Source: Bacillota bacterium (GTDB taxonomy: Bacteria > Bacillota > Negativicutes > Sporomusales > CTSoil-080). From it: a DNA stretch of 51,677 nt. A program made the translations under genes and the position numbers. The stretch is from assembly GCA_017889635.1 (NCBI GenBank), contig JAGGAC010000027.1, positions 1 to 51,677 of the forward strand, read 5' to 3'. Positions within the stretch are counted from its first letter, which is position 1. Every line of letters begins with the position of its first letter. Positions 1 to 51,677 of this stretch are shown piece by piece. The notes beneath the pieces are model-generated. The model saw only the letters and a program-made list of their open reading frames with translations, made no database searches and was not told where the DNA came from.

Positions 1-97
1 AGGTGATTTTTTTGTATAACATCCGTTTCCGCACCCGCATAGCGGGTGGTTTATTGTGGAGCGCTAAAAACGTGCGCCCCACTGGCTAAAGCCGATA
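1..97. other. Structured intergenic stretch beyond the dapA terminator
   Basis: No gene can be supported here. Two further hairpins follow the dapA terminator on the minus strand: an 8-bp stem (57-64 with 74-81, one G-U pair) and a 7-bp stem around 32-48 with a 3-base loop. A short open frame could begin at an ATG at 38-40 on the minus strand and run off the window edge, but it has no ribosome binding site and I do not recognise its 13 codons. It may be leader sequence of the next gene. Confidence 0.3.
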
Positions 98-128
98 ACA
101 AAAAACCCATCCCTTAACGGGATGGGTT
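98..128 (-). terminator. Rho-independent terminator of the dapB-asd-dapG-dapA operon
   Basis: On the minus strand a perfect 10-bp stem (119-128 with 104-113) closes a 5-base loop and is followed by a run of six T. It begins 10 bases after the dapA stop codon and marks the end of the lysine/diaminopimelate operon. Confidence 0.92.
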
Positions 129-137
129 CAGTAAATC

Positions 138-1013
138 TTATATTATCGCTAGTTCACGCATTGCGCTTTTAAAAATATCTGTTTCAGCATCTGTAGGAGG
201 AACAAGCGGCAGCCGTAGGGGACCGGCCTTTAACCCGATCAGATTAACTGCTGTCTTAATCGGAATCGGATTAGTAGTAACAAAAAGGCTCCTGAATAAC
301 GGCAACAACTTTTGATGTATCTCAGCTGCTTTTGCTACATTACCAGCAAAAAAAGCACTAACCATTTCCTGCATTTGTTTACCGACTAGATGTGATGCGA
401 CGCTGATAATACCCGTACCGCCCACAGATAGTATCGGCAAAGTAAGACTATCGTCCCCACTGTATACCTTGAGATTCGTGCTGCGAATTATTTCTGAGAC
501 TTGATCAATATTGCCACTCGACTCTTTGACAGCGACAATATTTTTAAATTCCGCCAATCTAGCAATAGTAGATGGCAAAATGTTAGTTCCACTGCGTCCT
601 GGAATATTATAAATAATAAGCGGCAAATTAGTCGATTGGGCAATAGCTTTATAATGTTGATAGAAACCTTCCTGAGGCGGCTTATTATAATATGGACCAA
701 CAAGCAGCGAGCCATGCACACCCAATTTTTCCGCTTGTTTAGTATGTTCGATAGAAGTTCTTGTATCATTCGACCCAGTACCGGCAATAACAGCAGCTCG
801 GTCACCAACCGCGTCAAGAACAACTTCAAACAGCTTTAACTCTTCTTCATGGGTCATAGTTGAAGATTCACCAGTGCTACCTGCAACAACTAATCCGTCT
901 GACCCATTATCGACAAGATACTTAGCTAACTCACCTGCAGCTTGGTAATTAACCGTATAATCATCATTAAAAGGAGTAACCATAGCGGTGATAATCCGAC
1001 CAAAACTTTTCAT
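138..1013 (-). CDS. dapA: 4-hydroxy-tetrahydrodipicolinate synthase
   Basis: Condenses pyruvate with aspartate semialdehyde, the first committed step to diaminopimelate and lysine, in the cytoplasm. The 291 residues form the usual TIM barrel. The Schiff-base lysine is near residue 163 in AVKESSG, the catalytic tyrosine near 135 in IIYNIPGRSG, and the substrate-binding GSTGES near 46. I chose the ATG at 1013 because GGAGGG lies six bases upstream; a TTG six bases further out abuts that site and is unlikely. It is the last gene of the riboswitch-controlled operon, 24 bases after dapG, and ends at a strong terminator. Confidence 0.97.
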   Translation of the reverse strand: MKSFGRIITAMVTPFNDDYTVNYQAAGELAKYLVDNGSDGLVVAGSTGESSTMTHEEELKLFEVVLDAVGDRAAVIAGTGSNDTRTSIEHTKQAEKLGVHGSLLVGPYYNKPPQEGFYQHYKAIAQSTNLPLIIYNIPGRSGTNILPSTIARLAEFKNIVAVKESSGNIDQVSEIIRSTNLKVYSGDDSLTLPILSVGGTGIISVASHLVGKQMQEMVSAFFAGNVAKAAEIHQKLLPLFRSLFVTTNPIPIKTAVNLIGLKAGPLRLPLVPPTDAETDIFKSAMRELAII

Positions 1014-1037
1014 AATCAACCCTCCAAATAAACTCTG

Positions 1038-2243
1038 CTAGGCCAAAAGAAATTTTTCGTGAAGAGCCTTAACAGCCGTTTCCACGTCTGACAATTTTAC
1101 AAGTACAGAAATTGTTGTATGCGAATCAACTGTTTGCATAATCGGGATATTATACATAGATAATGCCTCAGTAAAACTTGCCATAACTCCAGGAACTCCG
1201 CAAATTCCACCGCCCACTACCGACACTTTGGCACAATCGTGATTAACCTCAGCGTTATAACCTAACGACGTCAATTTTGCGATAGCTTCATCAGCCATTT
1301 CTTCTGCCACCGTAAACATGACATGCCCAGGATGAACATTAATAAGATCAACACTTATCGCAGCATCAGCCAAAGTCCTGAAAATCACGGAACTTTCTTT
1401 ATGAGTTTTAACATCATCTACATCCACCTTAATCTGAGCGATATTAGGTAGATGGGTAACCCCGGTAGCTAAGCGGTCAGTTACTGTTTGTTCATGACAT
1501 TCCTTGACAATCATTGTGCCTGGAGCGTCAGAAAATGTAGATTTTATAACCAAAGGAATATTTTTTTGAGCCGCAATTTCAACAGCGCGCGGATGAATGA
1601 CTTTCGCCCCCTGATAAGCAAGTTGGGCTACTTCGCCATAGCTTATTACGTCTAATATTTTTGCATTTTTAACAATACGCGGATCAGCTGTCATTATACC
1701 TTCAACATCGGTGTAGATTTCAATCAATTCAGCGTCAAGCGCAGCCCCCAAAAGTGAAGCCGAAGTATCACTGCCACCACGCCCAAGCGTGGTGAACTCC
1801 CCATCAGCAGTCATCCCCTGGAACCCGCAAACCACCGGAACTCTACCTAAGCGAAGTTGATTATTAATCTTTGTCGGATCTACATTTAATACCCGTGCAT
1901 TAGTAAATCGATTATCTGTAACTATTCCAGCCTGACCGCCGGTCATCATAACCGCATCAATCCCCGCGGCTTGTAAAAATCCGGTCATTATAACCGCCGA
2001 AATCATTTCACCGCAATACATAATATGATCAAGTTCGCGCTGAGCTATGTTCCTACATGCCTCGCGTGCTAAACCAATCAAAGTATCAGTAGCATAGTTG
2101 TCGCCTTTACGGCCCATAGCTGATACTACCACAACAGGCATAAAACCTTTTTTTAATGCCTGCCTTATTTTTTCAACCACACATGCTCTCGCCTCTGGCG
2201 AAGCTACCGACGTACCGCCAAACTTTTGTACTAATATTCGCAT
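1038..2243 (-). CDS. dapG: Aspartate kinase, DapG type
   Basis: Phosphorylates aspartate at the entry to the aspartate family pathway. The 401 residues contain the kinase domain with KFGGTS at 7-12 and the LGRGGSDTSA segment, then a C-terminal pair of ACT domains that normally bind the feedback inhibitor. The position between asd and dapA matches B. subtilis dapG, the diaminopimelate-sensitive isoform, hence the symbol; lysC would be the alternative name, and the actual effector cannot be read from sequence. An AGGTGG site lies upstream of the ATG. It starts 11 bases after asd ends. Confidence 0.93.
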   Translation of the reverse strand: MRILVQKFGGTSVASPEARACVVEKIRQALKKGFMPVVVVSAMGRKGDNYATDTLIGLAREACRNIAQRELDHIMYCGEMISAVIMTGFLQAAGIDAVMMTGGQAGIVTDNRFTNARVLNVDPTKINNQLRLGRVPVVCGFQGMTADGEFTTLGRGGSDTSASLLGAALDAELIEIYTDVEGIMTADPRIVKNAKILDVISYGEVAQLAYQGAKVIHPRAVEIAAQKNIPLVIKSTFSDAPGTMIVKECHEQTVTDRLATGVTHLPNIAQIKVDVDDVKTHKESSVIFRTLADAAISVDLINVHPGHVMFTVAEEMADEAIAKLTSLGYNAEVNHDCAKVSVVGGGICGVPGVMASFTEALSMYNIPIMQTVDSHTTISVLVKLSDVETAVKALHEKFLLA

Positions 2244-2254
2244 TTAGGCCCACC

Positions 2255-3286
2255 TCATACCAGACTATGGTCGACCATATATTCGGCAATTTGTAAGGCA
2301 TTAAGTGCTGCGCCTTTACGAATCTGGTCGCCAACAACCCACAGGTTAAGACCATGTGCTACCGATTTATCTTCACGAATACGACCAACAAAGACTTCAT
2401 TACGCTGTGAAGTGAAAAGCGGCATCGGGTATATTTGTTCAGCAGGATTATCTTCAACAATAACTCCTGGGAATGCGGCCAAAAGTTTCTTCGCTGCTTC
2501 AGCCGACAGCGGTCCTTCAAGTTCCAAGTTAATTGATTCCGAGTGACTACGGTAAATAGGAACCCGAACAGTGGTTACCGAAATTCCGATACTTGAATCA
2601 GAAAAGATCTTATGCGTTTCATGAACCATTTTCATTTCTTCTTTTGTGTAATCGCCTTCAACAAAGACATCAATTTGTGGAATAAGATTGAAAGCAATCT
2701 GATAATGTTTTGGCAAACCGGCGCTTGGCAGAATCTTCGCCTCAACTGGTCTATTCTCCGCGATAGCCTTTACCTGATTAGTAAGCTCATCAATAGCTTC
2801 TTTCCCGCCGCCGGACACAGCCTGATAGGTCGAGACAACAACCCGCTTTATTTTTACTGCATCATGGATTGGTTTCAACGCTAAAGCCATAATAATAGTC
2901 GAACAGTTAGGATTAGCAATTATGCCTTTATGGCTTTTTATAGCTTCTGGATTAACTTCCGGAACAACAAGCGGCACCTCCGGATCCATTCTAAAAGCAC
3001 TAGAGTTATCAATAACCACCGCACCTTCTGCTGCAGCAATCGGAGCGAAAGTTTTACTTGCGCTGCCGCCAGCAAACAACGCAATTTGAACATTCTTAAA
3101 CGATTCAGCAGTTGCAGCTTCAACAGTATAGGTTTTACCCATAAACTCAATTTTCTTCCCTGCTGAGCGCTCAGATGCTAATAGCTTCAATTCATTAAAC
3201 GGAAAGTTGCGTTCGGCTATAAGTTCTAAAAATTCTTGCCCAACTGCCCCGGTAGCTCCCAAAATAGCAACGTTGTATTTTTTCAT
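2255..3286 (-). CDS. asd: Aspartate-semialdehyde dehydrogenase
   Basis: Reduces aspartyl phosphate to aspartate semialdehyde with NADPH. The 343 residues show the N-terminal NADP loop GATGAVG at 10-16, the FAGGSAS segment near 71-77 and the catalytic cysteine at about 128 in NPNCST. A GAGGAG site lies eight bases before the ATG. It sits between dapB and dapG in the operon and is 13 bases downstream of dapB. In B. subtilis asd is preceded by the dipicolinate synthase genes; here dapB occupies that place. Confidence 0.97.
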   Translation of the reverse strand: MKKYNVAILGATGAVGQEFLELIAERNFPFNELKLLASERSAGKKIEFMGKTYTVEAATAESFKNVQIALFAGGSASKTFAPIAAAEGAVVIDNSSAFRMDPEVPLVVPEVNPEAIKSHKGIIANPNCSTIIMALALKPIHDAVKIKRVVVSTYQAVSGGGKEAIDELTNQVKAIAENRPVEAKILPSAGLPKHYQIAFNLIPQIDVFVEGDYTKEEMKMVHETHKIFSDSSIGISVTTVRVPIYRSHSESINLELEGPLSAEAAKKLLAAFPGVIVEDNPAEQIYPMPLFTSQRNEVFVGRIREDKSVAHGLNLWVVGDQIRKGAALNALQIAEYMVDHSLV

Positions 3287-3299
3287 ATTATCTTCTCCT

Positions 3300-4103
3300 C
3301 TACTGCTTTGTAATTAATAAATGTTCTAGTCCGTGAACCAAGCCGTCTAGCGAAAGCACTCGTTTACAGGCCAAAACAACTCCGGGCATAAATGATTCAC
3401 GCGAAATAGAGTCATGACGAATGGTCAATGTCTGACCAACCCCTCCGAAGATTACTTCCTGATGCGCTACATATCCAGGCAGACGAACACTGTGCATTCT
3501 GATGCCAGCATAGTCAGCGCCCCTGGCACCAACGAGCTTTTCTACCTCATCAGGATGCCCTTGCTTTTTTTCACCGCGGTTAGCAACAATAAGCTCAGCA
3601 GTACGAAGCGCTGTTCCAGACGGAGCATCCAGCTTCTGATCATGATGAAGCTCAATAATTTCTACATTAGGTAAATATTTTGCTGCCTCAGCTGCGAATA
3701 ACATCATCAGTATAGCACCCACAGAAAAGTTTGGGGCAATAAGTGCGCTAATGCAATATTGTTTACAAAGTTCCTCAATTTCTTTCACATCCGCAGCCAC
3801 TAAACCAGTTGTGCCTATAACCGGGGAAACCCCGTTTTTCATAGCTAGCCTAATGTTGGGCATAACAGAATCAGGAGCGGTAAATTCAACCATCACTTGA
3901 GGCTTTGTCTCATTAATTACTGTCTGGAGATCGTTTCCTACAATCACGCCAATTTTATCAACACCAATCAAGCTCCCGGCATCAGCAAAGTCGGATTTAA
4001 TATCCATTGCTCCCACAAGACTTAGTTCCGGGTCGCTGTTAACAGCTTTCAATACTTCTCGGCCCATTTTACCATATGCGCCGCATACCATTACTCTAAT
4101 CAT
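3300..4103 (-). CDS. dapB: 4-hydroxy-tetrahydrodipicolinate reductase
   Basis: Reduces the DapA product to tetrahydrodipicolinate using NAD(P)H. The 267 residues have the nucleotide-binding GAYGKMG near 8-14 and the signature EIIELHHDQKLDAPSGTA, with the catalytic histidine pair at 153-154 and lysine at 157. A GGGAGGGG site precedes the ATG. It is the first gene of the operon and sits directly behind the lysine riboswitch and its terminator hairpin, so its expression should fall when lysine is plentiful. Confidence 0.97.
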   Translation of the reverse strand: MIRVMVCGAYGKMGREVLKAVNSDPELSLVGAMDIKSDFADAGSLIGVDKIGVIVGNDLQTVINETKPQVMVEFTAPDSVMPNIRLAMKNGVSPVIGTTGLVAADVKEIEELCKQYCISALIAPNFSVGAILMMLFAAEAAKYLPNVEIIELHHDQKLDAPSGTALRTAELIVANRGEKKQGHPDEVEKLVGARGADYAGIRMHSVRLPGYVAHQEVIFGGVGQTLTIRHDSISRESFMPGVVLACKRVLSLDGLVHGLEHLLITKQ

Positions 4104-4123
4104 ATTTCCCCTCCCTTGAAATT

Positions 4124-4159
4124 TAAAAAGCAGCCAGTGAGCAATATCTCACTGGCTGC
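4124..4159 (-). terminator. Riboswitch expression-platform terminator
   Basis: On the minus strand a perfect 12-bp stem (4148-4159 with 4130-4141) with a 6-base loop is followed by TTTTT. It lies between the lysine aptamer and the dapB ribosome binding site, which is where an intrinsic attenuator belongs. Lysine binding is expected to favour it (family knowledge). The competing antiterminator pairing was not worked out. Confidence 0.88.
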
Positions 4160-4202
4160 CAGGTTACGGCAGTATCCGTTAGGAAACAAGAAAAACAGCA
4201 TT

Positions 4203-4399
4203 GTCTCTCTCGCCTATAAGAGATAGCGCTTCACCAAAATTATTTGGCGACAGTCTTACATCTGTTAAATGTAAAACCAGCATAAAGGCTTGGCAGCGCT
4301 TTATACTTCGGCGGTCAACCCTTTTCCTTCAGGTCATCGATGCCCATCTCCCTGAAAGTACTATTGTTTACCGCACCTCTAGCTCTCTGCGTAGATTAA
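4203..4399 (-). promoter_or_regulatory. Lysine riboswitch (L box) aptamer
   Basis: Read on the minus strand, this roughly 195-base leader carries the conserved L-box blocks in order: AGAGGTGCGG, an AGTA, a GAAGGAAAAGGGTTGAC segment ending in CGCCGAAG, then ATGTAAGACTGTC and GCGCTATCTCT with a closing GAGAGAG. These match the B. subtilis lysC leader block for block from memory. It sits between a strong promoter and an intrinsic terminator ahead of dapB. It should bind lysine and switch off dapB-asd-dapG-dapA by premature termination. The edges are approximate. Confidence 0.95.
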
Positions 4400-4414
4400 A
4401 TTTATAATGTGTCT

Positions 4415-4444
4415 ATTGTACAATAGTTATTCAATCAGTGTCAA
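4415..4444 (-). promoter_or_regulatory. Sigma-A promoter of the lysine operon
   Basis: TTGACA (4439-4444) and TACAAT (4415-4420) on the minus strand are separated by 18 bases. Transcription should start near 4408, just ahead of the riboswitch aptamer. Confidence 0.85.
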
Positions 4445-4483
4445 TGCTTTTTCTAGTTTCCTTCGGAAAAATGCCTAGGATCA

Positions 4484-5107
4484 TCATTGGACGCTGGCGT
4501 CATGGCTCTCAACATCATTAGCCCCGTTTTGCCGCAAAATTTCAGCAGCTTTATCGACAGCTTGTGTATTTGTACGAATTACTGCCAGAATTCCGCCTTC
4601 AGCAATACGCTGTTCGTAGCGCCGACTTACAGTCGCCGGGATTCCCCAGTCAATAAGTCCACCGGTTACACCGCCAGCAACCGCTCCGCTCAATGCCGCT
4701 GCAATTGGGCCCATAGCCACAATTGGACCGACACCAGGAATTGCCAAAGCGCCTGCCCCCAGAATTAACCCGCCGATACCTCCAATAGTCCCACCGGTAA
4801 GAGTGCCGTCAGTGATATCATCATTATATTCACCACTTTCTTCACGGTCACCCTCCCTTTGCTTGCCAATAATGTTTATTTCTTCGGTAGAAAAACCCTG
4901 TTGGCGAAGATCTTTTACGGCCTTTTCTGCCGCACTCCTAGAATTAAAGACACCCATTACATTCTTTGTACCGCGAGTACTAGAAGTATTAACATTCGCA
5001 TTAGTCCCCGCCTGAATCGGCGCTTGCGCACTCAGTTCTTGTCCAGCAATCCCAGTATACCCCGCATAGCTATCATTCGTCGAAAAGGTCTTTTCCTCTT
5101 TGTCCAT
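4484..5107 (-). CDS. General-stress-protein 17M-like protein with glycine-rich core
   Basis: The 207-residue protein has a disordered N-terminus of about 45 residues. A YflT/GsiB-17M-like domain follows (about 48-80, starting VMGVFNSRSAAEKAVKDL), in which paired segments predict a small alpha/beta fold. A Gly/Ala-rich hydrophobic stretch of about 55 residues (about 99-155) resembles a glycine zipper that could insert in a membrane, and a second short alpha/beta segment ends the protein. The ATG at 5107 was chosen because AGGAGG precedes it; an upstream in-frame extension to 5200 has no such site. The function is unknown; related proteins are linked to stress in Bacillus (family knowledge). 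It lies just downstream of ymxH with an inverted repeat in front. Confidence 0.7.
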   Translation of the reverse strand: MDKEEKTFSTNDSYAGYTGIAGQELSAQAPIQAGTNANVNTSSTRGTKNVMGVFNSRSAAEKAVKDLRQQGFSTEEINIIGKQREGDREESGEYNDDITDGTLTGGTIGGIGGLILGAGALAIPGVGPIVAMGPIAAALSGAVAGGVTGGLIDWGIPATVSRRYEQRIAEGGILAVIRTNTQAVDKAAEILRQNGANDVESHDASVQ

Positions 5108-5121
5108 AAAACTGCATCCTC

Positions 5122-5158
5122 CTAACACTAATTTACAATGTATGTAATTTAATGTTAG
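5122..5158 (-). repeat. Imperfect inverted repeat before the stress-protein gene
   Basis: Two 16-base arms (5122-5137 and 5143-5158) with a 5-base spacer pair at 15 of 16 positions, one pair being G-U on the minus strand. The arm next to the gene touches the AGGAGG ribosome binding site at 5117-5122. It could be an operator or an mRNA hairpin that controls access to the start; it has no T tract and is not a terminator. Confidence 0.55.
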
Positions 5159-5189
5159 TCTTCCCAAAATAAAACCCAGTATACGCCGG

Positions 5190-5477
5190 CTACTCTCCAC
5201 TCAGATTATCCCGAAAAACTGAATATATCCGGTCAAAGGAATTATTCAAATCGACTATTATCACTTCATCGCCAACCCTTTTTATGGTATGCCAAGGAAT
5301 AGCGGTTGAACCGCCATCGCCAATCAAAGAGAAAAACCAACCTCGTTTTGGTACAATCAATGCATTAATCTGACCTGAACTGCCATCAAACGCGATATCA
5401 CAGTCATCAATAAAACCTAATCTAGCTCCATCTCCCAAATTTATTACTTCTTTCCCCTTTAAATCACTTAGACGCAT
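5190..5477 (-). CDS. ymxH: YlmC/YmxH family PRC-barrel protein
   Basis: A 95-residue protein that is essentially one PRC-barrel domain, starting MRLSDLKGKEVINL with the family's Gly-rich turn and a C-terminal strand pair. The family is conserved in spore formers and annotated as sporulation-associated (YlmC/YmxH); the biochemical role is unknown. Its place between an M16 peptidase/dut pair and asd matches B. subtilis ymxH. I start it at the ATG at 5477, six bases after AGGTG; a GTG at 5486 overlaps the stop of the preceding gene. Confidence 0.85.
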   Translation of the reverse strand: MRLSDLKGKEVINLGDGARLGFIDDCDIAFDGSSGQINALIVPKRGWFFSLIGDGGSTAIPWHTIKRVGDEVIIVDLNNSFDRIYSVFRDNLSGE

Positions 5478-5482
5478 ATTTC

Positions 5483-5803
5483 TCACCTGCCAATAAGCTT
5501 TTTTGCGATTATAGCAACCAGCGGCTGAACAAGCGCAAGCGTTATTGCCCCGAGCGCTAATGGATCTACCGTAGCCTGCAATATAGTAATCCTTTCCGGC
5601 ATATCTAGTTTTAAAAAAGAAGTGAGGGCTATTATCGCCAGGTAAATCCCCCCCGAGGTAGCAACAAGTTCTTGTACGGCCATTGACAAAGGAGTCATTC
5701 GTGGTTCTATGTCACCACCATTCTTAACCCGGTAGCCTCTCATTCTCAGCCATAAAGAAAACCATACAAATAAAAGCAGTATCGCCATTAGCCAATAACC
5801 CAC
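5483..5803 (-). CDS. Small membrane protein of unknown function
   Basis: A 106-residue protein with an N-terminal membrane helix (about 3-18), a polar loop rich in Arg and Gly, and two more hydrophobic segments (about 48-64 and 77-100). It starts at a GTG seven bases after GGAGG. The stop lies just ahead of, or overlaps, the ymxH start, so the two are almost surely co-transcribed. I do not recognise the family. Its place in a cluster of spore-associated genes suggests, but does not show, a sporulation role. Confidence 0.75.
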   Translation of the reverse strand: MGYWLMAILLLFVWFSLWLRMRGYRVKNGGDIEPRMTPLSMAVQELVATSGGIYLAIIALTSFLKLDMPERITILQATVDPLALGAITLALVQPLVAIIAKKLIGR

Positions 5804-5831
5804 GGTAACACCTCCCGCTGGTTCTCAACAA

Positions 5832-5861
5832 ATGGATATGCCATACATTCAAGTATTATGT
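5832..5861 (-). promoter_or_regulatory. Possible sporulation (sigma-E-like) promoter ahead of the membrane gene and ymxH
   Basis: ACATAAT (5855-5861) and CATATCCAT (5832-5840) on the minus strand are 14 bases apart, which resembles the sigma-E arrangement. Neither box is a full match, and no sigma-A promoter was seen in the same gap. Confidence 0.25.
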
Positions 5862-5873
5862 CTTCTGATTGAC

Positions 5874-5910
5874 TTAAAAATAAAAAAGAGACTGCAATCA
5901 GCCTCTTTTT
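5874..5910 (-). terminator. Rho-independent terminator after dut
   Basis: A 12-bp stem with one G-U pair (5899-5910 with 5883-5894) and a 4-base loop is followed on the minus strand by a T-rich tract. It ends the M16 peptidase-dut transcript. Confidence 0.85.
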
Positions 5911-5975
5911 ATCTCGTTAACAGCCTGTTGATCTCCGTACTATTAGGGCGGAGATCAACAGGCTCACTCTTATAT
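5911..5975. repeat. Dispersed intergenic element, copy A
   Basis: It begins with the 15 bases ATCTCGTTAACAGCC and ends GGCTCACT then TATAT. The same two flanks occur at 7872-7911 around a different, shorter centre. In this copy the centre forms a perfect 16-bp inverted repeat (5922-5937 with 5949-5964) with an 11-base loop. It lies between the dut stop and the dut terminator. Confidence 0.6.
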
Positions 5976-5982
5976 CAAATAA

Positions 5983-6438
5983 CTATTTACCGGTGCTGCC
6001 AATACCTCCGGTGCGAGTAATATGATGCTTGTTAGCCGCCTCATAATCGACAGTAAGATACTTAGAAAAAACCCCCTGAGCTATCCTATCTCCTTTAGTA
6101 ATAGAAACTGGAACCGGCCCATGATTGAATATAGCAACTAAAATATGGCCTTCATTACCGGAATTATTGTAGTAGTCAGCATCAATAATCCCCTGACTGT
6201 TAATAAGACTTAGCATATTTTTAATCGACAAACCTGAACGAATATGAATCGCCAAATATTCATCCTCTGGCATATATGCCTTCAGACCTGTCGGTACGAT
6301 TGTAACAGTTCCCGGCTCTAGCACAGCATTGTCAGCAGCCATAATGTCATATCCAGCGCTATATGCCGTCTTCCGTTCCGGCAAATTAATACCATGTTCT
6401 GTATAAGCTCTGACTACTTCAAAACCCCTTTTACGCAT
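5983..6438 (-). CDS. dut: dUTP diphosphatase
   Basis: Hydrolyses dUTP to dUMP and pyrophosphate, keeping uracil out of DNA. The 151 residues carry the five motifs of the trimeric family: AGYDIMA near 28, RSGLS near 67, GIIDADYY near 83 with the catalytic aspartate, GDRIAQ, and a C-terminal GGIGSTGK arm. In the last motif TRTGG replaces the more usual RGSGG. AGGGGGA precedes the ATG. It is 16 bases downstream of the M16 peptidase gene and probably shares its transcript. Confidence 0.95.
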   Translation of the reverse strand: MRKRGFEVVRAYTEHGINLPERKTAYSAGYDIMAADNAVLEPGTVTIVPTGLKAYMPEDEYLAIHIRSGLSIKNMLSLINSQGIIDADYYNNSGNEGHILVAIFNHGPVPVSITKGDRIAQGVFSKYLTVDYEAANKHHITRTGGIGSTGK

Positions 6439-6454
6439 ACTCTCCCCCTAAACA

Positions 6455-7708
6455 TCATGCTTTGAATACTTGCGGCAAGTCGCTTTCTCTAACTGGCCCC
6501 AACGCCGTAAAGCAAAGATTATCGTCAGTAAAAATTCGCGATAACATTTGCATTATGTCATCCAAGCTAACTTTTTCAATTGCAGCGACAATCTCATCCA
6601 TGGTGGTATATTTCCTCAGCGTTATTTCCAGCTTTCCTAGCCGTGACATACGGCTACTAGAACTCTCCAAACCTAAAAGCAGGCTCCCTTTGAGTTGTTC
6701 CTTGGTTTTAGTAAGTTCAGACAGAGGTATGCCAGTTGATTTTAACTCATTAATATTTTGAATTATAAGGTCAACTACTTGTCCGACATTACCGGGTCGA
6801 GTACCTGCATAAACGGTAAACAACCCACAATCGCTATAGTTTGTGGTGTAAGAATAAACGGAATAGGCCAAACCTCGTTCCTCTCGAATAGACTGAAATA
6901 ACCTTGAACTAATACCGCCACCTAATATATTGTTAAGTACATGTAATACATAAATATCAGGAGAATCGTAAGCTACACTGGTAGTCCCAAGGCAAAGATG
7001 CACCTGCTCGGTTTCCTTAGAACGAATACTGCGTACTGGCTGAAACTGTGGCGGCTTAGCGATCAACTGCTTTTTTTCACCACGCATTTTACCAAAAAAT
7101 TTATCAGCCAGTTTTTCAAGCTGTTCATGAGTAAAATTTCCGGCGGCCGCAATAACAAGATTATCAGGAGTATATAAATCGCGATAATATTCAGTAACAA
7201 TCTTGCGGTCAAGTTTGCCAATAGAATCAGTAGTGCCAAGTATATTACGGCCTAGAGGGTGAGTAGGCCACACATGATTTAAAAATAAGTCATGCACTAA
7301 TTCGTCCGGTGAATCCTCATACATATTTACTTCCTCTAAAACCACTTCACGTTCCCGATTGATATCGGCAGCGTCAAATTTCGATGCTAGCAACATATCA
7401 CTCAATATATCCATCGCTAAATCAAGGTGCGAATCTAGCACCTTGATATAGTAACAAGTATACTCCTTAGCAGTAAAGGCGTTAAGTTGTCCGCCCACAG
7501 CGTCAACAGTCTCAGCGATATCTCGTGCAGTACGATTTTCAGTACCTTTAAACATCAAATGCTCCAAAAAATGAGAAATCCCGTGATTATAATCATGTTC
7601 ATTACGGGAACCTGTGCCCAACCAAACACCAACAGTGGCGGACTTAACGTACGGAATAGCTTCCGAAACCACTCGGATGCCATTCGATAATGTCGATTTA
7701 CGATACAT
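6455..7708 (-). CDS. mlpA: M16 family zinc peptidase (MlpA/YmxG type)
   Basis: A 417-residue insulinase/processing-peptidase homologue. The inverted zinc motif HFLEH sits at 46-50 and the third ligand is a glutamate near 126 in VVLEEVNMYED. Two M16 halves follow, with the family's GGG(I/M)SSRLFQ-type segment in the second half. AAGGAG precedes the ATG at 7708. In B. subtilis the homologue lies in the same place between ylxY and ymxH; the substrate is unknown. Here two cell-wall genes and an intergenic element separate it from ylxY. Confidence 0.92.
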   Translation of the reverse strand: MYRKSTLSNGIRVVSEAIPYVKSATVGVWLGTGSRNEHDYNHGISHFLEHLMFKGTENRTARDIAETVDAVGGQLNAFTAKEYTCYYIKVLDSHLDLAMDILSDMLLASKFDAADINREREVVLEEVNMYEDSPDELVHDLFLNHVWPTHPLGRNILGTTDSIGKLDRKIVTEYYRDLYTPDNLVIAAAGNFTHEQLEKLADKFFGKMRGEKKQLIAKPPQFQPVRSIRSKETEQVHLCLGTTSVAYDSPDIYVLHVLNNILGGGISSRLFQSIREERGLAYSVYSYTTNYSDCGLFTVYAGTRPGNVGQVVDLIIQNINELKSTGIPLSELTKTKEQLKGSLLLGLESSSSRMSRLGKLEITLRKYTTMDEIVAAIEKVSLDDIMQMLSRIFTDDNLCFTALGPVRESDLPQVFKA

Positions 7709-7871
7709 AGAATACTCCTTTATTTAACCAAATGAATACTTACATTCTTGAGATAGGCTTAAAATCCTGCTAAATAATAATATATATTACGACATTATTC
7801 CATCTAATATGCCTTAATATATTTTTTCTCGTCATATAATTACCAGTTAAATACAAACCATTCACTCTTCT

Positions 7872-7911
7872 ATCTCGTTAACAGCCCTCCGAATGCAAGG
7901 CTCACTTATAT
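7872..7911. repeat. Dispersed intergenic element, copy B
   Basis: Carries the same 15-base left flank (7872-7886) and GGCTCACT right flank (7899-7906, then TATAT) as copy A, but only a 12-base unrelated centre. It follows the amidase terminator in the 247-base gap before the M16 peptidase gene. The rest of that gap (7709-7871) is very AT-rich and I see no convincing promoter boxes in it. Confidence 0.6.
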
Positions 7912-7951
7912 AAAATAGAGACTGGCCTAACATCAAATTAGGACAGTCTCT
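7907..7951 (-). terminator. Rho-independent terminator after the amidase gene
   Basis: A 14-bp stem with one mismatch (7938-7951 with 7917-7930) and a 7-base loop is followed by ATTTTATAT on the minus strand. It starts five bases after the amidase stop codon. Confidence 0.85.
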
Positions 7952-7955
7952 GTTC

Positions 7956-8792
7956 CTATTTATTTTGAAAGTAACTACTAATTCCATTAAAAATGCCTTG
8001 AGCAATCTTGTCGCGATAAACATCGGAACCTAACCTTGTCGCTTCATCAGCATTTGAAACAAAACCCATTTCCACAAGGATGCTCGGCATTTGACTATTA
8101 CGAAGCACATAAAAATTAGCTGTCGAAATCCCTTTATTAACTGCCTGTGTTTCGTTTATCAGCGAGCTTTGTACCTTTTCAGCCAATTGCGGCGCTGCGC
8201 TTTGAGCGTAAAAAGTCATTGCACCGGCAACGGCTGTATTTGGATTGCTGTTAGAATGGACACTAACAAAAATATCAGCATTGTTAGCCTCAGCAATATT
8301 TACTCTGGCCTTTAGCTCTTCAGTAAGTGAGCTTCCCTCAGGCGCAACTGTTCTATCAGAATCCCTTGTCATAATAACCTTCGCACCAGCCTGCAGCAAT
8401 TTATCACGCAGCTTTAGTCCCACCGCTAAATTATTGTCAGCTTCCCGGTTATTATTAGCTATTGCACCTGGATTGCTGCCGCCATGTCCGGGATCAACTA
8501 CAACAACTTTACCAATTAAGGACCCTTTTTTCACTGGATTGGGCTGGCTCGAACCACTACTAGGCGTAGACTTACCATCAAAAATATTTAAAATTGGTCC
8601 TAATATTTTTTTAAACACCAGATCAAAGAGCGCATTAAAAATTCCTCCGCCTTCCTGGTGCGTAGCTGTCGGTGCTGTCAACGCGCTTAATACGCTCCCC
8701 ACTGAAGCGGCATGGCTAACCTGTATCGGAGCGATAATGCCGCTAACCATAACAATTAAAAGTAAATACAGCAGTAGTTTTTGCTTATACAC
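7956..8792 (-). CDS. Secreted N-acetylmuramoyl-L-alanine amidase (Amidase_3)
   Basis: Cleaves the bond between muramic acid and the peptide stem in peptidoglycan. The 278 residues start with a signal peptide (hydrophobic core about 6-22, cleavage likely after SHA near 28). A hydrophobic/amphipathic linker (about 29-75) follows, then a Ser/Pro-rich stretch and the catalytic domain from about 94. The zinc ligands are visible: H103 in DPGHGG, E117 and H179 in SVHSN; the catalytic glutamate is E241 in LVEMGF. It starts at a GTG behind AAGGAGG. It lies 34 bases downstream of a secreted GH18 gene, so a wall or spore-cortex role is likely (inference). No SPOR or LysM domain is present. Confidence 0.9.
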   Translation of the reverse strand: MYKQKLLLYLLLIVMVSGIIAPIQVSHAASVGSVLSALTAPTATHQEGGGIFNALFDLVFKKILGPILNIFDGKSTPSSGSSQPNPVKKGSLIGKVVVVDPGHGGSNPGAIANNNREADNNLAVGLKLRDKLLQAGAKVIMTRDSDRTVAPEGSSLTEELKARVNIAEANNADIFVSVHSNSNPNTAVAGAMTFYAQSAAPQLAEKVQSSLINETQAVNKGISTANFYVLRNSQMPSILVEMGFVSNADEATRLGSDVYRDKIAQGIFNGISSYFQNK

Positions 8793-8826
8793 CAGAACCT
8801 CCTTGAAAATTATAGTTTTTCTATCC

Positions 8827-10032
8827 TTACTTTAAATGAAGTTTCTCTTTAAACACTTGCCAGTAGCCGGGATCTTCCTCACCTAACTTCCACAATGCGA
8901 CTCCGGCTAAATCGTACTTGTTCACCAAATCTAGTTTATATTTCAGACTTTCACTGTTCTCATACCAAACAGTATGTTTTACGCCATCTGACCCCATATA
9001 CGTGAACGTTGGAGACTTTGATGGCTCGTCCCATTTTACAGCTATGCCAAACCGGTTGACCAACTCTCTAATCCCACTATACTCCAGACTTTCAACTCCT
9101 TTAGAAGACCAATCATACCCATACCCAGCAATACCCAGATACAGTTTATTCTTGGGAATAAATCGAAGCGCATATTTTAGGTTTTCCTCAACCCAACGAA
9201 CATCGGCAACAGGACCTGCTCCACTCCAAGTACCATGATTGTCATAGGTCATTATGACAATTTTATCGGCGTATTTAGCAAGTTCAGCATAATCATAGGC
9301 CACCGCAACATCACTATTTTCATTCGTCTTAGGGAACACATCAATTGACACTATATAACCAGCTGGTTTTAGCCGGTTCGATAATTCCCGCATAAATGAA
9401 GTTAGGTTATCCCTATCTTCAGCTGGAACCATTTCAAAGTCAATATTTATCCCATCAAGCTTGTACTTTTTAAGGTATGATTCAAGATTATCAATGGTTT
9501 TAATTCTAAGAGCTGGATCGCTGAGCACCGTATGGATTGGTAATACCGAACCAGTTTGCTTAGCATTGTTAACCATAAGCAAAGCGGTAATATCATTTTG
9601 TTTTGCTGTCTTTAGCACCGCAGCATGGTCGTTCCCTCCCCGGTCAGCTACGCTGCCATCAGCTTTTACAGTTGCCCAAAACGGTATTATTGTTTTAATT
9701 GTGTCAGTATTTTTTATCATCGAAGAATAAGATGATGTGTCATTCCCCCACCACTCCGCATAAAAGCCCATCACGTCCTTGCCACTAGACCCTGTTTGCT
9801 TTCCTGGCAGGTTAAATGTTCCACTAGAGTTCGGTGATAAATTAGAAAATTTACTCAATAAATTTCCAGCCAGCAAACCAATTAAAACATCAAATATTCC
9901 TATGCCCGAACCGGTTGACTGACCAAAAAGCTCTCCCAGAGAAGTCGCATGAACCAACGTCACCGGTGTTAAACCGGTAGCCAATACAGCTAATATAATT
10001 ACCCAACTTATACAAGCTCTATATTTAAGCAC
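8827..10032 (-). CDS. Secreted glycoside hydrolase family 18 protein
   Basis: The 401 residues begin with a signal peptide (core about 9-25, cleavage near VHA at 29), then a hydrophobic segment (about 43-64) and a Ser/Gly linker. The GH18 barrel starts near 86 with VMGFYAEWW. The active-site signature DGINIDFE ends at E200, the proton donor, and the C-terminus has the family's WKLGEEDPGYW segment. No LysM domain is present, unlike the spore GH18 proteins YaaH and YdhD, but the barrel is of that type (inference). It starts at a GTG seven bases after AAGGAG; an out-of-frame ATG overlaps it. Probably co-transcribed with the amidase. Confidence 0.9.
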   Translation of the reverse strand: MLKYRACISWVIILAVLATGLTPVTLVHATSLGELFGQSTGSGIGIFDVLIGLLAGNLLSKFSNLSPNSSGTFNLPGKQTGSSGKDVMGFYAEWWGNDTSSYSSMIKNTDTIKTIIPFWATVKADGSVADRGGNDHAAVLKTAKQNDITALLMVNNAKQTGSVLPIHTVLSDPALRIKTIDNLESYLKKYKLDGINIDFEMVPAEDRDNLTSFMRELSNRLKPAGYIVSIDVFPKTNENSDVAVAYDYAELAKYADKIVIMTYDNHGTWSGAGPVADVRWVEENLKYALRFIPKNKLYLGIAGYGYDWSSKGVESLEYSGIRELVNRFGIAVKWDEPSKSPTFTYMGSDGVKHTVWYENSESLKYKLDLVNKYDLAGVALWKLGEEDPGYWQVFKEKLHLK

Positions 10033-10068
10033 ATTTCAGCTCCTTCCCGTATTGCTCAAACCACCACA

Positions 10069-10107
10069 ATGTTTACATGTCAACTCATTGCAGTTTTATG
10101 TAAACAT
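10069..10107. promoter_or_regulatory. Paired inverted repeat in the GH18 promoter region
   Basis: ATGTTTACAT (10069-10078) and its exact reverse complement ATGTAAACAT (10098-10107) flank a 19-base spacer about 40 to 75 bases upstream of the GH18 start. Each arm is itself nearly palindromic, as in a two-site operator. I see nothing else I can assign between 10108 and 10266, apart from a generally AT-rich sequence that should contain the promoter. Confidence 0.5.
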
Positions 10108-10266
10108 ACTAGCACAAATATAGCTATCCATCAATAACAAAAACAGGCAGAAGTATAGTATTACTATTAAAAACCCTTGTAGTAACTTCACTAACCTTAG
10201 CCGCAGCTCCCAAATTAATATTGATATAACCAACCTATTTCACAGCCAAAGAATAGATTTTTTTAG

Positions 10267-10324
10267 AAAATACAAATACCGGTAAATCGAAAGATAGCTT
10301 TCGGTTTACCGGTATTTGTATTTT
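10267..10324. terminator. Long, nearly perfect hairpin terminator after the deacetylase-like gene
   Basis: Two 20-base arms (10267-10286 and 10305-10324) match perfectly, with a further 6-bp inner stem (10288-10293 with 10298-10303) and a 4-base loop. The arms end in AAAA/TTTT, so it can act in both directions. It begins two bases after the deacetylase-like stop. Confidence 0.85.
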
Positions 10325-10325
10325 C

Positions 10326-11033
10326 CTATTGGACTACTAGTGATACCGAAACGATTTTATAACCTCGCCCCTGTATCTTGCTTATTAGAGTCGGTAGCGC
10401 TTTTAAAGTAGGCTCTGTAGGATGCATCAGAATTATAGCTCCGTTATGAATTTTATTCATAACCCGCTCTATAATTATATCCGGCGATGGTCTTTTCCAG
10501 TCGATAGTATCTATACTCCACAATATTGTGGTATAACCTGCTTCGGACGCCGCCTTAAGTACAGTATCATTAAACTCTCCATAAGGCGGTGCGTATAACG
10601 TTGTTTTTATACCAGTTAACTCTTTGATTAAAGTTTCTGTTTTTACAATTTGTTCTTTGTTTGCCTCTTTATCTATAACGTTAGGATGAGGATGGCTGTA
10701 TGTATGGTTGCCAAGTTCATGGTTGCCATTAGCAATCATCTTCACTATATCTGGATGACGCTTTGCCCAGCTGCCGCCAATAAAAAAGGTAATCTTAATG
10801 TTATTTTTATCTAATACATCCAGCATTTCTGGCAAATACTCCTCGCCCCAGAATACATTGCAGGCCAAAGCTACCTGTGGCTTATCAGTAGCTCCCTGAT
10901 AGATAGGACGCGGTTTTTCAGGTTCAATATTTACTCGCTGTACTAGTCCCGGCAATAATGTTAATAGTAGCAGAAAACTTATGGCAAAACCAAAATGCCA
11001 TTTGGAAATTCGTTTGATAATGAATGTTCTCAT
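10326..11033 (-). CDS. ylxY: YlxY-type polysaccharide deacetylase homologue lacking catalytic residues
   Basis: A 235-residue, membrane-anchored NodB-fold protein with one N-terminal helix (about 12-32), then the extracytoplasmic domain. The usual metal-binding Asp motif (TFDDG) is replaced by LACNVFWGEEYLPEML. The two histidines remain in GNHTYSHPH, but the RPPYG motif reads APPYG. The same losses mark the YlxY branch (family knowledge), and its place just after pnp is the B. subtilis one. It is therefore probably a deacetylase with altered chemistry or a non-enzymatic fold. The start is uncertain: I use the ATG at 11033; a GTG at 11048 directly abuts GAGGA. Confidence 0.85.
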   Translation of the reverse strand: MRTFIIKRISKWHFGFAISFLLLLTLLPGLVQRVNIEPEKPRPIYQGATDKPQVALACNVFWGEEYLPEMLDVLDKNNIKITFFIGGSWAKRHPDIVKMIANGNHELGNHTYSHPHPNVIDKEANKEQIVKTETLIKELTGIKTTLYAPPYGEFNDTVLKAASEAGYTTILWSIDTIDWKRPSPDIIIERVMNKIHNGAIILMHPTEPTLKALPTLISKIQGRGYKIVSVSLVVQ

Positions 11034-11126
11034 TGCATACCCACTCACTCCTCTACCACAATAGCCTACATATTAATAATCTATTATGGTGTCAGACATT
11101 TAATGAATAAGCAATTCAAAATACAA

Positions 11127-11157
11127 GTAAAAAAACATAAACCTCACGGCTTATGTT
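11127..11157 (-). terminator. Rho-independent terminator after pnp
   Basis: A 10-bp stem with one G-U pair (11148-11157 with 11134-11143) and a 4-base loop is followed by TTTTT on the minus strand. The remainder of the gap to the deacetylase-like gene should hold its promoter, which I could not define. Confidence 0.88.
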
Positions 11158-11176
11158 TGTTTATTACCAGCTATGT

Positions 11177-13276
11177 CTATTCGCTTTTACCTTTGTCCTG
11201 CTCACTATTCAAAAGTACTTTGCGCGACAGGTTAATCCGTCCTTGGCGGTCAATTTCAATGACTTTTACCATAATCTCGTCGCCGGGATTGACAACATCT
11301 TCAACTTTAGCAACACGCTCTAAAGCAAGCTGTGATATATGTACCATCCCTTCTTTACCAGGAAGAATTTCAACAAACGCACCAAAGTTCATTAGCCTTG
11401 TGACTTTGCCTAAATAGATGCCGCCTATTTCCACTTCTTTTATAAGGTTTTCGATTATCTTAACTGCTTTATTACCTGCCTCAACATCAACAGCAGCAAT
11501 GAATACTTTGCCATCATCTTCAATGTCGATAGTTACGCCAGTCTCTTCAATAATTTTCTTGATAATCTTTCCACCAGGCCCAATAACATCCCGAATTTTG
11601 TCAGGATCGATCTGCATGGTAATAATTCGCGGTGCAAACGGCGAAAGTTCTGACCTAGGTTGGTTAATGGTTTCCATCATTATACCCATAATATGCATAC
11701 GGCCACGTTTCGCTTGCTCTAAAGCAGTAGTCAAAATATCTTTGTTAATACCAGCGATTTTGATATCCATCTGAATCGCAGTTACCCCTTGTTTAGTGCC
11801 AGCTACTTTGAAATCCATATCTCCAAGTGCATCTTCGAGCCCCTGAATATCGGTAAGAATAGTATAATGGTCCCCATCTTTAACAAGTCCCATAGCCACA
11901 CCAGCAACCGGTGCTTTAATCGGAACCCCGGCATCCATAAGCGACATAGTGCTGCCGCACACACTAGCCATTGACGACGATCCATTGGATTCAAGAATTT
12001 CGGATACCAATCTAATTGTATAAGGAAACTCCTTTTCGCTAGGTATTACCGGCACAAGAGCCCTTTCAGCCAACGCTCCATGCCCATAATCACGGCGACT
12101 TGGTCCACGGGATGATCGAGTTTCACCAACACTGAAAGAAGGAAAGTTATAATGGTGCATATACCGTTTAGATTCTTCCACACCAAGCCCGTCCAATATC
12201 TGTTCGTCCCCAATAGCTCCCAATGTAGTTACCGTCAAAGCCTGAGTCTGTCCTCTGGTAAATAAGGCCGAGCCATGTGTACGGGCGAGCAGGCTAACTT
12301 CACAGGTAACTGGACGTACTTCGTCGATCCTGCGGCCATCAGGCCGAATTTTATCGACAGTAATCATTTTGCGTACAATTTCTTTTAGAACTTTCTGGAC
12401 AACATAGGCCACTTCTTTAGCATTATCAGGGTAAAATTCAGCAAAATATGCTAGAGTATCAGTCTTAACCTGTTTGGTCTGCTCTTCACGGGTCTGTTTG
12501 TCCGCATTAGCAACAGCTGTTTTTAACTTGTCGGTGACAAATTCACGAACAGCAGTATTAATGTCAGCCGGAACTTCATAAATTTTCATCACTCGTTTAG
12601 ACTTGCCAGCCTCTAGAACAATACTTTCCTGAAAAGCAACAATTTGCTGGATTACACTATGGCCAAACATAATAGCTTCCAAAATTGTTTCTTCCGATAG
12701 TTCCTTAGCTCCAGCCTCCACCATAAGCACGGCATCTTTAGTTCCCGCCACTACCAGATTAAGTTCACTGCGTTCTTGCTGTTCAATTGTAGGATTAATT
12801 ATTAATTGACCGTCAATTTGACCAACCCTTACCCCACCAATCGGACCGCCAAAGGGAATGTCCGAGAGACATAAGGCACAAGAAGCACCAATCATTGCCG
12901 CAATATCTGGCGGATTATTTTGATCCACCGATAAAACTGTAGCCACGACATGTACATCGTTACGAAAACCTTCTGCAAAAAGCGGCCTGATAGGTCTATC
13001 AATAAGCCGCCCTGCTAAAATAGCGGCTTCACTAGGACGCCCCTCTCTTTTGATAAAGCCCCCGGGGATTTTACCGACTGAATACAGTTTTTCTTCGTAA
13101 TCGACGGTTAATGGGAAAAAATCAATACCTTCACGCGGTTCAGCTGAAGCCGTCGCGGTAACCAGCACCGCAGTATCGCCGTAACGAACTAATACTGCAC
13201 CGCCAGCCTGTTTTGCCATTTTTCCTGTCTCAATAATTAGCGAGCGCCCACCCAGTTGCATTTGGAAACTGTGCAT
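11177..13276 (-). CDS. pnp: Polyribonucleotide nucleotidyltransferase (PNPase)
   Basis: Degrades RNA from the 3' end with phosphate and can also polymerise nucleotides. The 699 residues show two RNase PH domains (about 1-215 and 310-540), the second with the conserved [20 protein letters not shown] segment. A KH domain with GPGGK lies near 563, and a C-terminal S1 domain from about 620 contains [15 protein letters not shown] lies ten bases before the ATG. It follows rpsO, as in most bacteria, behind the rpsO terminator and a possible promoter of its own. Confidence 0.98.
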
Positions 13277-13328
13277 ATTCGGTTTTCCTCCTCTAAACCC
13301 CTGTTCTTTATAAGATTAAGTCTTCAAC

Positions 13329-13357
13329 ATTTTTTTTATTATTCCCTTTTTTGTCAA
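13329..13357 (-). promoter_or_regulatory. Possible promoter of pnp
   Basis: TTGACA (13352-13357) and a weak AAAAAT (13329-13334) on the minus strand are 17 bases apart, between the rpsO terminator and pnp. The -35 box is perfect; the -10 box matches only four of six. Confidence 0.45.
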
Positions 13358-13375
13358 GCTCTAACCTTTGCAACA

Positions 13376-13401
13376 ACAAAAAAGCGGGCTCCCCCGCTTT
13401 T
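13376..13401 (-). terminator. Rho-independent terminator after rpsO
   Basis: A perfect 9-bp stem (13393-13401 with 13380-13388) with a 4-base loop and a following T run lies two bases after the rpsO stop. Partial read-through into pnp is likely. Confidence 0.9.
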
Positions 13402-13403
13402 CG

Positions 13404-13670
13404 CTATTTTCTTAAGTTGAGTTTTTCAAGAATGGTGCGGTAGCGGTCGATATTGTTATCCCGCAAGTAGTTCAGAAGCCCCCGGCGTTGGCCTACCATT
13501 TTCAGAAGCCCTCGCCGTGAATGATGGTCCTTTTTGTGCTCTTTAAGATGCTCTGTTAAATAAAGAATGCGCTCAGTCAAAATAGCAATCTGTACTTCCG
13601 GAGATCCGGTATCACTCTCATGTAAGCGATACTTTTCAATAAGTCCTTGTTTTTTTTCTTGTGTCAACAT
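13404..13670 (-). CDS. rpsO: 30S ribosomal protein S15
   Basis: The 88-residue primary 16S rRNA-binding protein of the 30S subunit, with the conserved [19 protein letters not shown] core and an [10 protein letters not shown]-terminal segment. The start is the ATG at 13670, seven bases after GGAGG; the frame stays open upstream to 13700, but that extension lies before the binding site. It has its own strong promoter and a structured leader, and is followed by a terminator and pnp. Confidence 0.98.
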
Positions 13671-13707
13671 AATATTACCTCCATTATTTAGTATCCCCAA
13701 AAGCCAA

Positions 13708-13732
13708 GATAACCGTTGGAGAATCGATTATC
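13708..13732 (-). promoter_or_regulatory. Hairpin in the rpsO leader, candidate S15 control site
   Basis: The rpsO leader is about 120 bases long. It contains an 8-bp stem with one G-U pair (13725-13732 with 13708-13715) and a 9-base loop, located about 40 to 60 bases before the start codon. S15 represses its own mRNA through several unrelated leader folds in bacteria (family knowledge), so this is a candidate; I could not match it to a known class. Confidence 0.4.
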
Positions 13733-13796
13733 CTCGCTATGGTTCACACTATTTTACTCAATATACCATCAATATGTTAGCTTATTGAGCATACAT

Positions 13797-13825
13797 ATTG
13801 TATCATAAAGCCTAAAAACTGTAAA
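13797..13825 (-). promoter_or_regulatory. Sigma-A promoter of rpsO
   Basis: TTTACA (13820-13825) and TACAAT (13797-13802) on the minus strand are 17 bases apart, just after the ribF stop. This gives rpsO its own transcript besides read-through from the rimP operon. Confidence 0.8.
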
Positions 13826-13841
13826 CCTGACAGCGGCATTA

Positions 13842-14759
13842 TTAAAAATATTGCTGCGCAGATTCAACATCATGAACCAATTGAGCTTTAAGCTCTTCAA
13901 CATCAGAAAACTTGACTTCGTCCCGAATTTTTGCCAGAAACTCAACCGTAAGTATCTGACCATATAATACTCCTGAAAAATCAATTATATGAACTTCAAG
14001 CCGGCGCGATATACCTTTAAAGGTCGGATTATTGCCTACATTGGCAACCGCCCGATATCTCTTGCCAGCAAACTCTACGCCAACGGCATAGACACCGTCC
14101 CCGGGCATAACACCGCACTCTAGAACATTCAAATTAGCAGTGGGAAAGCCTAGTTTTCTACCTCGCCTTTCGCCATCAACAACCGGTCCACTTACCCTGT
14201 GGGGCCGTCCCAATAAAGCGGTAGCACGCTCAACCATGCCAGCTTGTATATACTGCCTTATGGCAGTGCTACTCACCAAAGTGTCACCAACGTGCACCGG
14301 CGGATGAACAATGACCTGAAACCCATTCTCTTCACCGGCCTTTTTTAAAAGTTCTGGCGTTCCAGCCCCTTTATGACCATAACTGTAATTCGGTCCCACT
14401 ACCAAATAAGCCGGGTTCAAATATTGCCGCAAAAGCAAAATAAACTCTTGTGGGGAAAGCTCCAAAAACTCCTTCGTAACAGGCATACATAAAAGTATTC
14501 CTACTCCCAATGCTTCAACAAGAGCAGCTTTATACTTAGGCGAGTCAATTTGCAACGGACAACGTTCAGGATCAATCAATGCCAATGGATGATTTTGAAA
14601 GGTAAAAACAACACTGACAGCATTTATTTGTTTTGCAATGTTAACCGCCTTGCCAATTATTTTCTGATGTCCAATATGGACGCCATCAAAAGTTCCTAAT
14701 GCTATCGTAGTTTTTTTGAACTTCAGGTCTAAATCCATCAACTGAGTAAATATCTTCAT
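13842..14759 (-). CDS. ribF: Bifunctional riboflavin kinase / FAD synthetase
   Basis: Makes FMN and FAD from riboflavin. The 305 residues contain the N-terminal adenylyltransferase domain with GTFDGVHIGH at 22-31 and SSTAIR near 160. The C-terminal riboflavin kinase domain follows from about 185, with GRKLGFPTANL and DGVYAVGV. The ATG at 14759 follows AAGGAG by seven bases; the frame continues upstream to 14864 into the truB end but without a site. It is the last gene of the rimP operon. No FMN riboswitch is present in this window. Confidence 0.96.
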   Translation of the reverse strand: MKIFTQLMDLDLKFKKTTIALGTFDGVHIGHQKIIGKAVNIAKQINAVSVVFTFQNHPLALIDPERCPLQIDSPKYKAALVEALGVGILLCMPVTKEFLELSPQEFILLLRQYLNPAYLVVGPNYSYGHKGAGTPELLKKAGEENGFQVIVHPPVHVGDTLVSSTAIRQYIQAGMVERATALLGRPHRVSGPVVDGERRGRKLGFPTANLNVLECGVMPGDGVYAVGVEFAGKRYRAVANVGNNPTFKGISRRLEVHIIDFSGVLYGQILTVEFLAKIRDEVKFSDVEELKAQLVHDVESAQQYF

Positions 14760-14794
14760 ACCATTCTCCTTGTGCTTGAGCTGTTTTCGGCCTT

Positions 14795-15664
14795 TCAGCC
14801 CAGCACTTTTGCCGGAGACACCCAAGGCTCGCCAGAAGTTTTTTGTCCAATACCAACAAAACAACCTAGTTGGTCATAAACGCTAACCACCAATTCGCTG
14901 AGCTGGGTCTCATAGTAGATCGCCCGTCCATTCCTAAACGCCTTTACCTGCTCGTCCTCCAGTACTACAATCGGCAAATGCTTAATTGCATAATCGAGCG
15001 GTAAAAGAACTGACATCTTGTCAGCGGCAACTTCCTCCAGGGTTTTAGCTTCTTCCAGCGTAAAATCACCAACTCTGGTACGGACTAAGAAGGTCATAAC
15101 CGCTAACGATCCTACTTTATGGCCAATATCACTGCATAACGAACGTATGTAAGTTCCTTTTGAACATTCTACATCAATTAAAGCTTGAGAATTCGCAAAA
15201 TACAGCAACTCAATTTTATTGATCGTAACCCTGCGCGGCTCGCGTTCAATCGATATCCCCTGCCGTGCAAGCTCATAGAGCTTTTTGCCCTCAACCTTTA
15301 TCGCTGAGTACATTGGCGGTATTTGACTGATAGGTCCGGTAAAGCTTTCGAGCGTCGCTTTAAGCTCTGCTTCTGTAGGAAGTAAGTTTCCACTTGAATG
15401 AGCAATTACTTTTCCTGTGTCATCACCACTATCAGTAGCAAAGCCAAAGGCCAGCTCGGCCCGATAAGATTTATCAGCATCAGCTGTATATTCAATAAGG
15501 CGGGTTGCCGTCCCTAGGAATACCGGCAATACGCCAGCTGCGCCAGGATCAAGAGTTCCCGCATGACCAACTCGCCTTATTCCATATACCTTTCTGAGAT
15601 ATGCCACAACGTCATGTGATGTCATACCAGGCGGTTTAAGGACATTGACAATGCCTGAAATCAT
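14795..15664 (-). CDS. truB: tRNA pseudouridine(55) synthase
   Basis: Converts U55 of tRNAs to pseudouridine. The 289 residues carry the catalytic aspartate at about 39 in GHAGTLDP, the YSAIKVEGKKLYELAR segment near 120, and a C-terminal region with the KGTYIRSL segment typical of the family. The start overlaps the nrnA stop by four bases (ATGA), and the ribosome binding site GGAG lies within nrnA, so translation is probably coupled. Confidence 0.96.
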   Translation of the reverse strand: MISGIVNVLKPPGMTSHDVVAYLRKVYGIRRVGHAGTLDPGAAGVLPVFLGTATRLIEYTADADKSYRAELAFGFATDSGDDTGKVIAHSSGNLLPTEAELKATLESFTGPISQIPPMYSAIKVEGKKLYELARQGISIEREPRRVTINKIELLYFANSQALIDVECSKGTYIRSLCSDIGHKVGSLAVMTFLVRTRVGDFTLEEAKTLEEVAADKMSVLLPLDYAIKHLPIVVLEDEQVKAFRNGRAIYYETQLSELVVSVYDQLGCFVGIGQKTSGEPWVSPAKVLG

Positions 15665-16617
15665 ACCGATTGCTCCGTCAAAAGTTTTTTTGCAGCTGCC
15701 AATACCTTTTCTTTTGTATTATTAAATTCGCCTTCCACTGTGCATCCGGCAGCTCGAGCGTGCCCCCCGCCACCAAAGTCAAGTGCTAACCTGCTAACAT
15801 CTGTTTTACGCGAGCGAAAACTTACCCTAGTAATCTTTACATCTACCCGCCTAAACATAATGGCGATTTCAACACCTGAAATATTACGTGGATAATTAAT
15901 CAACCCATCAGTATCCCCCCCACCATCCTGAACAACCTCGGGGGCAATAGTAATAGTCGCAATTTGGCCATTATTAAATAATTCAAGCGTCTCCATGACC
16001 TTTAACAAAGTAATAATACTTGACAACGGCTTAGTATCCAGACATTCACTAATGATATGCGGCTTAACGCCAATATCCACAAGTTCAGAAGCAAAACGCA
16101 GCGTTAACGCAGTTGTGTTAGCATAACGGAAAAAGCCGCAATCAGTAACAATAGCGGTATATAAATTTACTGCGATATCCTGAGTAATAACTGCATTCAT
16201 CTGCCGTAAAAGCCGAAAAATAATTTCTCCAGTAGCTGCTGCAGAGCTGTCAATATACCAATAATCAGCAAATTTAGTGTTTGAAACATGGTGATCGATA
16301 TTAATTATCTTAGCTTTGACAACCTCCTTGACCCCAGTAATGCGTTCAGCATCACTAGCGTCAAGCACTACCAGGAGATCAGCCTCAATCACTTCCCGGC
16401 CTGGCCGTCGTATATTGACTATGCCTGGTAAAAAGTCATAGACTTGCGGCACATCATCATCTAAAAGCATTTCAACCTCTTTACCCGAACTAGATAAAAG
16501 GGCATAAAGTGCAAGCATCGAGCCCAGGCAGTCACCGTCCGCATGAATATGCCCGGTAATAACCAACCGTCTTGCCTGAGTCAAAAGCTTGCCGACACCT
16601 TCCAGTGTACATTCCAT
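15661..16617 (-). CDS. nrnA: DHH-family nanoRNase / pAp phosphatase
   Basis: Degrades oligoribonucleotides of two to five bases and dephosphorylates pAp (known for B. subtilis NrnA). The 318 residues have the DHH domain with HADGDCLGS near 25, the LLVVLDASD segment, and NIDHHVSNT. A C-terminal DHHA1 domain ends in GGGGHARAAGC. All metal-binding residues look intact. It lies between rbfA and truB, the usual place, one base after the rbfA stop. Confidence 0.94.
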   Translation of the reverse strand: MECTLEGVGKLLTQARRLVITGHIHADGDCLGSMLALYALLSSSGKEVEMLLDDDVPQVYDFLPGIVNIRRPGREVIEADLLVVLDASDAERITGVKEVVKAKIINIDHHVSNTKFADYWYIDSSAAATGEIIFRLLRQMNAVITQDIAVNLYTAIVTDCGFFRYANTTALTLRFASELVDIGVKPHIISECLDTKPLSSIITLLKVMETLELFNNGQIATITIAPEVVQDGGGDTDGLINYPRNISGVEIAIMFRRVDVKITRVSFRSRKTDVSRLALDFGGGGHARAAGCTVEGEFNNTKEKVLAAAKKLLTEQSV

Positions 16618-16618
16618 A

Positions 16619-16975
16619 CTATCGGCCGGCCTCTTCTTCCTTAATTTTAGTCAATAGTTCTTGAATTCGAGCGCTGTATTCCAAACTTTCATCAAGTTGA
16701 AGTGATAATTCAGGAGAAAACCTTAAATTAATCCGCTTTCCGATTTCACTGCGAAAAAAACCAACTGCCTTTTGCAGCACCTGCCAAGTAACCGCTTTTT
16801 CCTCGTCGCTGCCCATAAGACTGATATAAGCTTTAGCAGCCCTGAGGTCGCCAGTAACTTCCACTTTGGTGACTGTAACGAACCCAACTCTGGGATCTTT
16901 TAGTTCAGTTAAAATAATCTTACTTAGTTCCTGCTTGATGAACTCCTGAACCTTTTCGGTTCGCAGTTGTCCCAT
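16619..16975 (-). CDS. rbfA: 30S ribosome-binding factor A
   Basis: A late 30S maturation factor that binds free small subunits and helps process 16S rRNA. The 118 residues have the KH-like fold with the conserved LKDPRVGFVTVTKVEVTGDL segment and the LRFSPELSLQLDES C-terminal signature. GAGGGA precedes the ATG. It starts 18 bases after the infB stop. Confidence 0.96.
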   Translation of the reverse strand: MGQLRTEKVQEFIKQELSKIILTELKDPRVGFVTVTKVEVTGDLRAAKAYISLMGSDEEKAVTWQVLQKAVGFFRSEIGKRINLRFSPELSLQLDESLEYSARIQELLTKIKEEEAGR

Positions 16976-16993
16976 ATCATTCCCTCGCTTTGT

Positions 16994-19612
16994 CTAGCTA
17001 GCCGGTTTGACAAGCTCCATAATAAAGGCCTCGATCATGTCAGATTCTTTTATATCACGATATTTTTCAATAGAAATCCCACATTCGTAACCGGATGCTA
17101 CTTCTTTTACATCATCTTTAAACCTACGCAAAGATTCTATCTTTCCCTCATGAACAACAATACCGCCGCGAATAATCCGCACTTGCGCAGAATTGGTAAT
17201 CTTTCCTTCAAGAATATATGAGCCTGCAATCACGCCTTTAGGTATGCTGATTACCTGGCGGACTTCCGCCCGACCAAGAACAACCTCTTTGTACTCAGGA
17301 GCTAACATACCGGTCATAGCCGCTTCTACATCATTAATCGCGTCATAAATAACTCTGTACATGCGAATATCAATTTTCTCGTTCTCCGCTAATTTGCGGG
17401 CATTCGCATCCGGTCGAACATTAAAACCGATAACAAGTGCATTTGATGCAGAAGCCAACATAACATCAGATTCATTAATGGCGCCTACACCAGAATGAAC
17501 AATGTTAACCCTTACTTCCTTATTTTTAAGGTTTTCCAATGATTGTCTAAGGGCTTCGATAGATCCTTGAACATCTGCTTTTACAACAATATTCAAGTCT
17601 TTTATATTGCCTTCTTGAATTTGTTTAAACAAATCATCCAGTGATACTTTTTGACTCTGTCCAAGTTCCTCGGAGCGTTTCTTACTCTGACGCTTTTCGG
17701 CAACCATCCGAGCCGTTCTTTCATCAACAACATTTAAGATATCACCAGCTAGAGGAACATCAGACAAACCTAATACTTCGACAGGTGTGGATGGCGGAGC
17801 TTTTTTTACCTTTTCGCCACGATCATTAATCATCGCTCTTACTTTGCCAAAAGCTGTTCCAGCAATAATCGAATCGCCAATATGCAGCGTTCCTTTTTGA
17901 ACAAGCACAGTTGCAACTGGTCCACGGCCTTTGTCAAGCTGAGCCTCAACTATCGTACCTTGGGCTGAACGATCAGGATTTGCCTTAAGCTCCCGCATCT
18001 CAGCCACAAGTAAAATCATCTCCAAAAGTTCTGGAATTCCTTCTTTGGTATGTGCTGAAACAGGCACCATAATCGTATCGCCGCCCCAGTCTTCGGGTAT
18101 AAGGGCATACTCAGACAATTGTTGCTTAACATGATCAGGATTTGCACCCGGACGATCCATTTTATTTATTGCAACAATAATTGGTACATTGGCAGATTTT
18201 GCATGATTAATTGCCTCAATAGTTTGCGGCATTACACCATCATCAGCTGCAACCACCAAAATAGCAATATCAGTTACCTGCGCCCCACGAGCTCGCATGG
18301 CAGTGAACGCCTCATGACCAGGAGTATCCAAAAATACGATTTTCTTTCCTTGATAATTGACCTGGTAGGCACCAATATGCTGGGTTATTCCGCCTGCCTC
18401 TGAAGCAGTAATATTAGTTTTGCGGATAGAATCCAGTAATGAAGTCTTTCCATGGTCAACATGACCCATAATTGTAACCACAGGTGAACGCAAGACTAAG
18501 CTAGCCTCGTCGTCTTCAATTTCGGCGATCAGTGTCGGATCGATTTCAGGTGGTAATTCTTCTACCGTAACCCCAAACTCACTGGCCACAATTGTTGCTG
18601 TATCCAAATCAATTTCCTGATTTATCGTAACCATTATCCCCAGCACCATCAGCTTTTTAATTACCTCGCTGACTTCCCGAGACATCTTATGAGCTAAATC
18701 TTTAACTGTAATTATTTCGCCAAGTTTAATGGTCTTCGGTCTAACTGGCTCTTGCTTTTGTTGTTGGGAAACTTGACTTACCGCTGGTTTGCGGTTTGAA
18801 CTGCTCCGCCTAGACGAACCGTGCTGATCAAAAGACCTCTCAAAAGCTGGCTTTACTCCAGCCCCATCACGCCGTATTCCCTTTTCCGCAGAATTTGGAT
18901 GTTGCCCAGCGCGTTGTTGTTGACCAGATTGTCGCTGTCCTCCACCTGCTTGGCCAGGGCGGTCATTACGTGGCTGTTGCTGACCAAAATGCTGTCCTCC
19001 GCCTGCTTGGCCAGGACGGTCATTACGTGGTTGCTGCTGACCAAAACGTTGCCCTCCGCCTGCTTGGCCAGGACGGTCATTACGCTGTTGCTGCTGACCA
19101 AAACGTTGTCCTCCACCTGCTTGGCCAGGACGGTCATTACGTGGTTGCTGCTGACCAAAACGTTGTCCTCCGCCTGCTTGGCCAGGATGGTCATTACGCG
19201 GCGGCTGCTGACCAGGTTGCTGCTGACTAGGACGCTGCTCATTACTGCTAGTTTGCCCAGACTGACCGTTGCGAAGTTGCGGTTGACCAAAACGTTGTTG
19301 GCCAGATTGACCTTGACGATCGCTTCGCTGCTGCTGTTGGTCAAACCGTTGCTCTTGTCCCGACTGAATTGGACGGTCGCTTCGCACGGCCGCAAGCGCA
19401 GGCTGTTGTTGGCCAGCAAGCTCTCGCGTTTTTTCTTCTGTAAAAGTCCCTGTTTTTCGTGCAAAAGTACGATCGATAACCGTTTTTGCATCCTCATCAA
19501 TGCTACTCATATGATTTTTCGCAACAATATTATTTCGCGCCAATATGTCAATAATAACTTTACTTGTTGTATCAAACTCTTTCGCTAATTCATATACTCT
19601 GTATTTGGACAT
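16994..19612 (-). CDS. infB: Translation initiation factor IF-2
   Basis: A GTPase that delivers initiator tRNA to the ribosome. The 872 residues start with an IF2N domain (about 1-52) and a Gln/Gly/Arg-rich linker (about 65-290) holding five 19-residue repeats. A second IF2N domain (about 300-350) and the G domain follow, with GHVDHGKT at 383-390, then DTPGHE and NKMD, and then the C-terminal beta barrels. GGGGGTGG lies before the ATG at 19612 and supports this start. The reading frame is nevertheless open upstream through all of ylxQ, so a 965-residue fusion is also possible. It is much longer than the B. subtilis protein because of the linker. Confidence 0.95.
18920..19198 (-). repeat. Five 57-bp tandem repeats inside infB
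   Basis: Residues 139-231 of IF-2 repeat a 19-residue unit with the core [18 protein letters not shown]. Landmarks at 18961, 19018, 19075, 19132 and 19189 are exactly 57 bases apart. Units differ by few bases (H for R, Q for P), so the array is recent or kept alike by recombination. The repeats keep several other frames free of stop codons, which makes false reading frames on both strands. Confidence 0.95.
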
Positions 19613-19891
19613 TGATCCACCCCCATTTTTCTTCCTCTCCGCAACTTCACGCGGCGATTTACCAATAGCAGTGCCTATTTGTTCTTTTGAAAGCACCTCA
19701 TAACAGACAACTTCATAGTAATCCGCCAAATCGCGGTAATTTTTTTTTGAATTTATTGTTGCATCGACTGCAACCAGAATTATTTTAGCTTTTCCGGACC
19801 TTACGGCTTTTTCTATGGCAAATTCCCCAGATGCTACTTTACCAGCCTTCTGGGCTAAGCCCAACAATGCAATTATTTTATGTTCATTCAT
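19613..19891 (-). CDS. ylxQ: YlxQ (L7Ae/L30e-like RNA-binding protein), no stop codon, in frame with infB
   Basis: The first 80 or so residues are a clear L7Ae-family domain: [22 protein letters not shown], then the [10 protein letters not shown] strand and the C-terminal IGKSPREV. The B. subtilis homologue is a K-turn binding protein of about 100 residues. Here the final strand and helix are replaced by a short Lys/Gly stretch, and there is no stop codon before the IF-2 start 93 codons later. Either the domain is the N-terminus of IF-2, or YlxQ is made only as a read-through form. Its ATG overlaps the ylxR stop by four bases. Confidence 0.8.
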
Positions 19892-20160
19892 TGGTTTATA
19901 AAACTGCTGCGCAGTTCCTCATATACCAAAGAGTCTATGGCATGATGAAGCGCCCGTTCCAATCGTTTCTCTTTTACCGCCTTTGTCAGGCACTGTTCAT
20001 TATTGCACACATAAGCGCCGCGCCCTGACTTTTTGCCAGTAAGATCAATCGATACAATTCCTTCAGGCGAGCGGACCACGCGCAGTAATTCTTTCTTATT
20101 TTTCATTGTCTGACAACCAACACACATGCGTTGAGGAATTTTTTTCATTTTCATAGTCAT
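19888..20160 (-). CDS. ylxR: YlxR family RNA-binding protein
   Basis: A 90-residue basic protein with the family signature [20 protein letters not shown] near 11-30 and GRGAYVC near 46. The GRGAYVC loop is thought to bind RNA (family knowledge; the role is still poorly defined, and a link to RNase P has been reported for relatives). It lies between nusA and ylxQ, the standard place in Firmicutes. A GGGGGGAT site precedes the ATG. Confidence 0.93.
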
Positions 20161-20165
20161 CCCCC

Positions 20166-21209
20166 CTACATGGCTGATTGCGCCTGGGATTCACTCTTTA
20201 TATCAATTTTCCATCCGGTTAGCTTTGCCGCTAACCGAGCGTTCTGACCCTCCTTACCGATGGCCAACGACAACTGATAGTCAGGAACTATTACCCGTGA
20301 TGTTTTTTCTTCTTCAGAAATTTCCACCGAAACCACTTTAGCCGGACTGAGCGAATTAGCGATATACTTATCTGCCTCTGTATTCCATTTTACAATGTCA
20401 ATTTTTTCACCCTTTAATTCATTGACAATTGTTTGAACTCGCATTCCCTTATGGCCTACACAAGCACCAACCGGATCGACATTTTCATCTCGTGAATACA
20501 CTGCTATTTTAGAGCGCAATCCAGGTTCGCGTGCAACCGATTTTATTTCCACTACCCCATCATGAATTTCCGGAACTTCAAGTTCAAAAAGCCTTTTAAG
20601 TAGCCCTGGATGAGTACGAGACACCATTATCTGAGGCCCTTTTGTCGTTTTCTTTACTTCAATAATGTAAGTTTTCAAACGATCACCATGTCGGTATATT
20701 TCGCCTGGAATCTGCTCCGATGGTTGAAGGATGGCCTCTGCTTTCCCTAAGTCAATGTAAACGTTTTTTTGCTCGATACGCTGTACAAGGCCGGTAACTA
20801 TATCACTTTCACGACTTGAAAACTCTTCGTAAATAATCCCGCGTTCGGCCTCCCTAATCCGCTGAACAACAACTTGTTTAGCGGTCTGAGCCGCAATCCG
20901 GCCGAAGTTTTTCGGCGTTACTTCCAGCTCGACAACATCTTCGAGCTCATACTTGAAATTGATGGCCCGTGCTTCTTTTAATGAAATTTCAAGTCTGGGA
21001 TCTTTAACGTCGTCAACCACCGTCTTACGAGCATAAACATGAATATCTCCAGTTTCACGTTCCAATACAACCCTAACGTTCTGTGCCGAACTAAAATTAC
21101 GCTTGTAAGCAGATATCAAAGCTGCTTCTATCGCGTCAAATAGTATTTCAGGTGTAATACCTTTCTCTTTTCCCAGTTGTTCAAAAGCCTGCATGAATTC
21201 TGCGTTCAT
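20166..21209 (-). CDS. nusA: Transcription termination/antitermination factor NusA
   Basis: Binds RNA polymerase and controls pausing, termination and antitermination. The 347 residues contain the N-terminal polymerase-binding domain (about 1-125), an S1 domain (about 130-200) and two KH domains, with GHKGMRVQ near 247 and GKEGQNARLA near 318. No C-terminal acidic repeats are present, as usual outside Proteobacteria. A GGGGGA site lies about 11 bases before the ATG, a wide spacing. Confidence 0.97.
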   Translation of the reverse strand: MNAEFMQAFEQLGKEKGITPEILFDAIEAALISAYKRNFSSAQNVRVVLERETGDIHVYARKTVVDDVKDPRLEISLKEARAINFKYELEDVVELEVTPKNFGRIAAQTAKQVVVQRIREAERGIIYEEFSSRESDIVTGLVQRIEQKNVYIDLGKAEAILQPSEQIPGEIYRHGDRLKTYIIEVKKTTKGPQIMVSRTHPGLLKRLFELEVPEIHDGVVEIKSVAREPGLRSKIAVYSRDENVDPVGACVGHKGMRVQTIVNELKGEKIDIVKWNTEADKYIANSLSPAKVVSVEISEEEKTSRVIVPDYQLSLAIGKEGQNARLAAKLTGWKIDIKSESQAQSAM

Positions 21210-21243
21210 CTGTGCACATTCCCCCTATTCAATTATATATATT

Positions 21244-21702
21244 TTAAAATTCCAAATACAGCCTTACTTGTGCTGTTTTTTCCCTAGGAATTGCCATCTC
21301 CGTACCGTCGATTTCCAATCTGATATCGTCATTTTCGACGCCAAGCAGAGTACCAACCACTTTTTTTTGTCCATTTATCGGCGCAAAGGTAGATATTTCC
21401 ACCTTATCACCAATATGCCGAATAAAATCTTTTGGTTTTTTTAACGGACGATCAAGTCCGGGCGATGAAACCTCTAGAATATAGCTTTCTTTTATAGGAT
21501 CCACTTCATCCAGTTTATCTTCCAGCCGCTCGCTCACTGTTTGACAGTCGTCTACTTCCAAGCCACCAGGCTTATCAAGGAATACACGTAGATACCAATC
21601 CCGTTCTTTTACATATTCAACATCGACTAATTCCAACTCCGAATCTTGAATAATATCTAAAACCAACTTTTCCACCTGGTTTTCGATAGTATCGTGGGAC
21701 AT
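21244..21702 (-). CDS. rimP: Ribosome maturation factor RimP
   Basis: Needed for maturation of the 30S subunit. The 152 residues have an N-terminal alpha/beta domain with LELVDVEYVKERDWYLRVFL and the LEVSSPGLDRPLKK signature, then an SH3-like C-terminal domain. The ATG at 21702 lies seven bases after GGGTGG; a TTG at 21717 overlaps that site and was rejected. It is the first gene of the nusA-infB operon, which has a strong promoter 175 to 200 bases upstream. Confidence 0.95.
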   Translation of the reverse strand: MSHDTIENQVEKLVLDIIQDSELELVDVEYVKERDWYLRVFLDKPGGLEVDDCQTVSERLEDKLDEVDPIKESYILEVSSPGLDRPLKKPKDFIRHIGDKVEISTFAPINGQKKVVGTLLGVENDDIRLEIDGTEMAIPREKTAQVRLYLEF

Positions 21703-21821
21703 ATTCTTCCACCCCAATTCATAGGATTTACTGCTATTGTTGCCTGACTTCGCATAACCTTATACCCTATATCTGGTAACACGCCTTAACCAGCCAGACT
21801 TAGCGTTATAAGCAGAAGATG

Positions 21822-21848
21822 AAAGAGTGGGCGCAATACCCACTCTTT
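21822..21848 (-). terminator. Hairpin after polC, inside the rimP leader
   Basis: A perfect 10-bp stem (21839-21848 with 21822-21831) with a 7-base loop is followed on the minus strand by TTTCATCTT, a weak T tract. It lies downstream of the rimP promoter as well as of polC, so it could end polC transcripts, attenuate rimP transcripts, or both. I see no other signal between it and the rimP start. Confidence 0.65.
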
Positions 21849-21876
21849 TGCAAAAACACTAGTTATACTATTTTTC

Positions 21877-21905
21877 ATTATACTACTTTAAGAATAATTT
21901 TACAA
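21877..21905 (-). promoter_or_regulatory. Sigma-A promoter of the rimP-nusA-infB operon
   Basis: TTGTAA (21900-21905) and TATAAT (21877-21882) on the minus strand are 17 bases apart, directly after the polC stop codon. Transcription should start near 21870, about 20 bases before the hairpin at 21848. Confidence 0.78.
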
Positions 21906-21916
21906 CAGTTACTTCT

Positions 21917-24900
21917 TTAACCAAAAAGCATTAACTGGTTGTTCTCTGGCAGATTACCTAGACAGCCGTGCTCACGGAGAATATCGATAACCGTCTTGGA
22001 CACCCTACTCCTAAGTCTTAAATCATCTACCGATGAAAAGGGTTTATTCTGGCGGGCTTCAACAATGTTACGGGCTGCGTTTTCCCCTACTCCCTCCAAA
22101 GCAGCTAGCGGCGGTAACAGCCCTTCTTCCACAATTAAAAACCGTGTTGCATCTGATTTATAAAGGTCAACTCGCTCAAATGTCAAGCCTCTCAAATACA
22201 TCTCCAATGCAATCTCACAAATAGTCTGTTGCCCTTTTTCCTTTGCCGTCATAGCGTTATTCGCCTTTTGTTCTAGTTCGGCCAGTTTTTGCCTGAGAAT
22301 CTGCTCACCTTTTACTATAAGGTTAGCATCGAACTCAGTTGCCCTTACGGTAAAATAGGATGCATAAAATGCCAAGGGATAATGTACTTTGCAATAGGCA
22401 ATACGAAATGCCATCATTACATAGGCTACGGCATGAGCTTTAGGAAACATATATTTTATTTTCTGACAGGATTCAATATACCATTCCGGAACATTACTTT
22501 CCCGTAAACAGGCAACATCGTCTTGTTTTATACCTTTGCCTTTCCTGACGCTTTCCATAACCTTAAAGGCGATTTGTGGTGCAACACCTTTTTGGATAAG
22601 ATATATCATTATATCGTCTCTTGTGGATATAGCTTCAGACAGAGGAGCTGTGCCGCTCCTAATAAGATCCTGTGCGTTGTTTAGCCAAACGTCAGTACCG
22701 TGGGAAAATCCACTAATACGAACCAAGCCGCTAAAATTTTGCGGTTTTGTGTCCTCCAGCATCTGCCGGACAAATTTGGTGCCGAATTCCGGAACACCAA
22801 AGGTGCCAACAGTAGAGCCTAATTCTTCGGGTGTTAAATCAAGAGCGTCAGTTGAAGAAAATAAACTGAGCGTTGCCGCATCATCAAACGGAATTGTCTT
22901 GGGATCAATATCGATAAGATCTTCCAACATTTTGATAACCGTCGGATCATCATGTCCCAGAATATCCAATTTTACTAATCTACTACTAATAGAATGATAA
23001 TCAAAATGAGTAGTAATAGTATTGGAATTTTTGTCATCCGCGGGAAACTGGATTGGTGTAAAATGATGAACATCCATATCCCTCGGCACAACCATAATGC
23101 CACCGGGATGTTGCCCAGTTGTTCGCTTGACCCCTGTGCAGCCACCAACCAAGTAGTTGATATGAGCATTGCGGGTCATTACGCCCTTATCACCAAAATA
23201 GTTTTTCACAAATCCGTAGGCCGTCTTCTCTGCAATGGTAGAGATTGTTCCGGCGCGAAAAACATTGTCCTTTCCAAATAATTCCTCGGTGTATTTATGG
23301 GCAACCGGTTGATAATCACCCGAGAAATTGAGATCAATATCCGGTACTTTGTCACCATGAAATCCCATAAATACAGCAAAAGGAATATCATGCCCGTTTT
23401 TGATAAGTGGCAAACCACATTTTGGACATACCTTATCCGGTAAATCGAAACCGCCACCATAGCTGCCGTCTGTAACAAACTCGCTATATTTACAACCGCC
23501 GCAACGCCAATGAGGCGGCAAAGGATTAACCTCAGTAATGTCAGTCATCGTGGCTACAAATGATGACCCAACCGACCCCCTAGAACCAACAAGATACCCA
23601 TCATCAAGTGACTTCTTAACCAATTTATGTGCAATCAGATACAACACAGCAAATCCATGATTGATTATCGAATCTAATTCGCTTTTTAGACGCGCAGCGA
23701 CAATTTCAGGTAAAGGATCACCATAAAGTTCCCAGGCCTTTTGATATGCCATAGTTTTTATTTGATTCTCAGCACCAGGAATCTTTGGGGAATACAATTC
23801 TTCAGGAATGGGCTTAAATCGTTCAATACTTTCACTAATCCGGCGAGTATTTTCCACCACCACTTCCCAGGCCTTTTCCTTACCCAGGTAAGCAAATTCA
23901 GCCAACATCTCTTCAGTGGTACGAAAATAGAGTGGTGGCTGATTGTCTGCATCGTCGTAGCCCTGACCAGACATCAGTATGCGCCGATATGCTTCATCCT
24001 CAGGATTTAAAAAGTGCACATCACAAGTAGCTACTACAGGTTTTTCCAATTGCTCGCCAAGACTCACTACTTTCCTATTTATATCACGCAATGCATCGTC
24101 ACCAGCTACTTTTCCCTGGCGTACTAAAAACTCGTTATTAGCAATAGGTTGAATCTCCAGATAATCATAAAAGCTAGCGATCGAAAGAAGTTCTTCGTCT
24201 GATTCCCCAGCCAAAATAGCCCTGATTAATTCCCCAGCTTCACAGGCTGAGCCGAATATCAATCCATCCCTGTGTTCGGCTAGTACCTCCCTGGGAATAC
24301 GTGGCGTGCGGTGTAAATATTTCAGATGTGACAATGAAACCAGTCGATATAGATTACGCAATCCTACACTGTTTCTGGCTAAAATTATGATATGGTTAGC
24401 ATGGTTGATATTATCGTCAAATAAGTAGCCTTCTAAGCCATAGACAATCTTAATCCCTGATTTAGCTGCTACTTCATCAGCTTCAGGAAATGCCTGAACT
24501 ACCCCATGATCAGTTACAGCTACCGCCTGATGGCCCCATTTTGCAGCCGTTGAAATTAACGATTTTACGGAAACAACTGCATCTAAAGCACTCATCCTAG
24601 TATGTGCATGCAATTCAACGCGAGTAATTTCGGCATTATCCTTACGTTCCTGTTTACTGATACGACACATGCTGTCAGCGTAAATCACCAGTTCATTGGC
24701 ATATTTGTCGAATTGAACTGTGCCTTTGACCTTAACCATAATCCCATCACTAAGGCTGGTGGTTAGTTTTTGAAATTGTTCCTTATTTTCAAAGAAGGTT
24801 TTACCGCTAATGCCACCAGATAAATCGGCAATATCGAAGGTTAATAGATTTCTACCAGAACGAAGCTCGCGCTCTTCGTGCTTGATTAACTGCCCAACAA

Positions 24901-25576
24901 GAACAATATTGCGGCCTTCATCCTGAATCTCGCTAATAGGTGTAGGCCTATCCTTAATATTCCGGCCGAAAATTATCGTATTCTCTTCTTTTTTTACAGC
25001 AGCCCGTTTAGGTTCAGGCAGCGGTTCGGGCGACGTTATATCATCATCGCACTCAGGCAATTCCTCGATCGCAGCGGTAATAAATTCGATTCTACACTGC
25101 CGGTTAAACTCTTTAGCAATAAGATCTTTCATAAATGATCGTACTCCGCGAGCATCAAGAATTTCCGCCGACAACTCTCCTTTAGTAGTTATACTGAGCG
25201 TTGTGCCATCAAATTCCCACTCAGCACCACTCAAAAGGTGTCTTACAGTATGATTGCCGCTAGATGCGCGACTTATAAACTCCGACCACTGATCAGTTAA
25301 ATATTGTTCGAGAATCTGCAGCGTCTGAGTAATTTTTACTTTTGATAAACCGCAGCTCTGGCACATATAGTTGGCGGCACGTTCAAGCAGCTCTTCAGGA
25401 ATTAACTCAGCCACATTTAAAAATACTTCCCAAGCAGTGGCCTCAGTATCGACCTCAACCTTGGTTATTGCACCCTGCCCTAAAAGGAGACGATCAGATT
25501 CCGCAAGTGTAAGGGCGGCGGTAAGCTCAGATAAATTTTGAGTTGTTTCGGGAATAATACAATAGGTAGACACCAT
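21917..25576 (-). CDS. polC: DNA polymerase III alpha subunit, PolC type, without an exonuclease domain
   Basis: The replicative polymerase of Firmicutes. The 1219 residues contain the N-terminal domain, an OB fold (about 222-305), a PHP domain starting RVELHAHTRMSALD near 319, and the PolC zinc finger (CGGCKYSEF ... CPKCG). The palm follows with PDIDLNFSGDYQ, and the HhH-containing C-terminus ends in NNQLMLFG. Within PHP the text passes from YGLEGYLFDD straight to HIIILARN near residue 388, so the roughly 190-residue DEDD exonuclease that normally sits there is absent and the length is correspondingly short. I use the ATG at 25576, six bases after AAGGAG. Confidence 0.95.
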   Translation of the reverse strand: MVSTYCIIPETTQNLSELTAALTLAESDRLLLGQGAITKVEVDTEATAWEVFLNVAELIPEELLERAANYMCQSCGLSKVKITQTLQILEQYLTDQWSEFISRASSGNHTVRHLLSGAEWEFDGTTLSITTKGELSAEILDARGVRSFMKDLIAKEFNRQCRIEFITAAIEELPECDDDITSPEPLPEPKRAAVKKEENTIIFGRNIKDRPTPISEIQDEGRNIVLVGQLIKHEERELRSGRNLLTFDIADLSGGISGKTFFENKEQFQKLTTSLSDGIMVKVKGTVQFDKYANELVIYADSMCRISKQERKDNAEITRVELHAHTRMSALDAVVSVKSLISTAAKWGHQAVAVTDHGVVQAFPEADEVAAKSGIKIVYGLEGYLFDDNINHANHIIILARNSVGLRNLYRLVSLSHLKYLHRTPRIPREVLAEHRDGLIFGSACEAGELIRAILAGESDEELLSIASFYDYLEIQPIANNEFLVRQGKVAGDDALRDINRKVVSLGEQLEKPVVATCDVHFLNPEDEAYRRILMSGQGYDDADNQPPLYFRTTEEMLAEFAYLGKEKAWEVVVENTRRISESIERFKPIPEELYSPKIPGAENQIKTMAYQKAWELYGDPLPEIVAARLKSELDSIINHGFAVLYLIAHKLVKKSLDDGYLVGSRGSVGSSFVATMTDITEVNPLPPHWRCGGCKYSEFVTDGSYGGGFDLPDKVCPKCGLPLIKNGHDIPFAVFMGFHGDKVPDIDLNFSGDYQPVAHKYTEELFGKDNVFRAGTISTIAEKTAYGFVKNYFGDKGVMTRNAHINYLVGGCTGVKRTTGQHPGGIMVVPRDMDVHHFTPIQFPADDKNSNTITTHFDYHSISSRLVKLDILGHDDPTVIKMLEDLIDIDPKTIPFDDAATLSLFSSTDALDLTPEELGSTVGTFGVPEFGTKFVRQMLEDTKPQNFSGLVRISGFSHGTDVWLNNAQDLIRSGTAPLSEAISTRDDIMIYLIQKGVAPQIAFKVMESVRKGKGIKQDDVACLRESNVPEWYIESCQKIKYMFPKAHAVAYVMMAFRIAYCKVHYPLAFYASYFTVRATEFDANLIVKGEQILRQKLAELEQKANNAMTAKEKGQQTICEIALEMYLRGLTFERVDLYKSDATRFLIVEEGLLPPLAALEGVGENAARNIVEARQNKPFSSVDDLRLRSRVSKTVIDILREHGCLGNLPENNQLMLFG

Positions 25577-25620
25577 TACCATCTCCTTGACTACAAGCAT
25601 GTCTACTAATATCCATTTTT

Positions 25621-26286
25621 CTAAATTAACCGGTCAATAGCATACACTCCTGGTACATCACCCAAGAGTTGGATGATGGTTAGTATATCTAATTCGTTAG
25701 GAATCTTAAGAATAAATTCAACATCCATTTTATTATCATAAGACCGGTGATGCATTGTAATATTGCGAATACTAATGCCCTTCTGGCCGAAAAACAGTGC
25801 TATTTGCCCCATAGCACCTGGTTTATCAGCAACAATGAGCTTTATACGATGAGTATTTTTGTTTATAAGATATTGTCGTTCAAGATGACCAAAAAAAACT
25901 AAAGTTAAAAACACCAAAGCAGTCGCTACAACAGCAGCAAAAAACATTCCACCACCTACAGCCAAGCCAATGCCTGCCACAACCCATAGGCTTGCTGCAG
26001 TAGTAAGCCCCCGAACTGATACACCTTCCCGAATTATTGTTCCTGCACCGAGAAAGCCGATACCGCTTATTACCTGCGCAGCAATTCGCCCCGGGTCTTT
26101 AGGCCCATCAAAGCCAGAAAAAGCAACCATGGATACAAGCATAATTAAACTAGATCCTGCACACACCAGAATATGGGTGCGTAATCCAGCTGGTCGCTCA
26201 AGGCTTTCACGTTCAAGTCCGATTAGCCCGCCAAGAATTGAGGCCAATACCAACCGCAAAGCTATATCAAATTCGCTGATCCCCAT
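25621..26286 (-). CDS. MgtC/SapB family membrane protein with ACT-like C-terminus
   Basis: The 221 residues contain an MgtC domain of about five membrane helices (about 10-140), with the signature GGLIGLERESLERPAGLRTH near 19-38. A soluble domain from about 150 then reads like an ACT fold (KLIVADKPGAMGQIALFFGQKGISI). MgtC proteins act in magnesium-limited growth and virulence in some bacteria, and this type is often called a Mg transport ATPase-associated protein (family knowledge); the role here is unknown. AGGAGG precedes the ATG. It lies just ahead of polC with 44 bases between and no terminator. Confidence 0.85.
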   Translation of the reverse strand: MGISEFDIALRLVLASILGGLIGLERESLERPAGLRTHILVCAGSSLIMLVSMVAFSGFDGPKDPGRIAAQVISGIGFLGAGTIIREGVSVRGLTTAASLWVVAGIGLAVGGGMFFAAVVATALVFLTLVFFGHLERQYLINKNTHRIKLIVADKPGAMGQIALFFGQKGISIRNITMHHRSYDNKMDVEFILKIPNELDILTIIQLLGDVPGVYAIDRLI

Positions 26287-26351
26287 ACGCTATCCTCCTT
26301 ATCTTCGAGGAGTTATCTAATAAACCGACATTTTTCGCCTTATTGGGAGGG

Positions 26352-26390
26352 AAAAAAGCTGCAACATTAGTGATGTCAGCAGCTTTTTTT
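26352..26390 (-). terminator. Rho-independent terminator after proS
   Basis: An 11-bp stem (26379-26389 with 26352-26362) extended by a short inner stem is followed by T residues within the stem end. It closes the envelope/isoprenoid operon. The 65 bases between it and the MgtC gene should hold that gene's promoter, which I cannot define; 26391-26457 holds nothing I can assign. Confidence 0.85.
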
Positions 26391-26457
26391 CAAATCGTCA
26401 AAAATAGAACTTAAGTAGCGATTACACGGAAAGTTGAGCTAAATGGTTATTCTCCTA

Positions 26458-28161
26458 CTAAAGAGTACTCAAGAGCTGTTGGACTTCGTCGATAAGGTTG
26501 TCTGTCTCAAAAAAGAATACTTCACCACTGCGGCGAACTTTGACTTCGATTTTATTTTCGTTTATTGCCTTAGGCCCCAATGTAATCTTTAGGGGATATC
26601 CAATCAAATCAGCGTCTTTAAATTTGACGCCGGCACGTTCAGCGCGATCATCAAGCACTGCTTCTATTCCGGCTTCATTAAGCAACTGATAAAGCCTTTC
26701 GGCGAGCACCATTTGAGCGTCATCCTTAACATTGACTGGAATTACCACCGCCTGGTATGGAGCAATAGCCGCTGACCAAACAATACCATTTTCGTCATGA
26801 TTCTGTTCAATAGCAGCAGCCATTGTCCGGCTAACTCCAATGCCATAGCATCCCATTACCATTGGTCGCTCTTTGCCATTTTCATCAAGGTATGTAGCTT
26901 TGAGCGCGCTTGTATATTTCGTATAAAGCTTAAAGACCTGACCAACTTCGATACCTCTTGCCGTCGCGACAGCCGCACCGCACCTTGGACACGGATCATT
27001 TTCCTTAATAAGCCGAATGTCGGCAACAATCGTAGGATTAAAATCGCGTCCGGGATTGACATTGATATAATGATAATCTGTTTTATTTGCACCTGAAACT
27101 GCATTATGCATGTTCATAACAGTGGCATCGGCCACAATTACAGTATCTTTCACACCAACTGGTCCAATAAAGCCCGGGATCGCACCTGTCAATCTTACAA
27201 CAGCCGTTTCGTCAGCCAATCCCAAGTGTAGACAGTTCAATTGATTCTGCAACTTGATTTCGTTAATCTCGTGGTCACCACGAACCAAGGCGAGGACTAA
27301 GCCTTTTTCTGTTTGGTACGCCAATGTTTTAATGGTTTTGTCTGCGCTAACACCCAGAAAACCTGAAATTTCCTCAATGGTTTTCGTTCCTGGAGTGGAC
27401 TTTTCTACGAGCGTATCTGGAACTTCAATTCCAGCAGAAATTGGGAGAAGTTCAGCCTTTTCAACATTAGCGGCGTAGTTGCACTCAGGACAATAGACGA
27501 TAGCCGCTTCACCAGAATCAGCTATCACCATAAATTCATGGCTGCCACTGCCTCCGATGGCACCAGAATCAGCCTCTACCGGGCGAAACGCCAAGCCACA
27601 CCTGGTAAAAATTCGCGAGTAAGCATCATACATTTTAGCATAATTCTCATCCAAGCCTTTTTCATCACGATCAAAGGAATACAAATCTTTCATGATGAAT
27701 TCCCTGCCCCTCATCAGACCAAACCGGGGACGAATTTCATCGCGATATTTATTTTGAATCTGATATAACATTAACGGCAATTGGCGGTAAGAACGGACAT
27801 CGCTTCTGACTACGGTAGTAATCATTTCCTCATGAGTTGGCCCAAGACAGAAGTCACGGTTATGACGGTCTTTCAGACGAAACATTTCATCGCCATAAAC
27901 ATCCCACCTACCGGTTTCCTGCCATATTTCTGCTGGCTGGATAATAGGCATCGCCACTTCCTGTCCGCCTTTGGCGTTCATTTCCTCTCTTACGATGGTT
28001 TCAATCTTTTTTAGCACCCGCCAAGCTAATGGCAGATATGTATACATTCCACCAGCCGATTTACGAATGAAACCAGCTCGCAGCATCAATTGATGACTTA
28101 TTACTTCGGCTTCAGCCGGTGTTTCCCTTAAAGTTGGTGCATATAATAGGGAAGCGCGCAT
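26458..28161 (-). CDS. proS: Prolyl-tRNA synthetase
   Basis: Charges tRNA-Pro with proline. The 567 residues are of the bacterial form: class II motif 2 in [19 protein letters not shown] near 140-158, the inserted YbaK-like editing domain (about 225-385) that hydrolyses mischarged alanyl-tRNA-Pro, motif 3 with [17 protein letters not shown], then the anticodon-binding domain. The ATG at 28161 follows AGGAGG; the frame stays open to 28197 but the extension lies in ispG. It starts one base after the ispG stop. No T-box leader is present. Confidence 0.97.
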
Positions 28162-28162
28162 A

Positions 28163-29230
28163 TTATTCCTCCTTAATGAGCCTGTCGATTTCTGCAAATA
28201 AAGCGTTGATTAATTGATCCTCAGCGACTTTCTGAATTACTTCGCCTCTACTAAATAAAATTCCTTGTCCTTGCCCGCCTGCAATGCCGACATCGGCTTC
28301 TTTGGCTTCGCCTGGACCATTGACTACACAACCCATAACCGCAACCGTTATCGGTTTTTTTATACCTTTTAGCTTATCTTCCACAGCACTAGCAATTGGC
28401 AGAAGATCAATATTGCACCGCCCACAAGTAGGACAAGAAACCAAGGTTGGCCCAAATTGCTTTAAGCCTAATGCTTTTAATATTTCATTGGCAACCCTAA
28501 CTTCTTCAACCGGATCCCCAGTAAGTGAAACCCGAATCGTGTCGCCAATACCACTAGCCAGTAGTGCGCCTATTCCCACTGCCGACTTTATTGTGCCTGA
28601 ATTCACCGTCCCAGCTTCGGTTATTCCAAGATGCAATGGGTAATCTACCGTCTCGGACATTAGCCGATAAGCTTCGATTGTTAGGGGAACATTATGAGCC
28701 TTGAGCGAAATTTTAATATCAAAAAAACCCAGCTCCTCAAGAATGGCAATATGCCCCATAGCACTATCTACCATCGCCTCAGCACTAACACGACCACCAT
28801 ACTTAGCCAATACATCCTTATCTAACGACCCGGCATTAACCCCAATGCGAATTGGTATTTCACGTCTACGGGCACTCTCAACCACCATTGCAACCTGGTC
28901 TCTGTCACCGATGTTGCCTGGATTGAGCCTTAGGGCGTCAATCCCCCGCTCGATTGCTTGAAGCGCTAAACGGTAATCAAAATGTATATCCGCTACTAAC
29001 GGAATATCACCAACAGATTTTTTTATTGCGTATAATGCCTCGGCAGCAGCCATATCGGGGACGGCCAGCCGGACAATATCACAACCGGAAGCAGCCAAGC
29101 GCTTGATTTGACTGGTAGTCGCTGCTATATCGGATGTTTTAGTATTAGTCATTGATTGTACCGCTATTGGAGAATCTCCCCCAACACTAACTTTACCGAC
29201 CTTTACCTTTCTAGTCACTTTACGCTTCAT
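28163..29230 (-). CDS. ispG: 4-hydroxy-3-methylbut-2-enyl diphosphate synthase
   Basis: The [4Fe-4S] enzyme of the penultimate step of the MEP isoprenoid pathway. The 355 residues carry a TIM-barrel N-terminal domain and the C-terminal cluster domain with Cys in SCPTCGRCN near 267 and Cys plus Glu in [17 protein letters not shown] use the ATG at 29230; a TTG one codon upstream is possible and the GGTGAG site is weak. It lies between rseP and proS, and dxr of the same pathway is two genes upstream. Confidence 0.96.
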
Positions 29231-29253
29231 CAAGCATCACTCACCAAACAATA

Positions 29254-30288
29254 TTATTGATTTTGAAAAATTCGCATAACATCTTTAAATGTCGCGAAAA
29301 TAAAAAGCATTATTAGAAGAGCCAAACCAATCATTTGGAAAAATTGGAGTTTTTCCTTACTTATCGGTTTACGGCGCACTCCTTCTACCGCCAATGTAAC
29401 AATATGCCCGCCATCCAGGACCGGCACAGGCAGTAGATTAATCATACCAATATTAATACTAAGAAAAGCAGCTATCCTTAAAAGAGGAATAAAGCCGACC
29501 TGAGCCACTTCACCGACTATTTTCGCTACCCCAATCGGTCCAGCAACTTCTGCTGGCACCCGCCCGGTAAACATATCACGAAAACCTTCTAAAATAGCTA
29601 CTGACCACATAAAAGTTTGTTTTACCGCTAAACCTGCCGCTTCCAGCAGGCCCGGTTGATATTTATTAACAACTGGCGCGACCCCGATAACCCGATAATT
29701 AACTCCCTCGGTATACTCAGGTATAACAGTAACCGTACTTGTGCTATCGCCGCGCATAAAAGTAATCTCCATTTGCGCATCGCTGATATTTCTAATAGCA
29801 GCAACAACTTGAGTCCATGATTCGACTTTAACGCCGTTGATCTCCAGAATACGATCACCATTAATAAGGCCTGCCCTGGCCGCTGGCTGATTGGCTATCA
29901 CATTGCCAATAACAGCCTGATTTGACGGAATGTCAATGCCACTATTAGAAATAACCAGAAAAATCAACAGTACCGGCAGAACAAAATTCATGAAAGAACC
30001 AGCAAAAATAACAAGCATCCTTGCCCAAATCGGTTTAGAACTAAAAGAACGCTCATCTTGTTCCTCATCCGTCGACATCCCGGCAATCTTGTTAAATCCT
30101 CCTAGTGGAATAATCCTGAGTGAATACACTGTTTCCCCTTGCCTTTTACTGATAAGCTTCGGACCAAACCCGATGGCAAATTCATCTACACGCATCCCAG
30201 TAAACTTAGCGGTAACAAAATGGCCAAACTCGTGAAAAAATACCAACAGGCCAATAACAAATATGGTGGCGATGATGGTTGTCAACAA
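29254..30288 (-). CDS. rseP: Site-2 (RIP) metalloprotease RseP/RasP
   Basis: An intramembrane zinc protease that releases regulators by cutting membrane segments. The 344 residues show HEFGH at about 19-23 in the first membrane helix, a PDZ domain (about 100-180) and the third zinc ligand in PVPVLDGGH near 290, with C-terminal membrane segments. No ATG is available near the start: AGGAGGG is followed by three TTG codons. I use the second, at 30288, with the best spacing; neighbours at 30291 or 30285 are nearly as good. It sits downstream of dxr. Confidence 0.93.
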   Translation of the reverse strand: MLTTIIATIFVIGLLVFFHEFGHFVTAKFTGMRVDEFAIGFGPKLISKRQGETVYSLRIIPLGGFNKIAGMSTDEEQDERSFSSKPIWARMLVIFAGSFMNFVLPVLLIFLVISNSGIDIPSNQAVIGNVIANQPAARAGLINGDRILEINGVKVESWTQVVAAIRNISDAQMEITFMRGDSTSTVTVIPEYTEGVNYRVIGVAPVVNKYQPGLLEAAGLAVKQTFMWSVAILEGFRDMFTGRVPAEVAGPIGVAKIVGEVAQVGFIPLLRIAAFLSINIGMINLLPVPVLDGGHIVTLAVEGVRRKPISKEKLQFFQMIGLALLIMLFIFATFKDVMRIFQNQ

Positions 30289-30310
30289 CAAATTCCCTCC
30301 TGCCTCCAAA

Positions 30311-31468
30311 TTATTTTAGATCGTCGATTACCTTTCTGGCAAAATGTCGCGCCCATTCATCTGCATCAAAAATTTCATTAATAGTTGGGTTTGCGACTGT
30401 TTTGTGATTGTACATAATATGCTGGATTACCGTAGTAATTTCAACAAAGCTGATATTTCCTGCCAAAAATGCATAAACAGCCACTTCGTTGGCAGCGTTG
30501 AATACACACGGCATAGTACCACCACTACGGCCAGCTGCAAAAGCAAGATCAAGCGCAGAAAAAACATTTGTGTCCGGCGGAACAAATGTTAGTGTGCCGA
30601 TTCTTGAAAAATCAATACGGTTATTTTCCGTCAATATACGCCCAGGATAACTTAAAGCGTATTGAATAGGTACTCGCATATCAGGAAGGCCAAGCTGAGC
30701 CAAGACCGCTCCATCATTAAGTTCAATCATCGAATGAATAATACTTTGAGGGTGAACTACTACATCAATTTGGTCATAAGTAACGTCAAACAACCACTTC
30801 GCCTCAATAACCTCAAGGCCCTTATTAGCCAATGTTGCCGAATCGACTGTTATTTTTTTTCCCATAGACCAAGTAGGATGCCTCAAACAAGATTCAACAG
30901 TAACCCGACTTAATTCTTCAGTACTATAGCCACGAAACGGACCGCCGGAAGCAGTTAGGATAATTTTAGAAAGATCATTTCTGTGCTGACCAGCAAGACA
31001 TTGCCATATAGCGCTATGTTCGCTATCTACCGGCAAAATGGCCACACCTTTTTCTTTCGCTAATTTAGTTACAATTTCCCCCGCAGCAACCAATGTCTCT
31101 TTATTCGCTAATGCTATATTTTTTCCGGCCTCGATAGCGGCGATAGTTGGCTTTAGTCCGGCAAAGCCGACCATCGCCGTCAGAACAATGTCAGTAGCAT
31201 TATGTGTAGCTACAGCCAAAAGCCCCTCTTCACCAGACAAAATTTTAGTGCGTCCCCGATAACGTTTTTTTAGTCGCTCAGCTGCTTCATTTTCAACCAA
31301 AACAGCTATATCAGGCTGAAAAATTTCCAGTTGGTTTTCTAACAATTTATCATTATGGTAAGCTGCCAAAGCAGTAATTTTAAATTTTTCAGGATGCTCG
31401 GCAACAACTTTTAAAGTCTGAGTGCCGATAGAACCTGTACTGCCTAAAACAGCAAGGCGTTTTAGCAT
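30311..31468 (-). CDS. dxr: 1-deoxy-D-xylulose 5-phosphate reductoisomerase
   Basis: Makes methylerythritol phosphate, the first committed step of the MEP pathway. The 385 residues have the NADPH loop GSTGSIGTQTL near 9-19, the metal- and substrate-binding LPVDSEHSAIWQ near 147, and the ASGGPF segment that caps the site. AAGGGG precedes the ATG. It lies between cdsA and rseP, the arrangement shared with B. subtilis. Confidence 0.97.
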   Translation of the reverse strand: MLKRLAVLGSTGSIGTQTLKVVAEHPEKFKITALAAYHNDKLLENQLEIFQPDIAVLVENEAAERLKKRYRGRTKILSGEEGLLAVATHNATDIVLTAMVGFAGLKPTIAAIEAGKNIALANKETLVAAGEIVTKLAKEKGVAILPVDSEHSAIWQCLAGQHRNDLSKIILTASGGPFRGYSTEELSRVTVESCLRHPTWSMGKKITVDSATLANKGLEVIEAKWLFDVTYDQIDVVVHPQSIIHSMIELNDGAVLAQLGLPDMRVPIQYALSYPGRILTENNRIDFSRIGTLTFVPPDTNVFSALDLAFAAGRSGGTMPCVFNAANEVAVYAFLAGNISFVEITTVIQHIMYNHKTVANPTINEIFDADEWARHFARKVIDDLK

Positions 31469-31492
31469 ATTTAGCCCCTTTCAGAAGATAAT

Positions 31493-32320
31493 TTAACGCA
31501 AACCAAATGCTACTATATAATAATAAACAGCAGGGACAGTAAATAGAATGCTGTCAAACCGGTCTAGCACTCCACCGTGACCTGGAAGCAGACGACTTGA
31601 GTCCTTAACACCAGCATAACGTTTCAAAGCCGATTCGGCCAAATCGCCGAGTGGAGCGACTATCCCTATCAAAAGACCGAGTAATGCGCTACTTGTCAAA
31701 TAGAGATTACATAAGTTCCCCATTATCATTACCGCTACTATACTACCAAAGACACCACCAGCCAACCCTTCCCATGTTTTCCCTGGACTAATAGCCGGAG
31801 CTAATTTATGTTTTCCTAGCCATGAACCAGTAAAAAAGGCGAATGTATCCGAAGCCCAGGTGCCGATCATGGCCAGCCAAAAATATATTTCGCCTGCTTG
31901 AAGTTGCCCCATCTGTGTAGATAAATAAACCGTAGAATCAATAAACCTGAGCAGAACCAAATGAGCAAATGGTAAGCCTATATATAGTACTCCGGCAATT
32001 GTGTAGAATCCATCCCTGAGCGTGAAACAAGAATGAGCCAGTACTGTTTTAGCCATTATCATGAAAGTAGCGGCCACCAGCACACCAAGCGTTTCCTGTG
32101 AATTACCCAGCCAGGCGGTGCCCCAAATAAGAACAATTATACAAATTCCTAATAAGTAAGCCCCTTTGATGTCCTGTTTCCTCAACATGTTACAAAATTC
32201 ATGCCAGGCTAACACAGTAAAAATAAGGGTGGCGACAGCAAATACTCCCTGTCCATAATGAACTAAAAATACTGTGGCTAACGCACCGATAACTGCGGTC
32301 GCTATTCGCTTCCCCAACAT
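31493..32320 (-). CDS. cdsA: Phosphatidate cytidylyltransferase (CDP-diacylglycerol synthase)
   Basis: Makes CDP-diacylglycerol from phosphatidate and CTP in the membrane, the branch point for phospholipids. The 275 residues have about eight hydrophobic helices, and the C-terminal signature SALKRYAGVKDSSRLLPGHG then GVLDRFDS contains the metal-binding Asp residues. AGGTG precedes the ATG. It begins nine bases after uppS ends. Confidence 0.96.
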   Translation of the reverse strand: MLGKRIATAVIGALATVFLVHYGQGVFAVATLIFTVLAWHEFCNMLRKQDIKGAYLLGICIIVLIWGTAWLGNSQETLGVLVAATFMIMAKTVLAHSCFTLRDGFYTIAGVLYIGLPFAHLVLLRFIDSTVYLSTQMGQLQAGEIYFWLAMIGTWASDTFAFFTGSWLGKHKLAPAISPGKTWEGLAGGVFGSIVAVMIMGNLCNLYLTSSALLGLLIGIVAPLGDLAESALKRYAGVKDSSRLLPGHGGVLDRFDSILFTVPAVYYYIVAFGLR

Positions 32321-32329
32321 TTAGAACAC

Positions 32330-33118
32330 CTACTTTGGATTTTTTAGCCCGCCAAATCGCCGTTCTCGCAATTGATAATTAGCGATGGCCTGAATTAAAT
32401 GCTCAGCCCGAAAGTCAGGCCAATTACTGTCTGTAAACCACAGTTCAGAATACGCTGACTGCCATAATAAGAAATTACTTAACCTTAGATCGCCGCTTGT
32501 CCTAATAACTAAGTCAGGATCCGGTAAATCACATGTATATAAATGCGTTTTTATACTCTGTTCCGTTATTTCTTCAATCAACATCTTTTTAGCAAGCACT
32601 TGTTGGGCAATATCCCTCACAGCCCGGATAACTTCCGCCCTGCCGCCGTAGTTAACGGCGATATTGAGGATTAACCCAATATTACAACCAGTGCGCTGCT
32701 CGGCCTCAGCCATCTTCTTCTGAAGAGTTTCGGCTAATTCATCAGTCTTGCCAATAAATCTGATTTGAACACCATTATTGTCCAATTCGTCAATTTCATT
32801 ATCCAGGTATTCCGAAAACAACTGCATCAAAAGATCAACCTCAGAAGCAGGACGCTTCCAATTCTCAGTAGAAAAGGCATAAACAGTTAATATCTGGACG
32901 CCGATCTTAGTTGCAGCTTTAACGATTCCCCTTAACGCTTCCACTCCAGCTCGATGGCCTAAAGTACGTGGTAATCCGCGTTTCTTAGCCCAACGACCAT
33001 TTCCATCCATAATAATAGCAATATGGGCAGGTATATTGTCAGGGTCAAGCTGATTAGCATCATTAACAGTATAATTCAGTTTATTATTGCGAGAAAACAA
33101 CTTTCTCCACACAGTCAT
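32330..33118 (-). CDS. uppS: Undecaprenyl diphosphate synthase (cis-prenyltransferase)
   Basis: Extends farnesyl diphosphate with isopentenyl units to make the C55 carrier lipid for peptidoglycan. The 262 residues have the catalytic Asp at about 38 in IIMDGNGRWAKKRG, the STENWKRP segment near 100, and the C-terminal DLVIRTSGDLRLSNFLLWQ signature. GGAGGGG precedes the ATG by three bases, rather close. A GC-rich hairpin in front of it could compete for this site. Confidence 0.97.
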   Translation of the reverse strand: MTVWRKLFSRNNKLNYTVNDANQLDPDNIPAHIAIIMDGNGRWAKKRGLPRTLGHRAGVEALRGIVKAATKIGVQILTVYAFSTENWKRPASEVDLLMQLFSEYLDNEIDELDNNGVQIRFIGKTDELAETLQKKMAEAEQRTGCNIGLILNIAVNYGGRAEVIRAVRDIAQQVLAKKMLIEEITEQSIKTHLYTCDLPDPDLVIRTSGDLRLSNFLLWQSAYSELWFTDSNWPDFRAEHLIQAIANYQLRERRFGGLKNPK

Positions 33119-33138
33119 GACCCCTCCATTTAATTTTG

Positions 33139-33160
33139 AACCCCCTCGAGAGAGGGGGTT
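33139..33160 (-). promoter_or_regulatory. GC-rich hairpin ahead of uppS
   Basis: A perfect 9-bp stem (33152-33160 with 33139-33147) with a 4-base loop lies about 20 bases before the uppS ATG. No T tract follows, so it is not a standard terminator. The 5' arm, CCCCCTC, is complementary to the uppS ribosome binding site GGAGGGG, which allows an alternative pairing. Confidence 0.55.
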
Positions 33161-33208
33161 AGTTTATAGAATTAAATCATTACAGTTTAAAGCAGATATA
33201 TCCCCATA

Positions 33209-33412
33209 TCATTCAGCCTCTTTGCTCATCTTTGCGGCAACTGTCAGCTCATGAATTCCATTCTCAGTAATTTTATGTCTAACAACATACAACAAGTTTT
33301 TATCAAGCTTAAACCTTACTCGATCAGGACTGGTCATTGATACAGAATAAGAAATACCTAATCGATTAAACTTAGTAATAGCAACTTCCAACGGCCAAGC
33401 AACAACATCCAT
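33209..33412 (-). CDS. Small protein of unknown function between frr and uppS
   Basis: 67 residues, starting MDVVAWPLEVAITKFNRLGI, with an alternating strand pattern (about 20-40 and 52-62) that suggests a small beta or alpha/beta domain. There is no signal peptide or membrane segment. The ATG lies one base after the frr stop and the upstream site is weak, so translation may be coupled to frr. I do not recognise the family. B. subtilis has no gene here, so it may be lineage-specific. Confidence 0.65.
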   Translation of the reverse strand: MDVVAWPLEVAITKFNRLGISYSVSMTSPDRVRFKLDKNLLYVVRHKITENGIHELTVAAKMSKEAE

Positions 33413-33413
33413 A

Positions 33414-34746
<1,333 letters not shown>

Positions 34747-34780
34747 CTAAATCCTTTTTTTGGCTAAGACATACTTTAGA

Positions 34781-34811
34781 AAATAAGAGAACACATTGTG
34801 TTCTCTTATTT
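34781..34811 (-). terminator. Rho-independent terminator after tsf
   Basis: A perfect 14-bp stem (34798-34811 with 34781-34794) with a 3-base loop ends in a run of T at the base of the stem. It separates the rpsB-tsf transcript from pyrH. Confidence 0.88.
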
Positions 34812-34828
34812 ATGATCTTCTTACTGAT

Positions 34829-35479
34829 CTACGCTTTATTTACTGTAGCCATAACTTCGGCAGCAAAGTCAGCAGTTTTCTTCTCAATGCCTTCACCAAC
34901 TTGATAGCGAACAAATCTCCGCACCGATATATTCTCACCAATTTTGGAAATTTTTTCGGTAATAAGCTGAGAAATAGTTTTATCAGTATCTTTGATATAT
35001 TGTTGCTCTAATAGACATACTTCTTTATAGTATTTTTCTACACGGCCTTCAACCATTTTTTCGGCAATATGAGCTGGTTTACCTTCGTTTACAGCCTGAG
35101 CTCGTAGCACTTCACGCTCATGCTCAAGAACTTCCGCCGGTACTTCTTCCCGGCGTACATAACTTGGATTAGCCGCAGCTATTTGCATCGCGATATCGCG
35201 GGCTAACGCCTTAAAATCATCGGTTTTAGCCACAAAATCTGTTTCACAGTTAAGCTCTAAAAGCACCCCAATCCTGCCACCACCATGTATGTACGCTTCA
35301 ACAACGCCCTCAGCTGCAACCTTTCCAGCTCTTTTAGCGGCAGCGGCAAGGCCTTTTTCCCGAAGATAGTCAACAGCTTTATCCATATCACCTTGGGTAT
35401 CGGTTAATGCTTTTTTACAATCCATCATTCCCGCGCCAGTTCGTTCGCGCAACTCTTTTACCATTTCAGCGGTAATCAT
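34829..35479 (-). CDS. tsf: Translation elongation factor Ts
   Basis: Exchanges nucleotide on EF-Tu. The 216 residues have the N-terminal [19 protein letters not shown] signature near 7-25, then the [15 protein letters not shown] signature near 75 and one core subdomain. The short form, lacking the second core copy of E. coli EF-Ts, is common in this lineage (family knowledge). The ATG at 35479 follows GGAGG by seven bases; an open extension to 35497 was rejected. It follows rpsB behind a hairpin. Confidence 0.97.
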
Positions 35480-35507
35480 CGATAAACCTCCAATCATTTA
35501 TTAAAAG

Positions 35508-35539
35508 TAAGGTAAGGGAGGGTCATCCCCCTTACCTTA
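35508..35539 (-). terminator. Intergenic hairpin between rpsB and tsf (attenuator)
   Basis: An 11-bp perfect stem (35529-35539 with 35508-35518) closes a 10-base purine-rich loop and is followed by ACTTTTAAT on the minus strand. It lies eight bases after the rpsB stop and could reduce tsf relative to rpsB or stabilise the upstream mRNA end. Confidence 0.65.
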
Positions 35540-35546
35540 GTAAATT

Positions 35547-36251
35547 CTACTCGTTAGTAGCCAGTTGCTCGCCTTGGCGTCCTTCCAAAACAGCATCAGC
35601 CATTTTTGCGGTTAAAAGTTTAACCGCACGGATAGCATCGTCATTACCAGGAATAACATAATCGATTTCATCCGGATCACAATTAGTATCAACAATAGCA
35701 ACGATAGGAATACCAAGTTTATGAGCTTCAGCCACTGCTATTCTTTCCTTGCGTGGATCGATAATAAACAGCGCACCAGGTAACTTATTCATGTTTTTAA
35801 TACCGCCAAGGAATTTCTGCAGTCTTTCCATCTCATGACGCAGTGAAATAACTTCCTTTTTCGGTAAAACTTCAAACATACCACGCGCTTCCATATCTTC
35901 TAGTTCGCGCAACCGATTAATGCGACGTTGAATTGTCGGGAAATTTGTCATCATCCCACCCAACCAACGTTCGTTAACATAAAACATATCACAACGGAGC
36001 GCCTCTTCACTAACAGCGTCATGAGCCTGTTTTTTCGTGCCAACAAAAAGAATTGACTGTCCTTCAGCGGCAATGTCGCGAATAAAGTTGTACGCATCAT
36101 CCACTTTTTTGACCGTTTTTTGCAAGTCAATAATGTAAATACCGTTACGCTCCGTAAAAATGTATGGAGCCATTTTGGGGTTCCACCTTCTTGTTTGATG
36201 ACCGAAGTGAACACCCGCTTCCAAAAGTTGTTTCATAGAAATAACTGACAA
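35547..36251 (-). CDS. rpsB: 30S ribosomal protein S2
   Basis: Assembles late on the small subunit and supports S1-type mRNA binding. The 234 residues carry the [23 protein letters not shown]-terminal segment in parts, [12 protein letters not shown] near 66, the [14 protein letters not shown] segment near 93, and the C-terminal [13 protein letters not shown]. The start is a TTG at 36251, eight bases after AGGAGG, giving the normal S2 N-terminus. An open frame upstream to 36305 is leader RNA, not protein. It has its own promoter and a folded leader. Confidence 0.95.
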
Positions 36252-36278
36252 AATAGACACCTCCTGTTTTTTACCGCC

Positions 36279-36336
36279 GCTTTCTGCATCTTTCACTGTA
36301 ACCAATTCTTTGGCACAGACAGTGAAATTAGAAAGC
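36279..36336 (-). promoter_or_regulatory. Folded rpsB leader RNA, candidate S2 autoregulatory element
   Basis: Three stems are nested in the leader: a 7-bp outer stem (36330-36336 with 36279-36285), a 9-bp stem (36319-36327 with 36291-36299) and a 4-bp top stem (36310-36313 with 36302-36305). All are perfect complements. The base of the hairpin lies 14 bases before the AGGAGG of rpsB. Ribosomal protein operons often carry such control sites, but I cannot match this to a named class. Confidence 0.6.
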
Positions 36337-36357
36337 GTGTGGATTACACCAAAAAGT

Positions 36358-36386
36358 AGTATAGCATAATTGGTTGATTATAACAA
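36358..36386 (-). promoter_or_regulatory. Sigma-A promoter of rpsB-tsf
   Basis: TTGTTA (36381-36386) and TATACT (36358-36363) on the minus strand are 17 bases apart. Transcription should start near 36351 and give a leader of about 100 bases. Confidence 0.8.
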
Positions 36387-36430
36387 GACAAAATCTCTAA
36401 AATATATTCAAAATTAGTATGTAAGGTTAC

Positions 36431-36967
36431 TTACTTTTTATTCAACTGCAACATCAAAATAATCTCGCCTTTGCCTAACCCAGTAGCTTTAGCAATTTCC
36501 ATTACGCTATAGCCTTGAGCTGATAAAGCGAGAATCATCTGCCGTTTATCGCCGTAAATCCCATCCTTAGTTTCTCCAATATTTCGTGGTAAGACGCTAG
36601 CAGTTGTTTCAGAATTTCCCGGCGACTCATGTACTATCTCAACCGGTAGATAATTTTCACCATAATGTTTAACTGTCAGCTGCTGCAATAATTCTTCGTC
36701 TAAGCAAACAAGCTCCGCTGTTTTCAACTGTTTAGCCAAAAGTTCGCTTTTAGCGTCTGCCTCATCTAACAAAAGCTCAAGATGAGCAATCTGACTCTCC
36801 AGTCGCCGGATAACTTGATCGGCGGTCTTTTCAAGTTCTTCCCTCAGCTCACTGGCAGGAACTGAAGCTTGAAGTGAAAACATCTTCATAATCATGCCAC
36901 GCTTGTAAATAATAAAAAAAACTAAAAAAAACAGTATTAGGATGAATATTATGATTCCAGTAAACAT
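36431..36967 (-). CDS. SwrB-like membrane-anchored protein with coiled coil and C-terminal helix-turn-helix
   Basis: 178 residues with one N-terminal membrane helix (about 4-21), a Glu/Leu-rich coiled coil (about 40-95), a variable linker, and a C-terminal segment (about 140-175) that reads like a helix-turn-helix (ALSAQGYSVMEIAKATGLGKGEI). The same place next to the motility sigma gene and rpsB is held in B. subtilis by swrB, a single-pass flagellar assembly and motility activator. I call it a positional equivalent and not a proven orthologue. GAGGTG precedes the ATG. Confidence 0.7.
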   Translation of the reverse strand: MFTGIIIFILILFFLVFFIIYKRGMIMKMFSLQASVPASELREELEKTADQVIRRLESQIAHLELLLDEADAKSELLAKQLKTAELVCLDEELLQQLTVKHYGENYLPVEIVHESPGNSETTASVLPRNIGETKDGIYGDKRQMILALSAQGYSVMEIAKATGLGKGEIILMLQLNKK

Positions 36968-36980
36968 TCAGATTAACACC

Positions 36981-37313
36981 TCAGGTCTTAATATCAACAT
37001 GCTGTCCAAGCAAAGGATCAGTGCTAGCAGAAAGATCAGCTTGGCTCTCAGGTTCACGATGATTAATTTTCTGGCCTGATTCCTGATGATGCCTTTTCCG
37101 CGGATCTTGCTCGCGATTTTTTTCATCAATCTTTTCGCCTACACTTTTCGTCATACTCTGTACCTGCTGTTGACGACTTGCAGATATTTGTCGCCACTCT
37201 ACAGCATATTGCTGCTCATTAAGTGAGTTCTGCTGCTCATTAAGCTGTTGGATTTTACTCACTTCAGTGGAGCGAGGAATAAGCACCTGCAAGTCGATAG
37301 GTCTTATGCCCAC
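36981..37313 (-). CDS. Small Gln-rich, charged protein in the motility operon
   Basis: 110 residues with a conserved-looking N-terminus (MGIRPIDLQVLIPRSTEV) that reads like other short proteins next to flagellar genes in clostridia (impression, not proof). A Gln-rich helical middle (about 20-55) follows, and then a highly charged, probably disordered tail. There is no signal or membrane segment. It starts at a GTG after AGGTGGTGG. It lies between the FapA/DUF342 gene and the SwrB-like gene, so a link with motility is likely, but no function is known. Confidence 0.65.
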   Translation of the reverse strand: MGIRPIDLQVLIPRSTEVSKIQQLNEQQNSLNEQQYAVEWRQISASRQQQVQSMTKSVGEKIDEKNREQDPRKRHHQESGQKINHREPESQADLSASTDPLLGQHVDIKT

Positions 37314-37341
37314 TTAATCCACCACCTTGACTTACTTATTA

Positions 37342-38958
37342 TTACTTAAAAGAACCAACTTTGATCTCGCCATCTTCGGCAAAGAAAGAAGCAAATTTTT
37401 GAATTTCCCGAATTGGTTTTACCAAAGTTCCAATTACAATCTTTGCTCCGGGAAAAATTGAGTCCGATATCCGAATACGACCAAAGCGAGTTTCTTCAAA
37501 AATATGCTCGATCTCAGTTACCCGGCGACGCATTCCATCAATTGAGCCAGCCAAATGAAACTGAGCCTTAGTCATTTTCAGCATCATTTCCCGTTTCTCT
37601 GGCGGCATTTCATTCTGGTTCATGCTTTTTAAAATAGTAAGTGCCTTTTGAGCCTGATCTAAACTTGCCTCAGCAGTTTTAAGTTCTTTACGCAGCGTTT
37701 GATATTCTTGGCGGATTTCAGGATTTACTCCAACTTCCAATTCAGTAGCTACTGCCAAGTGTGTTCCCACCACTTTGGCCCTAATTTCCTCAGCTGCCAT
37801 AACATGCCCTCCGGCAATAATCCCGCGCTTTCCTTCAACAATCAGTCGTTTGCCGGCGTTAACACGACTATGAAGTATTGCATCAGCAACAATAATATCA
37901 GAACCGGCTGTAACAATGCCATTCTCAATAAACTTAGCGGTTACATTTTCTAATGCTTTAACTTCGCCACGCTGCATCCCCTGAATCCCGCCGCGAATCA
38001 CAATGTTTTTGCCAATAGCAGTACCGCCACTGATTGAACCGTGAATATCTACATTGCCATCAGCCTCTACTTTAAAGCCGTTTTGTATCGAGCCCCGGAC
38101 AACTACGTTTCCGACAAAAGTCACATTTCCGGTAGACAAATCAACGTCTCCCTTGATTTCAATCACCGGCGATATATTAATTTTATTATTAATAAACTGC
38201 ACCTGCCCCGAAATTGCAGCGTACAGTTTGTTATCTTCTATTCTGACGTTTTTTCCAGCAGGCATCAATATATCCTTGCCAGATTTGGCGTAGGCTGGCT
38301 GTCCCAAAACATCAATACCTGCTTTACCAGGCGTTGCTATTATCTTTTCTGCTAGAAGATCGCCTTCATTCACTACAGTAAATAAATTCAAATCCTTTAA
38401 ATCAACCCGGCCATCAGCCAGCTCCATAGGACGCCCCTTATTCTCCATATCGATAAAATATTTAAGCTTAGCATCTGTCCCATCCACCGGTCTGTCGCCT
38501 TTAGCACACACTCCTCGGCTTCCAGGACGCTGCATCACTCGCTTGATAGCTTCTTCATCAATACCATGACTAATACCAGCACTGTGAATTTTTTCCATTA
38601 CCTCTGCTAAAGTAAGTTCCCGACTATTCTTCGGTAATATAATTGTAAGCGAAGCTTCCATACGCTCACGATCTACCAATATCTGAAATTCAGGTTCTGC
38701 AAGCTCGGTAGCCGAATTTTCAGCAATCTTTACCGCCACTCCGGCGGCTTCTTTTACAGTCCGAACAACGAGCCCTACGTTAACTCCGGAAATTTTACGA
38801 CCTTTCAAATCATTTAGAATATCAGCATCTTTAACTGGGGTACCTTCATTTTTTGGTGGATATACTACCAGATGAACGCCCTGCTCATCCAGGGTAATTT
38901 GATAACTACCATTTGTCACTTCCGCTAAATTACCTAGATTGTTGACAAAGTCGCTCAT
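37342..38958 (-). CDS. FapA/DUF342 family protein
   Basis: 538 residues. The N-terminal third is a mixed alpha/beta region with the DUF342 segments. From about 200 there is a right-handed parallel beta-helix with repeating short strands and GNV/GDV-type turns (about 240-390), then a coiled coil (about 415-480) and a small C-terminal domain. DUF342 proteins are common beside sigma-D and chemotaxis genes in Firmicutes (family knowledge) and are thought to be polymeric or surface scaffold proteins; the exact role is unknown. GGGAGGG precedes the ATG. Confidence 0.82.
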   Translation of the reverse strand: MSDFVNNLGNLAEVTNGSYQITLDEQGVHLVVYPPKNEGTPVKDADILNDLKGRKISGVNVGLVVRTVKEAAGVAVKIAENSATELAEPEFQILVDRERMEASLTIILPKNSRELTLAEVMEKIHSAGISHGIDEEAIKRVMQRPGSRGVCAKGDRPVDGTDAKLKYFIDMENKGRPMELADGRVDLKDLNLFTVVNEGDLLAEKIIATPGKAGIDVLGQPAYAKSGKDILMPAGKNVRIEDNKLYAAISGQVQFINNKINISPVIEIKGDVDLSTGNVTFVGNVVVRGSIQNGFKVEADGNVDIHGSISGGTAIGKNIVIRGGIQGMQRGEVKALENVTAKFIENGIVTAGSDIIVADAILHSRVNAGKRLIVEGKRGIIAGGHVMAAEEIRAKVVGTHLAVATELEVGVNPEIRQEYQTLRKELKTAEASLDQAQKALTILKSMNQNEMPPEKREMMLKMTKAQFHLAGSIDGMRRRVTEIEHIFEETRFGRIRISDSIFPGAKIVIGTLVKPIREIQKFASFFAEDGEIKVGSFK

Positions 38959-38973
38959 AGCATTCCCTCCCTT

Positions 38974-39744
38974 TTATAGCAGGCTGGCCTTAGCACGAGA
39001 CAAAGCCCCTCTTAACCTAAAGATAGCCTTGGTATGAAGCTGAGATATCCGAGCTTCAGTCAGTTTAAGAATAAGACTGATTTCTTTTAAGGTAAGTTCT
39101 TCATAATAATATAATGTTATAACCAAACGTTCCTTTTCCGATAATTTATCAATTGTTTTTGCCAAAATTGCTTTTACTTCTTCCTCCTCGAGATATTGCG
39201 TAGGATTCGCTCCCACTCCCGATGGAGTTTCTGATTTTACATAATCATCTAAAGGAATTATTGTACAACTGCTAATAGTATTTAGAAGGTTGTGCAATTG
39301 GAGCAGCGTTATTCCCATCGCGGCAGCAATTTCTTCATCTTTCGCGGATCGTCCGAAGTTATGCTCCAACTGGGAAACTACCTGCTCATACTGGCGCGCT
39401 TTTTGCCGCACTGTAACCGGAATCCAGTCTTGAGCCCGGAGCGAATCAATCATGGCACCACGAATTCGCGCTACTGCATATGTTTCAAATTTGACGCCCC
39501 TAGTAATATCATATCGTTCAATTGCTTCAAGCAAACCAAAAAACCCATTACCTGCAAGATCATCTTTATCAACATGCGACGGAAGTCCAATAGATATTCG
39601 CCCAGTAACTAATTTAACCAGTGGCATATAATGTTCAATTAACTTCTCACGGATATCGCTCGTTCTATTCTTTTTATATTCAGTCCATAAACTCTGAACT
39701 TCCACTAACTGATCTTCACTTTGATTTTCTCGCTTCGCCAGCAT
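38974..39744 (-). CDS. sigD: RNA polymerase sigma factor for motility (FliA/SigD/WhiG family)
   Basis: A sigma-28 type factor for late flagellar and chemotaxis genes. The 256 residues carry region 2 with DLAGNGFFGLLEAIERYDITRG near 66-87 and the VARIRGAMIDSLRAQDW segment. Region 3 follows, and region 4 with a KLSEKERLVITLYYYEELTLKE segment ends in a helix-turn-helix. GGGGG precedes the ATG. It sits after cheD, as sigD does in B. subtilis. An anti-sigma factor (FlgM) is not in this window. Confidence 0.92.
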   Translation of the reverse strand: MLAKRENQSEDQLVEVQSLWTEYKKNRTSDIREKLIEHYMPLVKLVTGRISIGLPSHVDKDDLAGNGFFGLLEAIERYDITRGVKFETYAVARIRGAMIDSLRAQDWIPVTVRQKARQYEQVVSQLEHNFGRSAKDEEIAAAMGITLLQLHNLLNTISSCTIIPLDDYVKSETPSGVGANPTQYLEEEEVKAILAKTIDKLSEKERLVITLYYYEELTLKEISLILKLTEARISQLHTKAIFRLRGALSRAKASLL

Positions 39745-39767
39745 AGCTATCGACCCCCAATGCTATT

Positions 39768-40118
39768 TCATTGCCCTTGATTCGAAATGCGGTCAAAATG
39801 CTCAGGCATAAAGGGGCTAAACTCTTTATCGGTGTCAGGCGCTTTCACCGATTCGACTTCGCCGCTAACATCTTCACTAGTTATATCAATGTTTTGCCCC
39901 TTCGTCACAACTTTCGCCTCTGTTTCAACAATAAACGGTTCAATTATCCTTCTTTCGATTATACCTATTAATAGGTAACCGATAGCCCCAAGCAAAACGG
40001 TCGAAAAAAGCGCGCGATGTAAAACAGTTAACAGTCTGACATCATTAAGTAAAGCAAATATGGTAGTGAGAGTGCCACCAACCAGCGCCAAGCCCAATGA
40101 ACCTTGCAGCTTACGCAT
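39768..40118 (-). CDS. Small two-helix membrane protein in the chemotaxis block
   Basis: 116 residues with two predicted membrane helices (about 7-26 and 36-56), an acidic soluble tail, and a distinctive FSPFMPEHFDRIS end. The ATG at 40118 follows GGGAGGG; the frame is open further upstream into cheD without a site. It lies between cheD and the sigma gene, where B. subtilis has none. I do not recognise the family; a motility-linked role is an inference from position. Confidence 0.65.
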   Translation of the reverse strand: MRKLQGSLGLALVGGTLTTIFALLNDVRLLTVLHRALFSTVLLGAIGYLLIGIIERRIIEPFIVETEAKVVTKGQNIDITSEDVSGEVESVKAPDTDKEFSPFMPEHFDRISNQGQ

Positions 40119-40134
40119 CTTGTTGCCCTCCCTC

Positions 40135-40620
40135 TTATAATTCTTTTTCACCTTTATCAATAGTTTTTATTCGAAAAATACCATTAGTCAGATTCAATTC
40201 CACAGTTCGTCCATAGTTTCCACCAGTATCTTCGGCCACCATTCTTAAATCAAGTTGTTTAAGAACTACGCGTACAGCTTCAGAGTTTCGTTCGCCGACC
40301 CTCATGATATCAGTGGCATTAGCAAATGTAAACATCTGCGCTCCGCCAGCAATTTTAGCTGTTATTCGCTTTTTTGCAGCTCCCCCCTTAAGCATATCTT
40401 CAAGCATAATGGGTAGACAAGTATCAGCAAACTTGGCCGGATTATCCGAGGAACGCGCCTGAGTACTATCAGGAAGCATAATATGCGCAAGACCGCCAAT
40501 TTTAGTCACCGGGTCATAAAGAGCGATTCCAACACATGATCCCAGGCCGTAACTGATCAAAGAGGCGGGGTTTGATCCGACTTTATAATCAGCCATGCCA
40601 ACCTTGATTAACTCCGCCAT
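40135..40620 (-). CDS. cheD: Chemoreceptor glutamine deamidase CheD
   Basis: Deamidates Gln residues of chemoreceptors and pairs with CheC. The 161 residues have the catalytic Cys at about 29 in GLGSCVGIALYD and His at about 46 in GGLAHIMLP. The usual third residue, Thr six before the Cys, is Ser here (Ser 23). Its ATG overlaps the last base of the cheC stop codon (TAATG), implying coupled translation. Confidence 0.95.
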   Translation of the reverse strand: MAELIKVGMADYKVGSNPASLISYGLGSCVGIALYDPVTKIGGLAHIMLPDSTQARSSDNPAKFADTCLPIMLEDMLKGGAAKKRITAKIAGGAQMFTFANATDIMRVGERNSEAVRVVLKQLDLRMVAEDTGGNYGRTVELNLTNGIFRIKTIDKGEKEL

Positions 40621-41240
40621 TACACCTTCACCCCTATTGCCGCAAGAATCGTTCCTAGTGATCCGGGATCAGGAATAAGGAAGAAGTGGCCCTTTACGCC
40701 ATCCGCTTCAGTGGTAAATTCAGTTTCAATAACTAGTGCATGATCGCCCATTTGTCCAAGTTGTATTAAAATAACGCTTAAGATCGCCCCTGCCATATCC
40801 ATTGCCAAAGCAGGAATTGACGGCAACAATGTAAACTTCGTAAAGTACGATAAAGAATTAAGATATGCTCCAGCAAGAATATTGCCGATCTCCAGCAAAG
40901 CCGATTGATCCATTTCATCCAGCGTGTTAGACTCCCGATCAGGCCGCCCCATCAGAGTATCAACAAGATAAAAAGCACTCTCCCTTGGCAACAAAAACAG
41001 AATACTGCCAGGGGCCGGCCCAAATACCCTTAAGTAAACACCAGCCACCATAGTATCAGGACCGCCAACGACATCCGGAACTTCTCCTAGTGGTAGTATG
41101 CATACCTTGGGTACCGTCATATCAATCTTCCGATTGATAATCTGAGATAAAGCTGTTGCCGCATTACCAGCGCCAACATTACCTACCTCTTTTAAAGCAT
41201 CAAGTTGCAATTCCGACAGCTTTAAAACTTCTTCCGACAT
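40620..41240 (-). CDS. cheC: CheY-P phosphatase CheC
   Basis: Dephosphorylates CheY-P and binds CheD. The 206 residues show two active-site helices: D14-E18-N21 in the first, LDALKEVGN, and S113-E117-N120 in the second, SALLEIGN. Both keep the E and N residues, so both sites look functional. It lies between cheW and cheD. Confidence 0.95.
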   Translation of the reverse strand: MSEEVLKLSELQLDALKEVGNVGAGNAATALSQIINRKIDMTVPKVCILPLGEVPDVVGGPDTMVAGVYLRVFGPAPGSILFLLPRESAFYLVDTLMGRPDRESNTLDEMDQSALLEIGNILAGAYLNSLSYFTKFTLLPSIPALAMDMAGAILSVILIQLGQMGDHALVIETEFTTEADGVKGHFFLIPDPGSLGTILAAIGVKV

Positions 41241-41273
41241 ATGTTCACCTCTTATTACTCAGAATCCCCCTGC

Positions 41274-41741
41274 TTAACTATTCTTGGCTAACTCAAGACC
41301 AACTCCCACAATGGCCTCCAGGTTAAGCAAAATAAGCAGCCGATCCTCGTGTTTGCCGACCCCACTCAAATACTGAGCATTTACACCACTAACAATAGTC
41401 TGCGGCGGCTCTATACTATCAGAATTAATTGATGTCACTTCCGAAACAGCATCAACAATGATACCAACAACAATATCCGCCACTTTGACAATAATGACAC
41501 GGGTATCATCAGTGTACTCTCCTGGAAGAAGGCCAAGACGCTTCTTTAAATCAATAACAGGCAAAACATTTCCACGCAAATTAATAACACCTTTAACATA
41601 ATCAGGCGACTGAGGCACACGAGCAATCTCCAACATCCTTTTTATTTCCTGTACCTGCAAGATACTGACCCCATACTCCTCTCGACCCAATCTGAATACC
41701 ACCAACTGGGTGTCGTTACTAGAGACAAAGTTTTCAGACAT
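41274..41741 (-). CDS. cheW: Chemotaxis coupling protein CheW
   Basis: Links chemoreceptors to CheA. The 155 residues are a single CheW domain with VVFRLGREEYGVSILQVQEI near 14-33, a VKGVINLRGNVLPVIDLKKRLG segment, and IVGIIVDAVSEV. It is 12 bases downstream of cheA in a che operon order like that of B. subtilis. Confidence 0.96.
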   Translation of the reverse strand: MSENFVSSNDTQLVVFRLGREEYGVSILQVQEIKRMLEIARVPQSPDYVKGVINLRGNVLPVIDLKKRLGLLPGEYTDDTRVIIVKVADIVVGIIVDAVSEVTSINSDSIEPPQTIVSGVNAQYLSGVGKHEDRLLILLNLEAIVGVGLELAKNS

Positions 41742-41753
41742 AATTTCACCCCT

Positions 41754-43787
41754 TTATTGCATTAGTGTTCCGACGTCCAGAATAAGCGCTACTTGGCCAT
41801 TGCCTAATATAGTTGCGCCAGCGAGAATTTTAATACCTGCAAGAAGTTTTCCCAGCGATTTGATCACAATTTCCTGCTGACCAATCAAAGTATCAACAAT
41901 TACTCCAGCCTTCTGTTCACCCATATGAACAATAACTACAAAAAGCTCTTCCCGATTTTCGCTACTGGAGTTCTCAGCACCAAGCTTCTTCGCCAAACGA
42001 ACAATAGGGATTATTTGACCGCGTAATAAAATGACTTCCTGATCTTGAATAGTTTTTATATCCCCTGGCGTAATGTTAATAGTACTGTCAATTGACCCGA
42101 GCGGAATAGCATAAATCTCCTGACACACTTCCACAAGCAACGCCTGGATTATTGCCAAAGTAAGCGGCAACTTGATCTTAAATTTTGAACCTTCATTGAT
42201 TTTTGTTTCAACATCAACCATTCCACCAAGTGCTTCAATTTTTGTTTTAACCGCATCCATACCAACACCGCGTCCAGATACATCAGTCACAGCCTTAGCT
42301 GTAGAGAATCCGGGAAGGAAAACCAATCGTACCGCTTCAGCGGTATCCATTTTATCTGCCTCGGCCTGAGAAATAAGCCCCTTTTCTACCGCTTTTGCTT
42401 TAACAATGTCCGGATTTATTCCGGCACCATCATCCTCGACCATAATAAGCACATTATTGCCCTCATGTCTGGCAATAAGCCGAACCTCACTAATCGGGTT
42501 TTTCCCTTTAGCCTGTCGATCAGAAGGACTCTCCACACCATGGTCGACAGCATTTCGCAACAAATGAACTAATGGATCGCCAATCTCATCAATTACCGTT
42601 CGATCAAGTTCAGTTTCTTCCCCTTGAATAATCAAGTTTACTTCTTTATTCAGTTCATGCGAAAGATCTCGCACCATCCGCGGAAACCGGTTAAATACCT
42701 GTCCAACCGGAACCATCCGAACTTTCATAACTACTGACTGCAAATCGGTAGTAACCCGATCCATTTGTTCAATAGTTTCTACAAGATCAGTTAGCCGATG
42801 GCTTAAGCCAATTTGTTCCAGTCTGGTTTTATTGATAACCAATTCGCCAACTAAATTCAGTAATGAGTCCAACTTATCAATATCCACCCGCACCGATTGG
42901 CCACTTTTTAGTTTCTTATCAGAACTACTAGTTTGTTCAGCTCCTCCAGCAGTCTTAACTGGAGGTTTAGTAGTAATTTGAGATTGTTTTTCCGCCTGAC
43001 CCGCTTTAGGCTGTTCTTGAGAAACACAATCTGTTTCAGCTAAAGGCAAAACATTAGCACTGTCGACTTCAGAAATTGACAATACCGTACTTTGAATTTT
43101 TTGCGCCTCAGCACCAGTCAAAATAACAGCGCTAAAACTTAAAGCAAAATTTTCCTTTTCCAATTCCTCAGCCGCAGGTACACTTTTTATCACATCGCCA
43201 AGTTCATCTAACGCATTCATAACCATATATGCTCGTGCAGATTTTAAAAGACAGCCATCCCGCAAATTAACTTGTACTTCGTACGCTTGTAAACCTTGAC
43301 ATTTGGCTTCGTGGATAACATTTGCCTCAGTGGCATCAATTATTATGTCACTGGTTTTATCTTCAGACGAAACAGTTGGAGCTAAGTCAGCTGTAATTCC
43401 CCCATTATCACCGGAAGCAAGTTTTACCAGTGCTCCAACAAGCGGTTTGATATCTAACCCAGCTTCCGAACCGCCAGCAATAGCCTCCACCATTTGTTCC
43501 AACGTATCAACACATTTAAATAATGTATTCAATATGGATTCATTGGCTTTTAGCTGTTCTTTTCGCAACAAATCAAGGATATTCTCCATCTCGTGAGTCA
43601 GTTCCGCAACCAATGTAAAACCCATGGTAGCTGACATACCCTTAATTGTGTGGGCGCTCCGGAAAATTTCATCAAGTACAGCCAAGTTATTTGGATCGTT
43701 TTCCAAGTCAAGCAAGCAACGGTTTAAGGCCTGAAGGTGCTCCCTCGACTCCTCCAAAAACATACCCATATACTGGTTTACATCCAT
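41754..43787 (-). CDS. cheA: Chemotaxis histidine kinase CheA
   Basis: Autophosphorylates and passes phosphate to CheY and CheB. The 677 residues start with an HPt domain (His at about 46 in SAHTIKGMS). A P2-like region with Gln/Thr linkers follows, then a dimerisation domain (about 310-370) and an ATPase with HLLRNAVDHGVE, DDGAGIN and GFSTAKAVTDVSGRGVGMD. A C-terminal CheW-like domain ends the protein. GGAGGTG precedes the ATG at 43787; the open frame to 43838 lies in cheB and was dropped. Confidence 0.96.
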   Translation of the reverse strand: MDVNQYMGMFLEESREHLQALNRCLLDLENDPNNLAVLDEIFRSAHTIKGMSATMGFTLVAELTHEMENILDLLRKEQLKANESILNTLFKCVDTLEQMVEAIAGGSEAGLDIKPLVGALVKLASGDNGGITADLAPTVSSEDKTSDIIIDATEANVIHEAKCQGLQAYEVQVNLRDGCLLKSARAYMVMNALDELGDVIKSVPAAEELEKENFALSFSAVILTGAEAQKIQSTVLSISEVDSANVLPLAETDCVSQEQPKAGQAEKQSQITTKPPVKTAGGAEQTSSSDKKLKSGQSVRVDIDKLDSLLNLVGELVINKTRLEQIGLSHRLTDLVETIEQMDRVTTDLQSVVMKVRMVPVGQVFNRFPRMVRDLSHELNKEVNLIIQGEETELDRTVIDEIGDPLVHLLRNAVDHGVESPSDRQAKGKNPISEVRLIARHEGNNVLIMVEDDGAGINPDIVKAKAVEKGLISQAEADKMDTAEAVRLVFLPGFSTAKAVTDVSGRGVGMDAVKTKIEALGGMVDVETKINEGSKFKIKLPLTLAIIQALLVEVCQEIYAIPLGSIDSTINITPGDIKTIQDQEVILLRGQIIPIVRLAKKLGAENSSSENREELFVVIVHMGEQKAGVIVDTLIGQQEIVIKSLGKLLAGIKILAGATILGNGQVALILDVGTLMQ

Positions 43788-43788
43788 T

Positions 43789-44850
43789 TTATACACCTCC
43801 GTGTTTAGTTTGCAGATGTCGGACGATTTCCGAAGCAATTGCTGGAAGAGGTACGACTTTATCGATAATGCCTAGTTCGATTGCAGACTTTGGCATTCCG
43901 AATACAACTGTAGTTGACTGATCTTCGGCTATTGTATAACCGCCACTCTGTTTAATTTCTTGCATGCCGCGTGCTCCATCACTGCCCATGCCAGTTAAAA
44001 TAACCCCAGTAGCCAATGATCCATAGATTTTTGCAACTGACTCCATTAATGGGTTAACAGAAGGTCGATGCGAACCTATCGGCGGGCCTTGATTTAGTTT
44101 TACAACCGTTCTTGTACCGTCGCGTTCAACAGTCATATGATAATCACCGGGAGCAATAAGTACACTTCCCGGTTTAACCACATCATTGTGTTCAGCCTCC
44201 TTTACAGAGAGCGCACACAATGAATCAAGACGATTGGCCAAAGACTTAGTAAATCCTGGTGGCATGTGTTGAACAATGACTACACCGCAAGGAAGATTGC
44301 CTGGTAACCGAGTCACTAGTTCCTGAAGCGCCCTCGGACCACCGGTAGAAGTACCAATAGCCACAATTTGCTCCTTTACTGCAACTGAAAAACTTGGAGA
44401 GAGTTTATATTCACTAGCCGGAGGTCTAACGGCCTGAAACTTCTGTAATTTATTTACATTCGCTCGAGCGGCAGCACGGCATTTTGCTACAATTTCAGTC
44501 CTTATATTATCAATGTTGGATATTGGTCCAGCTGATTTAGCGACAAAGTCCACTGCACCATTTTCCAGAGCCCTAATTGTAGCGTCAGCTCCGTCCTTGG
44601 TTAAGCTGCTCACCATAACCACCGGAGTAGGCACCTCACGCATAATGACTTCCAGAGCGCTAATGCCGTCAAGAACCGGCATTTCAACATCAAGCGTAAC
44701 TACATCAGGCTTAAGAAGTTTAACTTTGTCAATAGCCTCCTGACCGTTTCTAGCCACATCAACAACAGTAAAATCCATCTCAGCGGCAAACAAATCGCTT
44801 AAAACTTTGCGCATGAAAGCGGAATCATCGACAACAATTATTTTTATCAC
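43789..44850 (-). CDS. cheB: Chemotaxis methylesterase/response regulator CheB
   Basis: Removes methyl groups from, or deamidates, chemoreceptors when phosphorylated by CheA. The 353 residues have a receiver domain with VVDDSAFMRK and phosphoacceptor D54 in TLDVEMP, then a linker and the methylesterase domain with the serine in IGTSTGGPRAL, His in VQHMPPGFT and Asp in LTGMGSDGARGM. I start it at a GTG at 44850 behind AAGGTGGG; a GTG four codons upstream overlaps that site. Its stop is one base from the cheA start. Confidence 0.95.
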   Translation of the reverse strand: MIKIIVVDDSAFMRKVLSDLFAAEMDFTVVDVARNGQEAIDKVKLLKPDVVTLDVEMPVLDGISALEVIMREVPTPVVMVSSLTKDGADATIRALENGAVDFVAKSAGPISNIDNIRTEIVAKCRAAARANVNKLQKFQAVRPPASEYKLSPSFSVAVKEQIVAIGTSTGGPRALQELVTRLPGNLPCGVVIVQHMPPGFTKSLANRLDSLCALSVKEAEHNDVVKPGSVLIAPGDYHMTVERDGTRTVVKLNQGPPIGSHRPSVNPLMESVAKIYGSLATGVILTGMGSDGARGMQEIKQSGGYTIAEDQSTTVVFGMPKSAIELGIIDKVVPLPAIASEIVRHLQTKHGGV

Positions 44851-44876
44851 AGTTTGTCCCACCTTCGTTCAAAATC

Positions 44877-45518
44877 TTACTCTTGCCGCCGCGCCCTGCT
44901 TTGTCGCTTGAATATATACTTGATAAGTAATTCCCGTGATCTTTCCTTTATATCAGTAAACTTAATCGCAATCCTATAAACCTTCAGTTCTAACAGCAAA
45001 TCTTCCCGTACTACCACACCATTTGCCTCAATGCAACCTGTTTCTGGCAGCTCCAGCGTCAATTTCAGATTGCTATCTTTACCAATAGTTTGTCGTGCTA
45101 TTATAAGCAGCCCTCCACCACTAATATCCTTAGTTGTCACTGCTAATGGCTCCCCTTCTTGACCAGAATCATCAAGCAGTCGCACTGTCATCGGTAATGC
45201 GGTTTGAAAGCGCACAAAATCACGCATTTGTATTTTTACAAATTCTTCCGGTTTTTCCACGAGCCACATGAGTATTGGCTGAGCAAGTTTGTCAACATAT
45301 TTTGTTGTAAACTCCCATACAGTGCTGTTAACTATCACACGTCCTTGAATTTCAGTGCCGGGTAAGAGGAATATCGGTACGCCTTTGTCCATTGGCATAG
45401 CCAAATACAAGTGCTGATTAGTAATCTCTTCAATCCGGCTCGAATAGCGTGCTTTATTCGCTCCGCTAACTATTATTACTTCCAATCGTTGGTTAACGGC
45501 CAATATTTTTGTTGTTAT
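44877..45518 (-). CDS. PilZ-domain protein, YcgR type
   Basis: A c-di-GMP receptor-like protein of about 213 residues. It has an N-terminal YcgR domain (about 1-95) and a PilZ domain (about 100-205) with the ligand-binding RDFVRFQ and DISGGGL motifs, both intact. YcgR proteins slow flagellar rotation in other bacteria (family knowledge); the location among flagellar genes fits. The start is unusual: GGGGGGG lies seven bases before an ATA at 45518, giving ITTKILAVNQRLEV. The first usual start, a TTG at 45503, is 22 bases from that site. Confidence 0.82.
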   Translation of the reverse strand: MTTKILAVNQRLEVIIVSGANKARYSSRIEEITNQHLYLAMPMDKGVPIFLLPGTEIQGRVIVNSTVWEFTTKYVDKLAQPILMWLVEKPEEFVKIQMRDFVRFQTALPMTVRLLDDSGQEGEPLAVTTKDISGGGLLIIARQTIGKDSNLKLTLELPETGCIEANGVVVREDLLLELKVYRIAIKFTDIKERSRELLIKYIFKRQSRARRQE

Positions 45519-45541
45519 CGTTATTCCCCCCCTAGCCCAAT

Positions 45542-46426
45542 TCAGCGCAACCTACTTAAAAATCTACTAAAAAAACCTTTAATACCGCCTGATTTAGCAG
45601 GTTTACCATACAATATGCGTTCGGCAATATACTGTATGCACCGAGCCGCAATTGTGTCAGGCTGCGCTAATAATACAGGGATCTGGCTTTTAACAGCTTT
45701 AACTAAATTCTTATCTTCGTAAACAAAACCAAGATTATCTACTGACAACCCTAAAAACTGGTGAGCTACTTTTATTAGTTTGTTGGCAACAATTTCGCCT
45801 TCATCAAACTCATTTACCCGATTAATGACCAAGTTAAGAGAAGCGCATCCATCATAAACATTATAAACTTTCATCAAGGCATAAGCGTCAGCAATCGCGG
45901 TTGGCTCTGGAGTAGTTATGACAATTACTTCGTCAGCCGCAACAACAAAATTCATTACATTGCGGTTAATACCAGCGCCAGTATCGATAAGAATAATGTC
46001 AGCCCAGTCATCATATTGTATTGTTTGTCCTACGAGTTTATCTAATTTGTCCTGACTTAATTCAGCCAATTGATATATTCCTGAACCGCCCGAAATAAAC
46101 TTTACGCCCCTTGGACCTTCAGTAACAATATCAGACAAAGCATAGTTATAGTTTAACAGATCATACAAACTATACTTAGGCGTACATCCCAGCACATACT
46201 CTATGTTCGCTAAGCCAAGATCAGCATCAATAATCATCACCTTTTGACCTAGCTGAGCCAAAGCCAATGCTAAATTAACTGTAAAGTTAGTTTTACCAAC
46301 CCCGCCTTTACCACTAGTTACAGCTATTACCCTTGCCTCTGAAACAGGCTTTTTTATGATGGCGCTTTTAAATGTTGCCTTAGCACCACATACAATTTCG
46401 CGTAATTTATCCGCCTGATCTCGCAT
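45542..46426 (-). CDS. flhG: MinD-like ATPase FlhG (YlxH)
   Basis: Controls number and position of flagella together with FlhF. The 294 residues have an N-terminal activating segment, the deviant Walker A GKGGVGKTNFTVN near 39, switch II IIDADLGLANIE near 64, and a C-terminal membrane-targeting region. GAGGGA precedes the ATG. It starts one base after the flhF stop. Confidence 0.94.
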   Translation of the reverse strand: MRDQADKLREIVCGAKATFKSAIIKKPVSEARVIAVTSGKGGVGKTNFTVNLALALAQLGQKVMIIDADLGLANIEYVLGCTPKYSLYDLLNYNYALSDIVTEGPRGVKFISGGSGIYQLAELSQDKLDKLVGQTIQYDDWADIILIDTGAGINRNVMNFVVAADEVIVITTPEPTAIADAYALMKVYNVYDGCASLNLVINRVNEFDEGEIVANKLIKVAHQFLGLSVDNLGFVYEDKNLVKAVKSQIPVLLAQPDTIAARCIQYIAERILYGKPAKSGGIKGFFSRFLSRLR

Positions 46427-46427
46427 A

Positions 46428-47561
46428 TTAATCCCTCAGAATCAGATTTGCTAGCTTGACGGGATTTGCCAGTTCAATATCTTCTGGAACATTTTGACCT
46501 GTCGTAATGTACGATAAAGTAGCTGGGAATTGGTAAAGAAGGCTAACCAAAGTCCCCAAATTACATGCCTCATCAACTTTAGTAAATAAAAACTTTTGCG
46601 GCAAACAAACAGAGAACTTATTTACAATTTCTAAAGCCTCAGCATATTTAGTTGACATTCCTAGTACTAGATGAGTCTCAATATTAGGGTCAACCGCTAG
46701 GAGTGCCTGTAATTCCGCCAACTGGTACTGATTACGCGGACTTCGGCCAGCAGTGTCCAGCAAAACCAAGTTTTTATCACGATGTCGAAACAACGCTGCT
46801 TTAAGATCATCAGGTGTATAAACAACATCAACCGGAAGTCCGATTATATCAGCATAGGTTTTTAGCTGCTCAACCGCCGAAATTCGATATGTATCTGCAG
46901 TAATAAGTGCTACTTTATACCCTTGGTTTATGGCAAAATTGGCAGCAACTTTGGCGATAGTTGTTGTTTTCCCCACTCCGGTTGGGCCGATAAAGGCAAC
47001 AGTTTTGCATCCAGTTTCTGGCAAAGCAATTCCTTCGACCCGCTGCAAATGATTGCTAATGCGTTCAGCAAGTAGTTGCTTAACAATAGCCGGATTACTG
47101 CCAACTAACGAGGTCTCATCAGGCAAATTATAAGTCAGGTTTTCAGCAATTTCAGGTGCAATATCATTTTTAATCAACAAATCACACCAAAAAGATTTAC
47201 GGCTTTCCTTCTGGGGAAGTTTAGTGATAACCTGTTCAATCATTTTCCGCATATTAGTGATTTCCATTTGCATTGCTGTCATTTTAGCATCTTCCTCCCC
47301 AGAACATTTCATATTTGTAACAGGAACCTTAGTTACTGGGGCTGGAGGCTGTGCAGAAGTTGAAATAGGTACAGGAGTTGAAACAGGTGCAGGAGTATCT
47401 ACAGCAGCCATAATCTCAACTAATTCCTTGGCAAAAAAGCCAAGAACTCCACCTTTGCGAAACCGGCGGGTATGCAAAATAACGGCATCCCTTCCCAGGT
47501 CATTTTTTACCTGAGTCACAGCATCCTGCATATTGGTTGCGGTATATACCTTTACTTTCAA
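46428..47561 (-). CDS. flhF: Signal-recognition-type GTPase FlhF
   Basis: Sets the site of flagellar assembly. The 377 residues have a basic N-terminal B domain, a Pro/Thr-rich linker with repeated PVPIST-like text (about 75-100), a helical N domain and the GTPase with GPTGVGKTTTIAK near 200, DTYRISAVEQL, and LLDTAGRS. The start is a TTG at 47561, the base after the flhA stop, behind GGATGGTG within flhA. Confidence 0.95.
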   Translation of the reverse strand: MKVKVYTATNMQDAVTQVKNDLGRDAVILHTRRFRKGGVLGFFAKELVEIMAAVDTPAPVSTPVPISTSAQPPAPVTKVPVTNMKCSGEEDAKMTAMQMEITNMRKMIEQVITKLPQKESRKSFWCDLLIKNDIAPEIAENLTYNLPDETSLVGSNPAIVKQLLAERISNHLQRVEGIALPETGCKTVAFIGPTGVGKTTTIAKVAANFAINQGYKVALITADTYRISAVEQLKTYADIIGLPVDVVYTPDDLKAALFRHRDKNLVLLDTAGRSPRNQYQLAELQALLAVDPNIETHLVLGMSTKYAEALEIVNKFSVCLPQKFLFTKVDEACNLGTLVSLLYQFPATLSYITTGQNVPEDIELANPVKLANLILRD

Positions 47562-49625
47562 TTATAATTTCACCATCCCCACGGCTTGTACTTCGATAGT
47601 GGGATCAAGTTCAGCATATGATAATACCACGAGATTAGGGGCGACACGCTCGGTCAGTTTACGAAAGTATAGCCGTATCGCTGGACTTGCTAGTATGAGA
47701 GGTGAATACCCAAGATTGGTAAGCTTAGGCAATTCTTCATTAAGGCTGTTAATAACAGTTTGCATTAACTGGGGCTCCAACGCAACATACGAACCATGCT
47801 CAGTCCGTTGAACAGATGCGTTTATAGTATTTTCTAATTGCGGGTCAAGTGTCAAACAAGTCAAGACACCGCTTTGTATATACTGTCTAGATATCTGACG
47901 GGCTAGCGCCTGTCGAACATATTCGGCCAAAAACTCGACATCTTTGGTAATAGGCGCATTATCAGCAAGCGTTTCAAGAATGGTAACCATATCCCGAATA
48001 GAAACTCTCTCCCGTAGCAAGGCAGCAAGCACCTTTTGAATTTCTCCGAATGATAATAATCCCGGTACCAATTCATCTACTACCGCCGGATTAGTTTGCC
48101 GAACCGATTCAACAATAGTTTGGACTTCTTGACGTCCCAGTATTTCTGCCGCATGTGATCTTATAACCTCGGTTAGATGAGTAGCTAATACTGACACCGC
48201 ATCAACAACAGTATAACCTGCCAGTTCTGCCCGTTCACGGCTAATTTCTTGAATCCATAGTGCCGGCAGGCCAAAAGCCGGTTCAATTGTATCAATTCCG
48301 GATAACTCTTCCGCCACCGTTCCTGGATTCATCGCCATATAGTGGTCTAGTAAGAGTTCGCCCTTAGCGACTTCGATACCTTTAAGTTTTATGACATATA
48401 CATTCGGTTTTAGTTGAATATTGTCACGTATTCTGATTGTCGGAACAAGCAGGCCCATTTCTAAAGCACATTGTCGCCGAATCATAACAATACGGTTTAA
48501 GAGATCACCGCCTTGACTAGTATCAACAATAGGAATCAGACTATAGCCAATCTCGAGTTCCATTTGATCAACCTGCAAGAGGGCAACAACATTTTCTGGT
48601 TTGCGAACCTCTTCGATTTCTTGCTCCTCCTGCATACTAAGTGCCGTTTGAGCAGCAGACTGAACACTCTGACGCAGACTATAAGCAAACCCCAAACATA
48701 TAGCACCAAGAATAAAAAATGGTATTCCCGGCAATCCCGGTATGAGCGCTAACATTATTAATACTCCCGCCGCAATGAAAAAGATCCGGGGATTTGTTAA
48801 TAACTGACTGGTAATATCATGGCCAAGATTAGCTTCCGAAGCTGCTCTAGTGACAACAATACCTGTTGCGGTGGAAATCAAAAGCGCCGGAATCTGGTTG
48901 ACAAGCCCCTCACCTACCGTCAACAAAGTATAGGTATGAAGTGCCTGAACAATATCCATATTGCGTTGTAGCATCCCTATAGCAAAACCGCCAACAATAT
49001 TAATAATAATAATAATAATTGCAGCGATGGCGTCCCCCTTGACAAACTTACTCGCGCCATCCATTGCTCCATAGAAATCAGCTTCGCGCTGAATATTACG
49101 TCGTCGCTGCCGGGCTTCAGTATCAGAAATAAGCCCGGCGTTTAAGTCGGCATCAATGCTCATTTGTTTACCAGGCATTGCATCCAGAGTAAACCTTGCA
49201 CCAACTTCGGCAACTCGTTCAGCGCCCTTGGTTATGACAATAAATTGAATAATGATTAAAATAATAAAAACAATAAAGCCAACCAAAGGATTGCCGCCAA
49301 CAACAAAGTTACCGAAAGCAGTAATAACATCACCAGCAAAACCATCTAAAAGAATAAGTCTAGTTGACGAAACATTAAGCGCTAACCTAAACAAAGTCGT
49401 AATCAAAAGCAGCGACGGAAAAACCGAAAACTGCAGTGGCTCAACATTATAAAGCGCCACCATTACTATTACCAGAGCCAATGTAATATTGAGAGTTAAA
49501 AACATGTCCAAAAGTATAGACGGTAATGGAATAATCATCATTACCACTATTGTAATGACAGCAACAGCAATTAGTATGTCACTGTATCTCAGCAGCTTCG
49601 CAAAAGGTGACGCTTGAGTCGCCAA
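47562..49625 (-). CDS. flhA: Flagellar export gate protein FlhA
   Basis: Core of the flagellar type III export gate. The 687 residues have about eight membrane helices (about 18-300) with the FHIPEP-type loop (ALPGKQMSIDADLNAGLI), then the large cytoplasmic domain that forms the nonameric ring. It starts at a TTG at 49625 behind AAGGAGAG, giving MATQASPFAKLL. It lies between flhB and flhF. Confidence 0.96.
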   Translation of the reverse strand: MATQASPFAKLLRYSDILIAVAVITIVVMMIIPLPSILLDMFLTLNITLALVIVMVALYNVEPLQFSVFPSLLLITTLFRLALNVSSTRLILLDGFAGDVITAFGNFVVGGNPLVGFIVFIILIIIQFIVITKGAERVAEVGARFTLDAMPGKQMSIDADLNAGLISDTEARQRRRNIQREADFYGAMDGASKFVKGDAIAAIIIIIINIVGGFAIGMLQRNMDIVQALHTYTLLTVGEGLVNQIPALLISTATGIVVTRAASEANLGHDITSQLLTNPRIFFIAAGVLIMLALIPGLPGIPFFILGAICLGFAYSLRQSVQSAAQTALSMQEEQEIEEVRKPENVVALLQVDQMELEIGYSLIPIVDTSQGGDLLNRIVMIRRQCALEMGLLVPTIRIRDNIQLKPNVYVIKLKGIEVAKGELLLDHYMAMNPGTVAEELSGIDTIEPAFGLPALWIQEISRERAELAGYTVVDAVSVLATHLTEVIRSHAAEILGRQEVQTIVESVRQTNPAVVDELVPGLLSFGEIQKVLAALLRERVSIRDMVTILETLADNAPITKDVEFLAEYVRQALARQISRQYIQSGVLTCLTLDPQLENTINASVQRTEHGSYVALEPQLMQTVINSLNEELPKLTNLGYSPLILASPAIRLYFRKLTERVAPNLVVLSYAELDPTIEVQAVGMVKL

Positions 49626-49644
49626 TTTATCTCTCTCCTTCTAT

Positions 49645-50787
49645 TTAGGACAAGCGCTTTTTTAAACGATATACATATGCTAATACTTCAGCTACCGCTT
49701 GGTATAATTCGGCTGGAATTGTTCCACCTATATCAACACTTGAGTATAAGGCACGGGCCAACGGCTTATTCTCCACAATCACAACCCGATTTTCCCTGGC
49801 CACAGCCTTAATTCTTTCTGCTAAAAAATCCTGTCCTTTAGCTACTACTTCCGGAGCAGACATTGTGTGATCGTATTTTATTGCCACAGCAAAATGAGTA
49901 GGATTAGTAACAATAGCTGTTGCTTTAGGAACCTCCTGCATCATTCGCCGCATCGCCACAGCTCTCTGCCGTTCCTTAATTTTTCCTTTAATCTGAGGAT
50001 TTCCTTCAGTTTGCTTTAATTCTTCCTTCACTTCTTGTTTCGACATTTTTATGCTTTGATTATGTTCCCACCATTGATAAAAATAATCAGCAGCACCCAA
50101 GACAAGAATAACTCCACCAATTTGTAAAGCCAAATCAGTAATCAATGCGGAAATATAGCGAAGCGAATCAATTAATTCTGCACTGATAAGTTCAGGTATT
50201 CTACCAGTTTCGTTTAACACAAACCTAGCAATAAAGTAGCCAATTATCCCCACTTTGAGGAGTGATTTTAGCAGTTCTACCAATGATCGCTTGGAAAAGA
50301 GCCTCTCAATTCCGGACAATGGATTAATTCTGCTCATCTGGGGCATTAGCGCTTCAGTCGAAAAGACAAATCCCACTTGCAATAAACTTACCGCCAATGA
50401 TATTACCAAGATGACGAGCATAATTGGCATCGTCGTTTTAATGAAAACAATAATAAAATTAATCAATAAAACCTGCATACCGTTGATGGTAAAATCAGCG
50501 GTGGAAAAATCGGTAAACATAAACCGCATGAAAGTTGTAAGTTCAGAGTATATATATGGACCAACAATTTTTAAGGCTAGAAAAGCAGCTAAAATAATAA
50601 AAGCAGAGTTAATTTCCAGACTTTTTGCAACCTGGCCCTTTTGGCGCGACTCTTCCTTACGTTTTGAAGTAGCCTCTTCAGTTTTTTCCTGACTAAAACG
50701 CTGAAGCGTGAATTCGTCAAATATATATTTAGTTTCCCGTTTGTTGGAATAAATAAAGCAGGCGGTAAATATCCTGGTACATAACAT
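49645..50787 (-). CDS. flhB: Flagellar export switch protein FlhB
   Basis: Export-specificity switch. It has four membrane helices and a cytoplasmic domain with the autocleavage motif NPTH in IVTNPTHFAVAIKYD. By homology the protein should start close to FDEFTLQRFSQEKTEEATSKR, about 359 residues, but no ATG, GTG or TTG lies there. The only in-frame codons near are ATA at 50724 and AAA/TAT next to it, with a weak purine patch upstream. The nearest canonical start is an ATG at 50787, behind a GGGGTGGGG that also encodes fliR. It gives 380 residues and overlaps fliR by 59 bases. I list the ATG; the true start is uncertain. Confidence 0.85.
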   Translation of the reverse strand: MLCTRIFTACFIYSNKRETKYIFDEFTLQRFSQEKTEEATSKRKEESRQKGQVAKSLEINSAFIILAAFLALKIVGPYIYSELTTFMRFMFTDFSTADFTINGMQVLLINFIIVFIKTTMPIMLVILVISLAVSLLQVGFVFSTEALMPQMSRINPLSGIERLFSKRSLVELLKSLLKVGIIGYFIARFVLNETGRIPELISAELIDSLRYISALITDLALQIGGVILVLGAADYFYQWWEHNQSIKMSKQEVKEELKQTEGNPQIKGKIKERQRAVAMRRMMQEVPKATAIVTNPTHFAVAIKYDHTMSAPEVVAKGQDFLAERIKAVARENRVVIVENKPLARALYSSVDIGGTIPAELYQAVAEVLAYVYRLKKRLS

Positions 50788-51520
50788 TAAACCCCACCCC
50801 CAAAAATCCAACATAAAACGGTAATGAAATAAACAAAGCAAAAGTACCAACTGCTATCTTTCCCGGAACCCCAACAACAAAGATATTCATCTGCGGCATA
50901 GTACGGGCTAAGATACCTAAAGCTGAATCAGTCAACACAAGAGCAGCCAGAATAGGAACACTAATTTTAAAAGCCACGCTAAAAGTGCCAACAAAAAGAT
51001 CTACCATAAATTGGGCCAATTCAGGCTGAAATACCGCCCCGGTTACAGGAATAACTCTAAAGCTTGAAAATAATGCCGATATTAAAACATGATGACCATT
51101 AGTCAATAACAATACCAGCAAGGCAAGGATATATTGGAAATTTCCTAATAGCGGAATCTGCTGGCCCTGCTGTGGATCAAACACGTTAATAATGCCGTAG
51201 CCAATTTGTAAATCCATTATATGTCCGCCCATTTGGACGGCATACATAATAAACGAACTAACATAGCCAAAAATAAGTCCTACCAAAAACTCACCGACGA
51301 CTAACAAAACATATGGGAACAATGATTCCGGTATAATGATATCGGTGGAAGATACCAGCGGCAACAGTGTAAAAGATAAGATGAGTGACAGTCCAGCTTT
51401 AATATAAACAGGAATATTGCGACTGCCAAAAACCGGCGCACTGGTAAAAATCCCGCTTATACGCGCGAAAATTAAGAGAAAGAATCCAACCTGACCAAGT
51501 AACGCCGATAGTATATCCAA
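50729..51520 (-). CDS. fliR: Flagellar export protein FliR
   Basis: Export-gate membrane protein. The 263 residues have about six hydrophobic segments and FliR-type features such as the FARISGIF N-terminus, VGEFLVGLIFGYV, and GVGFNVMYQ near the C-terminus. AAGGTGG lies eight bases before the TTG at 51520; a GTG at 51532 overlaps that site and is less likely. fliQ ends 16 bases upstream. Confidence 0.93.
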   Translation of the reverse strand: MDILSALLGQVGFFLLIFARISGIFTSAPVFGSRNIPVYIKAGLSLILSFTLLPLVSSTDIIIPESLFPYVLLVVGEFLVGLIFGYVSSFIMYAVQMGGHIMDLQIGYGIINVFDPQQGQQIPLLGNFQYILALLVLLLTNGHHVLISALFSSFRVIPVTGAVFQPELAQFMVDLFVGTFSVAFKISVPILAALVLTDSALGILARTMPQMNIFVVGVPGKIAVGTFALFISLPFYVGFLGVGFNVMYQDIYRLLYLFQQTGN

Positions 51521-51536
51521 AATATAGACCACCTTG

Positions 51537-51677
51537 CTAATGTATCATTTGCGGTATCATCATAAATAGATCACGTGTGTAAGATACCATCAAGCTCAAC
51601 ATCCAGGGACCGAAAACTACCATCGCCACAAAAACGGCAACAATCTTAGGAATAAAGCTTAGAGTCTGTTCCTGGAT
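51537..51677 (-). CDS. fliQ: Flagellar export protein FliQ, C-terminal part
   Basis: The 46 codons before the stop read IQEQTLSFIPKIVAVFVAMV then VFGPWMLSLMVSYT, the second membrane helix and end of FliQ. The gene runs off the window edge, so roughly half is missing. It leads the fliQ-fliR-flhB-flhA order of Firmicutes. Confidence 0.9.
   Translation of the reverse strand: MQEQTLSFIPKIVAVFVAMVVFGPWMLSLMVSYTRDLFMMIPQMIH

Follow-up and report, generated by a model that had tools for sequence, protein, structure and literature searches.

In textbook accounts, PolC proofreads through a DEDDh exonuclease domain that is part of the polymerase. The PolC encoded in the window (the whole stretch of 51,677 nucleotides that was analysed, from a Bacillota bacterium of the class Negativicutes) was originally predicted to have no such inserted exonuclease, as a clean domain absence and not a broken gene. 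This raises the questions whether the domain is really absent, how far its absence extends among related bacteria, and what proofreads in its place.

The polC gene was intact, a single open frame without internal stops. Counted from the first ATG it encoded 1227 amino acids; the 1219 residues of the original prediction follow from a start at the ATG eight codons on. The protein scored well over the cut-offs of the PolC models, with 1591.5 bits for PRK00448 (the NCBIfam PolC model, cut-off 873) and 1448.6 bits for polC_Gram_pos (cut-off 1043.45). The PRK00448 match was split into two stretches, of which the best (residues 400–1226 against model positions 613–1444) began downstream of the exonuclease part of the model. 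The following features were recognized, where exo-bearing and exo-less denote PolCs with and without the inserted exonuclease:

21917–25600, minus strand: polC, 1227 amino acids from the first ATG
25076..25519, minus strand: PolC N-terminal domains NI and NII, residues 28–83 and 103–175 (PF14480, PF11490)
24671..24901, minus strand: OB fold, N-terminal to PHP, residues 234–310 (PF01336 and the 3f2c match of the structure model)
24014..24616, minus strand: uninterrupted PHP domain with nine metal ligands (Pfam, alignments and structure model)
24395..24430, minus strand: junction between E390 and H403, the DEDDh site of other PolCs, 12 codons (DNA read directly)
23414..23503, minus strand: cysteine-rich segment CGGC...CPKCG, residues 700–729, the zinc finger of the original prediction
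23315..23347, minus strand: palm motif VPDIDLNFSGD, residues 752–762, identical in an exo-bearing PolC
21923..21937, minus strand: C-terminal QLMLF motif, residues 1222–1226, aligned to QLSLF of an exo-bearing PolC

The Pfam scan of the protein (E ≤ 0.001) recovered the N-terminal domains, the OB fold, one PHP match (329–475), DNA_pol3_alpha, the finger and HhH. The N-terminal matches lay slightly below the cut-off for PF14480 (21.4 bits, cut-off 22) and slightly above it for PF11490 (26.7 bits, cut-off 26.3). PF01336 was slightly below its cut-off (25.3 bits, cut-off 27); the assignment of OB and PHP was backed by the structure model. Exo-bearing PolCs have cysteine segments that resemble CGGC...CPKCG and aligned with it, and all the parts described earlier as intact (PHP, zinc finger, palm and C-terminus) aligned with exo-bearing PolC. 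We take QLMLF to be a putative beta-clamp-binding motif. Clamp-binding motifs of this kind in PolC are discussed in PMC3919608.

At the junction, ligand E390 (codon 24431–24433) and ligand H403 (codon 24392–24394) were separated by 12 residues, whereas exo-bearing Bacillota homologues had 198–219 residues between the same two ligands (71 aligned rows). In the 30 exo-bearing rows for which the insert edges were printed, the insert sat between these same PHP ligands. A DEDD domain elsewhere in the protein would have changed the picture, and the Pfam scan found no RNase_T or DEDD domain anywhere in the 1227 residues. The window's PolC thus lacks the DEDDh insertion in PHP that defines a canonical PolC. 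It has the features of the exo-less variant as defined in PMC3919608: no Exo insertion, an uninterrupted PHP domain and a DnaE1 partner. An artefact, either an assembly deletion or a misread frame, has a negligible probability. Relatives from many assemblies showed the same architecture with the same junction and the frame was free of stops, which rules it out; no evidence in favour of this reading was found.

Exo-less PolCs are known. Timinskas et al. 2013 (PMC3919608) reported that they make up 6% of PolC sequences and, with the exception of a single extra copy in Thermotogae, are confined to Clostridia and Negativicutes; the authors termed them surprising. The suggestion that exonuclease-free PolC had been reported in some lineages was therefore right, and the window's own lineage is among them. 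The window's PolC shares with this variant the missing Exo insertion, the DnaE1 partner and the bacterial class; it differs in nothing of the architecture and is one more member. With the canonical PolC (Geobacillus kaustophilus 3f2b/3f2c; 9qpc) it shares the domain order (OB, then PHP, the polymerase core and HhH), but in the canonical protein a DEDDh domain separates the fifth PHP ligand from the sixth. The finding is correct, and has been known since 2013. Among the open-licence papers listed in literature searches, no title or beginning of an abstract described an experiment on exo-less PolC.

Within the class, a profile search found a PolC match in 291 of 300 genomes and in 226 of the 227 high-quality ones, leaving nine and one, respectively, without a match. 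Among the class PolC matches listed, every row began at model position 603–615, and the open frames had 1127–1350 residues, with two exceptions (855 and 1093). All 55 loci read directly from the own genome, the family, the order and the class were exo-less, the window's included, as were all 52 loci with Negativicutes titles, a set that overlaps with the former. Named close relatives were of the Sporomusaceae type, for example Pelosinus, Sporomusa and Anaerospora, which suggests a Sporomusaceae-like member of the Negativicutes as the source of the window. The exo-less state looks common to the whole class.

Outside the class both states were present. A whole-phylum draw gave a PolC match in 282 of 398 genomes, and the loci read represented 18 exo-less families, 46 exo-bearing ones and none with both states. 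Loci with Clostridia titles were exo-less in 16 cases, including Desulfosporosinus, Desulfitobacterium and Syntrophomonas, and exo-bearing in one. A quick tree of 66 rows (region after the insert, LG+G4, short search, rows below 72% identity, root not inferred) placed the 14 class rows in one group, all exo-less, with an SH-aLRT of 100. It needed at least seven changes of state, five of them forced by starred branches, in a topology where 19 of the 63 inner branches were open and several forks were weak; this count does not separate gain from loss. A single change across the phylum was thus unsupported. Because the tree groups the class and calls for these several changes, the state of the window's gene most likely goes back to the base of the class, and this change most likely took place elsewhere in Bacillota as well. 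We prefer loss over repeated gain, because the insert sits between the same two ligands in exo-bearing rows. The loss of the DEDDh domain would most likely date to the root of the class or earlier, with separate losses in further lineages of Bacillota.

According to PMC5636811, C-family polymerases can have a PHP domain that acts as a 3'-5' exonuclease and binds metal through nine ligands; M. tuberculosis DnaE1 uses this exonuclease, and mutation of D23 or D226 inactivated it. The same source states that in Geobacillus PolC one of the ligands is altered and PHP exonuclease activity is absent. The window's PolC had all nine ligands (H331, H333, D340, H365, E390, H403, C453, D527 and H529). Their string, HHDHEHCDH, fits the motif HHDHEH[C/H]DH, which is counted as an “active” PHP in PMC12926913. 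Geobacillus PolC has an N at the eighth ligand, the position of D527. Judged by its place in the series of nine, D527 would correspond to D226 of M. tuberculosis.

An AlphaFold model of residues 225–700, made with an alignment of 44 exo-less sequences, had a mean pLDDT of 90.1. It matched Geobacillus PolC (3f2c) with a Z of 45.2 (447 aligned residues, rmsd 3.6, residues 225–691) and the M. tuberculosis polymerase 7pu7 with a Z of 29.3 over 344 residues. The likeness to M. tuberculosis DnaE1 extends to a nine-residue site of five His, three Asp/Glu and one Cys, as given in PMC5636811. That protein is a DnaE1 and not a PolC, and its PHP activity was measured, whereas the window's PolC is only proposed to work alike.

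Each of the 161 exo-less rows, among which the window's gene appears as two rows (W and L035) and certain other genes entered by two routes, retained all nine ligands. This conservation is not specific to exo-less PolC, as 59 of 71 exo-bearing rows kept all nine too. Of the 12 exceptions, ten had D-to-N at the eighth ligand, another had C-to-T, and the last combined H-to-P with C-to-F. Three fragments shorter than 1100 amino acids (L014, L228 and L253) were excluded from these counts. The contrast between exo-less and exo-bearing PolC is suggestive and no independent statistical test, as the substitutions sit in few lineages (10 of 12 are the same change). Intact ligands alone do not prove exonuclease activity. 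The double exception, L158 (genome G616), is an exo-bearing PolC with a PHP domain short of two ligands, the reverse of the window's gene.

The genome of the window (4.54 Mb, 99% complete) also encoded a DnaE1, which has a QLGLF segment and retains its PHP ligands. The loss of the exonuclease was probably tolerable, as the metal-binding site of the PHP 3'-5' exonuclease is intact in the polymerase and likewise in its partner DnaE1. From these intact sites we infer that the PHP exonucleases of PolC and DnaE1 most likely proofread, and that proofreading at the fork would be done mainly by PHP domains, as in M. tuberculosis DnaE1. Taken as a whole, it is probable, with room left for doubt, that the window's PolC is an ordinary, vertically inherited PolC of the known exo-less variant, that the DEDDh domain was lost, and that PHP domains do the proofreading.

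The presence of DnaE1 with intact PHP ligands and QLGLF in the same genome also fits another reading. DnaE1 could be the main replicase and PolC an auxiliary polymerase with little or no proofreading, the loss of its exonuclease being nearly neutral. A passage of PMC3919608 raises the possibility that PolC acts only in specific situations in bacteria with both PolC and DnaE1. This reading is quite unlikely given that PolC was retained almost throughout the class, in the 291 genomes counted above (226 of them of high quality), and that the nine ligands were kept in every exo-less row, a pattern that speaks for selection acting on the PHP site.

Proofreading by PHP domains has also to be weighed against a separate DEDDh exonuclease acting in trans, like epsilon of E. 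coli. The original prediction had proposed searching the genome for a free DnaQ-like exonuclease, and the search returned a single PF00929 protein over the cut-off; a second match, at 17.5 bits, was below it. The candidate gene was:

G000:C138:8520–9377 (locus L001:1144–2004), minus strand: DEDDh exonuclease of 286 amino acids with a C-terminal SWIM zinc finger

In the alignment its DEDDh catalytic residues were present. The order sample comprised 28 genomes, of which 17 had matches to it (E 1e-5, own genome included); in G064 there was a stop inside the exonuclease match. The full-length fusion of DEDDh and SWIM was found in 10 of the 28, again with the own genome included. The protein of the own genome remained under the curated cut-offs of the epsilon families, with 57.4 bits for TIGR00573 (cut-off 71.5) and 210.5 bits for PRK06195 (cut-off 373). 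Relatives with the same PolC, for example G002, G049, G107 and G115, had no DEDDh-SWIM match. In the phylum, 60 of 398 genomes matched the own DEDDh protein (E 1e-15), and several of these matches were exo domains in PolC-sized frames. A free DnaQ as obligate partner is rejected as a general rule, as the own DEDDh protein was patchy in both order and phylum. The SWIM segment alone also matched elsewhere in some genomes of the order sample, at times in tandem.

At least one PF00929 protein was present in 271 of 300 class genomes, where DnaQ in trans is possible. Among the class matches listed, many lay in frames of ~860–930 residues, the size of a DinG-type helicase-exonuclease (TIGR01407, the size reference, has 889 positions). 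PF00929 had no match in the other 29 class genomes, a count that contains at least one false negative (G022); 11 of these were among the 227 high-quality genomes. Outside the class there was no match in 6 of 27 genomes, hand-picked from the exo-less rows listed in the phylum scan.

We retested 18 of the PF00929-negative genomes (12 of the 29 from the class and all six from outside) with profile A1, built from DnaQ-like and PolC exonucleases. Both positive controls were recovered, and 16 of the 18 genomes gave nothing. G022 had a clear match, an exonuclease overlooked by PF00929, and the weak match in G464 (E 0.07) was treated as not significant. Reading of the PolC locus showed an exo-less state for 15 of the 18, G022 included; G106, G176 and G179 were unread. 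This left 14 genomes with an exo-less PolC and no significant DEDDh hit by PF00929 or A1, one of which, G049, is a single contig. Judging by these 14 genomes, exo-less PolC does not seem to need a DEDDh proofreader alongside it. With its candidate below the epsilon cut-offs, absent from relatives with the same PolC, and A1 negative in nearly all retested genomes, proofreading in trans by a separate DEDDh exonuclease is unlikely for the window's genome.

DnaE1 was present in all 15 of the 18 retested genomes that the DnaE1 search covered. Its PHP domain had nine ligands in 20 of 20 sequences (15 retested genomes, the own genome and four others), a set that included 13 of the 14 DEDDh-negative genomes, the exception being G023. 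Of the known kinds of replicative proofreader, such genomes are left with PHP alone. The evidence thus leans toward PHP over DnaQ as the proofreader, because PolC and DnaE1 both retain the nine ligands and no DEDDh protein was detected in several exo-less relatives. A stronger statement, that 14 Bacillota genomes (G049 among them) replicate with PolC and DnaE1 and no DEDDh proofreader, with PHP as the sole and active proofreader and not a relic, is tentative, and we give it slightly less than even weight.

One of the unread genomes, G106 (1.4 Mb, no DEDDh protein detected by these searches), had a PolC match with an in-frame TGA in a 674-amino-acid frame (G106:C62:11214–11831). This may reflect a broken PolC gene or an error in the sequencing.

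Beyond what has been published, the class-wide state, the at least seven changes, the ligand contrast and the DEDDh-negative genomes are a modest, inferential addition. The word Negativicutes is absent from the main text of PMC12926913; such species may already be included in its Fig. 3A and supplementary data. The apparently class-wide absence corrects the assumption of a DEDDh domain in every PolC. Exo-less PolC would allow a direct test of PHP proofreading, as no DEDDh domain has to be excised beforehand, and its value lies in the test made possible and not in discovery.

The window also encoded an MgtC-family gene with an ACT domain (25621–26286). It lies between polC and the gene at 26458–28197, which from its sequence is presumably proS.
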